A stretch of 64,000 bases of DNA from Corbicula japonica (Eukaryota; Mollusca; Bivalvia; Venerida; Cyrenidae): NCBI GenBank assembly GCA_038501625.1, contig JAZAYU010000255.1, positions 496,001 through 560,000 on the forward strand, read 5' to 3'. The notes beneath the pieces were generated by a model. It did not search any database and was not told the DNA's origin. It worked only from the letters and a program-made list of their open reading frames with translations. A program made the position numbers and the translations under genes. The first letter of the stretch is position 1, and the number at the start of each line of letters is the position of its first letter. Positions 1-64,000 of this stretch are shown here, piece by piece.

Positions 1-1435
1 TTTTTCTTATTTTTAATAAGAAGAAAAGTCAACATAATGCATTTGTAACACAAAATATACGACCATTTTCATAGGTTTTGTTTTTTTTAAATAAAAATAT
101 ACATATGACGTAACGCGGAGAACTGTCGCGCGCACAACTGTCAAATCAGACCGAGGCTGTCAAAACACCATCAACCTTTGCGTCCGCGCCAGTAAACTTT
201 CAGCGATTCAGGCTTCAAGACAGATCTCTTTGAAAGGTAGATTTCATTATGTTTTGTACATGTGTTTGTCAAAAATATGCGAAACGTCAACCCATTGTTT
301 TTCACTTTCGGTTCTGCAGTGCATAAGCATTTTGTTTACATGAATAGGCGATTCGCCCCAAAACGATTCACCCCATGCCGAAGTCCTTATCACAAAAGTT
401 TGATTAATTCGATAAAATAACAGACGTCACGAAAGTTGCCAGACCGAATGACCTGACTGTTAAAATTTTGGGTCGGTCTAACATGATTTCTAATGTTATC
501 AGGAATGTAAGACAAAAAACTGAACTAGAACTTTGACAATTTTAATAATAATCAATACTATCATTTTTCTCAGACTGAGGTGGCCAAATAAGGCAAAATA
601 AAAAAAGGAAAAGTGTTGGCAAAAACAACTGAACAAAAGATTTTTGCACATAAACAAAGAATTTTGCTGTTCATGATATTCCAGAAGATGGTGCCTTTTT
701 CATATAGATTTCTTCATCTCAATAGTATTCCACACCATAATGTCAAAATATTATTTTAGTTTGACCCAGCTCATTTGTGACAACCTAAAAAAGGCTATTT
801 TTAACAAATCTTAAAACTGATACCTGTTTTGTGAAATACAAAAAAGTCCTGTGCTGCGAATTCCTGGATTTTTTTGTCAAACCAATATCCAGCTTACAAT
901 CGCAAAATTTAAATTTCATATGGCATGCTGCCATTGTTTACGGTTACTGTATTGATCTCCATTTTGTGAGGTAACGTGTGACGTCATCGCAATTGAAACA
1001 GAGCAGGGAAGTTCTCAAACGTTATTTTGACTGTCAAATTGTGATATCGACTAACGTACAAGGCAAAATGCCTAATTTGTAAAAAAATTCCAAACTGATA
1101 ATTGATATTATTATTTAATTTCTCAATCACTCTTGCAAAGCGCAGTACAATCTATTATATTGTTAGATAATTACAGACCAGGGATTCTAAAATCTAGAGC
1201 TCGCATTGAGGCAGTGCCTTAGTTCATATTAAATATTTATTTTGTATAAAACAGTATAATTAGGTACTGCATAATTATATATCATATTTTACGTTACACT
1301 ATATTAATAGTATTCTAATAGTAGTTTTGTGTAAACATACCAATAAAAACATTACTTAACTATCCCACTCTTGCGACCGACGGAGTAAATTCAATTCGTT
1401 TACCTGTTATGTTACGACAATTAAGTATAGGTTAT
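1..1435. other. noncoding DNA, no gene seen
   Basis: AT-rich sequence with no convincing ORF. A slightly GC-richer patch near 110-240 ends in a possible splice donor (aaag|gtag near 235), but nothing shows that it is an exon. Confidence 0.4.
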
Positions 1436-1440
1436 TGTTC

Positions 1441-1522
1441 ATTTAGAGGCTTGTATGAACATTAAACGGTCAGGCCCAGCGCAGTTGGGCGACCGTTTAA
1501 TTTTTCATACAAGCCTCTAAAT
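1441..1522. repeat. foldback inverted repeat
   Basis: Two arms of about 31 bp (1441-1471 and 1491-1522, beginning atttagaggcttgtatgaa) are near-perfect inverted complements separated by about 20 bp. This is a hairpin-forming MITE-like or foldback unit. Confidence 0.75.
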
Positions 1523-1535
1523 CAACTATAACGTA

Positions 1536-1671
1536 TATAATGGTTGAAATTATTTTTGTAACTGACAAAACATTCTCCGCATTTCCGACGCGCAACATTA
1601 TGAGAATTAAGGTTCGAAATATTTGAAAAATACTGAATGACCATTGGCTCAAAAATAATTTCAACCATTAT
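1536..1671. repeat. short inverted-repeat unit
   Basis: The sequence tataatggttgaaattattt at 1536 recurs inverted at 1651-1671, giving a MITE-like unit of about 135 bp next to the preceding foldback. Confidence 0.6.
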
Positions 1672-1819
1672 CATAAAATAAAAGGTGTCTCCATCCAATG
1701 AACAATCAGAACAATGAGAACTCTTATTACATTAATGATTGTATATCATTTGATCAAAACAGTATTCCGTACAAAATATAAGAAAAATATAAGAAAAACT
1801 TCAATTATATTGTAACTAT

Positions 1820-2381
1820 ACTGAACCAAAAAAGAAACTTTCGTAAAGTATGTGCCAGTTGTTCAGACCCATAACGTAATAACGACGTTACAACAGGATA
1901 ATGCCACATCCCATGTTGCTCGTGTCAATATACAGTATTTACAAAATCATAACGTTGATTTCATCGACGACTGGCCCTCAAAATGTCCGGATTTGAACCC
2001 AATTGAACATCTCTGGGATAATCTGGATAGACGCGTACGTCGACGTGCGAACCCTCCAAACAACGTCAACGACCTTCGAACAGCATTGCTTGAAGAATGG
2101 AATAATATTCCACAGGCTGACATTAACAAACTTGTGCTCTCAATGCGACGTCGCTGTCAGGCAGTCAGCATCGCACACGGCGGTCACACACGCTACTGAT
2201 TGTTAACTTTAGAAACGACCCCTACCTTATTTTAATTTAAAATTCAACAATCAATCTGATCTTTTCCTCCAAAATGATGATTTTAAAGGAACCACAATAC
2301 ATTATTTTCAGCCAAAAGGATTGAAACTGTACTAACATATCTACAATTAAACTTGGCGAAAGTGTCTTTTTTGGTTCAGTA
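1820..2381 (+). mobile_element. internally deleted Tc1/mariner element
   Basis: Terminal inverted repeats of about 24 bp (1820-1843, actgaaccaaaaaagaaact; mirrored at 2357-2380 with one mismatch) sit next to TA dinucleotides, the usual Tc1/mariner target. Only about 560 bp separate the ends, against about 1.3-1.7 kb for complete elements, so the 5' half is deleted. The remaining coding part is the transposase C-terminus. Confidence 0.85.
1852..2199 (+). pseudogene. Tc1-like transposase, C-terminal fragment
   Basis: An open frame of 115 codons corresponds to the C-terminal part of a Tc1/mariner DDE transposase. The second catalytic Asp lies in LQQDNATSHVAR and the final Glu in PDLNPIEHLWD, followed by the usual C-terminal tail. 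Counting residues between them gives 35, one more than the 34 usual for Tc1. The N-terminal HTH domains and the first catalytic Asp are missing because of the element's internal deletion, so the fragment cannot be active. The apparent Met start is accidental. Confidence 0.9.
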
Positions 2382-2383
2382 TA

Positions 2384-2958
2384 TATATACAACAATATGC
2401 ATAAAATCTACTGAATATTGTATTTAACTTTTATGAATGCTGTTCTATCTGTTCCGATTCTTCAATGAAACTCACAACAAACTTACAGCTCTTTCTTGCA
2501 ATATTTATAAGTTGATAAATGGATGATATTGGAAGTTGTCACTTTCATTCCTCTTTTTACTGTACAGAGGTATATCAAAGCGGACTTTTCTACAATTATG
2601 TACCTCACACATTTGAAATAACACATTAGAAGTGAATATCACAATACATGTAATCGATAAGTAGTAGCAAATAACATATTCTTGCATACCAGATCAGGTC
2701 ATCCGGTGTTTTCACCCGTGTAGGAAATTTCGATCCTACACCCCCGTGTAGAACGAGACACGTGAGTGACGTCACGTCTTCAAGTATCTGACGTAATATA
2801 TTCAAGTTAGTGACGTCATTGTAAAAAAAAGATTTACGTAAATGTCATTATTTGAACATAAGGAAAATACATTAGTTTGTCTACATACACAGAAATGTTA
2901 TAAATAAAAAAAAGGCATGCAAGAAAAAGTATCTTGCACGAGACATTCGGTAAAAATA
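2384..2958. other. noncoding DNA
   Basis: No gene is supported. A few short inverted motifs (tgtaggaaatttcgatccta near 2720) and repeated tgacgtcac-like words at 2768-2820 are the only structure seen. Confidence 0.4.
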
Positions 2959-3050
2959 GAAAAATCTGTCACCTCGGGTAAACTGTTTTGGCGGGAACTC
3001 GGCAGAGCCTCGTTCGCGCAAAACAGTTAACCCTCGGTGACAGATTTTTC
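2959..3050. repeat. foldback inverted repeat
   Basis: Arms 2959-2990 (gaaaaatctgtcacctcggg at the start) and 3019-3050 are near-perfect inverted complements around a GC-rich loop of about 28 bp. Confidence 0.75.
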
Positions 3051-3615
3051 CATCTTCACCTCACACTCATGCATGATACTTATAATATGAAAATACATCC
3101 GCCTATTCATATTAAGGACTGACTACACAGTTCAGGACATAAAACATCGTAAAACACCCCTATGAGCGGTGAAATGGACCGGCTTATATTGTACGAAATG
3201 CGAGTCCATGTTATTTACATGTATTTAGCAGGTAAAGGATTGAATCTCGAATTGTTCCAGGTACCATTACGTATCCCCCAAAACCCCTGTCACAAAATTA
3301 ATCGCCAGATCGAGTGACAATTATTCCTATAGATCAAATTAGCATAACATAAGACTTTATCATTATTGCCCTGATCGTTGTTTTGTATTGAAATTATAAT
3401 ATTTAAAGTAACCACGTGAAATATACTAAAGATCGTATTGGATGTATTATGCAAACTTAATTGACTTGGCAATTCGAAGCTGTATTTCTTTTATTTTAAC
3501 AACAACACACGAGAAAGCAAAGGATGTGTTTCTACTTCATGAGAATATTTGTTCTACACAGATTCTTGCTTTGATAACAAGCGATGCATAATGGACAACA
3601 TCATTTGTAATCTCT
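3051..3615. other. noncoding DNA downstream of the transporter gene
   Basis: This lies immediately 3' of the minus-strand transporter stop codon and probably holds its 3' UTR. No second gene is visible. Confidence 0.4.
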
Positions 3616-3852
3616 TCAGTCATCATGTTCATAAGCCGCGTTCTCCTTGGCAAGGTCACCATTAGTTTGTACTTCTCCGTTGGCATGGTGACCGCTGGTT
3701 TGTAAGTCCGTGTTGGGTAAGGGTTGTTTCTCCTGGCCCTGTCCTATCTCCACAGTGAACAAGGAAAAGTCCGGGAGCTTGTACCTGTCACCTCGGTGTT
3801 CAGGGTCGGCCGGACCCCAGGATTCTTTGGGAGAGTTTACCTCCACCAAGAG
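3616..3852 (-). CDS. SLC6 transporter, last coding exon
   Basis: The acceptor ttatttcag precedes CTCTTGGTGG at 3852, and the exon ends at TGA (3618-3616). It encodes the cytoplasmic C-terminal tail. The stretch [20 protein letters not shown] matches the W-G-P...HRG-RYK motif after TM12 of glycine-type SLC6 proteins. The following 45 residues are hydrophilic, rich in Gln, Asn and Glu, and not conserved. Confidence 0.88.
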   Translation of the reverse strand, partial: LLVEVNSPKESWGPADPEHRGDRYKLPDFSLFTVEIGQGQEKQPLPNTDLQTSGHHANGEVQTNGDLAKENAAYEHDD

Positions 3853-4220
3853 CTGAAATAAGATCACTAATACTGTGAATTCTTTATTATTCGCGGTCAT
3901 TAAATTTCGTGGTATTTGAGAAAAGCATGTTTTGGTTCCTAAATTCGTCATATATATAGTCAAAAGTCAGGTTTACAATACTATAATTCGTTGGGAGTTT
4001 AAACTCTCGGATAAAAACTGCCAACGGCATGCACGAAATTAGGTACCTCATGAATATGAATGAGTTCACGTTATACATAGAAAACAAAGCTTCCCAAATC
4101 TGAATTATGATTTCAAAGAAAATATATGACAAGTTGCAATATAAATTTCAAATGGCGGTTCATATGTAACTCCGCGTGTTCCATTTTTCGTGAGTTGCTT
4201 CTTCAATTTTTCATATTATG

Positions 4221-4265
<45 letters not shown>

Positions 4266-4352
4266 TCAGTTACTTCTTCAATTTTTCATATTAAGCTCTC
4301 CCTCTCTTTCTCTCAGTTACTTCTTCAATTTTTCATATTATGCTCTCCCTCC

Positions 4353-4399
<47 letters not shown>

Positions 4400-7300
4400 C
4401 TCTCTGCATCAAGAAAACCTTTTCAAACCGTTTTAGTCGCAGTTTTAATAGAATCTACACTGATCCAAAGCCATGGTATGTCACACATATAATGGCCTTT
4501 TATTTCATTTTTCTTTGAATTGCAAAAAATAATGTAACTAGAAATGTGTCCAAAGGACACGGATGCCCCCGCTATGGGTTTTTCATAAAGCTCCCAGCAG
4601 TAGTGTAGGACAAGTTGTGTTCACGAGATATATTCCTATTACAAGAAAATTCTATTTTTAGTAACAGTGACCTTGACCTTGGATCTACAGGCATGAGTTT
4701 TGTGCGGACACACCACCCTGTCATGGTGAACATTTGTGCCAAGTTATTTTGAAATCCCTCCATTCATAACAAAGTTACAGCCTGGAGAAGAAAATTCTAT
4801 TTTTAGTAACATTGACCTTGACCTTGGACCTACAGGCTTGGGAATGTATGTGACACACAGTCTTAATATGGTGATCAATTAAACAAAGTTATTTAAAAAT
4901 CCAATAACAAATAACAAAGTTACAGAGCCGACACAATTTTGCAAGAAATTTCTATTTTTAGTAACAGTGACCTTGACCTTGGACCTACAGGCATGGGTGT
5001 TGTATGCGACACACCACCTTGTCTTGGTGAACATTTGTGCCAAGTTATTTTGAAATCCCTCCATCCTTAAGGGCCAAGTGTATATTTTGCTTAACACAAA
5101 ATGTAAGTGAAGAAGGGGCATAATTTGAAAAAATATTGGAAGCAGGGTTATGGGTCTTGTTGGTTATGATGTAGATTTTGATGGTGAAAATTTATTTCAA
5201 GTTTCAAGGCAATATCTCAAGTAGTTTTAAAGTTATGGGCAAAATGCATATTTTGCTTAACACAAAATATAAGAATAAAACTAATGTAAATGAAATTATC
5301 AAAGGGCCATAACTTTTGAACAGAACATGTAAGAGCAAAACCCCACCTTTATGCACAACAACATATCAGGCCAAGCATTGTGGTAAAGTTTCATTAAATT
5401 CCCACCAGTAGTGTAGGAGTTGCGTTCACAAGATATATTCCTATTAAAACTAATGTAAATGGAAGTATCAAAGGGCCATAACTTCTGAACGGAACATGTA
5501 AGAGCAAAACCCCACCTTCATGCACAACTACATATCAAGCCAAGCATTGTGGTAAAGTTTCATTAAATTCCCACCAGTAGTGTAGGAGGAGTTGCGTTCA
5601 CGAGATATATTCCTATTAAAACTAATGTAAATGGAAGTATCAAAGGGCCATAACTTCTGAACGGAACATGTAAGAGCGAAACCCCACCTTCATGCACAAC
5701 TACATATCAAGCCAAGCATTGTGGTAAAGTTTCATTAAATTCCCACCAGTAGTTTAGGAGAAGTTGCGTTCACAAGATATATTCCTATTAAAACTAATGT
5801 AAATGGAAGTATCAAAGGGCCATAACTTCTGAACGGAACATGTAAGAGCGAAACCCCACCTTCATGCACAACTACATATCAAGCCAAGCATTGTGGTAAA
5901 GTTTCATTAAATTCCCACCAGTAGTTTAGGAGGAGTTTCGTTCACGAGAATATCGGACGGACGGACGGACGGACGGACGGAAGGACGGACAGGAGCAACT
6001 CTTAATGCCCGCCGCCATTTCATGGCGGGGGCATAAAAACATTGCAACTATCTTAAGACAACTTATATCACAGACAAAATAATCTACAAAGTTTACACAT
6101 GAAACAAGTTCACTATCTAAACAACATTTACACTACACCGAAAAGAAACATCTGCGGAAAAATGAAGTGGCCTAAGGCCGGTATTCCGTGGTTCCGTGAT
6201 GCGTATTCCGTGTCCGTGATTTTTCACCCACCAAAGATATCGTTGGGTATATTCCATACCTCCGTGTCTGTTCCACGTCGCGGACACGGAGATATGGAAT
6301 ATACCCAACGATATCTTTGGTGAGTGAAAAATCGCGGACACGGACACGGAGAACGCATCGCGGAACCATGGAATACCGGACTTACTCCTCTGAAACTAGA
6401 GATGCAGTGAAAAAGAGAATAAATAAATACTAGAAAAACCCGATCTGAAGTGTACTCACTGCACATCCTCCCTTATAACAGTAATATCCTATAAACCATG
6501 CAGGGACAATTAGGATAGGGGCTGCGGCCGCGAGCCAGCCGACGGCGTCACCGAAATCAGGATAATCGTACTTCTCCAGAGTTAACGGCTTGTACTGGAT
6601 CCCTTTGAAGACAATCACACCCTGGCAATATAATGATTATAATAAGTCATAACAATGTCATATAACATATTACAAAACTCGTATCATATATATCAGCAAT
6701 CTCATATATGACAGAACAATCTTTACATGTTTGATGATTTCCATAACTGGTTAAGAATAAGTAGACAGTCACATGACACTGCGTTGGTAGAAGATATTGG
6801 TCAGCTCCTTTTTTCCGATTAGCATTTCTTTTTTAGGGAATGTCCCGGGATCAATTTTTTAAACATTTACAAACTGACATTTTTAAATTCACGTGTCTGT
6901 CACGTGACTGTCTAGTTACCGATCACTTACAGTAAAACTCTTTATACCAATGTTTAAAAAATAATTTTATAATAGATATAGATAACAGATGAGCCGGAAA
7001 CTTTGAAATTCATAAAACATGAAATTATGCTGGCTATAAGGTCTGTTTCATCAAGCCTGTTAATGGACACTTTTTGAACACGCCGCTTAGCCCTGGTTTT
7101 AGTGCAACTCAATACAAACAAATGTACCAGTTAACAGTCTTTTAACGCTTCCAGTGCTTTGATTAATAAATAATTCAGGGCAAAATGTAAAACCGTAAAC
7201 TTACCATTAAACAAAGTGGTGTAAAAACACACCACATTGGAATGAAGAAAATAAATGCAATCTTGGACATCATGCGTACTCCAAGCATCATCTCAATATC

Positions 7301-10300
7301 CTTCTTGAACTTAACCACACCTGTAGGAAAACGCATAATATAACATTTTTATCATCATTATCATCATCATCATCATCCGTCAACACCATCATCATCATCC
7401 GACAACACCATTATCATCAGTCAACATCATCCGTCATTATCCTCCTCCTCATCATCAGTTAACATGCAAATATTTCCATATTTAAATTACTAAATACAAT
7501 ATACTACTCGGTATAGTTTTCAAAGGCATTTTTTGATGACACAACAATTTAATAACAACTAAAACATGAAAACATTTAAACAGTTATATGCATTATGCAT
7601 TACCCTGGATCTTGTAAATCGATCCTGAAGTGCATACTGCATTCTTGAATAACACTTTATAGAAAACAGCTTACCGTAAACAAATATGACAGCGATTAAT
7701 TCAAATATTCCAGCAACAAGTAGAGGAAATCCTCCAACATAGTTGTCTATCAGATTCAGAAGGTAAAATCCACCCTAAAATGACAAAATATGCATCTATA
7801 TAATAACACCGTAGGAAAATTTACGCCCTAGGAAAATAAAGGTACCCCGTAGGAAAATTTAGGGACGCCTTAGGAAGAATGCTGTTTTAAATAAACATAA
7901 TTGGGGTCTAATTATTCAAAAAAATATACATTCAGATTCAGAAGGTAAAATCGGGCCTACAATGCCTAATTAATCCTTTAATTACAATTCACACCTTTTT
8001 TATAACGAAAATTCATTATTTTTATTCAGTTTCTGTTAAAATGCAAAACACATGTAACATCTAACAGAAGGGGAGGGCGGACAATTTAGACAGCTCTAAG
8101 CGGAAAAGTGCGAAAAAGTTAGGTCCCTTAAATGCCTTTTCAATAATTGGATTACTTTTTCGGTTACCTCCACTGCTAATCTGCTATGTCACTCGAGAAA
8201 AAAAAACGGGAAAAATAAAAGCTTGCTATACAGCGTAACATTGATTGTGTATCTACAACTTTCAATTTTGCCGCATAAATCTAATTTGGAAGATATGTCT
8301 TGGTTATCGTTGAATTCGTATAACACATCAGCCTAAATTGCTTATTTTTATTTCAAGAATAATATATGTAAAACAAGCTAGTCTTCAGTCGTTATTGATA
8401 ATCGGATATTGCAGAAAATGTGTATAAACGAGTCAGTGTTATCCAGTGCTAAAATGGTTCACGTTTCCGGCATTATTTAAACGCGTCTTATCAACTATGC
8501 ATCAACGAGCCCCGATTAAGATTGCTTTTAAAAGGGGCATGCCATCAATTAGATCCAGTAATGGAAATGCATATTACTGTCTAAGCCGCCTCGCCCCAGT
8601 TTGAGCCAAACTCAAAATTTTCACCAGTAAACAGTACACTATTGACCCATCCCAGACGGCGGTAAACATGACACCTTTAATGTGGTATTTTCAGATTAAC
8701 ACCATTCCATGATCAACGGTGTATGGTCTCCAAAAATGGGTTTGCCCTAAACGAGAAAAAAAGGCGGAATTGAATAAACAAAAAAGAATTTTGACAGTGG
8801 AAATAAATTAAACATATCACAAAGAACGCCAATGGCAAAATTTAAAAACTAAGAAGTATATCGTTGGGATGATTAGACAATATCTAGATCTTAATTGGAT
8901 ATGGAAACTACCCATCTTAAAAAAATAAAGTAATTTTAGAAGTAATTTAAACATACACAAGTATCATGTCCAACAACCTTTATAGGACTGATTGATTGTA
9001 CGGGGAGACTTTTTACAGCCGCTACACGGCAAACGACGTGACTCTGATATTGAAATATGTGAAAAGGAAACTTTGAAACCCACCAAACACGACTAGTATA
9101 AAAATATTGCAGGCTTGGTTAGATTGAAACTGTTTATGGGCGCTATTGTGACTAATTGAATGAATATTACTGCCAATGTCGCCCAGCTCCGGGTTGAGCG
9201 CAACTCAGTATTTGAATGCAATCAATACAAGAACAATGTCGAACACATGGTAAACATTTTAAATTTATAATTCTTGCTTTTAATAACGGACAGGAAACTT
9301 ATTTTCACCCGGCGGCGACGATCGCAAAGTCTGATACTTCACGCAAAGTCTGATACTTGTTTTGTGATATGAGAACCTGTTAGGGCAAGTGTGAGGTTGG
9401 TGCACCCTAGAACCTGGTTTAAACCCCCAGTGGCAATTTGATTTGCCACTGACCGTTCCAAGGCGGTAATCCCTCGGGTTCTCATTTTTGTTTATTGTTA
9501 GTGGTGTCTTGTTTGAAACTGATCATTTTATTAACCATGCTCTCTCCCTCTCTCTTCTTGACTGTGTGGAGAGGCTTTTTTTTAAAATGTGGCGATTCCT
9601 GATATGCATATTTCACCTTTACCCGAATCATATTATTCATTTCGTGCGCAAGTCATAGTTCGGTCGGTCAGCTTTCTCAAATAGCCTCGTTGGTTGATTT
9701 CCGGCAAAGGGAAGTAACTCATACACAATTAAAAACTGTTAATTGGAATGGCGTTAATTACCCTTGAGAAATAAAATGTATATTATATGTATATTATCGC
9801 TGTTTTACGGAAATGATAGAAAAAAGGTCAGTAAAACGATATATGTTTATAGAAAATGAACAACGAAAAATGATAAATAATCACCTCAGTAGTCATCGGA
9901 AGAGCGAGTAGAAAGAAGAAAAGGCATCCGCATCCACGGAAGGCAAACATGCGCAGTTTTGACTTCCGAATTGCTGGAAATTGATCCATAAAACTGCACA
10001 GCACGGTTTCTGTTGCTGAAAACTAACAGTTTATAATCGCGTACAAATTTGAAAAAAACCCACAAAGTTCTAAAGAAATAAAAGTATTCAGAAAGTCTTA
10101 CGGACGCACTTGAAAAAAACAAATTCATTTGAAGCGTTTCATTAACGATCACAAAAGAGAAAAGAACTTGGAATAGGGAGTCTATTCAACATGTGCAAAG
10201 GAAAGGAATGGGATTGGGATGATTCTTTATTCCTACTTTTACTAAGGAGCGGATGTGAAGAATCAAATTGATCTAAACTGGTCGCACATGTGATTAATGG

Positions 10301-13300
10301 CTTTTAATGTAACATCGGGGCTGAGGTAAACTTTTGCAATAAAGCGATGCTATTATTCTTGTGAGAGATTACCTGTGAGGTGAAGCCGAGCATTGACATC
10401 ATCAGAAAGAACAGAATGGACCACAAAGGAGACACCGGCATCTGGGTAAGGGCCTCTGGATATACCATAAACGTTAAACCAGGTCCTGTCAACAATTTGT
10501 CAAGCTGAAGACTTGCATAGGATTCATTGAATAGAAATTGTACAGAAATATTTATCAAACATTCGAAAACAAAAACAATTATTACATAATCACATCGTAT
10601 TTCACCTTTTTATAATCACATCGTAAACTTAAATGCCCTAACGACTATTTTAAGTATATTGAAGAGATGTAGACTTCCATGAGATTTATTAATGAGTAAT
10701 GTTTGCCTGAAATAGCAAATTGAATTGTTAATTGGATAAAGGTCAAATTAATATATGTTTAACGAATGTGTTTAAGACAGAGTTTGCAACGTTAACATGG
10801 CAACAAATGTAGTTTATTCATCCTGAACAATTTTATTACCAAAAAAACGAAACAATTTTCATAAGAGTTTATCACGTGTATTAACAGACTGTATGTCTTG
10901 ACCTTTATTCCACTTCTATTCCAACGGCAAATATGCATAGTTTGAATAACATTGTATTATGCAAACCAAGTTACCATCAGCGACCACATTAGCTACAGAG
11001 GTATGCTTGTTGTGGGCCATGAACCCTAACACAGAGAAAATGACAAAGCCAGCGTAAAAACTCGTCATACAGTTGATTATTGGTACAAGCAAGGCGTCCC
11101 TGAAATAAAACATTCGGAACAATTAAAACAATTGATTGAAGTTACTTCACCAAGACAACTTGTACTCAATGGCAAACTGTTTTCCCACTGACCGTTCCAA
11201 GGCGGTTAACCCAAGGGTTCTCTTTTTTGTTAATTAAGGATTGAATCGATATTTGATGTTTTTCATTTGGGTATGGAAAACAGTTGGTCTGTTTAAAGTG
11301 TGTGAAGCCCGAAGGGCTTCACACATACTTTAAACAATCCAAATGTTTTTCATACCCAAATGAAAAACATCAAATGTCGATTCAATCCTTATATTTACAC
11401 ATATTTAAACTCTCATAAATACAGAAATTATTAGAAGAATTTATAATATAACGGCTTTTTCTTATGGCTGTTAGAACAGCCATGTTCACGACAAAGTGAA
11501 TGACTGCACGCTTTTTCGCAACAACTCGTGGCAAAACGTGCATGCTCTGCGACGTCACAGGTCAAAACAATGTGCAACGTCCAAAAAACTGTGAACGGTT
11601 TTTCTGGAGCCACGCCTTTTAAACTATTACGTCACACTGTTCACCATTAGAAATTATGATTTCTTAGGTGAATAAGACTTCATCGTAGAGAATGAAGTTG
11701 AAGTGTAAATATTTGTTCATGGTGCCATATTTGAGATTGATATTTTTATTTAAAACTAAACTTGGGTGCTGCGGGCTGAGACTATGTTTTCTGAGTTTGG
11801 TGATTCCTGATATGCAAATTTCATTTTTTTTGTTTGTTCATATGACAACTTGTTGAGGCAAGTTTGAGATCGGTAAACCCGAAAAACTTTGCAACTGTTC
11901 GTTTCATAGCGGTAACACATCGGGTTCTCATGTTCGTTAATTGTTTTTGGCGTCTGTTTCGAAATTCATCATTGCATAAACACGTTCTCTTCTTTCTACT
12001 CTTTTGGCTGTATGGGGAAGCTGTGACAGCTGGATGTAGCTTTTCCTGATATGCCCAAGTTAGTGATGTAGAGAAGTTTCTGTCATAAACTTCTCTGGCA
12101 AATGGCGAGTTTTAACGCTTCTTAATTAAATTATTTGTTTTCGAATTCTTCAAGTTGTTTTATATGCAAAATATATATTAATTTGTTTACGGTAAAAACT
12201 CACCGCAGAGTGTTTGTTTTAAATTGGTTGAAGCTCGACATGGCAATGAGACCTCCTTGACAAATACCGAGAGAGTAAAATATCTGCACTGCCGCATCAC
12301 TCCACACCTGTAATTACAAAGGAACTTAAAACAACAACTTATTAATACTGCAAAGTCACTCCACATTGTAATGTAAAAATCGCATATGGCTACTGTCACA
12401 GTGGCATCAATCCACAATATACGAAAATATATCATAAAACAAAGTCTGCCATTTCACCTTACACATACGAATGGATCTTCAATATTCGCATCCAGATCCA
12501 CCAGAATAATGTCCAAAAATCTCAAAATTGTTTAATGTTCGTATTTTATAGTGCTAGTTTATATCAACTTTTAAGTGTGGGTCAAAACTTCTAGTAACAG
12601 AATGTAGATCAGTGCCCAAGGTTATAAAACTGAGCATGGAAACCAGTCTCAAATCTCAAGCATCTAATTGGCTGAAATGGCGACCAGTCGCCATTTCAGC
12701 CAATCAGATGCTTGAGATTTGAGACTGGTTTCCAAACTCAGCTTTATAACCTTGGAGCCTTATTCAAACGATTCAAAAAATTTGAAATACTAATGATATG
12801 AAGCTTTAAGGCTGTAATACATCATCATAAGGAAGGAAGCTATGGACCACAAAGGAGACACTGGGATCTGTGTTAATGCATCAGGATATTGTGGCAATCT
12901 GGAACTGGATTTAAACAAAGTCGACAAGTGTGAACACAAATATAGATAAAGATGGCAACCAACCGAAGCCTCTGAAAGCTTGGTGATGTTCGGTTGAAGG
13001 TAGAAGTCTATACCAGTCTGGTGGCCCTCAAGGGTCAGCCCTCTCACCAACAGTGCTGTCAGCAGAATATACGGGAATATGGAAGCAAAGTACATAACCT
13101 GTGAGTAGAACAGACAAACTATTAGCATTATATACATGAATATGGAAGAAAGTAAATAATCTTTCAATTAAACAGGCAAAATATTAATGGTTACGATGGG
13201 AATCACATGTTCGTGCAACAAGCAAATGTTTTGTCTTATAAATGGAAATGTGGGAGCAGAATATGTGTCAAGGTTATAAAACTGAGATTGGAAACCAATC

Positions 13301-16300
13301 TCAAATCTCAAGCATCTGATTGGCTGAAATGGCGACCGATCCGATGCTCGAGATTTGAGACTGGTTTCCATGCTCAGTTTTATCATCTTGGGCACTAGTT
13401 GTTTTATAAACAAAGTCACATCTAAAGTGAAATTAAAAATTGGCATTTTCATTTTAAAAAGATTTTAAAATAAGTATTGTTTTATCGCCCGGTGAGATGA
13501 ATAAGTTGAACTATGGCAATAGATATCTCAACAGACGTTACTACGAAACATATAAATGATTTTAAAGACCATACAGATATTGCAAGTATAAGGGGCGCTT
13601 CTTAAAACTTAAAACAAACATATCTTAACCTATCTACCTTGGATAAAAGGCTTTTACTATAAGGTTAAAAAATTTAACCTTATTCCCATAGGTCTCATTG
13701 TTAAATTTCCCTTATAAAATGGCCATTAAACACGATTATTGATATCTTATTTCCTAGCAATCCATTAACTGGCGTTCTAAAACACACGGGAAATCGGGGG
13801 TTAACTTACAAGTAAGAACATTACAGATCTCTGACAAATCGCACCTGATCTTAAACGCGGAATCGACAAAAAATGCATACGCTCTTTCTTTACTTTTCCG
13901 CGTCTAGGAAACAAGATACAAGGGTGAAATTCTTTTTGGCTCCTTTCAAGGCATGTTATCACAGCAAACAAGGCACAAACGCCGATTTCTACTGTTTGAA
14001 TCAGCCGCAAGATAGAGATAAATATATTTAAACGGAACCATTTAAATGAATCACGGAGGAAAACTAAATTGTTTGTAGAATTTTTAACTTGGTATCTGCC
14101 GGGAAACTCGATTTATAATAGTCAAAGAGGCGCATGCAAAGATTCAAAATATCTTAACATTCCCGATGTTTCAAAAATAAATGTTTAAGACAAAGAGGTA
14201 ATTTAAAAGGCGACTCACTTTTCTTAAATAAATCCGCCCCCAAATTGTTTTTTCTATATGAAACCATAGTTGTTGTGGAATATTACTTTAAAACGTAGTC
14301 TTTCGATCTAATTGAGCCGATTACAATCGTGGTATTGTGATTGCATTATTGTATGTTAAGAACTTTGCAAACTTTAATAAAAGTGTCTTTCTCTTTAGCA
14401 ATAACATACAACATACACACGCAAAACAAGGCTTTTGTAAACAGACCTTTCCTAGTGATTCTACACCTTTGGTGAGAACAAGGAATATGACGGTCCACGC
14501 GAACAGATTACAGAGTGTTACATCCCACAGCAGCATCCCCTCGTGCTCCATGCCCTCACTACGCCGCAAAACACGACGTCTGATAATATAAACACTATGA
14601 GAACCATTTAAGGTGTTTTATAATATATCTGAAAGTCTATCATTAGTATAGTTAATACTTGGTTGCGTTTGTAAATTTCATGTAGAAGTATATCAAGGAA
14701 CAACAATGGTCTGACTCAAATGTCTGATCACGTGGTCGACGATTATGTTTGGATGTTCCCTTATAAGAAATAACTGAACGGACTTGGGATTTAACTTTGG
14801 GTTTCACACACCGGTGATCAAATGGTCAGGATCCCCCGTTAAATCAAAATCTGTTCATCTCTATTCATGAAATGACAAGTGTTTATTTTTCCTCCTATTA
14901 ACTGATTCTTTCCGATTGCAGCGGTGCCCAAGGTTATAAAACTGAGCATGGAAACCAGTCTCAAATCTCAAGCATCTGATTGGCTAAAATGGCGACTGGT
15001 CGCCATTTCAGCCAATCAGATGCTTGAGTCGCCATTTTAGCCAATCAGATGCTTGAGATTTGAGACTGGTTTCCATGCTCAGTTTTATAACCTTGGGCAC
15101 GGGTGAATTAGATTCAGAGTGCAATACATGATACGGAACCATTAAACCGCTATATGCCCGGTGTACCATTACCGAAGTAACGATGCACAAAACTCATGAT
15201 GGTAATATTGTCCTACTAATAGTAGTTCTTAATGAGATAAAATGTTACATAATGACTGTACTTACAAGAAATATTCTTCACTCGGTGTTGTAGTCTGATT
15301 TGCGCTTATGAAAGTTTTATCTGAAAAGAATGTGAACTATGCATATCAGGAATTGCCACACCCAGAAAAAACACAGCCTCCCCACACAGTCAAGAAGAAG
15401 AGAGGGGGAGAGAGCATGATTAATAAAATGATCAGTTTCAAAAAAAGACACCACTAACAATGAACAAAAATGAGAACCCGACGGGTTAGCGCCTTGGATA
15501 TAAGATGCATTTTAAATAAGACAACATATACATGTAAATGAATAAAAGATGATAAACTCTAATCCCTCGAGTTTAGATAATCTTCTTCAGGTGAATGTTT
15601 ATATATCATCATCTGTTATAAACAATGTCCTAAGACAACAGACGAAAAAGAAAACCTTTTGGTTTACCGCCTTGGAACGACTTGGAAGGGAACAAACGTG
15701 TCAGATGTGCATTTGTACTTTTATCACTTCATTGTTATAATCAAATCGAACATATTCGTTCAAAACAAATGCATTCGTCGCTGGAGTAGATGATTCTTTA
15801 TATATTTTTAACAGTTTTGCAACAAAGTATTTGGCTAGACAATCAATAACATTTTGATATGGGGCACGCCACGGGAAAAGGTACCTTCGGTCATGTCAAC
15901 TGAGATTTTGGTTTTTACTAAATTTACAAAGAATTAACAACTATAAATCAATTTCTTATAGCTAAAATATGAATTTGTTACACATTTTGACAATAAAATG
16001 GTATTTTTAACGCAAAATGCATAATAAATAATGTCGTCTGGGCAAATATATGACGTCATTTCAAAGATTGACGTCAACTGTCCGAAGGTACCTTTTCCCG
16101 TGACGCGCCCCAATTATAGTGTTATTTTTTCCGTTTGCCGATTGTTGCAGGTTCGAGGAGTTTGTTGCCTTGATTGCGTATCATTGCTTTACCTGGTTGC
16201 CTTGATTGAGTATCATTGCTTTACCTGGTTGCCTTGATTGCGTATCATTGCTTTACCTGGTTGCCTTGATTGCGTATCATTGCTTTACCTGGTTGCCTTG

Positions 16301-18267
16301 ATTGCGTATCATTGCTTTACCTGGTTGCCTTGATTGCGTATCATTGCTTTACCTGGTTTAAACCCCCAGCAGCATTGATAGGCCACTGACCGTTCCAAAG
16401 CGGTAACCCATCGGGATCTCATTTTTGTTAATTGTTTGTGGTGTCTTTTTTGATACTGATCATTTTATTAACCATGCTCTTTCTCTCTCTCTCTCTTTTC
16501 CTTGACTGTGTGGGGAGGCTGTTTTTTTCTGAATGTGGCGATTCCTGATAAGCACAATTCACCTTGATATTGTACATTACGAGATATATTGCGTTTTTAC
16601 AAATCAAAGCTTGCTTATATAATAATTTGTATACTTCTACAAAACTGCACATACAAAATAAAAAAAAGAAGCTTAAAGCAGCAATTCAATGTGTATGAAG
16701 TATCATCAAAATTGACTTCTGGAAGATTTTGGATAGGACAAACGTATTACACCAAGACAACTGGAATTTTAGTGTTTGTGTATTTGGCGCGTTTTTGCTT
16801 CCAGCTGTTCATTAGAAATCTCAGTTGCTAATAGCTCAAAATACACAACATGTCTTTGCCAATAAAGTTATGCAATAAATTACAGTGGTTAACTTCTTTT
16901 GCCTGCTTTTACTGTTAATTTTCAACTAATAGCTTAGTAATGCCTATAATTACTGATAGTAATGTGGTTGCTTAATTGAAAATACTTACTACATTCAAGG
17001 GCAAGTCTAGAATCGTTTGCCCAAGGAATCGTGCTGTTGGCGTCCATTCCAGAATCTCTACAGTAGCACGTGTTCCATTCGTTGGAACAGTCGCTCCATG
17101 GCAACACTGACGTCATTGAAGCAAAGAGGTAGAAGATGCAGTAAGCGACGATGACGTTGTAGTAAACAATGATACAGGCTGTTATCAGAACAACGCTCAT
17201 TCCGACACCTGCAGGAAAATATTACATATAGTCAATTAGTTTAAACAGTCAATTACTTTCGGAACCATTTTAAGTTTTTTGGTTTTTATCTTTTTTGTTC
17301 GAACGCTCATGAATTTAAGCTTTGAATACTAAACATTCTATATCGTTCACACTTACCAAGCATTAAATCATGCTGTTGAACTGTGTTAAAAATTTAAATA
17401 TGCTTTTGAGGTGTCCGTAAAACGCAAAATACTAACCCCATAGATACAGGGGTTCTAATCTGAATAGTGATATAAATGTTTGAAACCGTGTAAAATCGTT
17501 TTTCCTCTGTCACAATTTTATTGACCTACCCGCCGAAGCAAACCTTGATAATTTTCATGGAAGCAATGTCTCTAATCATACTTGTGAAGACCAAAACGTC
17601 ATAATTTAAGAATTTAATTTCGTTTTTCTGTGATTCATCGATGTATGAACTGTCAGTTTTTATGTTAAAATTAGGAGTTAAGATTATGACAGTTCATAAA
17701 TCGATGAAACGCAAAAAAAACGAATTTCAATTCTTATAATTACAACATTGAACCAACTTGTTCAACATTTCTCATATACGAGTATTGTTTTAGTAGTTGT
17801 GATTAAGTTGTATGTTTTTGCGCGTAGTTATTCCACCCTGCTTAGTTTAGAAATGAAACGCTGTCTTAACCCAAATAGCCAATCAAATGTGTGCTAATCT
17901 AAAAAAAGGTTACACAATTTTAATTACTTGAGGTAAAGGGTTACAGGTAAGGTTATGTTTAAGATACAAATAAAAACAACGAATAAACTTATCGTTGTTT
18001 CGAGAAAAAATGGTTCTATGAAGTACCATCATGTTAATTAAGTTATTTAAATATGCTCAAAAGCTATATAGATGTCTTGGATAGTATTTCGTACCCCGGT
18101 GAATACTGTGCTATGCAAAATTTTTATAATCAAACCTTTCAGGGCTGGATTCATCCTCCATATCTTCAGTGGTCCGAGACTTGCAAACTGACCAAAATTC
18201 AGTTCCATGAAGAATATTGGGATTCCGAGAACAAAAAGTGACAGGAAGTAAGGAACCAGAAACGCTC
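3616..18267 (-). CDS. SLC6 neurotransmitter/amino-acid transporter, glycine-transporter-like (5' exons not found)
   Basis: This is a multi-exon minus-strand gene for a Na+/Cl--dependent plasma-membrane symporter of the SLC6 family. Eleven exons were placed: 18136-18267, 16990-17208, 15266-15294, 14447-14579, 12964-13098, 12204-12307, 10975-11099, 10373-10485, 9885-10022, 7675-7774, 7205-7320, 6460-6621 and 3616-3852 (thirteen coding blocks, of which the last two carry TM11-12 and the tail). Family signatures in order are [19 protein letters not shown] (TM2-3), [20 protein letters not shown] (TM3), [20 protein letters not shown] (TM5), [18 protein letters not shown] (TM6-7), [24 protein letters not shown] (TM8) and KDIEMMLG. 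The tail motif ESWGP...HRGDRYK resembles glycine transporters, but substrate cannot be decided. Splice phases agree at every junction except between 16990 and 15294. The N-terminus with TM1 is not in view. Confidence 0.93.
4195..4396. repeat. CT microsatellite with a repeated 47-72 bp block
   Basis: Runs of (CT)n are separated by three copies of a block beginning cttcttcaatttttcatatt (about 4198, 4273 and 4320). The long Ser/Leu-rich open frames here are products of the repeat. Confidence 0.9.
4538..6037. repeat. composite interspersed repeat with internal tandem units
   Basis: The block begins ctagaaatgtgtccaaagga (a short hairpin around gtgtcc/ggacac) and ends with an inverted pair around atgcccgccgccatttcatg, then ggggcataaaa. 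Inside are three or four ~145-bp units carrying gaccttgaccttgga, and four ~172-bp units starting about 5275, 5440, 5612 and 5784. A (GGAC)n run follows at 5950-5990. The same sequences recur at 60275-61740. No protein is encoded. Confidence 0.85.
6178..6379. repeat. 202-bp foldback MITE
   Basis: The unit is almost fully palindromic: each ~95-bp arm starts ccggtattccgtggttccgt and contains caaagatatcgttgggtata. The arms differ by a few substitutions and a short repeat-number change. It lies in the last intron of the SLC6 gene. Confidence 0.9.
6460..6621 (-). CDS. SLC6 transporter exon, TM11-12
   Basis: The acceptor attgccag precedes GGTGTGATTG at 6621, and the donor GCA|gtgagt follows 6460. 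The encoded part includes [20 protein letters not shown] and a hydrophobic TM12 ending [10 protein letters not shown]. It joins the previous and next exons in phase 0. Confidence 0.92.
6985..7150. repeat. SINE-like copy, family 'gaaactttgaaa'
   Basis: This shares the order gaaactttgaaa, caggct, gcctgtt(c/a)atggg and gcgcaactcaata with 9055-9260, and its first half with 42385-42480 and 63866-63935. It is a short, diverged interspersed repeat of unknown class. Confidence 0.5.
7205..7320 (-). CDS. SLC6 transporter exon, TM10 region
   Basis: The acceptor tttcctacag precedes GTGTGGTTAA, and the donor ATG|gtaagt follows 7205. It encodes [19 protein letters not shown] and a transmembrane stretch ending TPLCLM. 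The D-I-E-M-M motif is the family's conserved intracellular loop. A split Gly codon joins it to the upstream exon. Confidence 0.92.
7341..7460. repeat. imperfect ATC-rich microsatellite
   Basis: Repeated atc and atcatcat runs are broken by cgtcaacacc. It is intronic. Confidence 0.8.
7675..7774 (-). CDS. SLC6 transporter exon, TM9-10
   Basis: The acceptor cattttag precedes GGTGGATTTT, and the donor TACG|gtaagc follows 7675. It encodes [20 protein letters not shown] and a segment ending [11 protein letters not shown], matching the family's G-G-x-Y...F-E...VYG pattern. Confidence 0.92.
9055..9260. repeat. SINE-like copy, family 'gaaactttgaaa'
   Basis: The copy reads ggaaactttgaaacccacca, acacgac, gcaggcttggttagattga, gggcgctattgtg, then gcgcaactcagta. 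It corresponds to 6985-7150 and to the left end of the 42385 insertion. Confidence 0.55.
9371..9640 (+). repeat. SINE-like element, family 'accgttccaaggcggtaa'
   Basis: The copy contains aacctggtttaaacccccag, ctgaccgttccaaggcggta, cgggttctcatttttgtt, a CT-rich stretch, tgactgtgtgg and a tail ggcgattcctgatatgcata. Related copies are at 11155, 11838, 15340 (reverse) and 16340. No RNA polymerase III promoter could be confirmed by eye. Confidence 0.65.
9885..10022 (-). CDS. SLC6 transporter exon, TM8-9 loop
   Basis: The acceptor choice is decided by phase: splicing after aaactgttag (10024-10023) gives [20 protein letters not shown] in phase with the upstream exon ending GFTSQ. The more obvious acceptors at 9974 or after ttttcag break the frame. 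The exon then encodes [19 protein letters not shown] and ends GAG|gtgatt. Confidence 0.9.
10373..10485 (-). CDS. SLC6 transporter exon, conserved YPEAL motif
   Basis: The acceptor gttgacag precedes GACCTGGTTT, and the donor CACAG|gtaatc follows 10373. It encodes [19 protein letters not shown] and a hydrophobic stretch [15 protein letters not shown] decayed duplicate of this exon lies at about 12815-12900. Confidence 0.93.
10975..11099 (-). CDS. SLC6 transporter exon, TM7
   Basis: The acceptor ttatttcag precedes GGACGCCTTG, and the donor GATG|gtaact follows 10975. It encodes [20 protein letters not shown] and [19 protein letters not shown], one of the most conserved stretches of SLC6 (I-N-x-x-T-S...F-S-x-L-G-F-M-A). 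Confidence 0.94.
11155..11231. repeat. truncated SINE-like copy
   Basis: This is a fragment of the accgttccaaggcggtaa family (cccactgaccgttccaaggc at about 11185) ending gggttctcttttttgttaat. Confidence 0.6.
11235..11391. repeat. 157-bp foldback MITE
   Basis: Arms beginning taaggattgaatcgatattt at 11235 and ending at 11391 pair along most of their length around the loop gcccgaagggc. It is inserted directly behind the SINE-like fragment. Confidence 0.88.
11838..12055 (+). repeat. diverged SINE-like copy
   Basis: The copy contains gaggcaagtttgagatcggt, ctgttcgtttcatagcggta and tcgggttctcatgttcgtta in the same order as the 9371 copy, then tgtatggggaagct. Divergence is high. Confidence 0.55.
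12204..12307 (-). CDS. SLC6 transporter exon, TM6
   Basis: The acceptor attacag precedes GTGTGGAGTG, and the donor CTGCG|gtgagt follows 12204. It encodes [19 protein letters not shown], matching the W-x-D-A-x-x-Q-I-F-x-S-L-G motif of TM6, then [15 protein letters not shown]. The split Arg codon is completed by the next exon. Confidence 0.94.
12612..12755. repeat. palindromic MITE, copy 1 of 3
   Basis: The copy begins gtgcccaaggttataaaact and reads into its own inverted complement at a centre near 12686 (ggcgaccagtcgcc). Sister copies are at 13268-13395 and 14924-15100. Confidence 0.9.
12815..12900 (-). pseudogene. decayed duplicate of the SLC6 YPEAL exon
   Basis: In the reverse frame this reads [18 protein letters not shown] then SFLMMMYY, clearly a copy of the exon at 10373-10485 ([16 protein letters not shown]). 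DNA identity is high over tatggaccacaaaggagaca. It has no matching acceptor in phase and no usable donor, and it lies between the TM5 and TM6 exons, where inclusion would scramble the protein. It is most simply a partial exon duplication that has decayed. Confidence 0.85.
12964..13098 (-). CDS. SLC6 transporter exon, TM5 and loop 3
   Basis: The acceptor tactcacag precedes GTTATGTACT, and the donor GCTTCG|gttggt follows 12964. It encodes [20 protein letters not shown] and a loop [16 protein letters not shown] typical of the family (G-x-x-x-G-I-x-F-Y-L-x-P). It is exactly 45 codons, phase 0 on both sides. Confidence 0.94.
13268..13395. repeat. palindromic MITE, copy 2 of 3
   Basis: This is a shorter copy of the gtgcccaaggttataaaact element, with much of the central part lost (ggcgaccgatccgatgctcg). 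Confidence 0.88.
13399..14446 (-). other. SLC6 intron
   Basis: Intronic AT-rich sequence between the TM4 and TM5 exons. Nothing coding was recognised. Confidence 0.7.
14447..14579 (-). CDS. SLC6 transporter exon, TM4
   Basis: The acceptor tatcag precedes ACGTCGTGTT, and the donor GGAAAG|gtctgt follows 14447. It encodes [16 protein letters not shown], a TM4 stretch [19 protein letters not shown], and LGK. The pattern S-x-G-[IM]-E...F-A-W...K-G-V is standard SLC6. Its first base completes a Leu codon begun in the 29-bp exon at 15266. Confidence 0.92.
14924..15100. repeat. palindromic MITE, copy 3 of 3
   Basis: This is the most complete copy, running from gtgcccaagg to ccttgggcac. An extra partial duplication of the inner arm (gccattt(c/t)agccaatcagatg, twice at 15002 and 15031) makes it longer than its sisters. 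Confidence 0.92.
15266..15294 (-). CDS. SLC6 transporter micro-exon (EEYF motif)
   Basis: This is a 29-bp exon between acceptor gcaaatcag and donor TTCTT|gtaagt. It encodes TTTPSEEYF, the conserved E-E-[YF]-F motif between loop 2 and TM4, and its 3' phase fits the TM4 exon. Its 5' phase does not fit the donor at 16990, so another small exon or a boundary error may lie between them. Confidence 0.72.
15340..15490 (-). repeat. SINE-like copy, reverse orientation
   Basis: In reverse this gives the family order ggttctcatttttgttcatt, gtggtgtctttttttgaaac, actgtgtggggaggctgtgt, then ggcaattcctgatatgcata. It matches the 3' parts of 9371-9640 and 16340-16575. Confidence 0.65.
15861..16111. repeat. 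251-bp MITE with about 31-bp TIRs
   Basis: ggggcacgccacgggaaaag at 15861 is mirrored at 16081-16111 with about three mismatches. The interior is AT-rich and noncoding. No clear target-site duplication could be assigned. Confidence 0.82.
16165..16356 (+). repeat. 32-bp minisatellite, six copies
   Basis: The unit beginning ttgccttgattgcgtatcat recurs at 16165, 16197, 16229, 16261, 16293 and 16325, almost without differences. The unit end acctgg is the sequence that normally leads into the SINE-like body (acctggtttaaaccccc), which follows directly. Confidence 0.95.
16340..16575 (+). repeat. SINE-like element
   Basis: The order is acctggtttaaacccccagc, ccactgaccgttccaaagcg, gggatctcatttttgttaat, a CT run, cttgactgtgtggggaggct and ggcgattcctgataagcaca. 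Confidence 0.7.
16990..17208 (-). CDS. SLC6 transporter exon, TM3 and extracellular loop 2
   Basis: The acceptor tcctgcag precedes GTGTCGGAAT, and the donor GAATGTA|gtaagt follows 16990. It encodes [20 protein letters not shown] and [20 protein letters not shown], then [12 protein letters not shown]. The two loop cysteines and an N-glycosylation candidate (NST) fit loop 2 of SLC6. Confidence 0.93.
17607..17736. repeat. 130-bp foldback MITE
   Basis: Arms of about 50 bp (17607-17656, taagaatttaatttcgtttt; mirrored at 17687-17736) surround a loop of about 30 bp. Confidence 0.88.
18136..18267 (-). CDS. SLC6 transporter exon, TM2 (most 5' exon found)
   Basis: The acceptor ttttttacag precedes GAGCGTTTCT, and the donor AAAG|gtttga follows 18136. 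It encodes [19 protein letters not shown] and [17 protein letters not shown], matching G-A-F-[LF]-[IV]-P-Y...G-[IQ]-F-G-Q-[FY]-x-S of TM2. It begins with a split Gly codon, so at least one further upstream exon (TM1, N-terminus) must exist but was not found up to the transposon at 19109. Confidence 0.93.
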
Positions 18268-18289
18268 CTGTAAAAAATGTAATTTCTCA

Positions 18290-18680
18290 CATCATCCGGA
18301 TCAAGAAACGCTCTTGAAATAAATAGTACTCTTACGGAACTGGAACCGGCCTTGAAACAAAATTAAGCGAGCGCAGGTACGAAACAATAACTGCTCTTAA
18401 ACCCAAATGTAAGCACGAACTTTATACTGCATTGGAAACGTCCTTGAAACCATAGTAAGCGCGTTTTTAAAAATCAAAAACGTTTGAAAAACTATGCCCT
18501 CAAATAATACGGAAACTGGAAAAGTCTTAAAAATAAGTAAGCACGCACATCATACGGACCTAAAAACGCCATTGAAATAATAGTATGCATGTACATCATA
18601 CGAAGCTAGTAACGCAATTGAACTTAAAAACGCACATCACACGTATCTGGTGACGCTCTTGAAACTAAAAAAGCTTAAGG
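18290..18680. repeat. degenerate ~60-bp minisatellite
   Basis: Variants of 'aaacg-cttgaaataatagtaagcacgcacatcatacgga' recur about six or seven times with heavy divergence. It is noncoding and lies between the last placed SLC6 exon and the transposon. Confidence 0.65.
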
Positions 18681-19246
18681 TGGCTCAACAGGTTCATGTG
18701 AAAACGTACAAAATATGAAAATGTTCTCAGAATCAAATGATTTTTAACATAGATGTATATTACAACTTTCCGCGTTGGCTGGCAACAAAATTTATCGAAT
18801 GACGTCTTGCGCGTCCTTGGAAACAGCGCCACCTAGTGGAAACGGTTTTTCGCCGGGCGAAGTTTCGTTTTTGCCGAATAATTTTCGGAAAAATTGACCG
18901 ATTTTAAATTTGAAAACAGATTTGATAAGAGAAATAACAGGCCTTTAACAAAACACGAAATTTGTGTGCTGATTATTGAAGTGTTAACATTAATTCTGGA
19001 CTGCATTGCACGGGATGCAAAAATTTAATAAGTTTTTAAAGTAAATTGCTGCTTTTTAATAATAGAGTAAACCTTTTATTCAAATCTGAGAATATAATCC
19101 ATTTTATATTAAGGTCTGACCATCCTAATGCGATCTCTTCGACATCGCTACTTTCCGTCCCATTCCGGCACTTTCCGTACAATTTGATTGGCTCCCTGCC
19201 TGAATCGATTACAAACCAGTCACACCCGGTACCAGCGTTCATCAAC

Positions 19247-19694
19247 ATGGCGTCGAGAGATAATCGAGGACGCTATCTTAGTGTCAAAATAAAGAAAAAA
19301 CGTGTTTTAAGGAGTAATATTGTAATTGATCACAATTATTGTGGTGTTAATGAGATTTGTGACGACGGAACGTGCAAGAAAGAATGTTCCATCGTGAAAC
19401 ACGCAGGTATTCCCAATTGTGCGAGCCGGGATAGCTGGCGATCTGGCCGGCGTGTCATTGAGCTGGGAGTTTTGTTGGAAGGACTTCGTTTTTGTGGATT
19501 TTGTAGACTGGGTCCTATTCCGTTGACATTATATAACGTTGTTGGAGAGTTACGGAAAGGGCTGGGCGGTTATTTGTATGTCCGCTGCGAGAGCCTTGAG
19601 TGTCAGGAGGTGAACAGGGTCGCCTATGGCAAGACCCACAGATTGCGGAAAGCTGGAATGCCCTGCTTTGCAGCAAATACCAAGCTTGGTATAG
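19247..19694 (+). CDS. transposase exon 1
   Basis: Basic N-terminus (KIKKKRVLR), then WRSGRRVIELGVLLEGL, a possible zinc ribbon (CGFC...C....C), NVVGELRKGLGGYLYV and YGKTHRLRKAG. It ends ATAG|gtacgt. Open sequence upstream to 19046 lies partly outside the TIR and is not taken as coding. Confidence 0.87.
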
Positions 19695-22600
19695 GTACGT
19701 TAAACATTATATTGTTTTGTTTTTTTTAATACTTTTCTACTTTATTGTTTTCACGAAAGTAACATTTCTGCATGATGATAAAAGCCTATTTAGGGTATAA
19801 TTTATTATAACTCACAAAGTTCATTCTGAACAAAAAAAGGAAAAATCACAACGAGTCATGTTGTTTGATGTGAGTTCTACTAATTGACCTTGAGTTTGAA
19901 TGACGTCACTGTACGTAGTTTATAATGTTTATCACCTGATTCTACCATTTATGTGAAATATATCATTTGCCTGTTCTGTATGGATTTTTTAATGAATATT
20001 TCAGGCATGATTGATGGTATTGGCGGATCAGGAAAGGTTAACAACCTTCTGGCTACGCTTAACATCAAGCCAATTCCTAAGAGGAATCTCCAGAAGATGG
20101 AGCGGCGGGCAGGTCAGTTTGTGGAAGCAGTCGCTGATTCTTCAATGAAAACAGCAGCTCAGGCTGCATTCCAGCAAGAGATGAGGTATTCCATTTTTAT
20201 TACATTTAAAAAAATATTGAAATTAGTTCAAGATATATCATTTAGATTGTTATTTCTGCTAAAAATTTCAGAACTGAATAATTTTCTATAATGTTGAGTA
20301 AAATTATATATTGTTTGATAGATTTTATGAACTAAAGATAATCCAAACACCTACCATATTGATTTTTGTGTAATTTTTCAGTGACATAGCGAGTGAAGAA
20401 AAAAAGCAGGCAGCCAGTCAAATGCCAGGACTGATAGAGGACCTGGGTGTATGCTGTATGCCAGATGCATCTCCAAACACAAGGTAATTCTTAATGAAAT
20501 AATAATTAACACTTTTTGCATGTGTAAGGATAATCCTATACAACATATTATTTTTCTTAATTAATTTGCTTTCTGATGTTTTTAGCTATATAGAATTTTG
20601 TGTTTCAGGAAGATTTTCGATTCCAAAGTTGTAGTGGAGTCACCAGTTGGAGATACACTTCAACCACAATACTCCAAGGAAAAGCATATCCGAAGACCAC
20701 GAAAGGTGATCTCCAGCAAGGTGAAGCGCAACATCAGTTCCAGCTTTCCATGCAAAACTAGATTTGGCATGAGTTGCGCTGTTGACACTGCTTGGCAAAA
20801 AAGAGGCTTTAACAGTCTGACAGGTATTAAAAGTCAGTTTAATTTTTATAGAATGAAATATTTTTTTTACATATTGATACAAACTAACATTACAAGTTAG
20901 CAAAGTTATTCAATAAAAATGTGTTTTGGCTTAAGACAGTACACATTTTCCACAGCACATGCATGATTTATGTTTGTACTTTTCTTTGAATTAATTTGTA
21001 ATTAAATGAAAATGTTATTTGATTAATCATTATAGCCCACACATTCTTCATGTCCATGTCTCGCTATGGGAAAAAGGTGTTGAAGAGTCTAGTCAGCCAC
21101 AGGCAGTGTGCAACTTGTACTTGGTGGCGTAGAAACCGGCCTGGTCAGAAGGTTCGAGAACATAGGTATGTCTTTGATTCTTTAAGTTCTTGCAAAGTAT
21201 TGATTTTTTTTTTCTCCAGCCGTTTAAAATAATTAAGACACCAATAATTACATAGCACATACTTTGGTTCATAAATATAAAATAATCATAGTTTTAATAC
21301 AATCAAAACAAATCTTAAAACATACCAACTTGCACGATGGTGCTGTTTAATTACATTGCATGAGGAGGTAAGCTTATCAAAATTCTACAATCTTGTTGAA
21401 AAGGTGTGTCCTCAACCACTCTAGAAGTGCCAGACTGATGGAGGCAACGAGTGGTGAAAGAGGGTTTCTGGACCTGGCTGCAGAAGGAACACCCGTCGAA
21501 TACTGTGAGGGGGATGGAGACACAACACTACTGGCCAGGCTCAAGACTAACCAAGGAATGGACATGAAAAAAAGGTTTGACAAGAACCACATTATGAAAA
21601 ACATTGGCAAGAGCCTCTATGCATTACAGACTGAGAAGGGTGTTAAAATCAGTAAGATAAGCATTGCCCATCTACAAAAGTGCATTTCATATGCCTTATC
21701 CAAAAACAGTGGTGATGAACTGGGACTGAGGGAAAATCTAGAAGCTATTGTGCCACACAACTTTGGTGATCACACCAAGTGTATGCCCAGATTTTGCCAC
21801 CAAGTGAGGAATCCGGACGTAGAGTACATCCACCGTTCCCTCCCCTATAAACACAGTCTGTCAGGCGAGAAGCTGCGATCCAGACTGGATGAAATCATGG
21901 TTCCAGTTATCGCTAAAGTTGAACAGCTGGTTGACCTGGGCAGCAGCCAACAGTGCGAGCACGCCAACCGTGAGGTGACTCTAAGAGCACCAAAGAACAT
22001 CCACTATGGCGGCACAGAGGCACTAGACTTCAGGGTACAGGCAACGTCAGCATTCATAAATGAAGGACGCCACTACATAGCAAAGGTATCTAGCTAAAAA
22101 GTGTTTATTGTTACTTGTTTGAGAGATTTTGATTATTTTATTTTTGCGTTCGTCTTTGTTGCTATTGTTCTTCAAGTTGAATATGTGAGTTTTGATTGTT
22201 ATATTTTAATTTTTTTTTTATTTTACAGTTTCTGCAGATGTTATAGTTTCCAGTTCCAATTTCCAGCAAGGATTGCACAGAATTAAAAGGTATTTTACTG
22301 TAAACTAGTCATAGTCTTTACCCCTTTACTCCATAGATATACATTGATTGCATGGGAAAACAGGGTAGATCCAGATCAGCTGGCACATCCATGCTGTCTG
22401 ATCAGGATCTGCACTGTTTGCTTTTTTGTAAATAAATACTTAATAAATCAAAATGTGAACAGTGTAGATCTTGATCTGGCAACACAACTGAGGCAGCTGA
22501 TCTGGATCTGCACTGGTTGTAAATGCGTGAAAAGGCGTACATATGTAGGAAAGGGTTAAAATAAATGTCTTCCTATTATTTCTGATTTCATATATGTAAG

Positions 22601-24396
22601 CACATGTACTGCTTTTGTGGATTATTATCATAATTGTTAATATTTTTGGTTAATTTTATTTTGAAACAGTAACAAACTTTTCATGACAACAGTTTTTAAA
22701 ATATGTACTCTGTAATTTTGTTTTCATTGATAGGTGAATTCTGCATGTGGTATTTCACCCGGCTTATACACAGTTGAGTATGCAGATAGGTGTGCCCGAA
22801 AGAGGAAACATGCCCAAGAAGTATGTGACCTGCCCTCTACCAAGAGACGAAGACTAGCTCTAAAACAGGAACGTACAGTCAACCAAATAGCTAAAGAGTC
22901 ATTGGAAGGATTATCATACCAGTCTGGTATTCATTTTTACTTTCCGTTTTATTTTCTTTGTCTAACTTCTATTATTTCAACTTAACATTGTTTTTAAAAT
23001 TTCATGATTTCAAATTAGCGTGGTAAGTTTTTGAACATGTACATATAGTACACTTTCATTATAATGAAAGTACATGTAAGTCTTAGACCAAAAACCATGC
23101 CAAGAATACCAAGTATAAGTTTTTAATTGAAGCTCCTTTAGGTTTGAATGAAGTTAAATTGGTTAATATTTTTACTTTGATCCTACACTGCGTGATTCTT
23201 ATATGACCTTTATTTTACTATCACTTATCCAGGTATTGGACACAACACTGATGCTGACATTGACACCATACCAGAGCCTGTGCCTAGGGGTGTATTCAAG
23301 CCTGTGGTGATTACAAGACCTCCATCATACATCGTTTTTGACTTAGAAACAACAGATTTAAGTATGATAATATATTCGTATTAATTCTTTTCATTTTGCT
23401 TGATCATAATCTTTTTAATTGTTTGCATGTTGATTTACTGAAAATGCATATAAGTTAAAACATCAGAAACATGCGTGTTATTTATATTTCAGTTACTTAT
23501 GCAAATCAAAAACTGAAAAAATCGAAAAACTATGTCATGGTGTGTCCATTGTTTCAGTACGAGGAGATCAACATCCACACATAACACAGATTGCTGCTGA
23601 AAATGTCCAGTCTGGTTCTGTGTTCGATGAATATGTGGTGCCTTGTGTCCCCATTTCATCAGCAGCTGAGAGGATCACCAAGATCTGCATGAAAAATGAA
23701 AAGGACATGATCGTCAATGGAATTCAAGTGCAGGCAGTAGGAATAAAAGAGGCGCTTACTGCTTTCATTAACTGGTTAAAGTCTTTTCAAGATATTGTCT
23801 TGATAGCTCACAATGGACGGAGGTTTGATTTTGTTGTATTGACTTCTGTCTTAATGAAGTGTGGTGTATTTGAAGATTTTTCTGGAACTGTTTCGGGATT
23901 GGTTGATTCCATTCCCGTGTTTAAATGTGTGTTTAAAGACCAGTCTAGCTACAAACAAGAAGACCTTGTTCGCAATGTTTTGCACCAGGAGTATGATGCA
24001 CACAATGCCATCAATGATGTCAGATGCCTGGCTTTACTTGTAAAACATGCTGTCACCATTGACAACAAGTGCTTAATAAAAAAAAGTTTCATCCCTAGTG
24101 ACATGCAGCTTACTATTCAGGGTAACAAGGAAAAAAAGCACAACCTACCAAGTCTGACAAGTTTGATTTACAATGGAGTCGTGAAATTGTGTACGGCTGA
24201 GAACATTGCTAGCTCAGGGCTTAATCTTTCACATCTGAAAACTATATATAAAAGACATGGTGAGGATGGACTGTACAATGTTTTTCTAATGAAAAACAAT
24301 CTTGGACAACCAAGGGTTACCAATGTTAAAAAGACCCTGGAGTCGGTGATTCCAAAACTTGCAAAGTTTTTGGAACAAAATGATAATGCTGCATAG
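19247..24396 (+). CDS. DDE transposase fused to DEDDh exonuclease (nine exons, 972 aa predicted)
   Basis: Predicted exons are 19247-19694, 20005-20185, 20382-20483, 20609-20823, 21036-21165, 21404-22085, 22734-22926, 23233-23361 and 23558-24396. They sum to 2919 nt, with matching phases at all eight junctions and no internal stop. The N-terminal two-thirds has the Mutator-like transposase order: WRSGRRVIELGVL, CxxC pairs, GKTHR, VDTAWQKRGFNSLTG (first catalytic Asp), GDGDTTLLARL (second Asp), then CEHANREVTLRAPKNIHYGG (likely the Glu region). The C-terminal third is a DEDDh exonuclease: FDLETTDL (Exo I), HNGRRFDF (Exo II), YDAHNAINDV (Exo III). Known DEDDh enzymes trim 3' DNA or RNA ends, and a role in processing transposon ends or gaps is inference. 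The Met at 19247 (caacATGg) is the first inside the TIR. Confidence 0.88.
20005..20185 (+). CDS. transposase exon 2
   Basis: The acceptor atatttcag and donor ATGAG|gtattc bound it. It encodes GMIDGIGGSGKVNNLLATLN and KPIPKRNLQKMERRAGQFVE, the helical segment before the catalytic core of Mutator-like transposases. Confidence 0.87.
20382..20483 (+). CDS. transposase exon 3
   Basis: The acceptor atttttcag and donor ACAAG|gtaatt bound it. It encodes SDIASEEKKQAASQMPGLIE and CCMPDASPNT, and continues the reading frame on both sides. Confidence 0.82.
20609..20823 (+). CDS. transposase exon 4, first catalytic Asp
   Basis: The acceptor gtgtttcag and donor GACAG|gtatta bound it. It ends with MSCAVDTAWQKRGFNSLTG, the D-x-[AS]-W-x-x-R-G motif marking the start of the RNase-H-like DDE core. 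Confidence 0.9.
21036..21165 (+). CDS. transposase exon 5
   Basis: The acceptor cattatag and donor CATAG|gtatgt bound it. It encodes SMSRYGKKVLKSLVSHRQCA then CTWWRRNRPGQKVREHR. The C-x2-C pair followed by a basic run is where this transposase family has a short Cys motif. Confidence 0.85.
21404..22085 (+). CDS. transposase exon 6, second catalytic Asp and Glu region
   Basis: This is the largest core exon. It opens CVLNHSRSARLMEA, then YCEGDGDTTLLARLKTNQ (second Asp), KNIGKSLYALQ, a helical insert, and CEHANREVTLRAPKNIHYGG with a following helix. The acceptor (gttgaaaag at 21403) has a poor pyrimidine tract, so the boundary is fixed by phase and similarity rather than by a strong site. The donor is GCAAAG|gtatct. 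Confidence 0.88.
22335..22560. repeat. foldback-like 'gatccagatcagctggcaca' repeat inside the transposase intron
   Basis: Diverged inverted words (gatccagatcagctgg, gctgatctggatctgcac) frame an AT-rich middle. Relatives are at 30440-30660, about 50960-51010 and 63520-63575. It is an independent repeat family. Confidence 0.65.
22734..22926 (+). CDS. linker exon 7 between transposase and exonuclease
   Basis: The acceptor ttgatag and donor TCTG|gtattc bound it. It encodes a Gly/Pro turn (GISPGLYTVEYADRC) and a strongly basic stretch RKRKHAQE...STKRRRLALK that could serve as a nuclear localisation or DNA-binding signal. Confidence 0.82.
23233..23361 (+). CDS. exon 8, start of DEDDh exonuclease (Exo I)
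   Basis: The acceptor ttatccag and donor TTAA|gtatga bound it. After an acidic linker it encodes SYIVFDLETTDL, the hydrophobic-DxExT motif that supplies the first Asp and Glu of the DEDD active site. Confidence 0.88.
23558..24396 (+). CDS. exon 9, exonuclease Exo II-III and C-terminus
   Basis: The acceptor tgtttcag joins so that a split Ile codon links DLETTDL to RGDQHPHITQIAAE. Exo II is IAHNGRRFDFVVL. Exo III is EYDAHNAINDVRCL, whose His classifies it as DEDDh. About 120 further residues (PSLTSLIYNGVVKLC and a helical C-terminus) follow to TAG at 24394-24396. Confidence 0.9.
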
Positions 24397-25232
24397 TTAA
24401 GGAATGATGATAAAAAATGCATGCTTGTTGGCCAATGGTTCCATATGATGTATTTGCAGTATTATAAGAACTGAAAACACACTCCCTATCTTTATTGTTT
24501 TTTATCATTACAATTCATTAGCTCCTCTCTTTCAACTTGTTTTACAAGGAAAAAATATGTAAAACAACAGTTTTTATATATTTATTGATTAATTATCTCA
24601 TTATTTATTAGCCATAGTGAAAACTTATATATTTTAGATGTTTATTGAAAACAAATACTGTGTTTACTTAAAATATTCAATCTTGTAATTTGATAACTGA
24701 ATTAGCCGATTTTCACAGTGTGTGTGTTTCATGCCAATTATTTTTATATTTCCATGGTAAATGTTTTTTGTCATGCTTTTATTTTGTTGTGCTAGTGCTA
24801 AGAAAAATTTTGATACCCTTTTTAGGCCTGGCTCTATAGACATTTGTGACAAAGAGCATTTTGTTTTAATGCCATATTTGCGGACATTGGAAAAACAAGA
24901 CTTCAAGTTTTCAAACTTACTTATTTGTTTTATTATTTATGATTCTTTCTTTTTACAAATGATATAAGTTTACTTTATTTATATGTACTATACCATAACA
25001 AATAAGAAAATGCAAGAAATCTGAACATTTTATGTCTTTTTGTTGAAGAATGGTGCATTTCATATCATTGTGGTTGGCGGCCATCTTGAAAATGTTAAAT
25101 TTTGGGGTTGGGTTACAAAAAAATCAATTTCTCAAAAACGGTACGGTAAAATTTTTTAATATTGCGTATTTAAATGACTAATACAATACCATTACTGAAT
25201 ATATTATCAAAACTAAAGTTCTTAACTATGTC
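24397..25232 (+). other. 3' untranslated/terminal part of the transposon
   Basis: AT-rich sequence between the stop codon and the 3' TIR. A patch gtggttggcggccatcttga at about 25070 stands out, but no ORF is convincing. Confidence 0.55.
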
Positions 25233-25497
25233 CATTAGGATGGTCAGACCTTAAATGTCCATTAGCCTACATTTAACGTCTGAGTTGTCTGTGTCAAGTT
25301 GGGCTGTGAAGCCCTAATTATTGTATTTATGGGGCATAAACATGAAAAATAACGGAAATGACATCAGTCTGTTTGTTTGTCTGTCTGTGTCGGAATCGCA
25401 TAAAAGCTTCCGTTTGTTCAAGTAAAAACGTTAAAAATGCGCCTGCGTAAGAGGAAATTTTATAAAAAAACAACACATCAACCTACGTCAATTTTCA

Positions 25498-25725
25498 GGC
25501 ACTAGAGAAGAAGAATTAGAAATTGAAACTATCAGTGAAAAAAATAATGTCGTTTGCTGGAAGGAAGGAAGAAGAATAGTTGAACTTGGAGTTCTTGAGG
25601 AGAACTTAAAAAAGAGTTCTTGCGGAGAACTTAAAAAAGTGTAAGTCATGTCAACAAAGATTGTCGTTGTGCGATATCGTAGATGAAACAAGACAAGATC
25701 TTGGTTCTACTTTGGTTGGTAAAAT
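25498..25725 (+). pseudogene. broken transposase N-terminus of a second, diverged element
   Basis: After an acceptor-like attttcag this reads TREEELEIETISEKNNVVCW, then KEGRRIVELGVLEENLKK, the same motif as WRSGRRVIELGVLLEGL in the intact element. A tandem duplication of about 25 bp (25587-25612 repeated at 25613-25637) shifts the frame into a stop. Removing it from consideration, the downstream frame shows CKSCQQRLSLCDIV, so the copy was once a gene. It ends at a plausible donor near 25722. Confidence 0.78.
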
Positions 25726-25744
25726 GCTCGTTTTGCTCAAAAAA

Positions 25745-26995
25745 AGGTGAAATATGCATATCAGGAATCGCCAAATTCAGAAACAAGAGGGTCAATAGGA
25801 CCCTGGGTCGCTCACCTGTCAACAACTGCTCAATGCTTGCAAGTGTTTTGTGCAAGTGTGGTAAAATCAAGTCAAAAACGTGGTAGAAATCCACTAGACA
25901 ATGCTTCATACCAAATATCTAAACTTTAGGCATTGAGGTTTCCAGTAGGAAAATTTTTTTAAAGTTTTCCTTTTTACATATTAAGGGCCCCCAGGAAGGG
26001 GCCAATTTTGACCCCAGGGCCAACATTTAAACAATATAGAAGGATCTCTTCACAATACTCAACACCAAATATCTAAGGTCTAGTCCTATTAGTTTCGGAG
26101 ACAAATGAATTTTCATGTTTCCCTATATAAATCAATAAAAACTAAGAGAACCCTGGGGCGTGGCCAATTTTGGCCCAGGGGACATAATTTGAACAAACTT
26201 GGTAGACATCCACTAGACAATGCTACATACCAAATATCTAATCTTTAGGCATTGCGGTTTCCAGTAGGAAGATTTTTAAAGTTTGTTTTTCACATATTAA
26301 GGGCCCCCGGGGCGGGGAAAATTTTGACCCCAGGGCCAACCTTTAAACAAAGTTGATAAAGGGTCTCTACACAATACTCAGCACCAAATATCTAAGATCT
26401 AGTCCTATTAGTTTCGGAGAAAAATGTTTTTTCATGTTTTTCCTATATAACTATATGTAAACCAAGAGAACCCTAGGGTGTGGCCGATTTTGGCCCTGGG
26501 GACATAATTTGAACAAATGTAGTAGACATCCATTAGACAATGCTACTTGCCAAATATCTAAGCTGTACGCATTGTGGTTTGTGAGATGAAGATTTTTAAA
26601 GATTTCCTATTTAAGTCTATGTAAAATGAAGTGACCCCTGGGGCGGGGCCAATTTTGACCCCAGGGAAATAATTTGAACAATCTTTGTAGAGTTCCACTA
26701 GAGGGTACTAAATGCCAAATATCTAAGCTCTAGGCCTAGTGGTCTCAGACAAGAAGATTTTTAAAGTTTGTCCTTTAGGTTGCCATGGCAACCAGAGTTC
26801 TGCATGGAATTGATTTCTTTGAACAACTTTGGAAGAGCTTTATGCAAGGAACATCCGTGGCAAGTTTCATCAACTTTGGCCCAGTGGTTTAAGAGGAGAT
26901 ATCGTTTACATAAAAAGTTTACGGACGGACAACGGACGCCGGACAAATTGTGATCACAAAAGCTCACCTTATTACTATGTGACAGGTGAGCTAAA
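25745..26995. repeat. interspersed repeat block with ~318-bp internal tandem units
   Basis: Units containing agacaatgctacataccaaa and ggccaattttgaccccaggg recur at about 25890, 26207 and 26527, with a shorter variant at about 26695. The block ends in acggacggacaacggacgcc, caaaagctcacctt and gtgacaggtgagctaaaa (a small hairpin). It is noncoding. Confidence 0.8.
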
Positions 26996-27784
26996 ACAGT
27001 AATAATACGGTACCAACAGGCAAATGACATTTAGTGGGAGACAATAATCACAACAGGTACTTTGACGTCAACATCAAACTGGCAGCAGGTACACAGTAAC
27101 TTTTATTACTTATTACTACTTTTGATTACTTTTTAATATGTAATAAATAAAGAAATTTATGTAATAAATAACGAAAAAATTAAATAAATATTATGAGAAA
27201 ACCATTATATTTTATTTTATACAAAAACAGTTGAAAAAAAATCAGAATGTACCGGTATATCATTTTTCCATTGATAAGCATTAAGTCCTCTCAACTCCCT
27301 CGAAACCGAAGAAAACCAGCTGCTTTTTCCTATCCAAACCACTAACACGATAAAGATACACGTAGATACATAAAGGGCATATTATACCATGTTGTCTCAA
27401 AGACTGAATTGCATATTTGTGTTAATTTGACGGCCGCACAAGACTTCTTCAAAAAGCAAACATTTTTGCGACAGTTTAGAGACAAATTGCCAAAATTCAA
27501 GTGTGTTTCTTGCTTCGTTTTCTGACATAACAGGGCGAAAATAATGTGCAACAGTCGTATGTAATGACGGAACATTCGAGGCGAAATACCGATTCTTAGT
27601 TACTTACCTTTTGTTAATTAAAAGTATCACGTTATTAATTATTTACTAACCCGTAATTATGTTCTTGGTTAAAAATTATACTGTGTGGTCACTTTAAAAA
27701 CCGCTTAATTCGTTTAAATGGGGACACCTGCAGTTTACTGGTACGTAAAATTTGTTGTTGTCGCCCGCTGGCATTATAATTCAT

Positions 27785-27850
27785 TTATAGGCCGGTATCC
27801 AGGAACATGTTTGCTCCCATCCCCCTTTGGGAAATTTTGTAGACATGATT
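27785..27850 (-). repeat. terminal fragment of a TIR element
   Basis: taggccggtatccaggaaca and gaaattttgtagacatgatt match, inverted, the right end of the element at 42385-46362 (46270-46362). It is a solo end. Confidence 0.7.
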
Positions 27851-28380
27851 GTATAATAATTATTTGGTAGATTTCGAAAAAGTTTACTGGTACAATAGAA
27901 ACAGAGGAAGAGACCAATACGGAATCCTAAACGGGCCACGTTAAATTTCGCTAGTAAAATGCGATAATTATCGCCCTCCTGTACACTTGTACTAGCGAAA
28001 TTTAATGTGGCCCGTTTAAGATTCCGTAGACCAATGTATATTTTACTTAAGAAGCATTCGGCGACAAAGAAACCGTTTTTTTTTTGTTGTCCGTTGGACA
28101 ATTTAAAATATATTGTTCAACATCAAATACTTTTAACACGAATTTTAAAAGGCCGATAGAGTTCATTGTGATTTCAGTTGTTAGTCTTGCCGCGAGAAAA
28201 GGCCACCAACTGATATGCATATTTTTACTTGTTTTGTGTAATTTATTGCCGCATTATTTAATGACCTCGCGACAATTCTATGAACGTTTCGTAATGTTCA
28301 TATACTTTCATATTTTCTATTATGTGCTACCAGATGTTACTTAACTCTAGTTTATGAAGACAGCTACCGTGACATGTCTA
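27851..28380. repeat. noncoding DNA with a 111-bp foldback (27918-28028)
   Basis: Arms beginning tacggaatcctaaacgggcc at 27918 and ending at 28028 are near-perfect inverted complements. The rest shows no gene. Confidence 0.75.
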
Positions 28381-28394
28381 TTTTTCTTTTTTAC

Positions 28395-28655
28395 AGACGT
28401 TTTGATGCTGACTGTAATGCGGACATGGCGTCAATAGTGGACAGATTCGCAACAATGAATGATTCTGTTACGTATCAGAGTGGAGATGGTTTTACTGTGT
28501 TCCCTTGGGACCCTAGTTGTTTCGTCCTTCCAAGAGGTCGACCTCGTGGGCGAGATCACGCAAACGCGAAAACACGATGCGAGTACGCTAAGACAGATGC
28601 CAGAAAGCGAAAACTAAGGGCGAGACCACGAAAACGCGAAAACACGATGTGAATA
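28395..28655 (+). other. possible orphan exon running into a repeat
   Basis: A good acceptor (tcttttttacag at 28397) opens a frame RRFDADCNADMASIVDRFAT then SGDGFTVFPWDPSCFVLPRG. After about 28545 it passes into a repeated segment (gcgaaaacacgatg occurs at 28567 and 28635). I do not recognise the protein. It could be an exon of the broken element around it or of an unrelated host gene. Confidence 0.35.
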
Positions 28656-28659
28656 CGCG

Positions 28660-29780
28660 AAACACCGACGGGAGGTCGCGAAAGTACCAGAGGTTCTGCC
28701 GCCTGGTGGCTTGTTTGTTGAGACAACAATACTAATAGAAGCACGTACGAATTTTCATCCGACCAGAGGTTCACGATAAGACATCTACAGCCCCAGTAGA
28801 ATTTTCAATGAAACGTATACATGCATGCGTTTCGTTCTGTAAAACTGATTTCAGTGTTAATTAGCTGGGAAATGTTGATATGCGTAATTGTGTTTTCTCA
28901 ATTTGAATATACGAAATAAATCTGAGTAAAGAAATAAAAACATGTTGAGACTGTCGGTAAGAAAACGCTCACTTAAAAACAAAACAAATACAAAATTAAG
29001 CGACAGTACACGTCATAACCCTATTTCATAGTCCCTATTACGGTTTAAAACGAATCTAATATTAAAACAATATTATAATGACTCGTAGAATATATTGTAC
29101 TTGGATCTGTTTAGGACGAAAAAATTTTATAGGGATAAAAAATACATTTTATACTTTTCATAACTTTACTTATTCATGTCAACGAACAACTTGTGCAGTT
29201 ACGTTGTATAACGAAAATATTGCAAATGAAGCAGTACTCACAGTATAGAAAAGGTTCTGTTGACAAATGATTTTTTAAAGTGTCATACTAATTAAGATTA
29301 TAATATTTTTTTGCATTTCTGATATATGCCTATTGACGTCATCGTTGAAGCTCAAACCTTACACAATCGGTAAAAAGAATACAATTTGAAACTTACCTTT
29401 TATACACGTATTGTATATCCTATTTTATCATTATAAAGGATAGATAGTTAGCTTCAAACACTAATGTTTTAAAGTTTCTACACCGTGACCTTTACATATA
29501 ACAATTCGCGGGAGCACCTTAAACAATTTTCACTTTCCGCCAACGTTTTGACGTCGATGACGTCATGTGGAAAAATATTGATTTCAACGACATATAGGCC
29601 TACATGTATTTAAAAATAATAATGAACACATTTCTAGATTGAATACAGACCTGATTTTCATACCAACATGATCAGAAAAGATTACACTATATGAAAAAAT
29701 AAAATCTGAAAATGTAAAATTTTGACCAGTAGGTCGAAAATCTCACGACACGGCTCAATTATGTTATTATAACTTAAGGC
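28660..29780. other. noncoding DNA
   Basis: AT-rich sequence with repeated tgacgtca words near 29335 and 29550. No gene was seen. Confidence 0.45.
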
Positions 29781-29783
29781 CGG

Positions 29784-30235
29784 TTGATTCAGTCAGCATT
29801 GTTTCTGCTCTAAAGTTATTTACAAATTGGCTTTCTGAATTCAATAGTACGACTTTGATTGCTCACAACGCACCTTTTGATGCCAGGATTTTAGTCAGCA
29901 CATGCCTGAGATATTAATCCAACAGCCTTGTTATCTAGGATTGTAGGGTTCGTCGATACAATAAAAATGTTTGAGCAAGCATTCCTAGGTCGAGGGAAAA
30001 TGGATATAACCAGTCCGTGCTTGTTAACGATTTGCTAGAAAAAAAATACAACGAGCACAATGCAGTTGACGACGTGATTGCACTCTGTGAACTGATCAGA
30101 ATTGTGCCTATCACTATTCCGCTCACTAAGCAGTTAATTACAGTTCGACACATAGTGTACATTATTCAGCGCCTTTCAAATGAAAAACAAAATTTACAAT
30201 CGTATGGCAGTTTAACTGAACACAGTGTTCAGTAA
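29784..30235 (+). pseudogene. broken DEDDh exonuclease of the second element
   Basis: Two frames together show the same domain as exon 9 of the intact transposon: TLIAHNAPFDARILVSTCL (Exo II), then after a stop VGFVDTIKMFEQAF, then in another frame LEKKYNEHNAVDDVIALCEL (Exo III). At least one stop and one frameshift interrupt it. Sequence divergence from the intact copy is high, so it derives from a different lineage rather than a local duplication. Confidence 0.8.
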
Positions 30236-30439
30236 GAAACAAGCTATAATTCTGGCTGGAAAAGGCTACAGACCTGTTCGTTAAAAAATTGCATTCAAAC
30301 GATCAGGTGAAACCGGTTTGAACAAATTACTGAACAATAAAATTTATCGTAAACAATTGAATAATTTTCACAAGACCGACACTCATGAACATTGCAAATA
30401 TGCCGCTGTGATAACCAGAAACATCAGCAATCTTTACTC

Positions 30440-30660
30440 CATGGAATAGGGATTTTGTTCATGGGCTAACAGTGAAGATACAGATCAACCGGCGAATTTA
30501 ATCAGGATCTATACTGCTCGCTTTTTGGTAAATTAGGTTATTTCGGACCAGTTAGCGAACAGTGTAGATCCTGATCAGACATTAAAGATGTGCCGGCTGA
30601 CCTGCATCTACAAAGATCGCACATGCGATAAAATCCGCATATATAAAATAAAGGGTTAGA
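30440..30660. repeat. 'gatcctgatcag' foldback repeat
   Basis: This is the same family as 22335-22560: gatcaaccggcgaatttaat and aacagtgtagatcctgatca flank an AT-rich centre. Confidence 0.6.
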
Positions 30661-32405
30661 TGTTTTTACCCGTCAGAGTGTAAATACTGCTTGTTGTTGT
30701 GTTTTTTAAGAGAAATGACATCTTGCATTTACTGCAGTAATTTTTATTACATGTTGTGTATTATCGTTAATAATGATCAAAGTTGTAATGCAAAATAACA
30801 TAAAAGCGGACAGGGTATTACTCTGTTAACTTTTCTGTTTTTATTTTCCTTCCTTTACATTAAAATAATATTGTTTTTTTTTTATTAATTTATGTTTTTA
30901 TTATATATAATTTTGCATGTACTGCGAGAGAAAAAGATGATTAAAAATGTAGAAGCAGAAGTAAACGTGTGTACATGTGTACATTCACCCGGTGGTACAT
31001 TTTGATCAGTTAATAACAATATATTAAAGGGTTTTAAGCTCGAGTAAACATATAGCTTTGTTATTTGTTTCTCTTTTATTGTGACATTTTAATTTGCGAC
31101 GCAAATATGAATAATATTTTAAATAATATTGGGACGGCGAAATATTTCGAAGTTACATGACATCACAATATGCGTATGTGGTAGAGCTACTTTTTTACGT
31201 TACGGTCGTTGCGTAATTTTGGGATGACCTTACGTAGAGTTATGTAATTTAGAATTTAAATGTATTTTAAAGTAAGGTCAATTTAAATTAGTAATAATTT
31301 TAAAATAGTATGGGAGGTTTGGAACCCGTAACACTTAAATGCGTTGTCAGGATGACACCACTGGCTGTAAAATGTGTACTGGTAAGCCAAGCCAGGAAAC
31401 TAAACTCAGTAAAAAGTTGTGATCTTTTGGATGTAAAACTCTAAGTCTTAATCTACATTAAAAAAGAAACAACAGTCTGTTTTGATGAATTGTAATGTAA
31501 AACACAAACTAAATCTAAATCATGAACATATGTACATTACATGAAATGATACAAAGTATTTAAATTATATATGCCAGCCTTAAACTTAAATTGAGTGATT
31601 CTGGTCTAAAAATTAAATATGAAATTAAATAAAGACCTTCAAACGCGCTCAAGAAAGTACAGTTGACCAACGGATAGCGCACAGGTCTACCAGTCAGGGT
31701 CTAACAACCATAAATTCTCATATAATGATATAGCAGGAGTTTAAAACCGAAATGGATTAAAAACCCAGTCTATAACATAGAAACAAAGACTAAGTCCTTG
31801 TTGAAAAAAGGTCCATTTAGTTTTAAATAATTACCAAAGTTCCAAAAGTCTATTATTAAATCAATCTATCTAATTAAATGCCAAAGTTAAAGCTTCTTTT
31901 TTGCTTTAATGTAAATAAAACAATAATTTAGAAATATTTCCCTTAATTCCCTTATTAATGTAAGTTTTAGAATTTAGAAATTACATTTTAAATAGCTATG
32001 ATCTTAAGGATCAAGCTCTGAGTTTTAATTGTTACATTTTAGAAAATTGTGGCCAGAATGATAAATTCAACAGAAATTCTGGTTTTATAGCACTATTGGT
32101 ATCTCCCACTGGAGTAATCCATTATCAACAATCAATATGCACTAAAATAATATAATCTATAAGAAAGTTAACTGGATTTAACAATTATCAATTAAATGTG
32201 CACTTCTTTTAACTACAAATAACAAAACATTTAATAACATATAAGATGCAAAAATCAATGTTAAATCTGCACACCAAAGCATTTTGAGTATGCATATATA
32301 ACAAACGAAGCAAATTTTGTATCCTTACTCTATAAACAAAGGAAACTAGTTCCTTAGCAATGAGAAATAGTCCCTTAAAAATTACTAAATTCAACTGAAT
32401 ACACT
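30661..32405. other. noncoding DNA
   Basis: Strongly AT-rich. No ORF, repeat unit or RNA gene could be supported. Confidence 0.45.
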
Positions 32406-32624
32406 TAATTTCTCAGACAGTACTATTTTAATGTCATCTTGTTATGAGAAAATGCAGTTAAAAAAATGCATATAGAGTTGAAGTACTATTGATGAGTCAT
32501 ATTGTTACATAGACCAAAGCCTGAATTTAAGTACAGTAGCAGTTACTTCCCTTGGCAATTCTTTAATTACCATAGTAAATACTAATATAGGATATATAAG
32601 AAATGTGATTATATATGAAAGATA
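32406..32624 (+). mobile_element. family X, copy 1, left part
   Basis: From taatttctcagacagtacta to tgaaagata the sequence matches 41161-41385 and 54489-54685 closely. The match to an uninterrupted copy resumes at 40438, so the LTR element between is a single insertion. Confidence 0.8.
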
Positions 32625-32818
32625 TGTTGTGACCACGGGCTATGATGCATAGCAGAGTACTGCGCATGCCCGGACATGGTCTATAAAACCAGCTGATCAC
32701 CAGATTCTGTGTGACTCTTCTTATGATGCTTATGGCTGACGCACTGGATTGAACTCCGGCGGAAGCTAGGTGAGTCTATTTTATTAGACTTGATTATGTT
32801 GTGGCAATGGTCACAATA
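32625..32818 (+). repeat. 5' LTR
   Basis: 194 bp with a TATA-like tctataaaacc at about 32680. It ends ggtcacaata, nearly the inverted complement of its start tgttgtgacc. The initiation of transcription inside it is inferred, not shown. Confidence 0.8.
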
Positions 32819-33114
32819 ATGGCGCTACGACAAAAATTAGTTTGCAAAAAGCAAATTAGTTTGCAAAATGCAAATTAATCCGCGGACTATGGACGCGGCC
32901 ATCTTGAATTTTCAAATACCGGCCTGCTTTCAAAAAGTGGGAAATAGTACAGCTCTGCTGTGATACTTTACAGCAGTATTGTTCATAGTTAGGGGCAATT
33001 ATGCCTTTAATTTACTTCAATAGTCTTCAAAATTACCTTTCATTCGTATTTAGTAGCCTAAATAAATAACACTGGGGTTTGTAGTGCATGAACTTCACCG
33101 TTACACTACCAGCC

Positions 33115-33340
33115 GATTTTTATGTCAGGCCCCGGAATGCGGATACGTAAAACAATGTCTAGACACGTGATGTCTATATGGTGTTTATTCCGCACGGGGA
33201 TTGACCTTCACTAACTATTTCATTTCACATTTCTTACAGTTGATTATTATGTCAGGCCCCGGCTTACGGATAAGTGAAACATTGTGTAGACACGAGATGT
33301 TTACAAGGTGTTTATTCCGTACGGGGATTGACCTTCACAG
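33115..33340 (+). repeat. two ~128-bp direct repeats in the LTR element
   Basis: atgtcaggccccgga(a/t) ... acggggattgaccttcac occurs at about 33122 and 33249 with moderate divergence. Confidence 0.8.
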
Positions 33341-33599
33341 ATTTGATATTTATTATATATTTGTGTCATTTCCTGATATTCAGGGATGTTTGCATGCCAT
33401 AAACGGTATGTTGAGCTTAATTGATCAATTAGACGTTATGCCGTGCGTTTTGTTTCTCTTCATTTTTGATACAGTCAAAACCGAAAATAGAATTGACAGT
33501 AAGCACTTCCTATTTTGCTGTTCATGCACATTACAACGGATCTGTATCATGTTTGTATCATAGGGCTTGCCATATAGTATGGTGGGTGTACCCTTGGTC

Positions 33600-34080
33600 T
33601 GTGAGGTCTACGGGACGGGAATCCTGGTGTCGAGCGTAAGACCGGATGGGGGAAGGGTGGCCTTTCAGCTTGAAAGGCAGTAAGACAATGTCAAGCGTAA
33701 GGCCGGACGGGGGATGGGGTAACCTATCAGCTTGGAAGGCAGTAAGACAATGTCAAGCGTAAGGCCGGACGGGGGAGGGGTTGCCTTTCAGCTCAGAAGG
33801 CAGTTAGATACCAGGGCCTGTCTGACTGGGACAGTGTGAGGCGTGAGACCTGCCATGTGAGGGCTTATATCGGACCATTCTGAACGAAGGGCAGTAAAAC
33901 ACTGCTAAGCGTAAGGCCGGACGGGGGAAGGGTTGCTTTTCAGCTTGGAAGGCAGTAAGACAATGTCAAGCGTAAGGCCGGACGGGGGAGGGGTGGCCTT
34001 TCAGCTCAGAAGGCAGTAAGGCAGTGTTGATGCGTAAGCCCAGTCATGTGAGAGTGCGGGTATGGGTCCTGAACCGCAGG
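33600..34080 (+). repeat. ~62-bp GC-rich minisatellite in the LTR element
   Basis: Units with gcgtaaggccggacggggga and tttcagcttggaaggcagta recur at about 33637, 33698, 33760, 33909 and 33971, with a different spacer at 33820-33900. Confidence 0.88.
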
Positions 34081-34719
34081 CGATTGAGCACGAGGTCATG
34101 GATTGTGGGTGTACTTTATTTGATTGTTAAAATTTTTTAGAAAATTATCTTTAGTTTTTTGGTTAAAGGGAAAAATACAGCCTTCTCAATTTATACGGTA
34201 TAATTATACATGCTTAAAAGCCTTTTCATTTGCAACTGTGATTCTAGCTGTAAAAACCAAGGGATGTTAGTAGGAGGCCCATCTGATTGTTCAACCGCAT
34301 GTGTGTGTAAACGTACTTAAATTATATTTCACCAATAAATATTACAAATTATAAACTAACCATAACACATATTTCTTTGGCTATTTAAAAAGGATTAAGG
34401 TCGCCATGTCTGATTAATTGATTATTTAGTAAATTATTGATTCCTGTTCATTATACTTTTACGAATTTCGATGTCGGGCCTCAATTTTAACACTTCAGTA
34501 AACATAATAGCAGCTGTTTTGCAGTCGCTCGTCTAGCTATACTCATATATAATCTCTATCAAAACATCGACCGACAACTAAAATAACCAATGTCTTTACG
34601 AATATAAGAAATTTTATAAGATAGTGAATTCATTAAAACTTATTTCAAGATGTATCAGTACACTAAAATGAATTAGTTGTGATACAATTTGATACTGGTT
34701 CCGTTGTGGTGAAACTACA

Positions 34720-35010
34720 CTAATTGAAACATCATTGACCCCAGTGTATTACTGAACAGGTGTGCTATAATATTGACAGGATAACTTCCTGATTGTGTTC
34801 TCAATATTTGACACCTGATTTTTTTAATGCTGACAGGATTGTATATTGATTTTGTTCAGTACTTCACACCTGAATTTCAACACTGTCAGGGATATATCCT
34901 GAGCTTTTCAGTGTTTAAATAATATTTTACAGGCAGGTGTGTGTTTCGTTATTTCCTGATAAGGCAGGATATAATACTGACAGGATAGAATCCTGAGCTT
35001 TCAGCATTTC
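34720..35010 (+). repeat. degenerate ~80-bp repeats in the LTR element
   Basis: Variants of 'ctgacaggatataatcctga...cagtatttcacacctga' recur four or five times. Similar tcctgatttcaatttccttg words recur at 37960-38110. Confidence 0.6.
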
Positions 35011-38000
35011 AACACTATTTTGTCACCAACTAAAACTGAGAATGAGTATTGGTCCTAAATCTTTCCTGCTACTTATGTGTGTAATAGTAATAAACATTGT
35101 CGTAAAATTTGCAGAATTACATTTGAAAATTATTTGAAATGTATTAAGCCCAAACTCTACCTCTGAATTAAATACAAAAAGTAAACTCTTATAGTGCCAA
35201 AACACCTGTACCTGTGACGAGGTCTAGGATACCATTCATGGGGAGGACCCCGGTGTCAAGGGCCCTGGTATCCGGGGTGTTTCTAACCTGTGGGACAGAT
35301 TTCATCACAGACATTTTTCATATTTCATTTTTTTGTTAGGAGGGGGAGGGGTTATATTTTTGAAAAGAAAGGGAGGAAGAGGGGTGAAATATACTTGCTA
35401 ACTCAATGTGTCCTAAATATGAAAATGAATTATATAGTTTCGATTATTTTCAGTTCATTCAAATAAACATTATTTGGTTCTTAGGTGGCAGGTAGGACGA
35501 CATATGACCAATACATTTTCAGCCTTTCAGGTATTTTCTTAGATCATATATGTCTCCAGTATAATGAAGAAAGAGTACTGACAGGATTTTATCCTGATTT
35601 ATTTTCGGTACTGAATAGCTTTGGTAGGGAGAAGGGCAACATCTATTGTCATTTATATTACAAGACTAAAAGACGAAAATGACCAGATTGTTTATGTTAT
35701 TTCATCTCAAGATAAAATTTAAGCGTTTATAATATGAAATCAATTTTCATTTGTATGTTAGGTTATAGGTTAGGTTATATTTTGGCTTTACTAATAAGCA
35801 TGCCCTTTTCTCTACCACATCAGAGTTCTCACAAGAGAGGTTGACTTGGGTAACATTAAAGGTCAACAACGTTCGACACTCTGCCATTTACAAGTGTTGA
35901 GCTTGACTAGTTTCCTGCCGTTTACCCTCTTGTGAAAGTACTCTTATATGTATATGTATTTATAGTGTATCAATGTTTACAAAAAATTGAAATGAGGACG
36001 AACATTGTTCCTGCCACTTCTGAAAATAGTTTCAGGACAGGGCAGCTAAGCATATGCCAACAGTCAACTTGGGCTTACATTATATGGCTAAAAGAGATTT
36101 CAGATCGAAAATAGATTCAATTATACAACATCGCGCGTTCTTATTTAAATGAAACTTCAAAGTAAAATGAAATATTTTTTGTTTGGTAATATTTAAGCTT
36201 TTGAATCTATATTTATGTAAATGCAGTGTCTTCTGCAGCATCTGAAGGACAGATTAGAGAGATGGAACTAAAAGATATATCTCCTTTTCCGATAAATCAT
36301 GGACTGTAATATATTAAATTAATTATTATTTCGATAAGTTGACCTGTCCTTACTATAGTTCAAAAGCAGTGTTCCTAATGAGCACTGATATGGCTGCATC
36401 ACCTAAACATTTGACAGGTGAGGAGGAACAATAAGCAATATCTAAGTCCTCATAATAAAAAAAAAGAGAAAAAAAGTAAGAAAAACTATGCATAAAAATA
36501 GTAAAATGAAAACAGAAAATGAAATAACAAAGCAACATTATTAAGTAACTTTCAAACTGTTATGCAGGTACAGTATTGTAGAACAATATCCTTTTAAGCT
36601 TCAGTCAAATTAATTATTTAGTCAGCAGCCAACTTACATTTCCAGTGACACCATGGAAATGATTGCAAACAAGACAATCAATGCACCAAGTCTTAGTCTA
36701 ACATATTAGCACTAAACATGATTATAATTTATAGGTATTGTTTTATATGCTGTACCAGTAGCTTGCCGGAATTGATCTTGGTATGTTAATCATTGCACAT
36801 TGCAAATCCCAAGTGCTATGGTGGTGGGGGATCACATTGCGGTTAGTCTTTAGGAGACAGTTTGAACTTTACAGATATATATGCAGTACCTAGTACTTTT
36901 ACTGAATTATAACAACTTATTTCAGTATTCTTACTGCATACACGTAATGTTGAATAGTGTGATTAATAGTGCATCTTGGGATTAAACCAACTAGTATGAT
37001 TCTTGAAAAGCCTGCTAAATTAACAAGAAACTTGCGAAAAACAACTGACACTAAACTGTTCAAAATGACTGAACTGGCGTCCTCAAAATTTTGTTGGGGG
37101 AGTGGTGTAGTAAGAGCAAGTTATGCTTATTGATTCGTATTCGGTCAGTTCCCAGGTTGCACTACCGCAATCACTCATTTCGCATTAACATCCACATAAA
37201 TGGTACAGGTTTACATTACGGTGCTGTCTGGATCAAGGTCCAGTGCTTTTCAGCTACCACCACTAAGTTATTTTGTACACAAACCTGATTTTTAACCATT
37301 TACAATGCAGTTATAATGGCTTCCTTGGAAACATTTCTCATGTTTCTATTATATTTCCTGATATTTTCCAGGAAAGTATAGATGAGCAGCATTTTCCTGA
37401 TATGCCAGGAGAATAAGAATATTGCTACCTTTTCGAGAAGATTCAGGATATGACTGAAACCTTACAATATGCTGTATTTACATAACTTTTTATTTAATGC
37501 GTGAACAATAAGCACGCTTAGCATGTAAGCTATAAATGGTTGTATACTTTATTTTAGACAACGGGAGCAATTGTAAATACTGTAAATACAGTTCCAGACA
37601 GGAACAACTTTTATGAATACTAGTACAGGCTACTGTGTATCAGTTTGTGCAGTGTTGTCATAAATTCTTACACTAAGAGCAATATATACAAAAGACTATC
37701 CATTGCTTCAGGGATTAAATTCTTTCTCAAATCAGTCAGAAATTACTCGAATGTTAACTGTCAATATAAATGGGGAACTAATTGTACAAATAGCACTGAG
37801 ATTATTTAATGTAAATTTTCACTGGATGACAACACTGGGCATCTGTTAACATTAGTCAGATTACTGGAATACTGCTAGCAGGTCTAGGAAGTAACAGTCT
37901 TGAACCTCCTTAGAAGTATTTTAATTATATTTTTATTTTTAATATTTGTGTACATCATTCCTGATTTCGATTTCCTTGGAAGGACAAAGTCCTTATTTTA

Positions 38001-38415
38001 CCAAGGACAGCAGGAATGAGTACAGTCAGGAAATAGTAGTCTGTCACTCCTGATTTCAATTTTCTTGGAAGGATCTAGTTTTCCAAGATCACCAGGAAGG
38101 AGTATTTTATCATGCTTTTAGATCTCTAATGATCTCTAAGTACTAACGTATATTAGCCTCATTTCACGATTTGTTCAACATTTCGAAAGCTTCCTTATAT
38201 ATTTAGCTGTAACTTAATTACAATTTTATACATACCGGTAGTCTATAAGCTACAATCAGAAAAAAAATCGTTAAACCTTAACATATGCCTATAGTTAAAT
38301 CTCGAACTTCTTATTTCAAAAACATAAGAACTTATAAACATTCCGCTCATGGAAGTCATTTTTAAAGTTGGGGAGAAATGGAAGCTAAAGGAAACTGTTT
38401 ACTATAGGGGCCTCA
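35011..38415. other. noncoding interior of the LTR element
   Basis: AT-rich sequence with scattered short repeats. No ORF on either strand resembles a retroelement protein. Confidence 0.5.
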
Positions 38416-38419
38416 TAAA

Positions 38420-38951
38420 TTAGTGCTGGAGATTTACTTTTAAACAGTTTTCTGGTCTGATTCTATACCCCATCAGCACAGTTGGGTTCCGGCCCAGCGC
38501 TTGTTGCTGATCTTCCTGTTGCACAGGAAGTGCAGATGTCACCTGTCCCTGTGGTTCAGGAGCTGGTAAGTGAGGTTCCTGTGTCTCAGGAGCCAATCTG
38601 TGGGGTTCTTGATTTTCAGGGGCAGGGTTCCTGTTCATCAGGACTTTTAATATATGCATCAGCTTCTAATAAGTTCACCAAATTTCCTTTAGCATGTGGT
38701 GGTACTTGGGATAATTTGGATTTTCTGATATCATCTAATGTCACTGCATACCTCTGGTAAACAGGAAGATCCTCCATCTTTTCCTGTGTGGAATTACTGG
38801 ATATCTGACCTTGAGATGAGCACGAGCTTTCATTATCACTTTCACGAAGAAACTTTTCTAGATTTTGCTGGGTTAGTGTTAAAATTTTGTTTTGTGGTTT
38901 TACATAGATGGGAAAGTCTTCTAAAAGTTTTTGGTTAGCTTTAGTAGTCAA
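38420..38951 (-). CDS. antisense ORF, unknown protein, inside the LTR element
   Basis: The minus strand reads DFPIYVKPQNKILTLTQQNL, a Ser-rich stretch, EDLPVYQRYAVTLDDIRKSK and GNLVNLLEADAYIKS. A one-base frame change near 38630-38660 is then needed to enter a repeat of PAPExQEPHRLAPE type units. I recognise no family. Codon-like composition and the amphipathic repeats suggest a former or real coding exon rather than chance, but the frame break points to decay. Confidence 0.45.
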
Positions 38952-38959
38952 ATTTTTTA

Positions 38960-39183
38960 GACTTCTTCACTATGTTCTAACCAAGACAGTGCTCCAAGAA
39001 ACAGTCAGAGGAGGAAGGAGAGGAAGACAGAAGAAGAGATGGGAAGACAACATCACAGAATGGACAGGACTGAATCTGAGTGAGGCGGTCAAATGTGCGA
39101 AGGACAGGGATGGATGGAGAGGACTGATTGCCAGGACATCTGTAGCGCCCCTACGGCATCCGCCATGGGACAGTAAAAAGTAA
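38960..39183 (+). pseudogene. LINE fragment, reverse transcriptase C-terminal tail
   Basis: The frame reads LQETVRGGRRGRQKKRWEDN, ITEWTGLNLSEAVKCAKDRD and GWRGLIA. This G-R-Q-x-K-R-W-x-D-N-I-x-E-W-T-G motif is common at the end of LINE ORF2 proteins. It is inserted between the two antisense ORFs. Confidence 0.82.
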
Positions 39184-39213
39184 AAAAAAACTTGTGTTCT
39201 GTGGTAATCTTAC

Positions 39214-39566
39214 TTGATTTGAACCTGATGTAATGTCTGTTTTACTGTGTGTATCAGCTGCTTCCTGTAAACATGTACTGATATTATCTCCCATTTCTGT
39301 CATGGTACTGTGTGTTGCTGGTACTCCATGTAATCTTTCTGAGGAGTTGGTGAATGATGCAAAGTCATCACCAAGTTTTGGAAATTCATCCTTATTAAAC
39401 ACAGGTCCTGCTTTTCTGTTTGCCTCCATCATACGTTGTACCGTAGCCTTCAGGGGGAGCCTCGTTACCCTTCGTCCACGCACATGACCTCTCCCTTTGG
39501 CACAGCAAACAAATTCCTCATTCTCAGTCTCTTCTGTTTGACCATTCACCTTAAATTCAATGTAAT
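39214..39566 (-). CDS. antisense exon-like ORF, unknown protein, inside the LTR element
   Basis: The segment is bounded by an acceptor-like acctggttag and a good donor TCAA|gtaaga. It encodes DYIEFKVNGQTEETENEEFV, CCAKGRGHVRGRRVTRLPLK and FNKDEFPKLGDDFASF. No domain is recognised. With 38420-38951 it may form a multi-exon antisense gene, now separated by the LINE fragment, but the phases of the two pieces could not be reconciled. Confidence 0.45.
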
Positions 39567-40243
39567 CTAACCAGGTAGAAAATAAAAGCAAGGTCATAAA
39601 GGCCAGGAAAATATCTTGAATTATTTACTCTTGTCGATCCAACACCCGATTCTTTTTCTGTTCATCATTAGTGGTTCAACTATTAAAATTTATACTGTTT
39701 CAAGGGGGACAATCTTTCCTGTTATTCTATCAGCAAAACGCAAATTGAGTGACAATTCTCTGGAATGGGTTTTGCTAGTTGATACATTGGTGATCTGGCA
39801 GGAGATGTAGCCTTCCGAAATATAAAAACTTTAAAAAGGTGCTCGGGTGTTTGCAATATATTGTAAATTTTAATAATATTTCTGGAGTATTTCTTTTCTT
39901 GGTCTCCTGTCCATATAGTGCTTTTGATTAAGATCTTTACCTGTTTTGTTTATTAAACGGTGGATTTTCAATAATGGGAAGTTTGCAATATACAATGTTG
40001 TCGTTCCATTATTCTACCACACCTGTTTATCTTTATTAGTTTTTAAATGGAAGTCTTAGTTTTATAGCATTCTGTGATAATATTTTATTTTGGGATTAAA
40101 TAAGTGATTGGTTTTTCATTAAATTTACCCGTTAATAGCTACCTTTTAAAATTGTATTTTCGATATTATAAGCATAAGAATTAGCTGGTCTTTAAAATAC
40201 ATTTATTCTGAGTACCACCAGCCTCTTATAAAATTGGGAGGTG

Positions 40244-40437
40244 TGTTGTGACCACGGGCTATGATGCATAGCCGAGTACTGCGCATGCCCGGACATGGTC
40301 TATAAAACCAGCTGATCACCAGATTCTGTGTGACTCTTCTTATGATGCTTATGGCTGACGTACTGGATTGAACTCCGGCGGTAGCTAGGTGAGTCTATTT
40401 TATTAGACTTGATTATATTGTGGCAATGGTCACAATA
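40244..40437 (+). repeat. 3' LTR
   Basis: Same length as the 5' LTR, with about four substitutions (for example gcatagc(a/c)gag and gctgacg(c/t)act). Roughly 2% divergence between LTRs indicates a fairly recent insertion if they began identical. Confidence 0.82.
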
Positions 40438-41160
40438 GATACTTAAAATGGTATTTGTGCGGACAGGAGGTCAAAAGGATGACACCCCATGTCAAGAGTA
40501 TGCACATGGCGGAGTTCGGCAATACATATAACTGTCAGCTATGGGCGAAATATGCCGTGCTTGACGGTAAAACAGTATCGCGGGCTAGATTACCGTGTTT
40601 GCCCAGTAGATGACTGCCCTGAAGTCATTGCAAAGGTGACTGTTCATCTCCGCAACTGCCAATGCTACACCGCCGGCCAGGCTCGAAGAGCCTCAAAAGA
40701 GTAAAAAAAAGTAAAAGACATGGAATGGTCAGTGCCGACCGGCACACAAACCCCATGTAGCCGGGTCAGACAGTCAAAATAGTGTACTCTGTTAAATAGA
40801 TGAAAAGGGAAAAGAGGACGACGTTAAAGAAATCTAAAGAACTTGAACAACAGTCAAAATAGTGTACTCTTTGTTAAATAGATGAAAAGGGAAAACAGGA
40901 CGACGTTAAAGAAATATAAAGAACTTGAACAACAGTCAAAATAGTGTACTCTTTGTTGAAGAAAGCGCAGAAAACACGTCTTCACAAGTTAAAATTCTGA
41001 CAAAGAGTGATTTTTCCTATACGAATTTCTATAAATAGAAAACATATTGAGCTGAGCAAATGGCGAGGAGTTGCATTCTATTTTAAGATAGAAGCAACGA
41101 ACGTTTGGAGAACGTTTCTGCATACGATTGGCCAATGTACAAATAGAATCTGACGCTCTA
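40438..41160 (+). mobile_element. family X, copy 1, right part
   Basis: Continues copy 1 after the LTR element: a broken Cys/His ORF, two to three ~82-bp direct repeats (cagtcaaaatagtgtactct at 40771, 40851 and 40933), and a segment with ttctataaatagaaaa (41027). It ends aatctgacgct where copy 2 begins. Confidence 0.75.
40445..40705 (+). pseudogene. family X Cys/His-rich protein, frameshifted
   Basis: Matches the ORF at 53281-53583, but a 2-bp loss (gtaaaacagtatcg instead of gtaaaacacagtatcg at 40568-40580) breaks the frame between the first and second Cys/His clusters. The second part still reads YRVCPVDDCPEVIAKVTVHL. Confidence 0.8.
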
Positions 41161-41510
41161 ATTTCTCAGACAGTACTATTTAAATGTCATCTTGTTATGA
41201 GAAAATGCAGTTAAAACAAAAAAATGCATATAGAGTTTAAGTACTATTGACGAGTCATATTGTTACATAGGCCAAAGCCTGAATTTTAGTACAGTAGCAG
41301 TTACTTCCCTTGGCAATACTTTAATTACCATAGTAAATACTAATAAAGGATATGTAAGAAATGTGATATATATGAAAGATACTTAAAATGGTATTTGTGC
41401 GGACAGGAGGTCAAAAGGATGACAGCCCATGTTAAGAGTATGCACATGGCGGAGTTGGGCAATACATATAACTGTCGGCTATGGGCGAAATATGCCGTGC
41501 TTAATGGTAA
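41161..41510 (+). mobile_element. family X, copy 2, left part
   Basis: Starts ctaatttctcagacag and includes gaaagatacttaaaatggta and the first Cys/His cluster. It is interrupted at gtgcttaatggtaa (41497-41510), which is repeated at 48087-48100 as gtgcttgacggtaa. Confidence 0.8.
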
Positions 41511-42386
41511 TGGGCGATTTTAATTTGCATATACCTGACGACAATAGCGCTATCAGTGATTTTAGAAACTCGCTATATGCTATGGGCCTGGAACAGCATG
41601 TTGACTTCAGCACCCACACCGCTGGACACAGTCTAGATCTTGTGATTACGGAAACGGTTAATGGTGTAAATGTGCAATCGTGTAAACCTGGTCCTCAACA
41701 TTAAGAGAGTGTCATAAGCAAAACAACTACATTTCGGAACTTAAGAAATTGACAAGCTGCAATTCTCAAATGACTTAAAAAGTTTTTCAATAGAAAACGA
41801 TGCTGATATCAATGATTACGTTGACCAGTTTGAATATGAAATCCAGAGGGTGTTAAACCGCCATGCGCCGCTTAAGGAAAAAACGAAAATTTGTAGACCT
41901 CCAAAACCATGGTTCAGTGAATCAATACTACGTTTGAAACGTCAAACACAGAAACACGAAAGTCTGTGGCGAAAATACAGAACAAAGGAGCGTTTTGAAG
42001 CATTTAAAACATCCCGAAATAAATATTCATATGCAATAAATCAAGAAAAAAGGCTGTTATTACTTACAAAGTGTTAGCTGCTAAAGGAGATTCAAAAAAA
42101 CTATACAATTTAGTTACTGAACTAACTGGGACAAAAACTGAAAACCCATCGCCACAAGGCGAGCCGAATGGCATTCTAGCTGAAAATTTTGCTGACTTTT
42201 TCATGGAGAAAATTGATAAAATTCGTGATTCCTTGAAGAACTTTCCAAATTATAAACCGGAAATTAAAGACGTACACAGTTTTGATAGCTTTGAAGAACT
42301 GAGCGAAAATGAGGTAAAGAAACTTATCTGTGAATTGAATACAAAATCCTCGGAACTAGATATTTTACCAACACATATATTAAAAT
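41511..42386 (+). pseudogene. LINE ORF2 part 1: end of endonuclease and linker
   Basis: Frames with several breaks read MGDFNLHIPDDNSAISDF and HTAGHSLDLVITE (APE-type endonuclease), RHAPLKEKTKICRPPKPWFS, then FADFFMEKIDKIRDSL and NEVKKLICELNTKSSELDIL just before the RT domain. Frame changes occur at about 41705 and 42075. It stops at THILK, where the TIR element begins. Confidence 0.85.
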
Positions 42387-42490
42387 AGATGAAAAGGGAA
42401 CTTTGAAAGCCACCGAACACGACAAATATGAAAGTACTGCAGGCTCGGTTTGATTGAGCCTGTTCATGGGCAGTAATGTCTAACCCTAAC
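42385..42490. repeat. SINE-like copy, family 'gaaactttgaaa'
   Basis: agatgaaaagggaactttga, ccaccgaacacgac, gcaggctcggtttgattgag and gttcatgggcagtaatgtc are shared with 63866-63935 and, more distantly, 9055-9260. Confidence 0.7.
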
Positions 42491-43249
42491 CCATATCTGG
42501 AAGATCTTCTTCCTATTAGACCTTGAGCTGCCAATAGACCCCCCTGCCCCCCCTTGGGGAATTTTGAAGTGTATGATTTTCTGAAAGCCTATACCATTCT
42601 ACGCATTTTGCAAGTTGTTTGCACCCTGGCGAGTGGGGCGTTTTTCCGTAACGCATGTTTGAATATGTTACCTTTGAAAAAAGTTTGTGTAAGAATGAAA
42701 TATTTGACAATTGTAAAAGTTCTAAACTAAACATATTTAATCTACATCAGAAAGCTCTAATCTACATTACTAATGCAATAAAACATCATTTACCTAAGGT
42801 ATTGGTCTAAAATAGTGATAAAATTATGTTACTTAACATAAAAACCTATTAAAATAAAATGTATGAATCATTTCTTACGTGCAGTAGCAAGTAATTTGTG
42901 CTTATAAGTAAAATATAGTAAGATAAATGGGACATCAGGACAAATGTAATACAGTGATATACATTGGGACATAAGCCCGTAACGCTAAATTGAAATATGT
43001 TACCGAAAGAAAAGAAAATGGGAAAACAAGCCATTAATGTATTTGACCTTGAGCTTCCAATAGACCCCCCTGCTCTCTGGGGGGAATTTTGAAGGGTATG
43101 TTTTTCTGAAAGCCTATCCCATTCCTCGCATTTTGCAATTTGTTTGCTTTCTGGCGAGTGGGGCGTTTTACCGTAACGCCTGTTTGAATATGTGACCTTT
43201 GAGAAAATTTTATGCATTGAAGAAATAATTGGCAATTATAAAAGTTCTG

Positions 43250-46189
43250 AAATAAACCTATTTTCTCTACACCAGGAAGATGTTTTTTTTAATTTTTAAT
43301 GCAATAAAACATCTGCAACCTAAGGTAAAGGTCTATAAATAGTCATTAAGATATGTTACTTATCATCAAAACCTAGTTTAAAAAGTTGTATGAAACATTT
43401 CTTACTTTCATTAATAAAGAATTTCTGCTTTTCTTCTTAATTCATTAATATAAATAAGACTGCAGTATTTAAATGTAACAAAGTCACATTGAGGCACACT
43501 TCTTGTTTAATGTATGAAAATAAATACATATATTTGTAAATTCCAAAAACCAAAATATCTGGAAAAAAAAATGAAAAAACATCTCAAAGATGGCCAAAAA
43601 AAATTTATAAATGAAATAAATCATTAAGAAATAAACTCTTAAAGACATATTGTATGATTTAAAGGTAAACTGTGTTAAAAACTTTGTTAATATTATCTAT
43701 AACTTTAGTTATATGTGACTTCCTGATATGCATATTTCACCTTTTTACTATTATGCTTTATCATATACTTATGCCTATGGTAAATAAATTTGAAGTTTTG
43801 GTGTAATTGTTTTTTTTAAATACACCTCTTCATGAGTTTTAACCATTAGTTAGCTTTATCTCATAATAAAAATAAATACCATATCATAAATCACCATTTT
43901 TAAATATGTTACACAAAAGAACGTATTTTAGTTACCAACCTCCCTGCACTTTTTGTATCTTGTATTAAAATAGGTAATATATATTAAGAATTATGTTACA
44001 AAAGCAAATTAAGGTATTGATGCTGGTAATATTAAACAGTAATGTATTTTTCATTTAAACGTAGTTAAACTTTAGAGGTTAATGATCTGTGTACTGCTCA
44101 ATATGTCTTGAAATAAATGTGTATGATGTAGATGGTTCAAGTTCGTCCTATTTTAAATCTTTTCAAATTAACAATAAACCTATAAATATGGCTAAGTGAC
44201 AACATTGTAATACAGCTTACGTTTACACTAATCATGGGCTGGTGCATCCAGTCTAAAGCTGTCCAGATACTCTCGATTGAGACAGATAACGTTAATTTGT
44301 TCTAAAAATGTTGAAAAGAAAGAATAAACAAAATTAACATTTTTTATCATTTTATTGTTCTATTTATGTCTTTAGTCATCCTGTAATATGTTACCAATTT
44401 TTACTTTAATAATCAGCAAAAATAATAAGAAAAGAAAAGCAAGAAACTGCAAATGATTAGTAAATTAACATTTTGATAAATATTTTTATATAACTTTATA
44501 TTATGTTAAAGTTGATCTATAACAAATTTCAAAGCTACTGAATTTAAACTTTACACAATTTAGCTGATTAAATTATACATCTGATGTTCGAAATGTTTTA
44601 AAAGTAGTTTTATTCATATAAAATACTAAAGGTTCAGTGTAGAATTCGTAAAACATTGAAACAGCATGAGCATTATATAGTATTTTTTTTTTACTCAAGT
44701 AAAAGAATTTTTACCTAAAAAAATTATTATACAAAAGTCAACGTTAACTTGTCTATTTGCTTACCATCACCTGCATTACACAGTTTGTCTTTCAAATTTG
44801 GATGTTTCTCTTTAACACTTATTTGTCTTTAAGAAAAATAACATTCTACAAAGATCTAAAGGAATTCATAACACATTTTCAGCTTTTTTTTTAACAATGG
44901 AAACAATAATGTTTCATTTAGGACCATTTAATTTTCTTATTTCACATGTTTTATTTAACAGAATTGTCAGTTATTATTGCTCTAAAAGACCAGAACTGGT
45001 GCTTTCAACCTTGTTTTTAGTAAATATAGTTTATAGAAAGTTCATATTCACATTATGAATGACTCTACTGTAATCTAGATACAAACTACCGGTTAAAACA
45101 CGGTTTAGAAATTTATTTTATTTAGTGATCTTTCTTAAAAACATATTTTAATAATTAGGTAACATATATTTAATTTTAATTAGTTTTGTTTGTAACACTT
45201 TCCAAAGCAATATTTTTATCTCTTGTCTTTTTACTTTTGGAACCAATTCTAAAAATTATTTTTTTAGAATTTATTTCATAAATGCATTGTACTTTGTCAA
45301 TATTGTAACCTCGGAATTATATGTTACGGAGAAGGTTTACAATGGAAAAGCTTAAACACTTTAACAACATAACATAACATAACATAGTATACACTACAGA
45401 CATCTTACTATGATTATTTTATAGTTTAATCTAAAATGATTGAATAGTCGTGATACAGTTTCGTAAATGTACATGTAATCAGTTCTTTGTACAACAATAT
45501 CAGTTTAAGAGAAAATACTTAATTCAATCAGTAATATTAGTTTAGAAAACGTCTGTGGAGGTAATTAAAAAATTTCACAGGGCTAACAAACATCAGGACA
45601 TTGCACAGAGCACACATAGTTAATTTCTTCAAATAGATATCAGCTAACACCATTAAAAATAAATAAAAACAAGGAAATAAGCCTTTTTTTAATAAGTAAC
45701 ATATGTTATGTATGTTGAAAATTTGAAGTCATGCAAGTTTCAAGAACACTTACATTTATAAAGCTCAATAATTTAATTAAACTCTATATTTTATGCTTGT
45801 TTATCCCAAAACATGAATAAAATGTTTGAATTAGCGATATGGTAACATATAAGATTATGGAAAAATTATTACAAATGCCAGTGTGATTTTTATGAAAATC
45901 ACACTGTTTTATATTGTTTGATCATGCAGCTTTCAAAAACATGTATTATTGCCAAAGTTTGATTACAAATAAAAATCCTACACGTAAGTTTCTGACTTAA
46001 ATTACATCTTTTTAGGGTTATGTATGTTATACACTAAATATGTTACCTAAGTGCAAAACTTTTGAAATGAAAACTACATCAATCGACAGATAATACTTCA
46101 TCCCTATATAAAAATATAAGTTTTATTAAATCGTATCTGGAATAGAGCAGAATTAAAGATTCAAAATCGATATATTTTTTCTACAAATT
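43250..46189. other. AT-rich noncoding interior
   Basis: No ORF, no tandem unit. The words gttac and gtaacata recur often, but without a clear period. Confidence 0.5.
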
Positions 46190-46312
46190 TAAGGGGTAAC
46201 ATATTAAAACCTCCGTAACTCCCTTATGCCCCACTCGCCAGAGTGCAAACAAACTGCAAAATATCCAGGACATAACAGGCTTTCAGAAAAATCATGTCTA
46301 CAAAATTCCCCA

Positions 46313-46335
46313 AGGGGGGGGGGGGGGGGGGGGGA
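46313..46335 (+). repeat. poly-G tract
   Basis: About 21-22 consecutive G residues near the right end of the TIR element. This is a likely length-variable and error-prone position, and a potential G-quadruplex. Confidence 0.9.
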
Positions 46336-46365
46336 GCAAACATGTTCCTGGCCACCGGCCTATAT

Positions 46366-47097
46366 GATCACAAAACTGGTAAACTGGTAAACCTTTCTCT
46401 TCGGCAAGGCATTTTTCCCGAGAAATATAAAAAAGCAATTGTTAGACCACTGTTAAAGAAAGTAGGGCTAGAACTTGAACTTGTGAACTACAGACCAGTG
46501 AGTAACCTTTCTTTTCTCTCAAAAGTTATCGAAACAGCGGTTCTCTCAAAGTTGAACGCACATGCTTCTACACATAACTTGCTCCCGAAGAACCAGTCTG
46601 CCTATAGGCGATTTCACTCATGTGAGTCGGCGCTTCTACGGCTAGTCAATGATATTTTGGGTGGAATGGAGAAACAGGAAGTGACGGCCATGATTGCAAT
46701 AGACCTTAGTGCCGCGTTCGATACAGTCGACCATGACATATTGCTAGATGTCCTCCATTGTCAATATGGCGTAGCGGACTTAGCTCTCAGTTGGATGGAC
46801 TCGTACCTGAGACCACGTAGTTATCAAGTCAGCGTAAACTCGTCTTTGTCGTCATCGAGACCACTACAATGTAGCGTCCCTCAGGGCTCATGTTTAGGTC
46901 CCTGGCTCTACCTTGCTTACGCAGGAACATTGTTTGACGTCATTCCACCAACTATTTCATTGTACGGATTTGCAGATGACCATATTGCAAACAAGCGTTT
47001 CCGACCATTACCGGAGACTGAATCAAGAGCAATCAAAGAACTTGAGCAGTGTGCAATTCATATAAATGACTGGATGAAAAAAACAAACTCAAAATGA
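46366..47097 (+). pseudogene. LINE ORF2 part 2: reverse transcriptase
   Basis: Reads [54 protein letters not shown] (catalytic Asp), [13 protein letters not shown] and [13 protein letters not shown] (FADD active-site box). Open frame extends left through the poly-G tract of the neighbouring element, but only from about 46366 is it LINE. It ends at a stop at 47095-47097 that follows a run of A. Confidence 0.9.
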
Positions 47098-47831
47098 ACA
47101 CATCAAAAACTGAATTTATTATGTTTGGCAGTAAAGCTCACTTAAGCAAGTGCACTACAACCTCGATTGACATAGCTGGTGACATCATCCAGTGTGAATC
47201 TCAAGTGCGTTACTTGGGTGCTTTCCTTGATGAAACTTCATCTTTTAAGGAACACGTCAAACGGAAATGTCGCTCAGCTATGATTAACTATCTAAGAATT
47301 AAGAGTGTGCGAAAGTACCTTACGAAATCTGCTACAGAAATTCTTCTTCTATCGTTAGTAATTTCCCATCTTGATTACTGTAACGTCATTTTGTATGGCA
47401 TAGCCGATTCTGAACTACGCAAAATGCAACGCATTCAAAACATGTGCGCAAAACTTGTTCTCGGCCGCAGCAAATTTGACACTTCATCACAAGCTCTCTA
47501 TGATCTACACTGGCTCCCTATCAAAGCTAGGATAAATTTTAAGATATTATGTTTTATGTACAACTGCCACATTGGTAATGCACCTGTCTACCTAACTGAA
47601 CTATTGACAAAGCGTGTTTCAGGAAGACCGGGCTTAAGATCTGCAAACTGCGGGACATTATATAGCATTCCGTTTAATAAAAGAAAGACTTTCAGTGACA
47701 GAAGTTTCTGTACCATCGGCCCAGTGCAATGGAACAGTCTGCCATTAGATGTGCGACAATCAGAATCCCTAGATGTTTTTAAGAAGCGTTTAAAGACATT
47801 TTACTTCCGCAATTTTAATTCACTGTTTTAA
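47075..47831 (+). pseudogene. LINE ORF2 part 3: RT thumb and C-terminal domain
   Basis: Frame shifted by one base at the A-run near 47075-47080, otherwise continuous with part 2. Reads NTSKTEFIMFGSKAHLSK, VRYLGAFLDETSSFKEHVKR, VISHLDYCNVILYGIADSEL, YDLHWLPIKARINFKILCF and WNSLPLDVRQSESLDVFKKR, the standard C-terminal order of L2/CR1-like proteins. Stop at 47829-47831. Confidence 0.9.
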
Positions 47832-48086
47832 AGTGGGGAAATACGCATACTTTTAAAAGAATCAAAGAACTATTACTGTTGTACATATATTTGTATGTTT
47901 TATTGTTTTCTTGAAATGTTTTAACATTTTAGATTTTGTGAACCGTGCAAATTTTAATTATCTGTATTATTTTTTATATATTTTAGTCTATGTCTTACTT
48001 TGATTTTATTAGGTATTGTACAACGCCATTGAATATAATGCTGTATAAAAAAAGGCGTTTAATCAAATAAAATAGTTTCAGTTTCA

Positions 48087-49060
48087 GTGCTTGACGGTAA
48101 AACACAGTATCGCGGGCTAGATTACCGTGTTTGCCCAGTAGATGGCTGCCCCGCAGTCATTGCAGAGGTGACTGTTCATCTCCGCAACTGCCACTGCTAC
48201 ACCGCCGGTCAGGCTCGAAGAGCCTCAAAAGAGTAAAAAAAGTAAGACATGGAATGGTCAGTGCCGACCGTCACACAAATCCCCTGTAGCCGGGTCAGTG
48301 ATACCTTTGATTTTGACTGAATCGACCCACTGGCCTCAGCATGATCACGGGGAAGTGGTACGACTATCTTGTAAGTGATGTCGGCGGAAAGGTGGCTGAA
48401 CGACACGCCTCACAATATGCTCGGCGAGTGGAACGATTTTTGTTTTTCACAAACGGCTATGACTGCCCCCAAAGGACTGCCCCCTTTTGAAGCTGAAGAA
48501 TATCCAGCGTTTTAACGCGCACATGGAAAAGGAAGAGAGTTGGCGTAAGAACACTTTTCATTTCCTTATGTTTGCTGTCTTTTTGCAACTCTCCGGCAAG
48601 GTCACAGAAGGATTCGTCAGTAGTCTTCGAGATTCCACAAGGGGTTTACGCAAGGTCCTCTGCCGTGAAATAAGGAAGACAGCCTTAAGAAAACAAAACA
48701 TCAAACGTCCATCGCTTATCAAGTTCGATCCGAATGACTTCATTAAGAATGCCATAATGGTGAAGGCAATCAAAGGGATGGCCGTTGGGGTGTCAAACGC
48801 AAATATTGAAGACAGGTCTTTTTTGATCTCACGAATGATAATAGTGGAGCCCGGGCAGGGGCTGTGGCAGGTGCCACTATAAATCAAATTGAGGGGGCAG
48901 AACAAATACATGTTGGTGTGCGATCCTCTTTTGTGGTCAGCGTGTCTGACCACAAGACATCTTTAGCTGTGTGGCAGAGAGCCCCGCTGGACGCCTCCAG
49001 AGGATGCCTTCACCAGCCAATGGGTGACTTGTTGTCCGGGACGCCCTGACGGACCAATTA
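48087..49060 (+). mobile_element. family X, copy 2, middle part
   Basis: Resumes at gtgcttgacggtaaaacaca and runs to gacggaccaatta, where the SGNH-Ulp1 element is inserted. Compared with copy 3 it lacks the segment corresponding to about 61826-62030. Confidence 0.82.
48330..49048 (+). pseudogene. family X tyrosine-recombinase-like protein, decayed
   Basis: Reads KWYDYLVSDVGGKVAERHAS, QYARRVERFLFF, then after a frame break FNAHMEKEESWRKNTFHFL, SLRDSTRGLRKVLCREIRKT, KAIKGMAVGVSNANIEDRSF and VVSVSDHKTSLAVWQRAPL. The last motif resembles the xHKTxxxxGPA strand region of eukaryotic tyrosine recombinases, and the first part could be the core-binding helices. A frameshift near 48470 and changes around 48850 inactivate it. 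Confidence 0.65.
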
Positions 49061-49063
49061 CAG

Positions 49064-49255
49064 GGTGGGTCTAAAATGCAGAATATTGCGCAGAATGCAG
49101 TCTGCAAATTAGGGGTCTAAAATGCAGAATGGGTCTGCAGAATGCAGATAATGTATTGTCAATAGGGATATGGGGTCTAAAATGCAGAACGGTTCTGCAG
49201 AATATTGAGTGCAGAATATGTATTTGACACTTGCAGAATGCAGAACAGCTTTGCA
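49064..49255 (+). repeat. left TIR
   Basis: Built of repeated ctaaaatgcagaa and ctgcagaatgcag words. It pairs with 52900-53080 over almost its whole length. Confidence 0.9.
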
Positions 49256-49807
49256 AAATGCTGAACAGTCTGCAGAATGAAGATCAAAGGTTTGAGATTT
49301 TTGTTAAGTAATCATTTATCATACTTTAAAAAACCTGATTATTTTATGTGAATAAGGGTTTGATATGTGTGACAATTTAATTGGAAAATAATATTTAATT
49401 ATTCTTTTCAAAATGAAATTAAACAATTAGCAGAAATATAACTGTTATAAATTTATATAAACCTAATTGTTATCAATTAGAAAATTATTCTTTTAATGAT
49501 TGGTTAATTAGAAATATTCTTTTGAAGTTATTGATTATATTTTGCAGTAAGCAATTTGTAAGAAAACTGTTACAAACTGATTAAAAGGCAATTGTTATAA
49601 AAATTAAATAAACAAATTTATGACAATGATTGGTCAATGCCCAAGTTTTTTGGTCAATGTGAGTAATAACCAAGAAACCTTTAAAATATGAAGTTATCCC
49701 AAAGTTTTATACAAAGTTTTCAGAAATAGCTTTGCAGTGTTTTGTGTGATCTGAAAAATATACCATTGTTATTTAACAGCCATGTCTTCTGTAATAATAG
49801 GACATAG
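49256..49807. other. 5' noncoding region of the SGNH-Ulp1 element
   Basis: AT-rich. Earlier exons of the gene may lie here, but none is recognised. Confidence 0.5.
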
Positions 49808-49927
49808 GTGAAATATGTGAAAAACTATTTGACAGATGATAGTGTGACATGTTTGTGCTTTCCTGGATATAGGATTGAGGATTTTATTAATGAGGAGTGT
49901 ATCTTGAACATTGTTCCCTCATTTTCG
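49808..49927 (+). CDS. SGNH exon a
   Basis: The acceptor-like acatag and donor TTTTCG|gtaagt bound 40 codons. VTCLCFPGYRIEDFINEE corresponds to the strand and loop before the G-x-N-D block of SGNH domains. Confidence 0.7.
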
Positions 49928-52222
49928 GTAAGTTCACAAAAATTTATTAAATTTGTTATTTTAATAATACTTCTCAATTTTTTTATACATTGCTTTCCTA
50001 AATTTCTTAGACATACTATTATGATTGCTGAAAATGAATTGATGATACAGATGAAAATATTTAATATGAAAAATCTCATGTCAAAAAGATTTTGGCCATG
50101 CTTTATGTCTGATAATTATTATTAATGCAAACAATTATTTGAAACTGTTGAAAATATTAACTGGTTGTCCATAAAGTTAATATGAATATCGCCTATACAT
50201 AAAAGTATACTATAAGACAAAGATTCAGCAATTTGGTAGATTGTAAATTTGTTAATTATTTGTTATTTACCATTTCATATGTTACCAATAAAAATAAGTA
50301 TGATCATTAGTTGTGATCATTGACTTATACTATTTGAATAGCACAGATAAGACAATTTTAACTTTTAACCCTTTCTTAACTGAAATCTGTAACTGTCAAA
50401 TTCAAATAACAGTGACCCCATTATGTCATTAGATAAGGAGATAAGGTGTTGATTTAATCAGCAACTGTGTGATTAGCTAAGTGGTTGATTTAATCAGTAA
50501 CTTGACACATGTTGTTATTTTGGGATCACAATATACATCATTTATCACAACTAATTGATGCTACTAAATCAGTGGTTTCATTTAATGTTATTTATGTTCA
50601 ATTATTTCTATCCTTTTATATATTAGTAAATATAATATAATATTTTTATAACATTTATGTATTGGTTTATATATGTCTTATTTAAATCATTTAACTTTTA
50701 ATTGCTGATGGCTGGTAATGTAGACCCAGTGTTTAGTGTAAACCTAGTATCTACACTGTTGTTCATTGTTTTTAATAGGTTGTGATTTTGGTAGTTGGCG
50801 CGAATGATGTTGTGAAACCTACATCCATACTTAGAGACATCAGTGAGCTGTGTCACCTTATTCACCGATCTAACTCAAGGTAATTTAAGCAGATGTTAAC
50901 TTTTTTAAGCATGTTACCTTTACTCAATGTAGTATATCGAAGAAGTGACAAGTGTTTATCCAGGTCTTAAGGCACTGATGTGCAAGCTGATCTTGATCTA
51001 CACCTGTAGCAATGTAAACATTTACAGAATAAAGGGTTTAGAGAAAATAAGAAATTTTATTCTAAATGTATAAGCATATGTTGTTAATTTTATAGTCAAG
51101 AATTACAAAATTATATTTGCATTTTCTTTGTAAAGAAAGTTATTATTCCTTTACATCAAATGATAATTTAATACTGATTCTCAAGTAAATGATCACTGCA
51201 TTTTAACAACTTTATCTTTTTTAATAATGATAACTTATGAATATTAAATTTATGTTAAATATATGTTTAATTATTTAATAACATTTTATTCTGGCAATGT
51301 ATATATTTATCAGTAAGAACATAGATGAATTTCTGACAGCTACTTGATAATTTCAATATACAGTATTAGGGGGATTTAGTTTCCTGTATATTGGCCCCTG
51401 TCTGATTAGCCTTGCCTCTCTCCCTAATCTTAGTTACTGATATCATTGGATAAAGCATGACAGCTAATTTGACAGTTGGCGGAGTTGTTATATGATGGAG
51501 GAGGAGTTAACACTGTTAAGAAACCAAGTTAATCATGACTAAATTATGCATTTAATTATTACATGAATTTTGCAGTGATTGTTAAAATACAATAATAAAA
51601 TAATGATTCAAGGAGATTTTACACTTTATTAAATTTACTCAAATTTCAAACATATTTCATTATTTTTTAAAATTACGGTAAGATGTCATGCACTTGTATC
51701 ATTTTAACATTTTGTTTCAATATTTTCAGTGCAAATGTAGTCTTGACCAACATCCTTCCCAGAGGTCAAAACCACTTCCATGGGCGTAGATTGCCGGCAG
51801 CTTTCCTACAGCGATTCAATCAGGAGGCACGTGAAGTGAATAAATTACTGGAAGAGTTCTCTATGAATGAAGCATGGCTTAGTTACAACAGTGTAAATTT
51901 CCAAATACATCATACTGGAAAAGATCACTGGGTAACTTCACTTAAATTTAACAACGCAGTACATTTGATTGACAGTTTAGGAACTGATAGGCAAAATGCT
52001 ATATTAACACAGTCATTGAAAATTCAACTTAGTCAAATTTATGGTAAAATGTGTAAAAACTCTCTGAACATACAAATTCCAGAAACACAACGTCAAAATA
52101 ATAGTGTTGATTGTGGTGTTTTTGCGATTGCCCATTTGGTTGAATTTTGTATTACCAGTTCTTTCAACAACAGGGTTATTTTTGATACTAAGCAAATGAG
52201 AAGTCATTTATTGGACTGTTAA
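49808..52222 (+). CDS. SGNH-hydrolase-like / Ulp1 (C48) protease protein, three exons
   Basis: Exons 49808-49927, 50779-50879 and 51730-52222 join in phase. The first two and the start of the third form an SGNH-type fold: FPGYRIEDFINEECI, VVILVVGANDVVKPTSI (the G-x-N-D block) and NVVLTNILPRGQ. The third continues into a Ulp1-like cysteine protease: KDHWVTSL (His), VHLIDSLG (Asp) and RQNNSVDCGVFAIAHLVEFC (Gln, then Cys). Ulp1 enzymes cleave SUMO-like modifiers, and copies in transposons are well known though their role is unclear. The N-terminal start is not found. TAA at 52220 ends this frame early: the same frame continues into a PHD finger. Confidence 0.82.
50779..50879 (+). CDS. SGNH exon b (G-x-N-D block)
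   Basis: The acceptor tttaatag and donor TCAAG|gtaatt bound it. It encodes VVILVVGANDVVKPTSILRD and ISELCHLIHRSNS, the block containing the oxyanion-hole Asn of SGNH hydrolases. Confidence 0.78.
51730..52222 (+). CDS. SGNH end and Ulp1 protease exon
   Basis: The acceptor attttcag precedes TGCAAATGTA. VLTNILPRGQNHFHGRRL and NKLLEEFSMNEAWLSYNS close the SGNH part. HWVTSLKFNNAVHLIDSLG and QNNSVDCGVFAIAH hold the His-Asp-Gln-Cys set of C48 proteases. All four positions are present. Confidence 0.88.
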
Positions 52223-52455
52223 GAAAATGAATCATTCACCCCTTTTCCGAAAACTAATAAAAGTCTTAATAACAGACGGAACAAACCCATTAAATCAATA
52301 TCAATTGATCTTCAGTGTATATGTAATTTGCCAAGTTGTGTTGACAAGCTAATTGTTTGTGATGAGTGTTCCACTCCTTATCATGAAAATTGAGTTTCAT
52401 CTCCTGGACATGACTTTAGCAAGCCATTTGTTTGTGAAATTTGTGACAGTTAATA
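52223..52455 (+). pseudogene. PHD finger continuing the Ulp1 frame past two in-frame stops
   Basis: Reading on in the same frame after TAA at 52220 gives LQCICNLPSCVDKLIVCDEC, STPYHEN, stop (TGA at about 52393), then VSSPGHDFSKPFVCEICDS and a final TAA. Spacing fits a C4-H-C3 PHD finger, with the TGA at the position of the sixth Cys. PHD fingers bind histone tails. Here the finger is probably the lost C-terminus of this copy. Confidence 0.75.
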
Positions 52456-52899
52456 AGTGACACCTTCCATATACTGGGGAAAATGACATTACACAGATAT
52501 TTTAATAGATTTTTCTTATATATGTATATTGTCAGAATTATGAATTCATGTTTTGATGCAATCAACTGATTATTTCACCTTATAAATGTTAACATTAATA
52601 CATCCATTTGAAATAATATTTCCATTTATGTATTGTTCTACATTTCTGACAGTGTAATTTAAACAAAAATTAATTATATTTCTCCTGTTTATTATTTCTC
52701 TATGTTATATATGCAAATTATTTGTTGACTAATAAGATTTATAACAAAAAATGTTACCTTTTCTTTTTAATAATGTGTGGAAAAAAACTAATAATTTATG
52801 ATTAATAAAATCATCACACGTTTTTTAAAACATGTACCACATAATTAAAAAGGTGTGAATTATTACTGCTTCAATGACCCAACCAACACTGATCAATCT
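52456..52899. other. 3' noncoding region of the SGNH-Ulp1 element
   Basis: AT-rich, with no coding signal. Confidence 0.5.
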
Positions 52900-53080
52900 G
52901 CATTCTGCAAGTGTCAAATACATATTCTGCACTCAATATTCTGCAGAACCGTTCTGCATTTTAGACCCCATATCCGTATTGACAATACATTATCTGCATT
53001 CTGCAGAACCATTCTGCATTTTAGACCCCTAATTTGCAGACTGCATTCTGCATTCTGCGCAATATTCTGCATTTTAGACC
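52900..53080 (-). repeat. right TIR
   Basis: Inverted complement of 49064-49255 with few differences (ctgcattctgcaagtgtcaa at the inner end). Confidence 0.9.
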
Positions 53081-53085
53081 TTCCC

Positions 53086-53202
53086 CCAATTAGAGAAGCT
53101 CCCGAGGTCACGTGGTCGGACGAGGACGACGAGCCGCCCTTCCGTTACGATACTCCATATTGGTAAGTTGTGCTATTTGAGTTGATTGTATTTATTGTAT
53201 AT
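53086..53202 (+). mobile_element. family X, copy 2, 3' end of the recombinase-like ORF
   Basis: Encodes the acidic C-terminus REAPEVTWSDEDDEPPFRYD ending TPYW and a stop at 53164-53166, identical in sense to 62750-62818. It then joins abruptly to the next copy at about 53202. Confidence 0.8.
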
Positions 53203-53672
53203 TTCTTTAATTACCATAGTAAATACTAGTAAAGGATATATAAGAAATGTGATATATATGAAAGATACTTAAAATGGTATTTGTGCGGACAGGAGGTCAA
53301 AAGGATGACACCCCATGTCAAGAGTATGCACATGGCGGAGTTGGGCAATACATATAACTGTCGGCTATGGGCGAAATATGCCGTGCTTGACGGTAAAACA
53401 CAGTATCGCGGGCTAGATTACCGTGTTTGCCCAGTAGATGACTGCCCCGCAGTCATTGCAGAGGTGACTGTTCATCTCCGCAACTGCCACTGCTACACCG
53501 CCGGCCAGGCTCGAAGAGCCTCAAAAGTCAAAAAAAGTAAAAGACATGGAATGGTCAGTGCCGACCGGCACACAAACCCCCTGTAGCCGGGTCAGACAGT
53601 CAAAATAGTGTACTCTTTGTTAAATAGATGAAAAGGGAAAAGAGGACGACGTTAAAGAAATCTAAAGATCTA
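53203..53672 (+). mobile_element. family X, copy 3, first part
   Basis: Starts taattaccatagtaaatact and includes an open Cys/His ORF and one cagtcaaaatagtgtactct repeat. It breaks off at aaatctaaag where a short unrelated segment begins. Confidence 0.78.
53281..53583 (+). CDS. family X Cys/His-rich protein (open copy)
   Basis: Encodes CGQEVKRMTPHVKSMHMAEL (C...H...H), YNCRLWAKYAVLDGK, and VCPVDDCPAVIAEVTVHLRN with a following CHCYTAG. The two clusters look like zinc-binding fingers, perhaps for DNA binding next to the recombinase-like protein. No defined family was recognised. The true start is upstream or in another exon, since the frame opens at a TTG. Copies at 40445 and 59571 share it. 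The C-terminal residues after about 53530 shift frame among copies because of an A-run. Confidence 0.6.
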
Positions 53673-53948
53673 ATCATGTAAAAAGCAACCAATAAACACC
53701 TCAGTTAGTTTGTTTTAGGTAAATCACATAGTGCAGATCTCATTGTCAAAATTAAGTTATTTGCCTAATATAGGGTATGTTTTAGACCAGACCAGGGAAG
53801 ATCTGTTTCATTGATTCGCGGGCCCGGCAGGGGCAACGGGGGGGGTCCCACCCTGGCAGTCATGGATATGGAGACCCAGGGCAAGAACCGCCCGCCAAGT
53901 GTGTGGGGTTCCGGGGTGGGAACCCGGAGGTGATCGACTGTCATTATC
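53673..53948. mobile_element. short insertion in family X copy 3
   Basis: Absent from the other X copies. It contains a GC-rich segment (gcgggcccggcaggggcaac at about 53818) with no recognised protein. X sequence resumes at cagtcattgcagaggcgact, not where it stopped, so a rearrangement or partial duplication accompanied it. Confidence 0.55.
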
Positions 53949-54685
53949 ATCAGTCATTGCAGAGGCGACTGTTCATCTCCGCAACTGCCATTGCTACACC
54001 GCCGGCCAGGCTCGAAGAGCCTCAAAAGAGTCAAAAAAAAGTAAAAGACATGGAATGGTCAGTGCCGACCGGCACACAAACCCCCTGTAGCCGGGTCAGA
54101 CAGTCAAAATAGTGTATTCTTTGTTAAATAGATGAAAAGGGAAAAGAGGACGACGTTAAAGAAATCTAAAGAACTTGAACAACAGTCAAAGTAGTGTACT
54201 CTTTGTTAAATAGATGAAAAGGGAAAACAAGACGACGTTAAAGTATAAAGAACTTGAACAACAGTCAAAATAGTGTACTCTTTGTTGAAGAAAGCGCAGA
54301 AAACACGTCTTCACACGTTAAAATTCTGAAAAAGAGTGATTTTTCCTATACGAATTTCTATAAATAGAAAATATATTGAGCTAAGCAAATGGCGAGGAGT
54401 TGCATTCTATTTTAAGATTGAAGCAACGAACGTTTGGAGAACGTTTCTTCATACGATTGGGCAATGTACAAATAGAATCTGACGCTCTAATTTCTCAGAC
54501 AGTACTATTTAAATGTCATCTTGTTATGAGAAAATGCAGTTAAAACAAAAAAATGCATATAGAGTTTAAGTACTATTGACGAGTCATATTGTTACATAGG
54601 CCAAAGCCCTAATTTAAGTACAGTAGCAGTTACTTCCCTTGGTAATACTTTAATTATTATAGTAAATACTAATAAAGGATATATA
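53949..54685 (+). mobile_element. family X, further partial copy
   Basis: Second Cys/His cluster (63 codons open to 54090), then ~82-bp direct repeats (about 54097, 54182 and 54262), the ttctataaatagaaaa segment and the taatttctcagacag region up to ggatatataa, where the next element is inserted. Confidence 0.75.
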
Positions 54686-54699
54686 AATGAAATTATTTC

Positions 54700-56740
54700 C
54701 GTTTCGAATAATACGAACTTGACGGTAATTGTCAGTGTGGAGGGAAAAGGTGCGTGTATCTCGTGCGATTAGGCTATTTAAGTGTTGGTTTTATCTGTGT
54801 ACACCATTCGAGGCGTTTCTATTCAGCGGTAAACATGTCGGCAAGGAGAAGAACACATTTATGTAGCAGATTACTCGGAGAGTTGCCAACGCTTTTTTAA
54901 AACTTGATTCAGTGAACTGAAGGTTTGAAGTTTGAGACAGAATAGGCAGCACAGAGTGTCAGAATAAAGCCTTCTCGACGCATTAAAAGATGACGTGATA
55001 GTCAACAAGGACATGTGGCAACAGGGAGTTTTCTCCAATAGAAAGTCATTGGTTGCAAGTGAGATAAGTAGGGCACTTCGCCAGTGGTTGCGCCGCTGCT
55101 GATTAAACAGGAACCGAAGCGATGGGAGCCAGAAACTAAGAGATTTTTGTGATAAGTACCTTTTTGTTGCATCGTCTTTTGTTAAATTAGAAAACCGGGT
55201 ATCTTATTTGGTTTGAAAATAGTGTGACTGTTGTTGACGACTTTGTAAAAGGAAAATTAAAATGCTGCTTGGCTTTTTGTACAGAAATCATTTAAGCCGA
55301 AAAAGAAGTTATAGACATCGGTTATTTCAGTTGGCGGTAAATGGAAATGGTGATTTGTCATGAGGGAAGCAAGACCAGTAATTCTAAAATAGCTGTTTTT
55401 CATGTTGAATGAAGTGTTGTAATAGAGGCCCGAATGTAATTGTAATTATGAGTTAAGAAGTGAATGTACATTTTAACAAGAGAACTTAATGTAACATTTA
55501 TTTTGAAACATGTTAACAGCGATGTTAAGCCGATAATTTGTTAACAGTGATAGTGAAAATACTTTTTTTTTTGCATACAGTCATGCCGTTTAACAATCAG
55601 ATGGTTTTCATAAAAACATGACTAGTAATGACGGATAGATGTACCGTTATTAAAACAGTTGCACATGGAAAACGTGTACAATATACAGCATACTCCTTTC
55701 TCTTTAACGATATTATTAAGTTTGGTTATGCGTTTTCATTTGATTCTTGAAACATACGACTCTCGCATTAAATACAGTCAGTTGTAAGAAATGGTAAATT
55801 TGGAGAATATGCCATTTGATCTTTTTGTAATATTGAGACCATAATGTGAACGATGTGTATAATATTTACAGATAGTTCTTCCGGTAAGATCACGTAATGG
55901 TTGCTTTTGTACGTATCTGTTACTCTTGCTTACATGGTTTTTATTTATATTAATATAGGACGTCTTTCATACTGATAGGAGGTTGCAAGTGTTTTTCCAC
56001 GCCAGCTTTGAAGATCCTGATGCTGTTGTCTGAGGTCAAGGACGCTTTGTATTCTGGAAGGGAAGAATCTAAAGTTTGTAATTTTACTTTAACATTCATA
56101 AATTTTCAACAATGGTTAAAATTAAACATTTATACAGTCTGTAATTTTCGCCGGTAAGGAGAGCCATGTAATTATCGAAGATTATTCAGAAAAAAAAAGG
56201 TTAGTTAGTCAAAAATAAACCTGGTATTTTAATTGTGGAATCATATAGCAGACGTTTGTTAATCCGTGTAAGGATGATTGGTTGAAAATGTGTATCTCTG
56301 GATGTATTCGTTAGAAAGCTAATACATTATTATTATATATTACTGAAATGGCTAAACCTTAATTTAAACTTCGCTTTGGAAGGCAGTTTCTTATGAGATT
56401 TCAGAGATGTGATTTGATCTATTTTAGCACTTGCTGTTTTCTTTAGAATACGTGAAGTACTGGGTATTCGCTTTGGAAAGCAGTTTCTTATGAGATTTCA
56501 GAGATGTGAATTAATCTATTTTAGCATTTGCTGTTTTCTTTAGAATACGTGAAGTACTGGGTATCTAAGGGTCGGACATTAAGTTTTTCTGAAATTTTTT
56601 GGTGGACTTTTATATTTAACATTTCTAATTGAAAACAGATGTTTTAGACTATTAACAATATTTAAATAAAAATCGGAATTCATTTTTTAGATCTCTGTAT
56701 TTTTGGTAAATATTGCAAAGAAGGTTTTTTTTTGTTTTTT
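54700..56740. other. noncoding left part of the 54.7-kb element
   Basis: No ORF. A near-duplicate pair (cgctttggaa(g)gcagtttcttatgagatttcagagatgtga) at about 56370 and 56470 is the only repeat seen. Confidence 0.5.
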
Positions 56741-56749
56741 TTTAGAGAA

Positions 56750-58120
56750 TGTAATTAACAGCTTTCTTATTCAATCTTTGATGAATTTTCAAAGCAAAAA
56801 CTGAGATTTTCAATGTATGATAAGAATAACTTTGGATTACATTTGTTTTCGGTCCGGAGAAGCTAAGGTGAGTGCAAATAATAAGACTAGTGAGAGACAC
56901 TCAGTGGTAAATGCGAAAGACAGTTTGTACGCAGACTTTTAGTATCGCTGAGTTTGGATTTGTAATGTTGAAATATTGTCTTTTAATTTAAGCATTATTG
57001 AGAAAATGCTATCAATTTTAATATCATCGACTTAGAAAGTATTATGTTATTGAATAGAATATTATTGGAAGTTACATAGTTAAAAGTAACGATCGCTAAA
57101 TGTAAATGTTATTCTAGAGTTATTTTATTTCAATATAACACTTAGTGCTATTGTTGTCGGATACAGTGCCTATATGTGTTGTTTTTTGTTTGACACATGG
57201 CCCAAGGTGCCGCTGTTGTGTGGCCCCCGGTGCCCAGTTTTGTGTTGTATGTATGAGAACACGGTGCCGATGGTGTGTGGCCCCCGGTGCCAGCTGTGTT
57301 GTGTATGAGCTGTTGACGTTTATTTGCAATGTTATTTATGTAACCTGTGAATTATTCCTTGTTTTGTTGTGTTAATTTAAAGCCAGTTATATTTTTGTCG
57401 TCTTGTATACGTTTGAAATAACAGTCCTTTGTATTATTGGTGTGTGGTTTTACGTTGAAATTGTCCATGGTGTTTACATACAGATGACGTTGGTTTGTGA
57501 TTTCTGGTGTGTTTGATATGTTTCTTGTATTCATTGCTATGTGATCCGTGTTTTCTGTGTTGTATGTGTGTTTGATGCTCCGTCCCTGATGCTGTTGTGT
57601 CAAATAAGCAGTTCAGGTGGTTTATGAATATTCAGTTGATATAAGATCCCTTATTTTTGTAAATAATGCATCTATGGCTTTTGAGATGATTAATTAACAG
57701 CATCGTATTCAATCTTTAATGGTTGTGTTTTTTTTTAAGCCAAAACTGACAATTTCGGTGTAATGATAAGAATAACTTTGGATATAATTGTGGTCCGGAA
57801 AAGTTTACGATTAGTGCAAATGATGAAACTAGTGAGATACTCTCAGTGACATGGCAAATGTGAAAGACACTTTGCAGGCAGACTTTAAGTATCGTTGAGT
57901 CTGGATTTGAAATGTAGTAAATATTATCGTTTGCATCGCTGAGAAAATGCTGCCAATTTTAATGTCAACGATTTAGAAATTATTATTTTAATGAATAGAA
58001 TATTTTGGGAAGTTACATTGTTAAATAGTAACGATTATTAAATATTAATGTTTTTCTAGAGATGCTTTATTTCAAGATCAAACCGAGTGCTATTGGTTTC
58101 TGATACAGTGCTTATATGTG
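56750..58120. repeat. ~940-bp tandem segmental duplication
   Basis: tattcaatctttgatga/tattcaatctttaatgg (56769 and 57706), gataagaataactttggatt (56819 and 57766) and acagtgc(c/t)tatatgtgttgt (57164 and 58103) repeat at a constant offset of about 937-947 bp. Confidence 0.85.
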
Positions 58121-58636
58121 TTGTATTTTACACACGGCCCTCGGTGCCAAAGTTTATGTTGTATGTGTTTAAGAACACGGCCCCCGGTGCCGTTGTTGTG
58201 TGGCCCCCGGTGCCAAGTATTTTGTGTTTTATGTGTTTGAGAACACGGCCCCCGGTGCCGTTGTTGTGTGGCCCCCGGTGCCAAGTATTTTGTGTTTTAT
58301 GTGTTTGAGAACACGGCCCCCGGTGCCGTTGTTGTGTGGCCCCCGGTGCCAAGTATTTTGTGTTTTATGTGTTTGAGAACACGGCACCCGGTGCCGTTGT
58401 TATGTGGCCCCCGGTGCCAAGTATTTTGTGTTTTATGTGTTTGAGAACACGGCCCCCGGTGCCGTTGTTGTGTGGCCCCCGGTGCCAAGTATTTTGTGTT
58501 TTATGTGTTTGAGAACACGGCCCCCGGTGCCGTTGTTGTGTGGCCCCCGGTGCCAAGTATTTTGTGTTTTATGTGTTTGAGAACACGGCCCCCGGTGCCG
58601 TTGTTGTGTGGCCCCCAGTGCCAAGTATGTTGTATA
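58118..58636 (+). repeat. 68-bp GC-rich minisatellite, about seven copies
   Basis: ggtgccgttgttgtgtggcc starts units at 58186, 58254, 58322, 58390, 58458, 58526 and 58594, nearly identical. Each unit carries ggcccccggtgccaagta and gagaacacggcccc. The Pro/Gly/His-rich open frames on both strands are by-products. A degenerate precursor of the unit is at 57195-57300. Confidence 0.95.
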
Positions 58637-58970
58637 CGAACTGTTGCTGTTTGTTTGCAGTGTCAGTTATGTACGAACTGTTGCTGTTTGTTTGCAGTGT
58701 CAGTTATGTAGTCTGTGCAGTTTTCTTGCTTGTTGAGTAAAATTGTAGCCAGTTCTTGATGTCGTGTTGTATACTAACTGTTGCTGTTTGTTTGCAGTGT
58801 CAGTTATGTAGTCTGTGCAGTTTTCTTGTTTGTTGAGAAAAATTGTAGCCAGTTCTTGTTGTCGACTTGTTTACGAACTGTTGCTGTTTGTTTGCAGTGT
58901 CAGTTATGTAGCCTGGGCAGTTTTCTTGTTTGTTGAGTAAAATTTTAGCCAGTTTTTGTTGTCGTCTTGT
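58637..58970 (+). repeat. ~98-bp tandem repeats
   Basis: gaactgttgctgtttgtttg starts at about 58638, 58676, 58775 and 58874, the later units continuing gcagttttcttg(c/t)ttgttgag and gtagccagttcttg. Confidence 0.88.
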
Positions 58971-59570
58971 ATATGTTAACGTGTCTGGTTTTTACGCACA
59001 CAGATGCCGTTGGTTTGTGATTAAGTCTTGTGTTAATTTTGTAATATGTGTTTGATATGTTCCCTGAACTCAATGTTGTGGTTTCTGTGTTTTATTTGTG
59101 TTTGATACATGTTCTCTGGTGCCGTTGTGTGTCAAATAAGTACATTTGTAGTTAATGTGGTTTTTGAATATTCAGTTTCTTTGAAGATTGATGACACGAT
59201 CCTGAGACCTACTTTGTTGTAGACCAGTTGTTAACAAAACACGTGCTAAACATTGTTTTTTGACAGTGGCTGAGGTGTCCGTGATGGTTCCAGATTATTT
59301 GGTGAAAATATAAATGAGTAAATTTGTTTTCATTTTGTTGATAGTATGAAGTACAATCTTTTCAAAGGTTGAAACGACGCATGCAAGTTACAAAAGGTGT
59401 GACAATTTAAGATTTTCATAAATGTAAATGCCTTTCAACTGCAGTTCTCATCAGTTGTCTCTCTTTGTTTGATTCGATATTACCGCTGAATACAACGACC
59501 TATTCCTAGTTTTTGTTTGTGTTTTTTACGTATTATGAGATAAGGAAATAATTAATTTACTCACGTTTAA

Positions 59571-59870
59571 GTGAGTAAGAAATGTGATATATATGAAAGA
59601 TACTTAAAATGGTATTTGTGCGGACAGGAGGTCAAAAGGATGACACCCCATGTCAAGAGTATGCACATGGCGGAGTTGGGCAATACATATAACTGTCGGC
59701 TATGGGCGAAATATGCCGTGCTTGACGGTAAAACACAGTATCGCGGGCTGGATTACCGTGTTTGCCCAGTAGATGACTGCCCCGCAGTCATTGCAGAGGT
59801 GACTGTTCATCTCCGCAACTGCCACTGCTACACCGCCGGCCAGGCTCGAAGAGCCTCAAAAGTCAAACAA
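59571..59870 (+). CDS. family X Cys/His-rich protein, interrupted at its C-terminus
   Basis: Same protein as 53281-53583, with an in-frame upstream extension CDIYERYLKWYL. The last residues (KQELSEETACSTIRII) belong to the inserted element, not to X. Confidence 0.62.
59573..59869 (+). mobile_element. family X, part upstream of the 59.87-kb insertion
   Basis: Resumes with gtaagaaatgtgatatatatgaaagatac and carries the Cys/His ORF until cctcaaaagtcaa. Confidence 0.8.
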
Positions 59871-61742
59871 GAGCTGTCAGAGGAGACAGCATGCTCGACT
59901 ATTCGAATCATTTGAAACAAATGCAATTTGAAGATTAAAACAATAACAACTATGGCCATACATTCATGTGCAATCAGGAAAAATATTTACAAGTGAATGG
60001 TACGGGAGAAATTCTTTTCAAATAACAGAAATAATTCCTAAATGTACCATAAATATTAAACTGAATAGGGGAATAACTATGAAATATTTCTGAATTTGTT
60101 AGAAAACTTGTTAGTAATTTTTTATTAGAGACATTTACTTTTAGTCAAATATCAATCACTTCAGTAATGTTACAGAAAAAGAACTGAAATGAAAATATAA
60201 TGGTAGTTTGAAGTTGATACCTTAAGTATTTGCAAAGTTATCGATGAAGTGCACTTAAGTGAAAATATAAGTGAAACTAGAAATGTGTCCATAGGACACG
60301 GATGCCCCGCTATGCATCATTTTCAGACACTTAAGTGCAATGATGGGAATAATACGCGATACACTGCCCTTTCATGGTGAACATTTGTGTCAAGTTTTTT
60401 TGAAATCCCTCCATTTATAATGAAGTTACAGCCTGGACAAGAAAATTCTATTTTTGGTAACAGTGACCTTGACCTTGGACCTTCAGGCTTGGGTATTGTG
60501 CGGACACACTGCCTTTTCATGAGCATTTGTGCAAAGTTATTTTAAAATCCCTCCATTTATAACAAAGTAACAGCCAGGACAAGATAATTCTATTTTTAGT
60601 AACAGTGACCTTGACCTTTGACCTACAGGCATGGGCATGGTACGTGACACACCGCCCTGTCATGGTGAACATTTGTGTCAAATTATTTTGAAATCCTTCC
60701 ATTCATAACAAAGTTACAGCCTGGACAAGAAAATTCTATTTTTAGTAACAGTGACCTTGACCTTGGATCTACAGGCATGGGTATTGTGCGGACACACCGC
60801 CTCGTCATGGTGAACATTTGTGCCAAGATATTTTGAAATCCCTCCATTCATAACAAAGTAACAGCCTAGACAAGAAAATTCTATTTTTAGCAACAGTGAC
60901 CTTGACCATTGACATACAGGCTTGGGCATGTACGTGACACACCGTCTTGATATGGTGAACAATTATACCAAGTTATTTAAAAACCCAATAAGAAATAACA
61001 AAGTTACAGAGCGGACACGATTTTGCAAGAAAATTCTATTTTTAGTAACAGTGACCTTGACTTTGGACCTACAGGCATGGGTATTGTACGCGACACACCG
61101 CCTTGTCATGGTGAACATTTGTGCCAAGTTATTTTGAAATCCCTCCATTCATAACGAAGTTAAGGGCCGACTGTATATTTTGCTTAACACAAAATGTAAG
61201 CGAAAAAGGGGCATAATTTGAAAAATATTGGAAGAAGGGTTATGGGTCTTGTTGGTTATGATGTAGATTTTGATGGTGAAAATATATTTCAAGTTTCAAG
61301 GCAATATCTCAATTAGTTTTAAAGTTAGAGGCAAAATGCATATTTTGCTTGACACAAAATATAAGAAAAAAGGGGCATAACTTGAAATATATTGACAGCA
61401 GAGTTATGGGTCTTGTTGGTAATGATGTAGAATTTGATGGTGAATATATATTCCAAGTTTCAAGTTGATATCTCAAGTAGTTTATAAGTTATGGACCAAA
61501 GTGCATATTTTCCTTAACGCAAAATTTAAGTGAAAAAGGGGCATAACTTGAAAAATATTGGAAGCAGAGTTATGGGTCTTGTTGGTAATGATGTAGAATT
61601 TGATGGTGAATATATATTCCAAGTTTCGAGTTGATATCAGAAGTAGTTTTCAAGTAATGGACCAAAGTGCATTTTTTGTTTAACGGACGCCGACACCGGG
61701 GCGAGTAGGATAGCTCCCCTATTCTTCGAATAGTCGAGCTAA
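59870..61742. mobile_element. ~1.9-kb repeat-rich insertion with subterminal inverted repeats
   Basis: Inserted between gtcaa and aaaaaaagtaaaagac of family X (empty site at 53525). Left end caagagctgtcagaggagac then ctcgactattcgaat; right end attcttcgaatagtcgagct then aaaa. The 15-16 bp subterminal inverted pair and no clear target duplication recall Helentron-type elements, which is inference. Inside: ctagaaatgtgtccatagga (60278), five ~145-bp gaccttgaccttgg units (60460-61140) and three ~165-bp gaaaaaggggcataacttga units (61200-61640), shared with 4538-6037. Confidence 0.72.
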
Positions 61743-61868
61743 AAAAAGTAAAAGACATGGAATGGTCAGTGCCGACCGGCACACAAACCCCCTGTAGCCG
61801 GGTCAGTGATACCTTTGATTTTGAGGAGTCCCCAACCCCTTCGTCCCGACCCATATCCCGCTTATCAG

Positions 61869-61994
61869 GTAAGCATCCCTTGCTCCTGCCCCCCTTTGAC
61901 CAGTCCCATACATAATAAGACATCTGTTTCCCCAGCCCCTAGTCGCGCTCGTGATTTGGCTGCTGATTTATCCACATAATTTTCCACTTCGCAG
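61869..61994 (+). other. possible intron in family X
   Basis: The segment starts gtaagcatcc after TTATCAG and ends cttcgcag before AGTTCTGAGG, with a pyrimidine-rich body. The flanking frames do not join exactly in this copy, so splicing is only a possibility. Confidence 0.4.
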
Positions 61995-62039
61995 AGTTCT
62001 GAGGATGAGACTTCTTCACCAGTTAAGAAAAATCGACCC

Positions 62040-62818
62040 ACTGGCCTCAGCACGTTCACGTGTAAGTGGTACGACTATCTTATAAGTGATGTCGGCGGAA
62101 AGGTGGCTGAACGCCACGCCTCACAATATGCTCGGCGGGTGGAACGATTTTTGTTTTTCACAAATGACTATGACTGCCCCCAAAGGGCTATGAAGCTGAA
62201 GAATATCCAGCGTTTCAACGCCCACATGGAAAAGGGTGAGAGTTGGCGCAAGAACACTTTTCATTTCCTTATAAAGTTTGCTGTCTTTTTGCAATTCTCC
62301 GGCAAGGTCACAGGATTCGTTAGTAGTCTTCGAGATTCCACAAGGGGTGTGCGCAAGGTCCTCGGTCGTGAAATAAGGAAGACAGCCTTAAGAAAACAAA
62401 ATATCAAACGTCCATCGCTTATCAAGTTCGATCCGAATGACTTCATTAAGAATGCCATAATGGTGAAGGCAATCAAAGGGATAGCCGTTGGGGTGTCAAA
62501 CGCAAATATTGAAGACAGGTCTTTTTTGATCTCACGAATGATAATTAATAGTGGAGCCCTGGCAGGTGGCACTATAAATCAAATTGAGGGGGCAGAACAA
62601 ATACATGTTGGTGTGCGATCCTCTTTTGTGGTCAGCGTGTCAAGACATCTTTAGCTGTGTGGCATAGCCCCGCTGGACGCCTCCAGAGGATGCCCTCACC
62701 AGCCAATGGGTGACTTGTTGTCCGGGACGCCCTGACGGACCAATTAGAGAAGCTCCCGAGGTCACGTGGTCGGACGAGGACGACGAGCCGCCCTTCCGTT
62801 ACGATACTCCATATTGGT
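62040..62818 (+). pseudogene. family X tyrosine-recombinase-like protein (longest copy)
   Basis: Open from about 61995 to 62652: TFTCKWYDYLISDVGGKVAE, RHASQYARRVERFLFFTNDY, MKLKNIQRFNAHMEKGESWR, RDSTRGVRKVLGREIRKTAL and GVSNANIEDRSFLISRMII, then GGTINQIEGAEQ and VRSSFVVSVS. The order resembles the core-binding domain and first part of the catalytic domain of Crypton-like tyrosine recombinases. A small deletion at about 62637 (the gaccaca of copy 2 is missing) ends the frame. The C-terminus APEVTWSDEDDEPPFRYD follows in another frame to TAA at 62816-62818. No catalytic Tyr box was found. Confidence 0.62.
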
Positions 62819-62859
62819 AAGTTGTGCTATTTGAGTTGATTGTATTTATTGTATATTTC

Positions 62860-63050
62860 TTGTTTATACCGTGGCTGGGAGCCACACATGTAAAAGACCA
62901 GCGTCGCAGAGCTAGGTGGGACCGATCTCTGCGATAGCTGGACCGTTCCAGATTCCTCTTACTCATAGCGAGCATAAGGCCCTGTTGAACCTGATTTCAT
63001 ATGTTAAGAGCCATCATCCGAATGCGCATTTGTGCAGCCTTCTTACCATG
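62860..63050. other. unique segment of family X copy 3
   Basis: Not present in copy 2. One frame reads LTHSEHKALLNLISYVKSHH, then LCSLLTMTKELEQQS, which could be part of a zinc-finger exon, but no clear start or partner exon is seen. Confidence 0.3.
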
Positions 63051-63519
63051 ACTAAAGAACTTGAACAACAGTCAAAATAGTGTACTCTTTGTTAAATAGA
63101 TGAAAAGGGAAAAGAGGACGACGTTCAAGAAATCTAAAGAACTTGAACGACAGTCAAAATAGTGTACATACTCTTTGTTACAGATCATCGCTGAAAACAC
63201 GTCTTCACACGTTAAAATTCTGACAGAGTGATTTTTCCTATACGAATTTCTATAAATAGAAAATATATTGAGCTGAGCAAATGGCGAGGAGTTGCATTCT
63301 ATTTTTAGATTGAAGCAACGAACGTTTGAAGAACGTTTCTGCATACGATTGGCCAATGTATAAATAGAATCTGACGCTCTAAGAACGTCACACAGCTGTA
63401 CAGCGCGCAAAATATCTAAATATAACTCTATATTTAAAGATTCACAAACTGAAGTAAAAAATTCGCATCACATGACTTTTCTATAGATAGATTCGCAAAA
63501 CGTATGTAAAACGTTGTGA

Positions 63520-63575
63520 AGATCCAGATCTGCCGGCACATTCATGCCATCTGATCAGGATCTGCACTAGTATCC
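63520..63575. repeat. fragment of the 'gatcaggatctgcac' repeat
   Basis: gatccagatctgccggcaca and tctgatcaggatctgcacta match the left half of 22335-22560. Confidence 0.65.
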
Positions 63576-64000
63576 GGTACTATATAAAGGCCCCGTAACC
63601 CATCTTATACAAAGGCCCCGTCACTATTCCGATTACGTCGTCCTGTATCTCCGCCATTTGTTGACCTGTAGTCATGTTTTATATACCATTTTAATTGCAA
63701 GATCGAGATCTACAAATTATTCTGCATGCTTGAAGAGATCGCACCACCGCAATCCAGGTTAAAACGATAAAAGGATGGTTTTAATGCGAGGTTGGTCTCG
63801 GTTTCTGATATCTTTTGTCTTTAAAATAGAGACATATCCTAATGTTAACAAACGTGTTTTCGAAATAGATGAAAAGGGAACTTTGAAAGCCACCGAACAC
63901 GACAAATATGAAAATACTGCAGGCTCGGTTTAAATTCCGGTTCCAACCATGTATAGATTGCTTGGCAGGTTAAAAGACTCTAAAGATCCGTGCCTCCGTA
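63576..64000. other. noncoding DNA with a SINE-like copy at 63866-63935
   Basis: agatgaaaagggaactttga, ccaccgaacacgacaaatat and actgcaggctcggttt match 42385-42455. A duplicated aaaggccccgt occurs at 63585 and 63612. No gene is seen before the window ends. Confidence 0.55.

What the first reader, a model, noticed from the sequence alone, without database searches (positions are those of the whole stretch)
19109..25254. Apparently intact TTAA transposon whose transposase is fused to a DEDDh exonuclease
Perfect terminal inverted repeats bounded by TTAA enclose a single nine-exon gene. All eight predicted splice junctions keep phase, and the summed coding length is 2919 nt with no stop before the end. 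The protein combines a Mutator/Kolobok-type DDE core with a C-terminal exonuclease keeping all three motifs (FDLETTDL, HNGRRFDF, YDAHNAINDV). Fusion of a cut-and-paste transposase with a 3'-5' exonuclease would suggest a built-in end-processing or repair step. The motif assignments are seen; the function is inference.
Basis: partly seen in the sequence, partly recalled or inferred. Interest (0 to 1): 0.85.

Follow-up and report, generated by a model that had tools for sequence, protein, structure and literature searches.

The report
Kolobok transposon with fused exonuclease
This is a young, multi-copy cut-and-paste DNA transposon, probably in a bivalve, whose single protein joins a transposase to a DNA-trimming exonuclease; that kind of element was described in 2022, and the newer point is that its exonuclease half resembles the tail of the vertebrate PML protein and may share its origin.

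Summary
Window 19109-25254 is a complete TTAA-bounded element with 22/22-nt matching ends, one nine-exon gene model and a 2919-nt open frame (972 aa). The protein carries a Mutator/Kolobok DDE core, a DEDDh exonuclease and a C-terminal Pfam 'PML_C' module. Four loci of this family lie in the same 1.07-Gb genome at unrelated sites, each flanked by TTAA; one other full-length copy is 99.6% identical with an intact frame. A second family here has the same fusion, TTAA-bounded ends and the same late intron positions. Relatives with the fusion occur in molluscs, a brachiopod and insects. Of 39 aligned rows, all 37 with no gap there keep the five DEDDh residues, and all 32 with no gap there keep DDE. 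This matches KolobokD, named by Kojima and Bao in 2022, who already proposed 3'-end degradation: a new family of a known lineage. Not found in print by my searches: the exonuclease half is closest among solved structures to Plex9 (PML-like) and carries PML_C. KolobokD may be kin to, or source of, PML's exonuclease-like tail; my tree cannot settle direction.

The parts
19109..19112 (.). left TTAA target-site copy
   Evidence: three other loci also flanked by TTAA
19113..19130 (+). left terminal inverted repeat GGTCTGACCATCCTAATG
19247..19694 (+). exon 1 (start ATG 19247; N-terminal region)
   Evidence: similar N-termini in relatives such as P0002 and P0006
20005..20185 (+). exon 2
   Evidence: tblastn to other families
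20382..20483 (+). exon 3
20609..20823 (+). exon 4; first catalytic D in AVDTAW (aa 301-306)
21036..21165 (+). exon 5; CATC of the CCHC zinc finger
   Evidence: hits run on without a break past this exon end in the C24, C755 and C74 relatives
21404..22085 (+). exon 6; rest of the CCHC finger, EGDGDT (second D), DKNH (DxxH), second zinc finger, CEHAN (E)
22358..22518 (.). imperfect inverted repeat inside intron 6, resembling repeats elsewhere in the window; probably a nested small repeat
22734..22926 (+). exon 7; end of the transposase half and basic linker
23233..23361 (+). exon 8; linker and Exo I motif FDLETT
23558..24396 (+). exon 9; rest of the DEDDh exonuclease and PML_C module (aa 889-958), stop
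25233..25250 (-). right terminal inverted repeat
25251..25254 (.). right TTAA target-site copy

Best explanation
A KolobokD-lineage DNA transposon, recently mobile. Shown: TTAA-bounded copies at unrelated sites, one open gene model spanning both halves, conserved active-site residues in both halves. Inferred: the zinc fingers and DDE core of the 972-aa protein bind the terminal repeats, cut the element out and join it into TTAA. A DEDDh 3'-5' exonuclease with a SAM-like tail (PML_C) is tethered by a flexible linker and trims 3' single-stranded ends or flaps on the excised element or at the donor break during repair. About 0.9 for 'KolobokD transposon with a real fusion protein'; about 0.5 for 3'-end trimming as the main role of the exonuclease.
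For: Ends and frame. Four loci in the genome by both the 5' and the 3' end query (counts are lower bounds): the window; C387, full length, 99.6%, intact 2919-nt frame; C616, full length, 96.3%, frame broken by small deletions; C74, an internally deleted derivative 2.5 kb long. All four are flanked by TTAA and their 1-kb flanks show no similarity. Pfam: Mutator 1.3e-49, PML_C 1e-16, RNase_T 2.5e-7. Of 38 Mutator-bearing relatives that I chose and aligned, 35 match RNase_T and 34 PML_C. With the window (39 rows), 37 have no gap at the five DEDDh columns and 37 of 37 keep all; 32 have no gap at DDE and 32 of 32 keep it. The two halves diverge together: Mantel r 0.80, 0 of 2000 permutations as high, 35 of 39 rows. 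Of five other loci fetched here, four carry both halves in the same order and strand; splice positions near residues 651 and 694 are shared. Second family with TTAA ends and inverted repeats matching 16 of 18, score 12 against a control maximum of 9 in 200 placements. Nonsynonymous differences are below the saturated synonymous ones in both halves (pN/pS 0.21-0.35 in exon 6, 0.41-0.55 in exon 9, three loci). A fused relative folds as two mostly confident regions with a low-confidence linker at 557-569. KolobokD definition: PMC9587614.
Against: No transcript was seen. No reference KolobokD sequence from Repbase could be compared. Between the window and C387 copies, 6 of 9 coding nucleotide changes alter an amino acid, so recent copies show no visible constraint. 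No convincing inverted repeats were found for C24 and C755. Two of 39 rows were set aside at the DEDDh columns and seven at DDE because of gaps; one row (P0017) has N at the first exonuclease D. Trimming activity, substrate and need for transposition are untested; human PML-1 PXL and Drosophila Exu have the fold without the conserved catalytic set (PMC12934764, passages).
Confidence: 0.88

Rival explanations
1. Two genes: a transposase and an independent exonuclease gene that happen to lie between one pair of ends.
For: No RNA evidence in hand; intron 6 is 648 nt long and holds a repeat; many predicted proteins carry only the exonuclease half (a search limited to proteins of about that length).
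Against: Frame and phase run through exons 6-9. Both halves occur in one predicted protein in molluscs, a brachiopod and insects; one relative (P0012) has an 873-aa protein on a contig of 2842 nt, so with no room for large introns. Shared splice positions in other families. Co-divergence of the halves.
Confidence: 0.04
2. The exonuclease serves to counter host defence or rival elements (degrading cytosolic or nuclear DNA/RNA) and is not part of the strand chemistry.
For: Its closest solved relatives are Plex9 chains; [quoted passage not shown] the article is not held).
Against: It is in the same predicted polypeptide as the transposase, and the two halves diverge together, which suits action at the transposase's own DNA.
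Confidence: 0.25
3. The exonuclease half works as a nucleic-acid-binding module, its catalysis being minor, as reported for Exu and PML-1 PXL.
For: Foldseek aligns the Exu EXO+SAM chain 5l80_A over 318 columns (rmsd 12.9, so the two parts are probably oriented differently); PML_C by Pfam.
Against: [quoted passage not shown]
Confidence: 0.12
4. The element is dead or domesticated and the frame is intact by chance or by host use.
For: One of three full-length copies is broken; few copies were found.
Against: Two copies with intact frames at unrelated TTAA sites, 99.6% identical, plus a deletion derivative indicate recent mobility.
Confidence: 0.07

Closest known systems
KolobokD (Kojima and Bao 2022, PMC9587614)
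   Same: TTAA target, RR...YY ends, DDE with DxxH, two zinc fingers, DEDDh exonuclease; reported from molluscs, arthropods and cnidarians
   Different: Not compared with their sequences (supplements could not be opened here); the paper notes similarity to exuperantia, TREX and ERI1, its main text has 0 occurrences of 'PML', and the passages I saw mention no SAM/PML_C module
KolobokE and KolobokP
   Same: Kolobok transposases with an added nuclease and the same second zinc finger
   Different: KolobokE has a lambda-exonuclease-like nuclease, KolobokP a His-Me nuclease and long terminal direct repeats; neither seen here
Plex9 / PML exon-9 domain
   Same: DEDDh fold; Plex9 chains are the best PDB matches by sequence and structure; PML_C at the C-terminus
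   Different: No transposase; PML-1 PXL lacks the catalytic set (PMC12934764)
Exuperantia
   Different: pseudo-nuclease; in the two searches with the window-type queries bacterial PolC scores slightly higher (60.7 against 55.4 bits), and the tree does not fix its place
TREX1/TREX2
   Different: much weaker sequence match (51.4 bits at best against 171.1 for the best Plex9-type chain)
piggyBac
   Same: TTAA target
   Different: ends here are RR...YY and the transposase is Mutator/Kolobok type

Membership tests
KolobokD | TTAA target-site duplication | tested here: met
   4 of 4 loci flanked by TTAA, flanks unrelated
KolobokD | 5'-RR ... YY-3' termini (PMC9587614) | tested here: met
   GG...CC at 3 of 4 loci, GG...TC at the fourth (C74), all RR...YY
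[quoted passage not shown]
   window residues present; DDE in 32 of 32 ungapped rows of 39
KolobokD | zinc finger between DxxH and E | tested here: met
   GDHTKCMPRFC in window; H, C, C kept in 37/37, 37/37, 38/38 ungapped rows
KolobokD | CCHC zinc finger downstream of the first D | tested here: met
   CATC...HRC in window, once exon 6 starts at 21404; C, C, H, C in 36/37, 38/38, 37/38, 38/38 ungapped rows
KolobokD | DEDDh exonuclease encoded with the transposase | tested here: met
   RNase_T 2.5e-7; five residues kept
KolobokD | groups with published KolobokD transposases in a tree | not tested
   Repbase/supplement sequences not available
KolobokD | transposes | not testable with these tools
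   only copies and identity seen
KolobokP | long terminal direct repeats of about 450 or 660 bp | tested here: not met
   no such direct repeats in 19000-25400
[quoted passage not shown]
   no such Pfam match among the 5 families listed
piggyBac | piggyBac-type transposase and ends other than RR...YY | tested here: not met
   the only transposase family in Pfam is Mutator; ends GG...CC
PML/Plex9 EXO+PML_C group | DEDDh domain followed by PML_C | tested here: met
   PML_C 1e-16 at aa 889-958 after the exonuclease at 684-852; 34 of 38 relatives match PML_C
PML/Plex9 EXO+PML_C group | Plex9/PML nested inside transposon exonucleases (descent from the element) | tested here: inconclusive
   Plex9 stands beside the transposon group with weak support 87/63; AU tests reject none of four alternatives, p 0.45-0.64; no PML sequence was in the tree
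Exuperantia | common descent of its EXO domain with these exonucleases to the exclusion of bacterial DnaQ | tested here: inconclusive
   structure and two phmmer searches favour it; a tree with Exu among the bacterial rows had a higher likelihood than the free tree, p-AU 0.62

The most novel reading that the evidence does not exclude
KolobokD transposons are the source of the exonuclease-plus-PML_C module of vertebrate PML (exon 9) and fish Plex9, and possibly of insect Exuperantia: domesticated transposon tails, active in Plex9 and decayed to nucleic-acid binders in PML-1 and Exu, much as Kojima and Bao argued for KolX and P2X7.
Probability: 0.4. Interest if true: 0.8.

Novelty: new member of a known kind. 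Interest (0 to 1): 0.45.

Why it matters
It gives an intact, recently mobile KolobokD family on which the role of a built-in exonuclease in cut-and-paste transposition could be tested directly. If the kinship with PML and Plex9 proves to be descent from the element, part of a well-studied human tumour-suppressor and antiviral protein would be a domesticated transposon module.

Tried and rejected
Exon 6 from 21425 (2898 nt) was set aside for 21404. piggyBac, KolobokE and KolobokP were rejected on ends or domains. The scan with alignment A2 was not possible. Three trimmed rows (P0015, P0186, P0129) were dropped before the tree. The tree is soft: in three of four AU tests the tree with rows held together had a HIGHER likelihood than the free search had found. 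Exu has a very long branch (2.48), and the tree with Exu among the bacterial rows was one of those three. The pdb_via ranges barely cover the C-terminal helices (model residues 34-244 spanned), so the SAM-like match rests on Foldseek's 5l80_A row (rmsd 12.9) and on Pfam. With the whole fused model the 50 rows shown are exonucleases or EXO-like domains, so the transposase fold was not tested against PDB. No tRNA, and no Rfam match at gathering score, in the window.

Paper searches for a link between PML (or exuperantia) and a transposase, transposon or Kolobok found 0 papers. One search listed 7 papers, of which I opened only PMC9587614; one search listed only that one; searches listed only PMC12934764. 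The 2023 PML/Plex9 article is not held and was not read, so the link may be in print there or elsewhere. Seen: PMC9587614, outline, passages and sections 3, 10, 16; PMC12934764, outline and passages.

Unanswered: whole-genome searches with the exonuclease protein, the transposase protein, the end pattern, the joined flanks and the exon 9 DNA never returned, so I cannot say how many exonuclease copies, short end-only copies or empty sites the genome holds.
Full report
What is there. Window 19109-25254 is bounded by TTAAGGTCTGACCATCCTAATG and its exact reverse complement; these are the only two matches at up to 3 mismatches in the window, and 100 shuffles give none. Between the ends lies one gene model with nine exons and GT-AG introns. 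My first exon 6 boundary gave 2898 nt. In the C24, C755 and C74 relatives of the same genome the hit runs without a break across this junction. The 21404 acceptor has no clear pyrimidine tract and the downstream one is also in frame, so alternative use is possible.

Protein. Pfam finds Mutator (PF20700, 1.3e-49), RNase_T exonuclease (PF00929, 2.5e-7), PML_C (PF25244, 1e-16) and, below their cut-offs, an Exuperantia RNase H-like and an Rv2179c-like domain. First D, second D, DxxH and E, both Kolobok zinc fingers and the DEDDh residues are present in the window protein.

Copies. The 5' 292 nt and the 3' 455 nt each find the same four loci in the 1.07-Gb genome; the tool says such counts are lower bounds. 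C387 is full length, 99.6% identical and has the whole 2919-nt frame; C616 is full length, 96.3% identical, with its frame broken by small deletions; C74 is a 2.5-kb derivative that lacks most of the interior. All four are flanked by TTAA and their 1-kb flanks are unrelated. This is independent insertion, not segmental duplication. Between the window and C387 copies 6 of 9 coding nucleotide changes alter an amino acid, so no constraint is visible at that depth.

Other families in the same genome. Exon 6 DNA gave 28 matches. Of five loci that I chose from the more distant ones, C24, C129, C74 and C30 carry both halves in order and C755 only the transposase half in the stretch read. C74 has no stop inside a hit; the other four have at least one, and some of these hits may run into introns. 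The splice positions near residues 651 and 694 are shared in C24 and C74. For C74:517697-525493 a TTAA-bounded pair of inverted repeats (16 of 18) was found with score 12 against at most 9 in 200 random placements; nothing above control was found for C24 or C755. Of two near relatives of that element, C291 matches at 99.6% over 6155 columns, keeps the right TTAA end and shows no left end in the stretch read; C2 matches at 99.4% over 4226 columns plus shorter pieces, reads AACA in place of TTAA at the left end and shows no right end in the stretch read.

Relatives elsewhere. The protein database holds predicted proteins with Mutator, an exonuclease-type domain and PML_C from Mactra, Ruditapes, Mytilus, Haliotis, Pinctada and Saccostrea, and from Magallana, Crassostrea, Argopecten and Lingula; Mutator-exonuclease proteins without a listed PML_C come from Ischnura, Phymastichus and Prorops. 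In an alignment of 38 Mutator-bearing relatives chosen match Mutator, 35 RNase_T and 34 PML_C. With the window added (39 rows), 37 rows are ungapped at the five DEDDh columns and all 37 have D, E, D, H, D; 32 are ungapped at DDE and all 32 have it; the rest were set aside for gaps, and one row, P0017, has N at the first exonuclease D. Distances in the two halves correlate (r 0.80; 0 of 2000 permutations as high; 35 of 39 rows). Between families in this genome synonymous sites are saturated while nonsynonymous differences are fewer in both halves (three loci). The exonuclease is thus old in the element and its catalytic residues are kept.

Known lineage. Kojima and Bao 2022 (PMC9587614; sections 3, 10, 16 read, the KolobokD passage seen) define KolobokD by this combination, in molluscs, arthropods and cnidarians, and suggest that the exonuclease would degrade DNA intermediates from the 3' end during transposition. 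Full-text search for 'KolobokD' finds only that paper.

How it most likely works. Shown: independent insertions at TTAA, fusion at the gene-model level, conservation of both active sites. Inferred: the transposase half cuts and joins; the tethered exonuclease trims 3' ends of the element or of the donor break. Anti-defence degradation or mere binding remain possible.

Verdict.

Noticed in passing
P0165 and P0168: KolobokD-type exonuclease in predicted proteins with CAP-Gly (both) and C2H2 zinc finger (P0165) domains and no listed Mutator domain; beside the Lingula transposon exonuclease in the tree (98/86). Possible host capture of the module.
   Followed up: partly
window 12793-13167 (-): frame matching the sodium:neurotransmitter symporter family (3.7e-19); whether the transposon lies inside or beside this gene was not worked out.
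   Followed up: no
window 46276-47094 (+), 51671-52219 (+), 1825-2196 (+): reverse transcriptase, weak Ulp1-type peptidase and DDE_3 frames, probably other mobile-element traces.
   Followed up: no
window 22358-22518, 30460-30612, 63516-63571: imperfect inverted repeat in intron 6 with relatives elsewhere in the window, probably a small nested repeat.
   Followed up: partly
window 19150-19184: two copies of a 15-nt repeat (ACTTTCCGTCCCATT / ACTTTCCGTACAATT, starts 20 nt apart) just inside the left end; possible transposase-binding repeats.
   Followed up: no
window 21166-21403: intron 5 seems absent in the C24, C755 and C74 relatives, where the hit is continuous: an intron gained in this family or lost in the others.
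   Followed up: partly
window 58136-58633: 68-nt tandem array, 7.4 copies at 96% matches.
   Followed up: no
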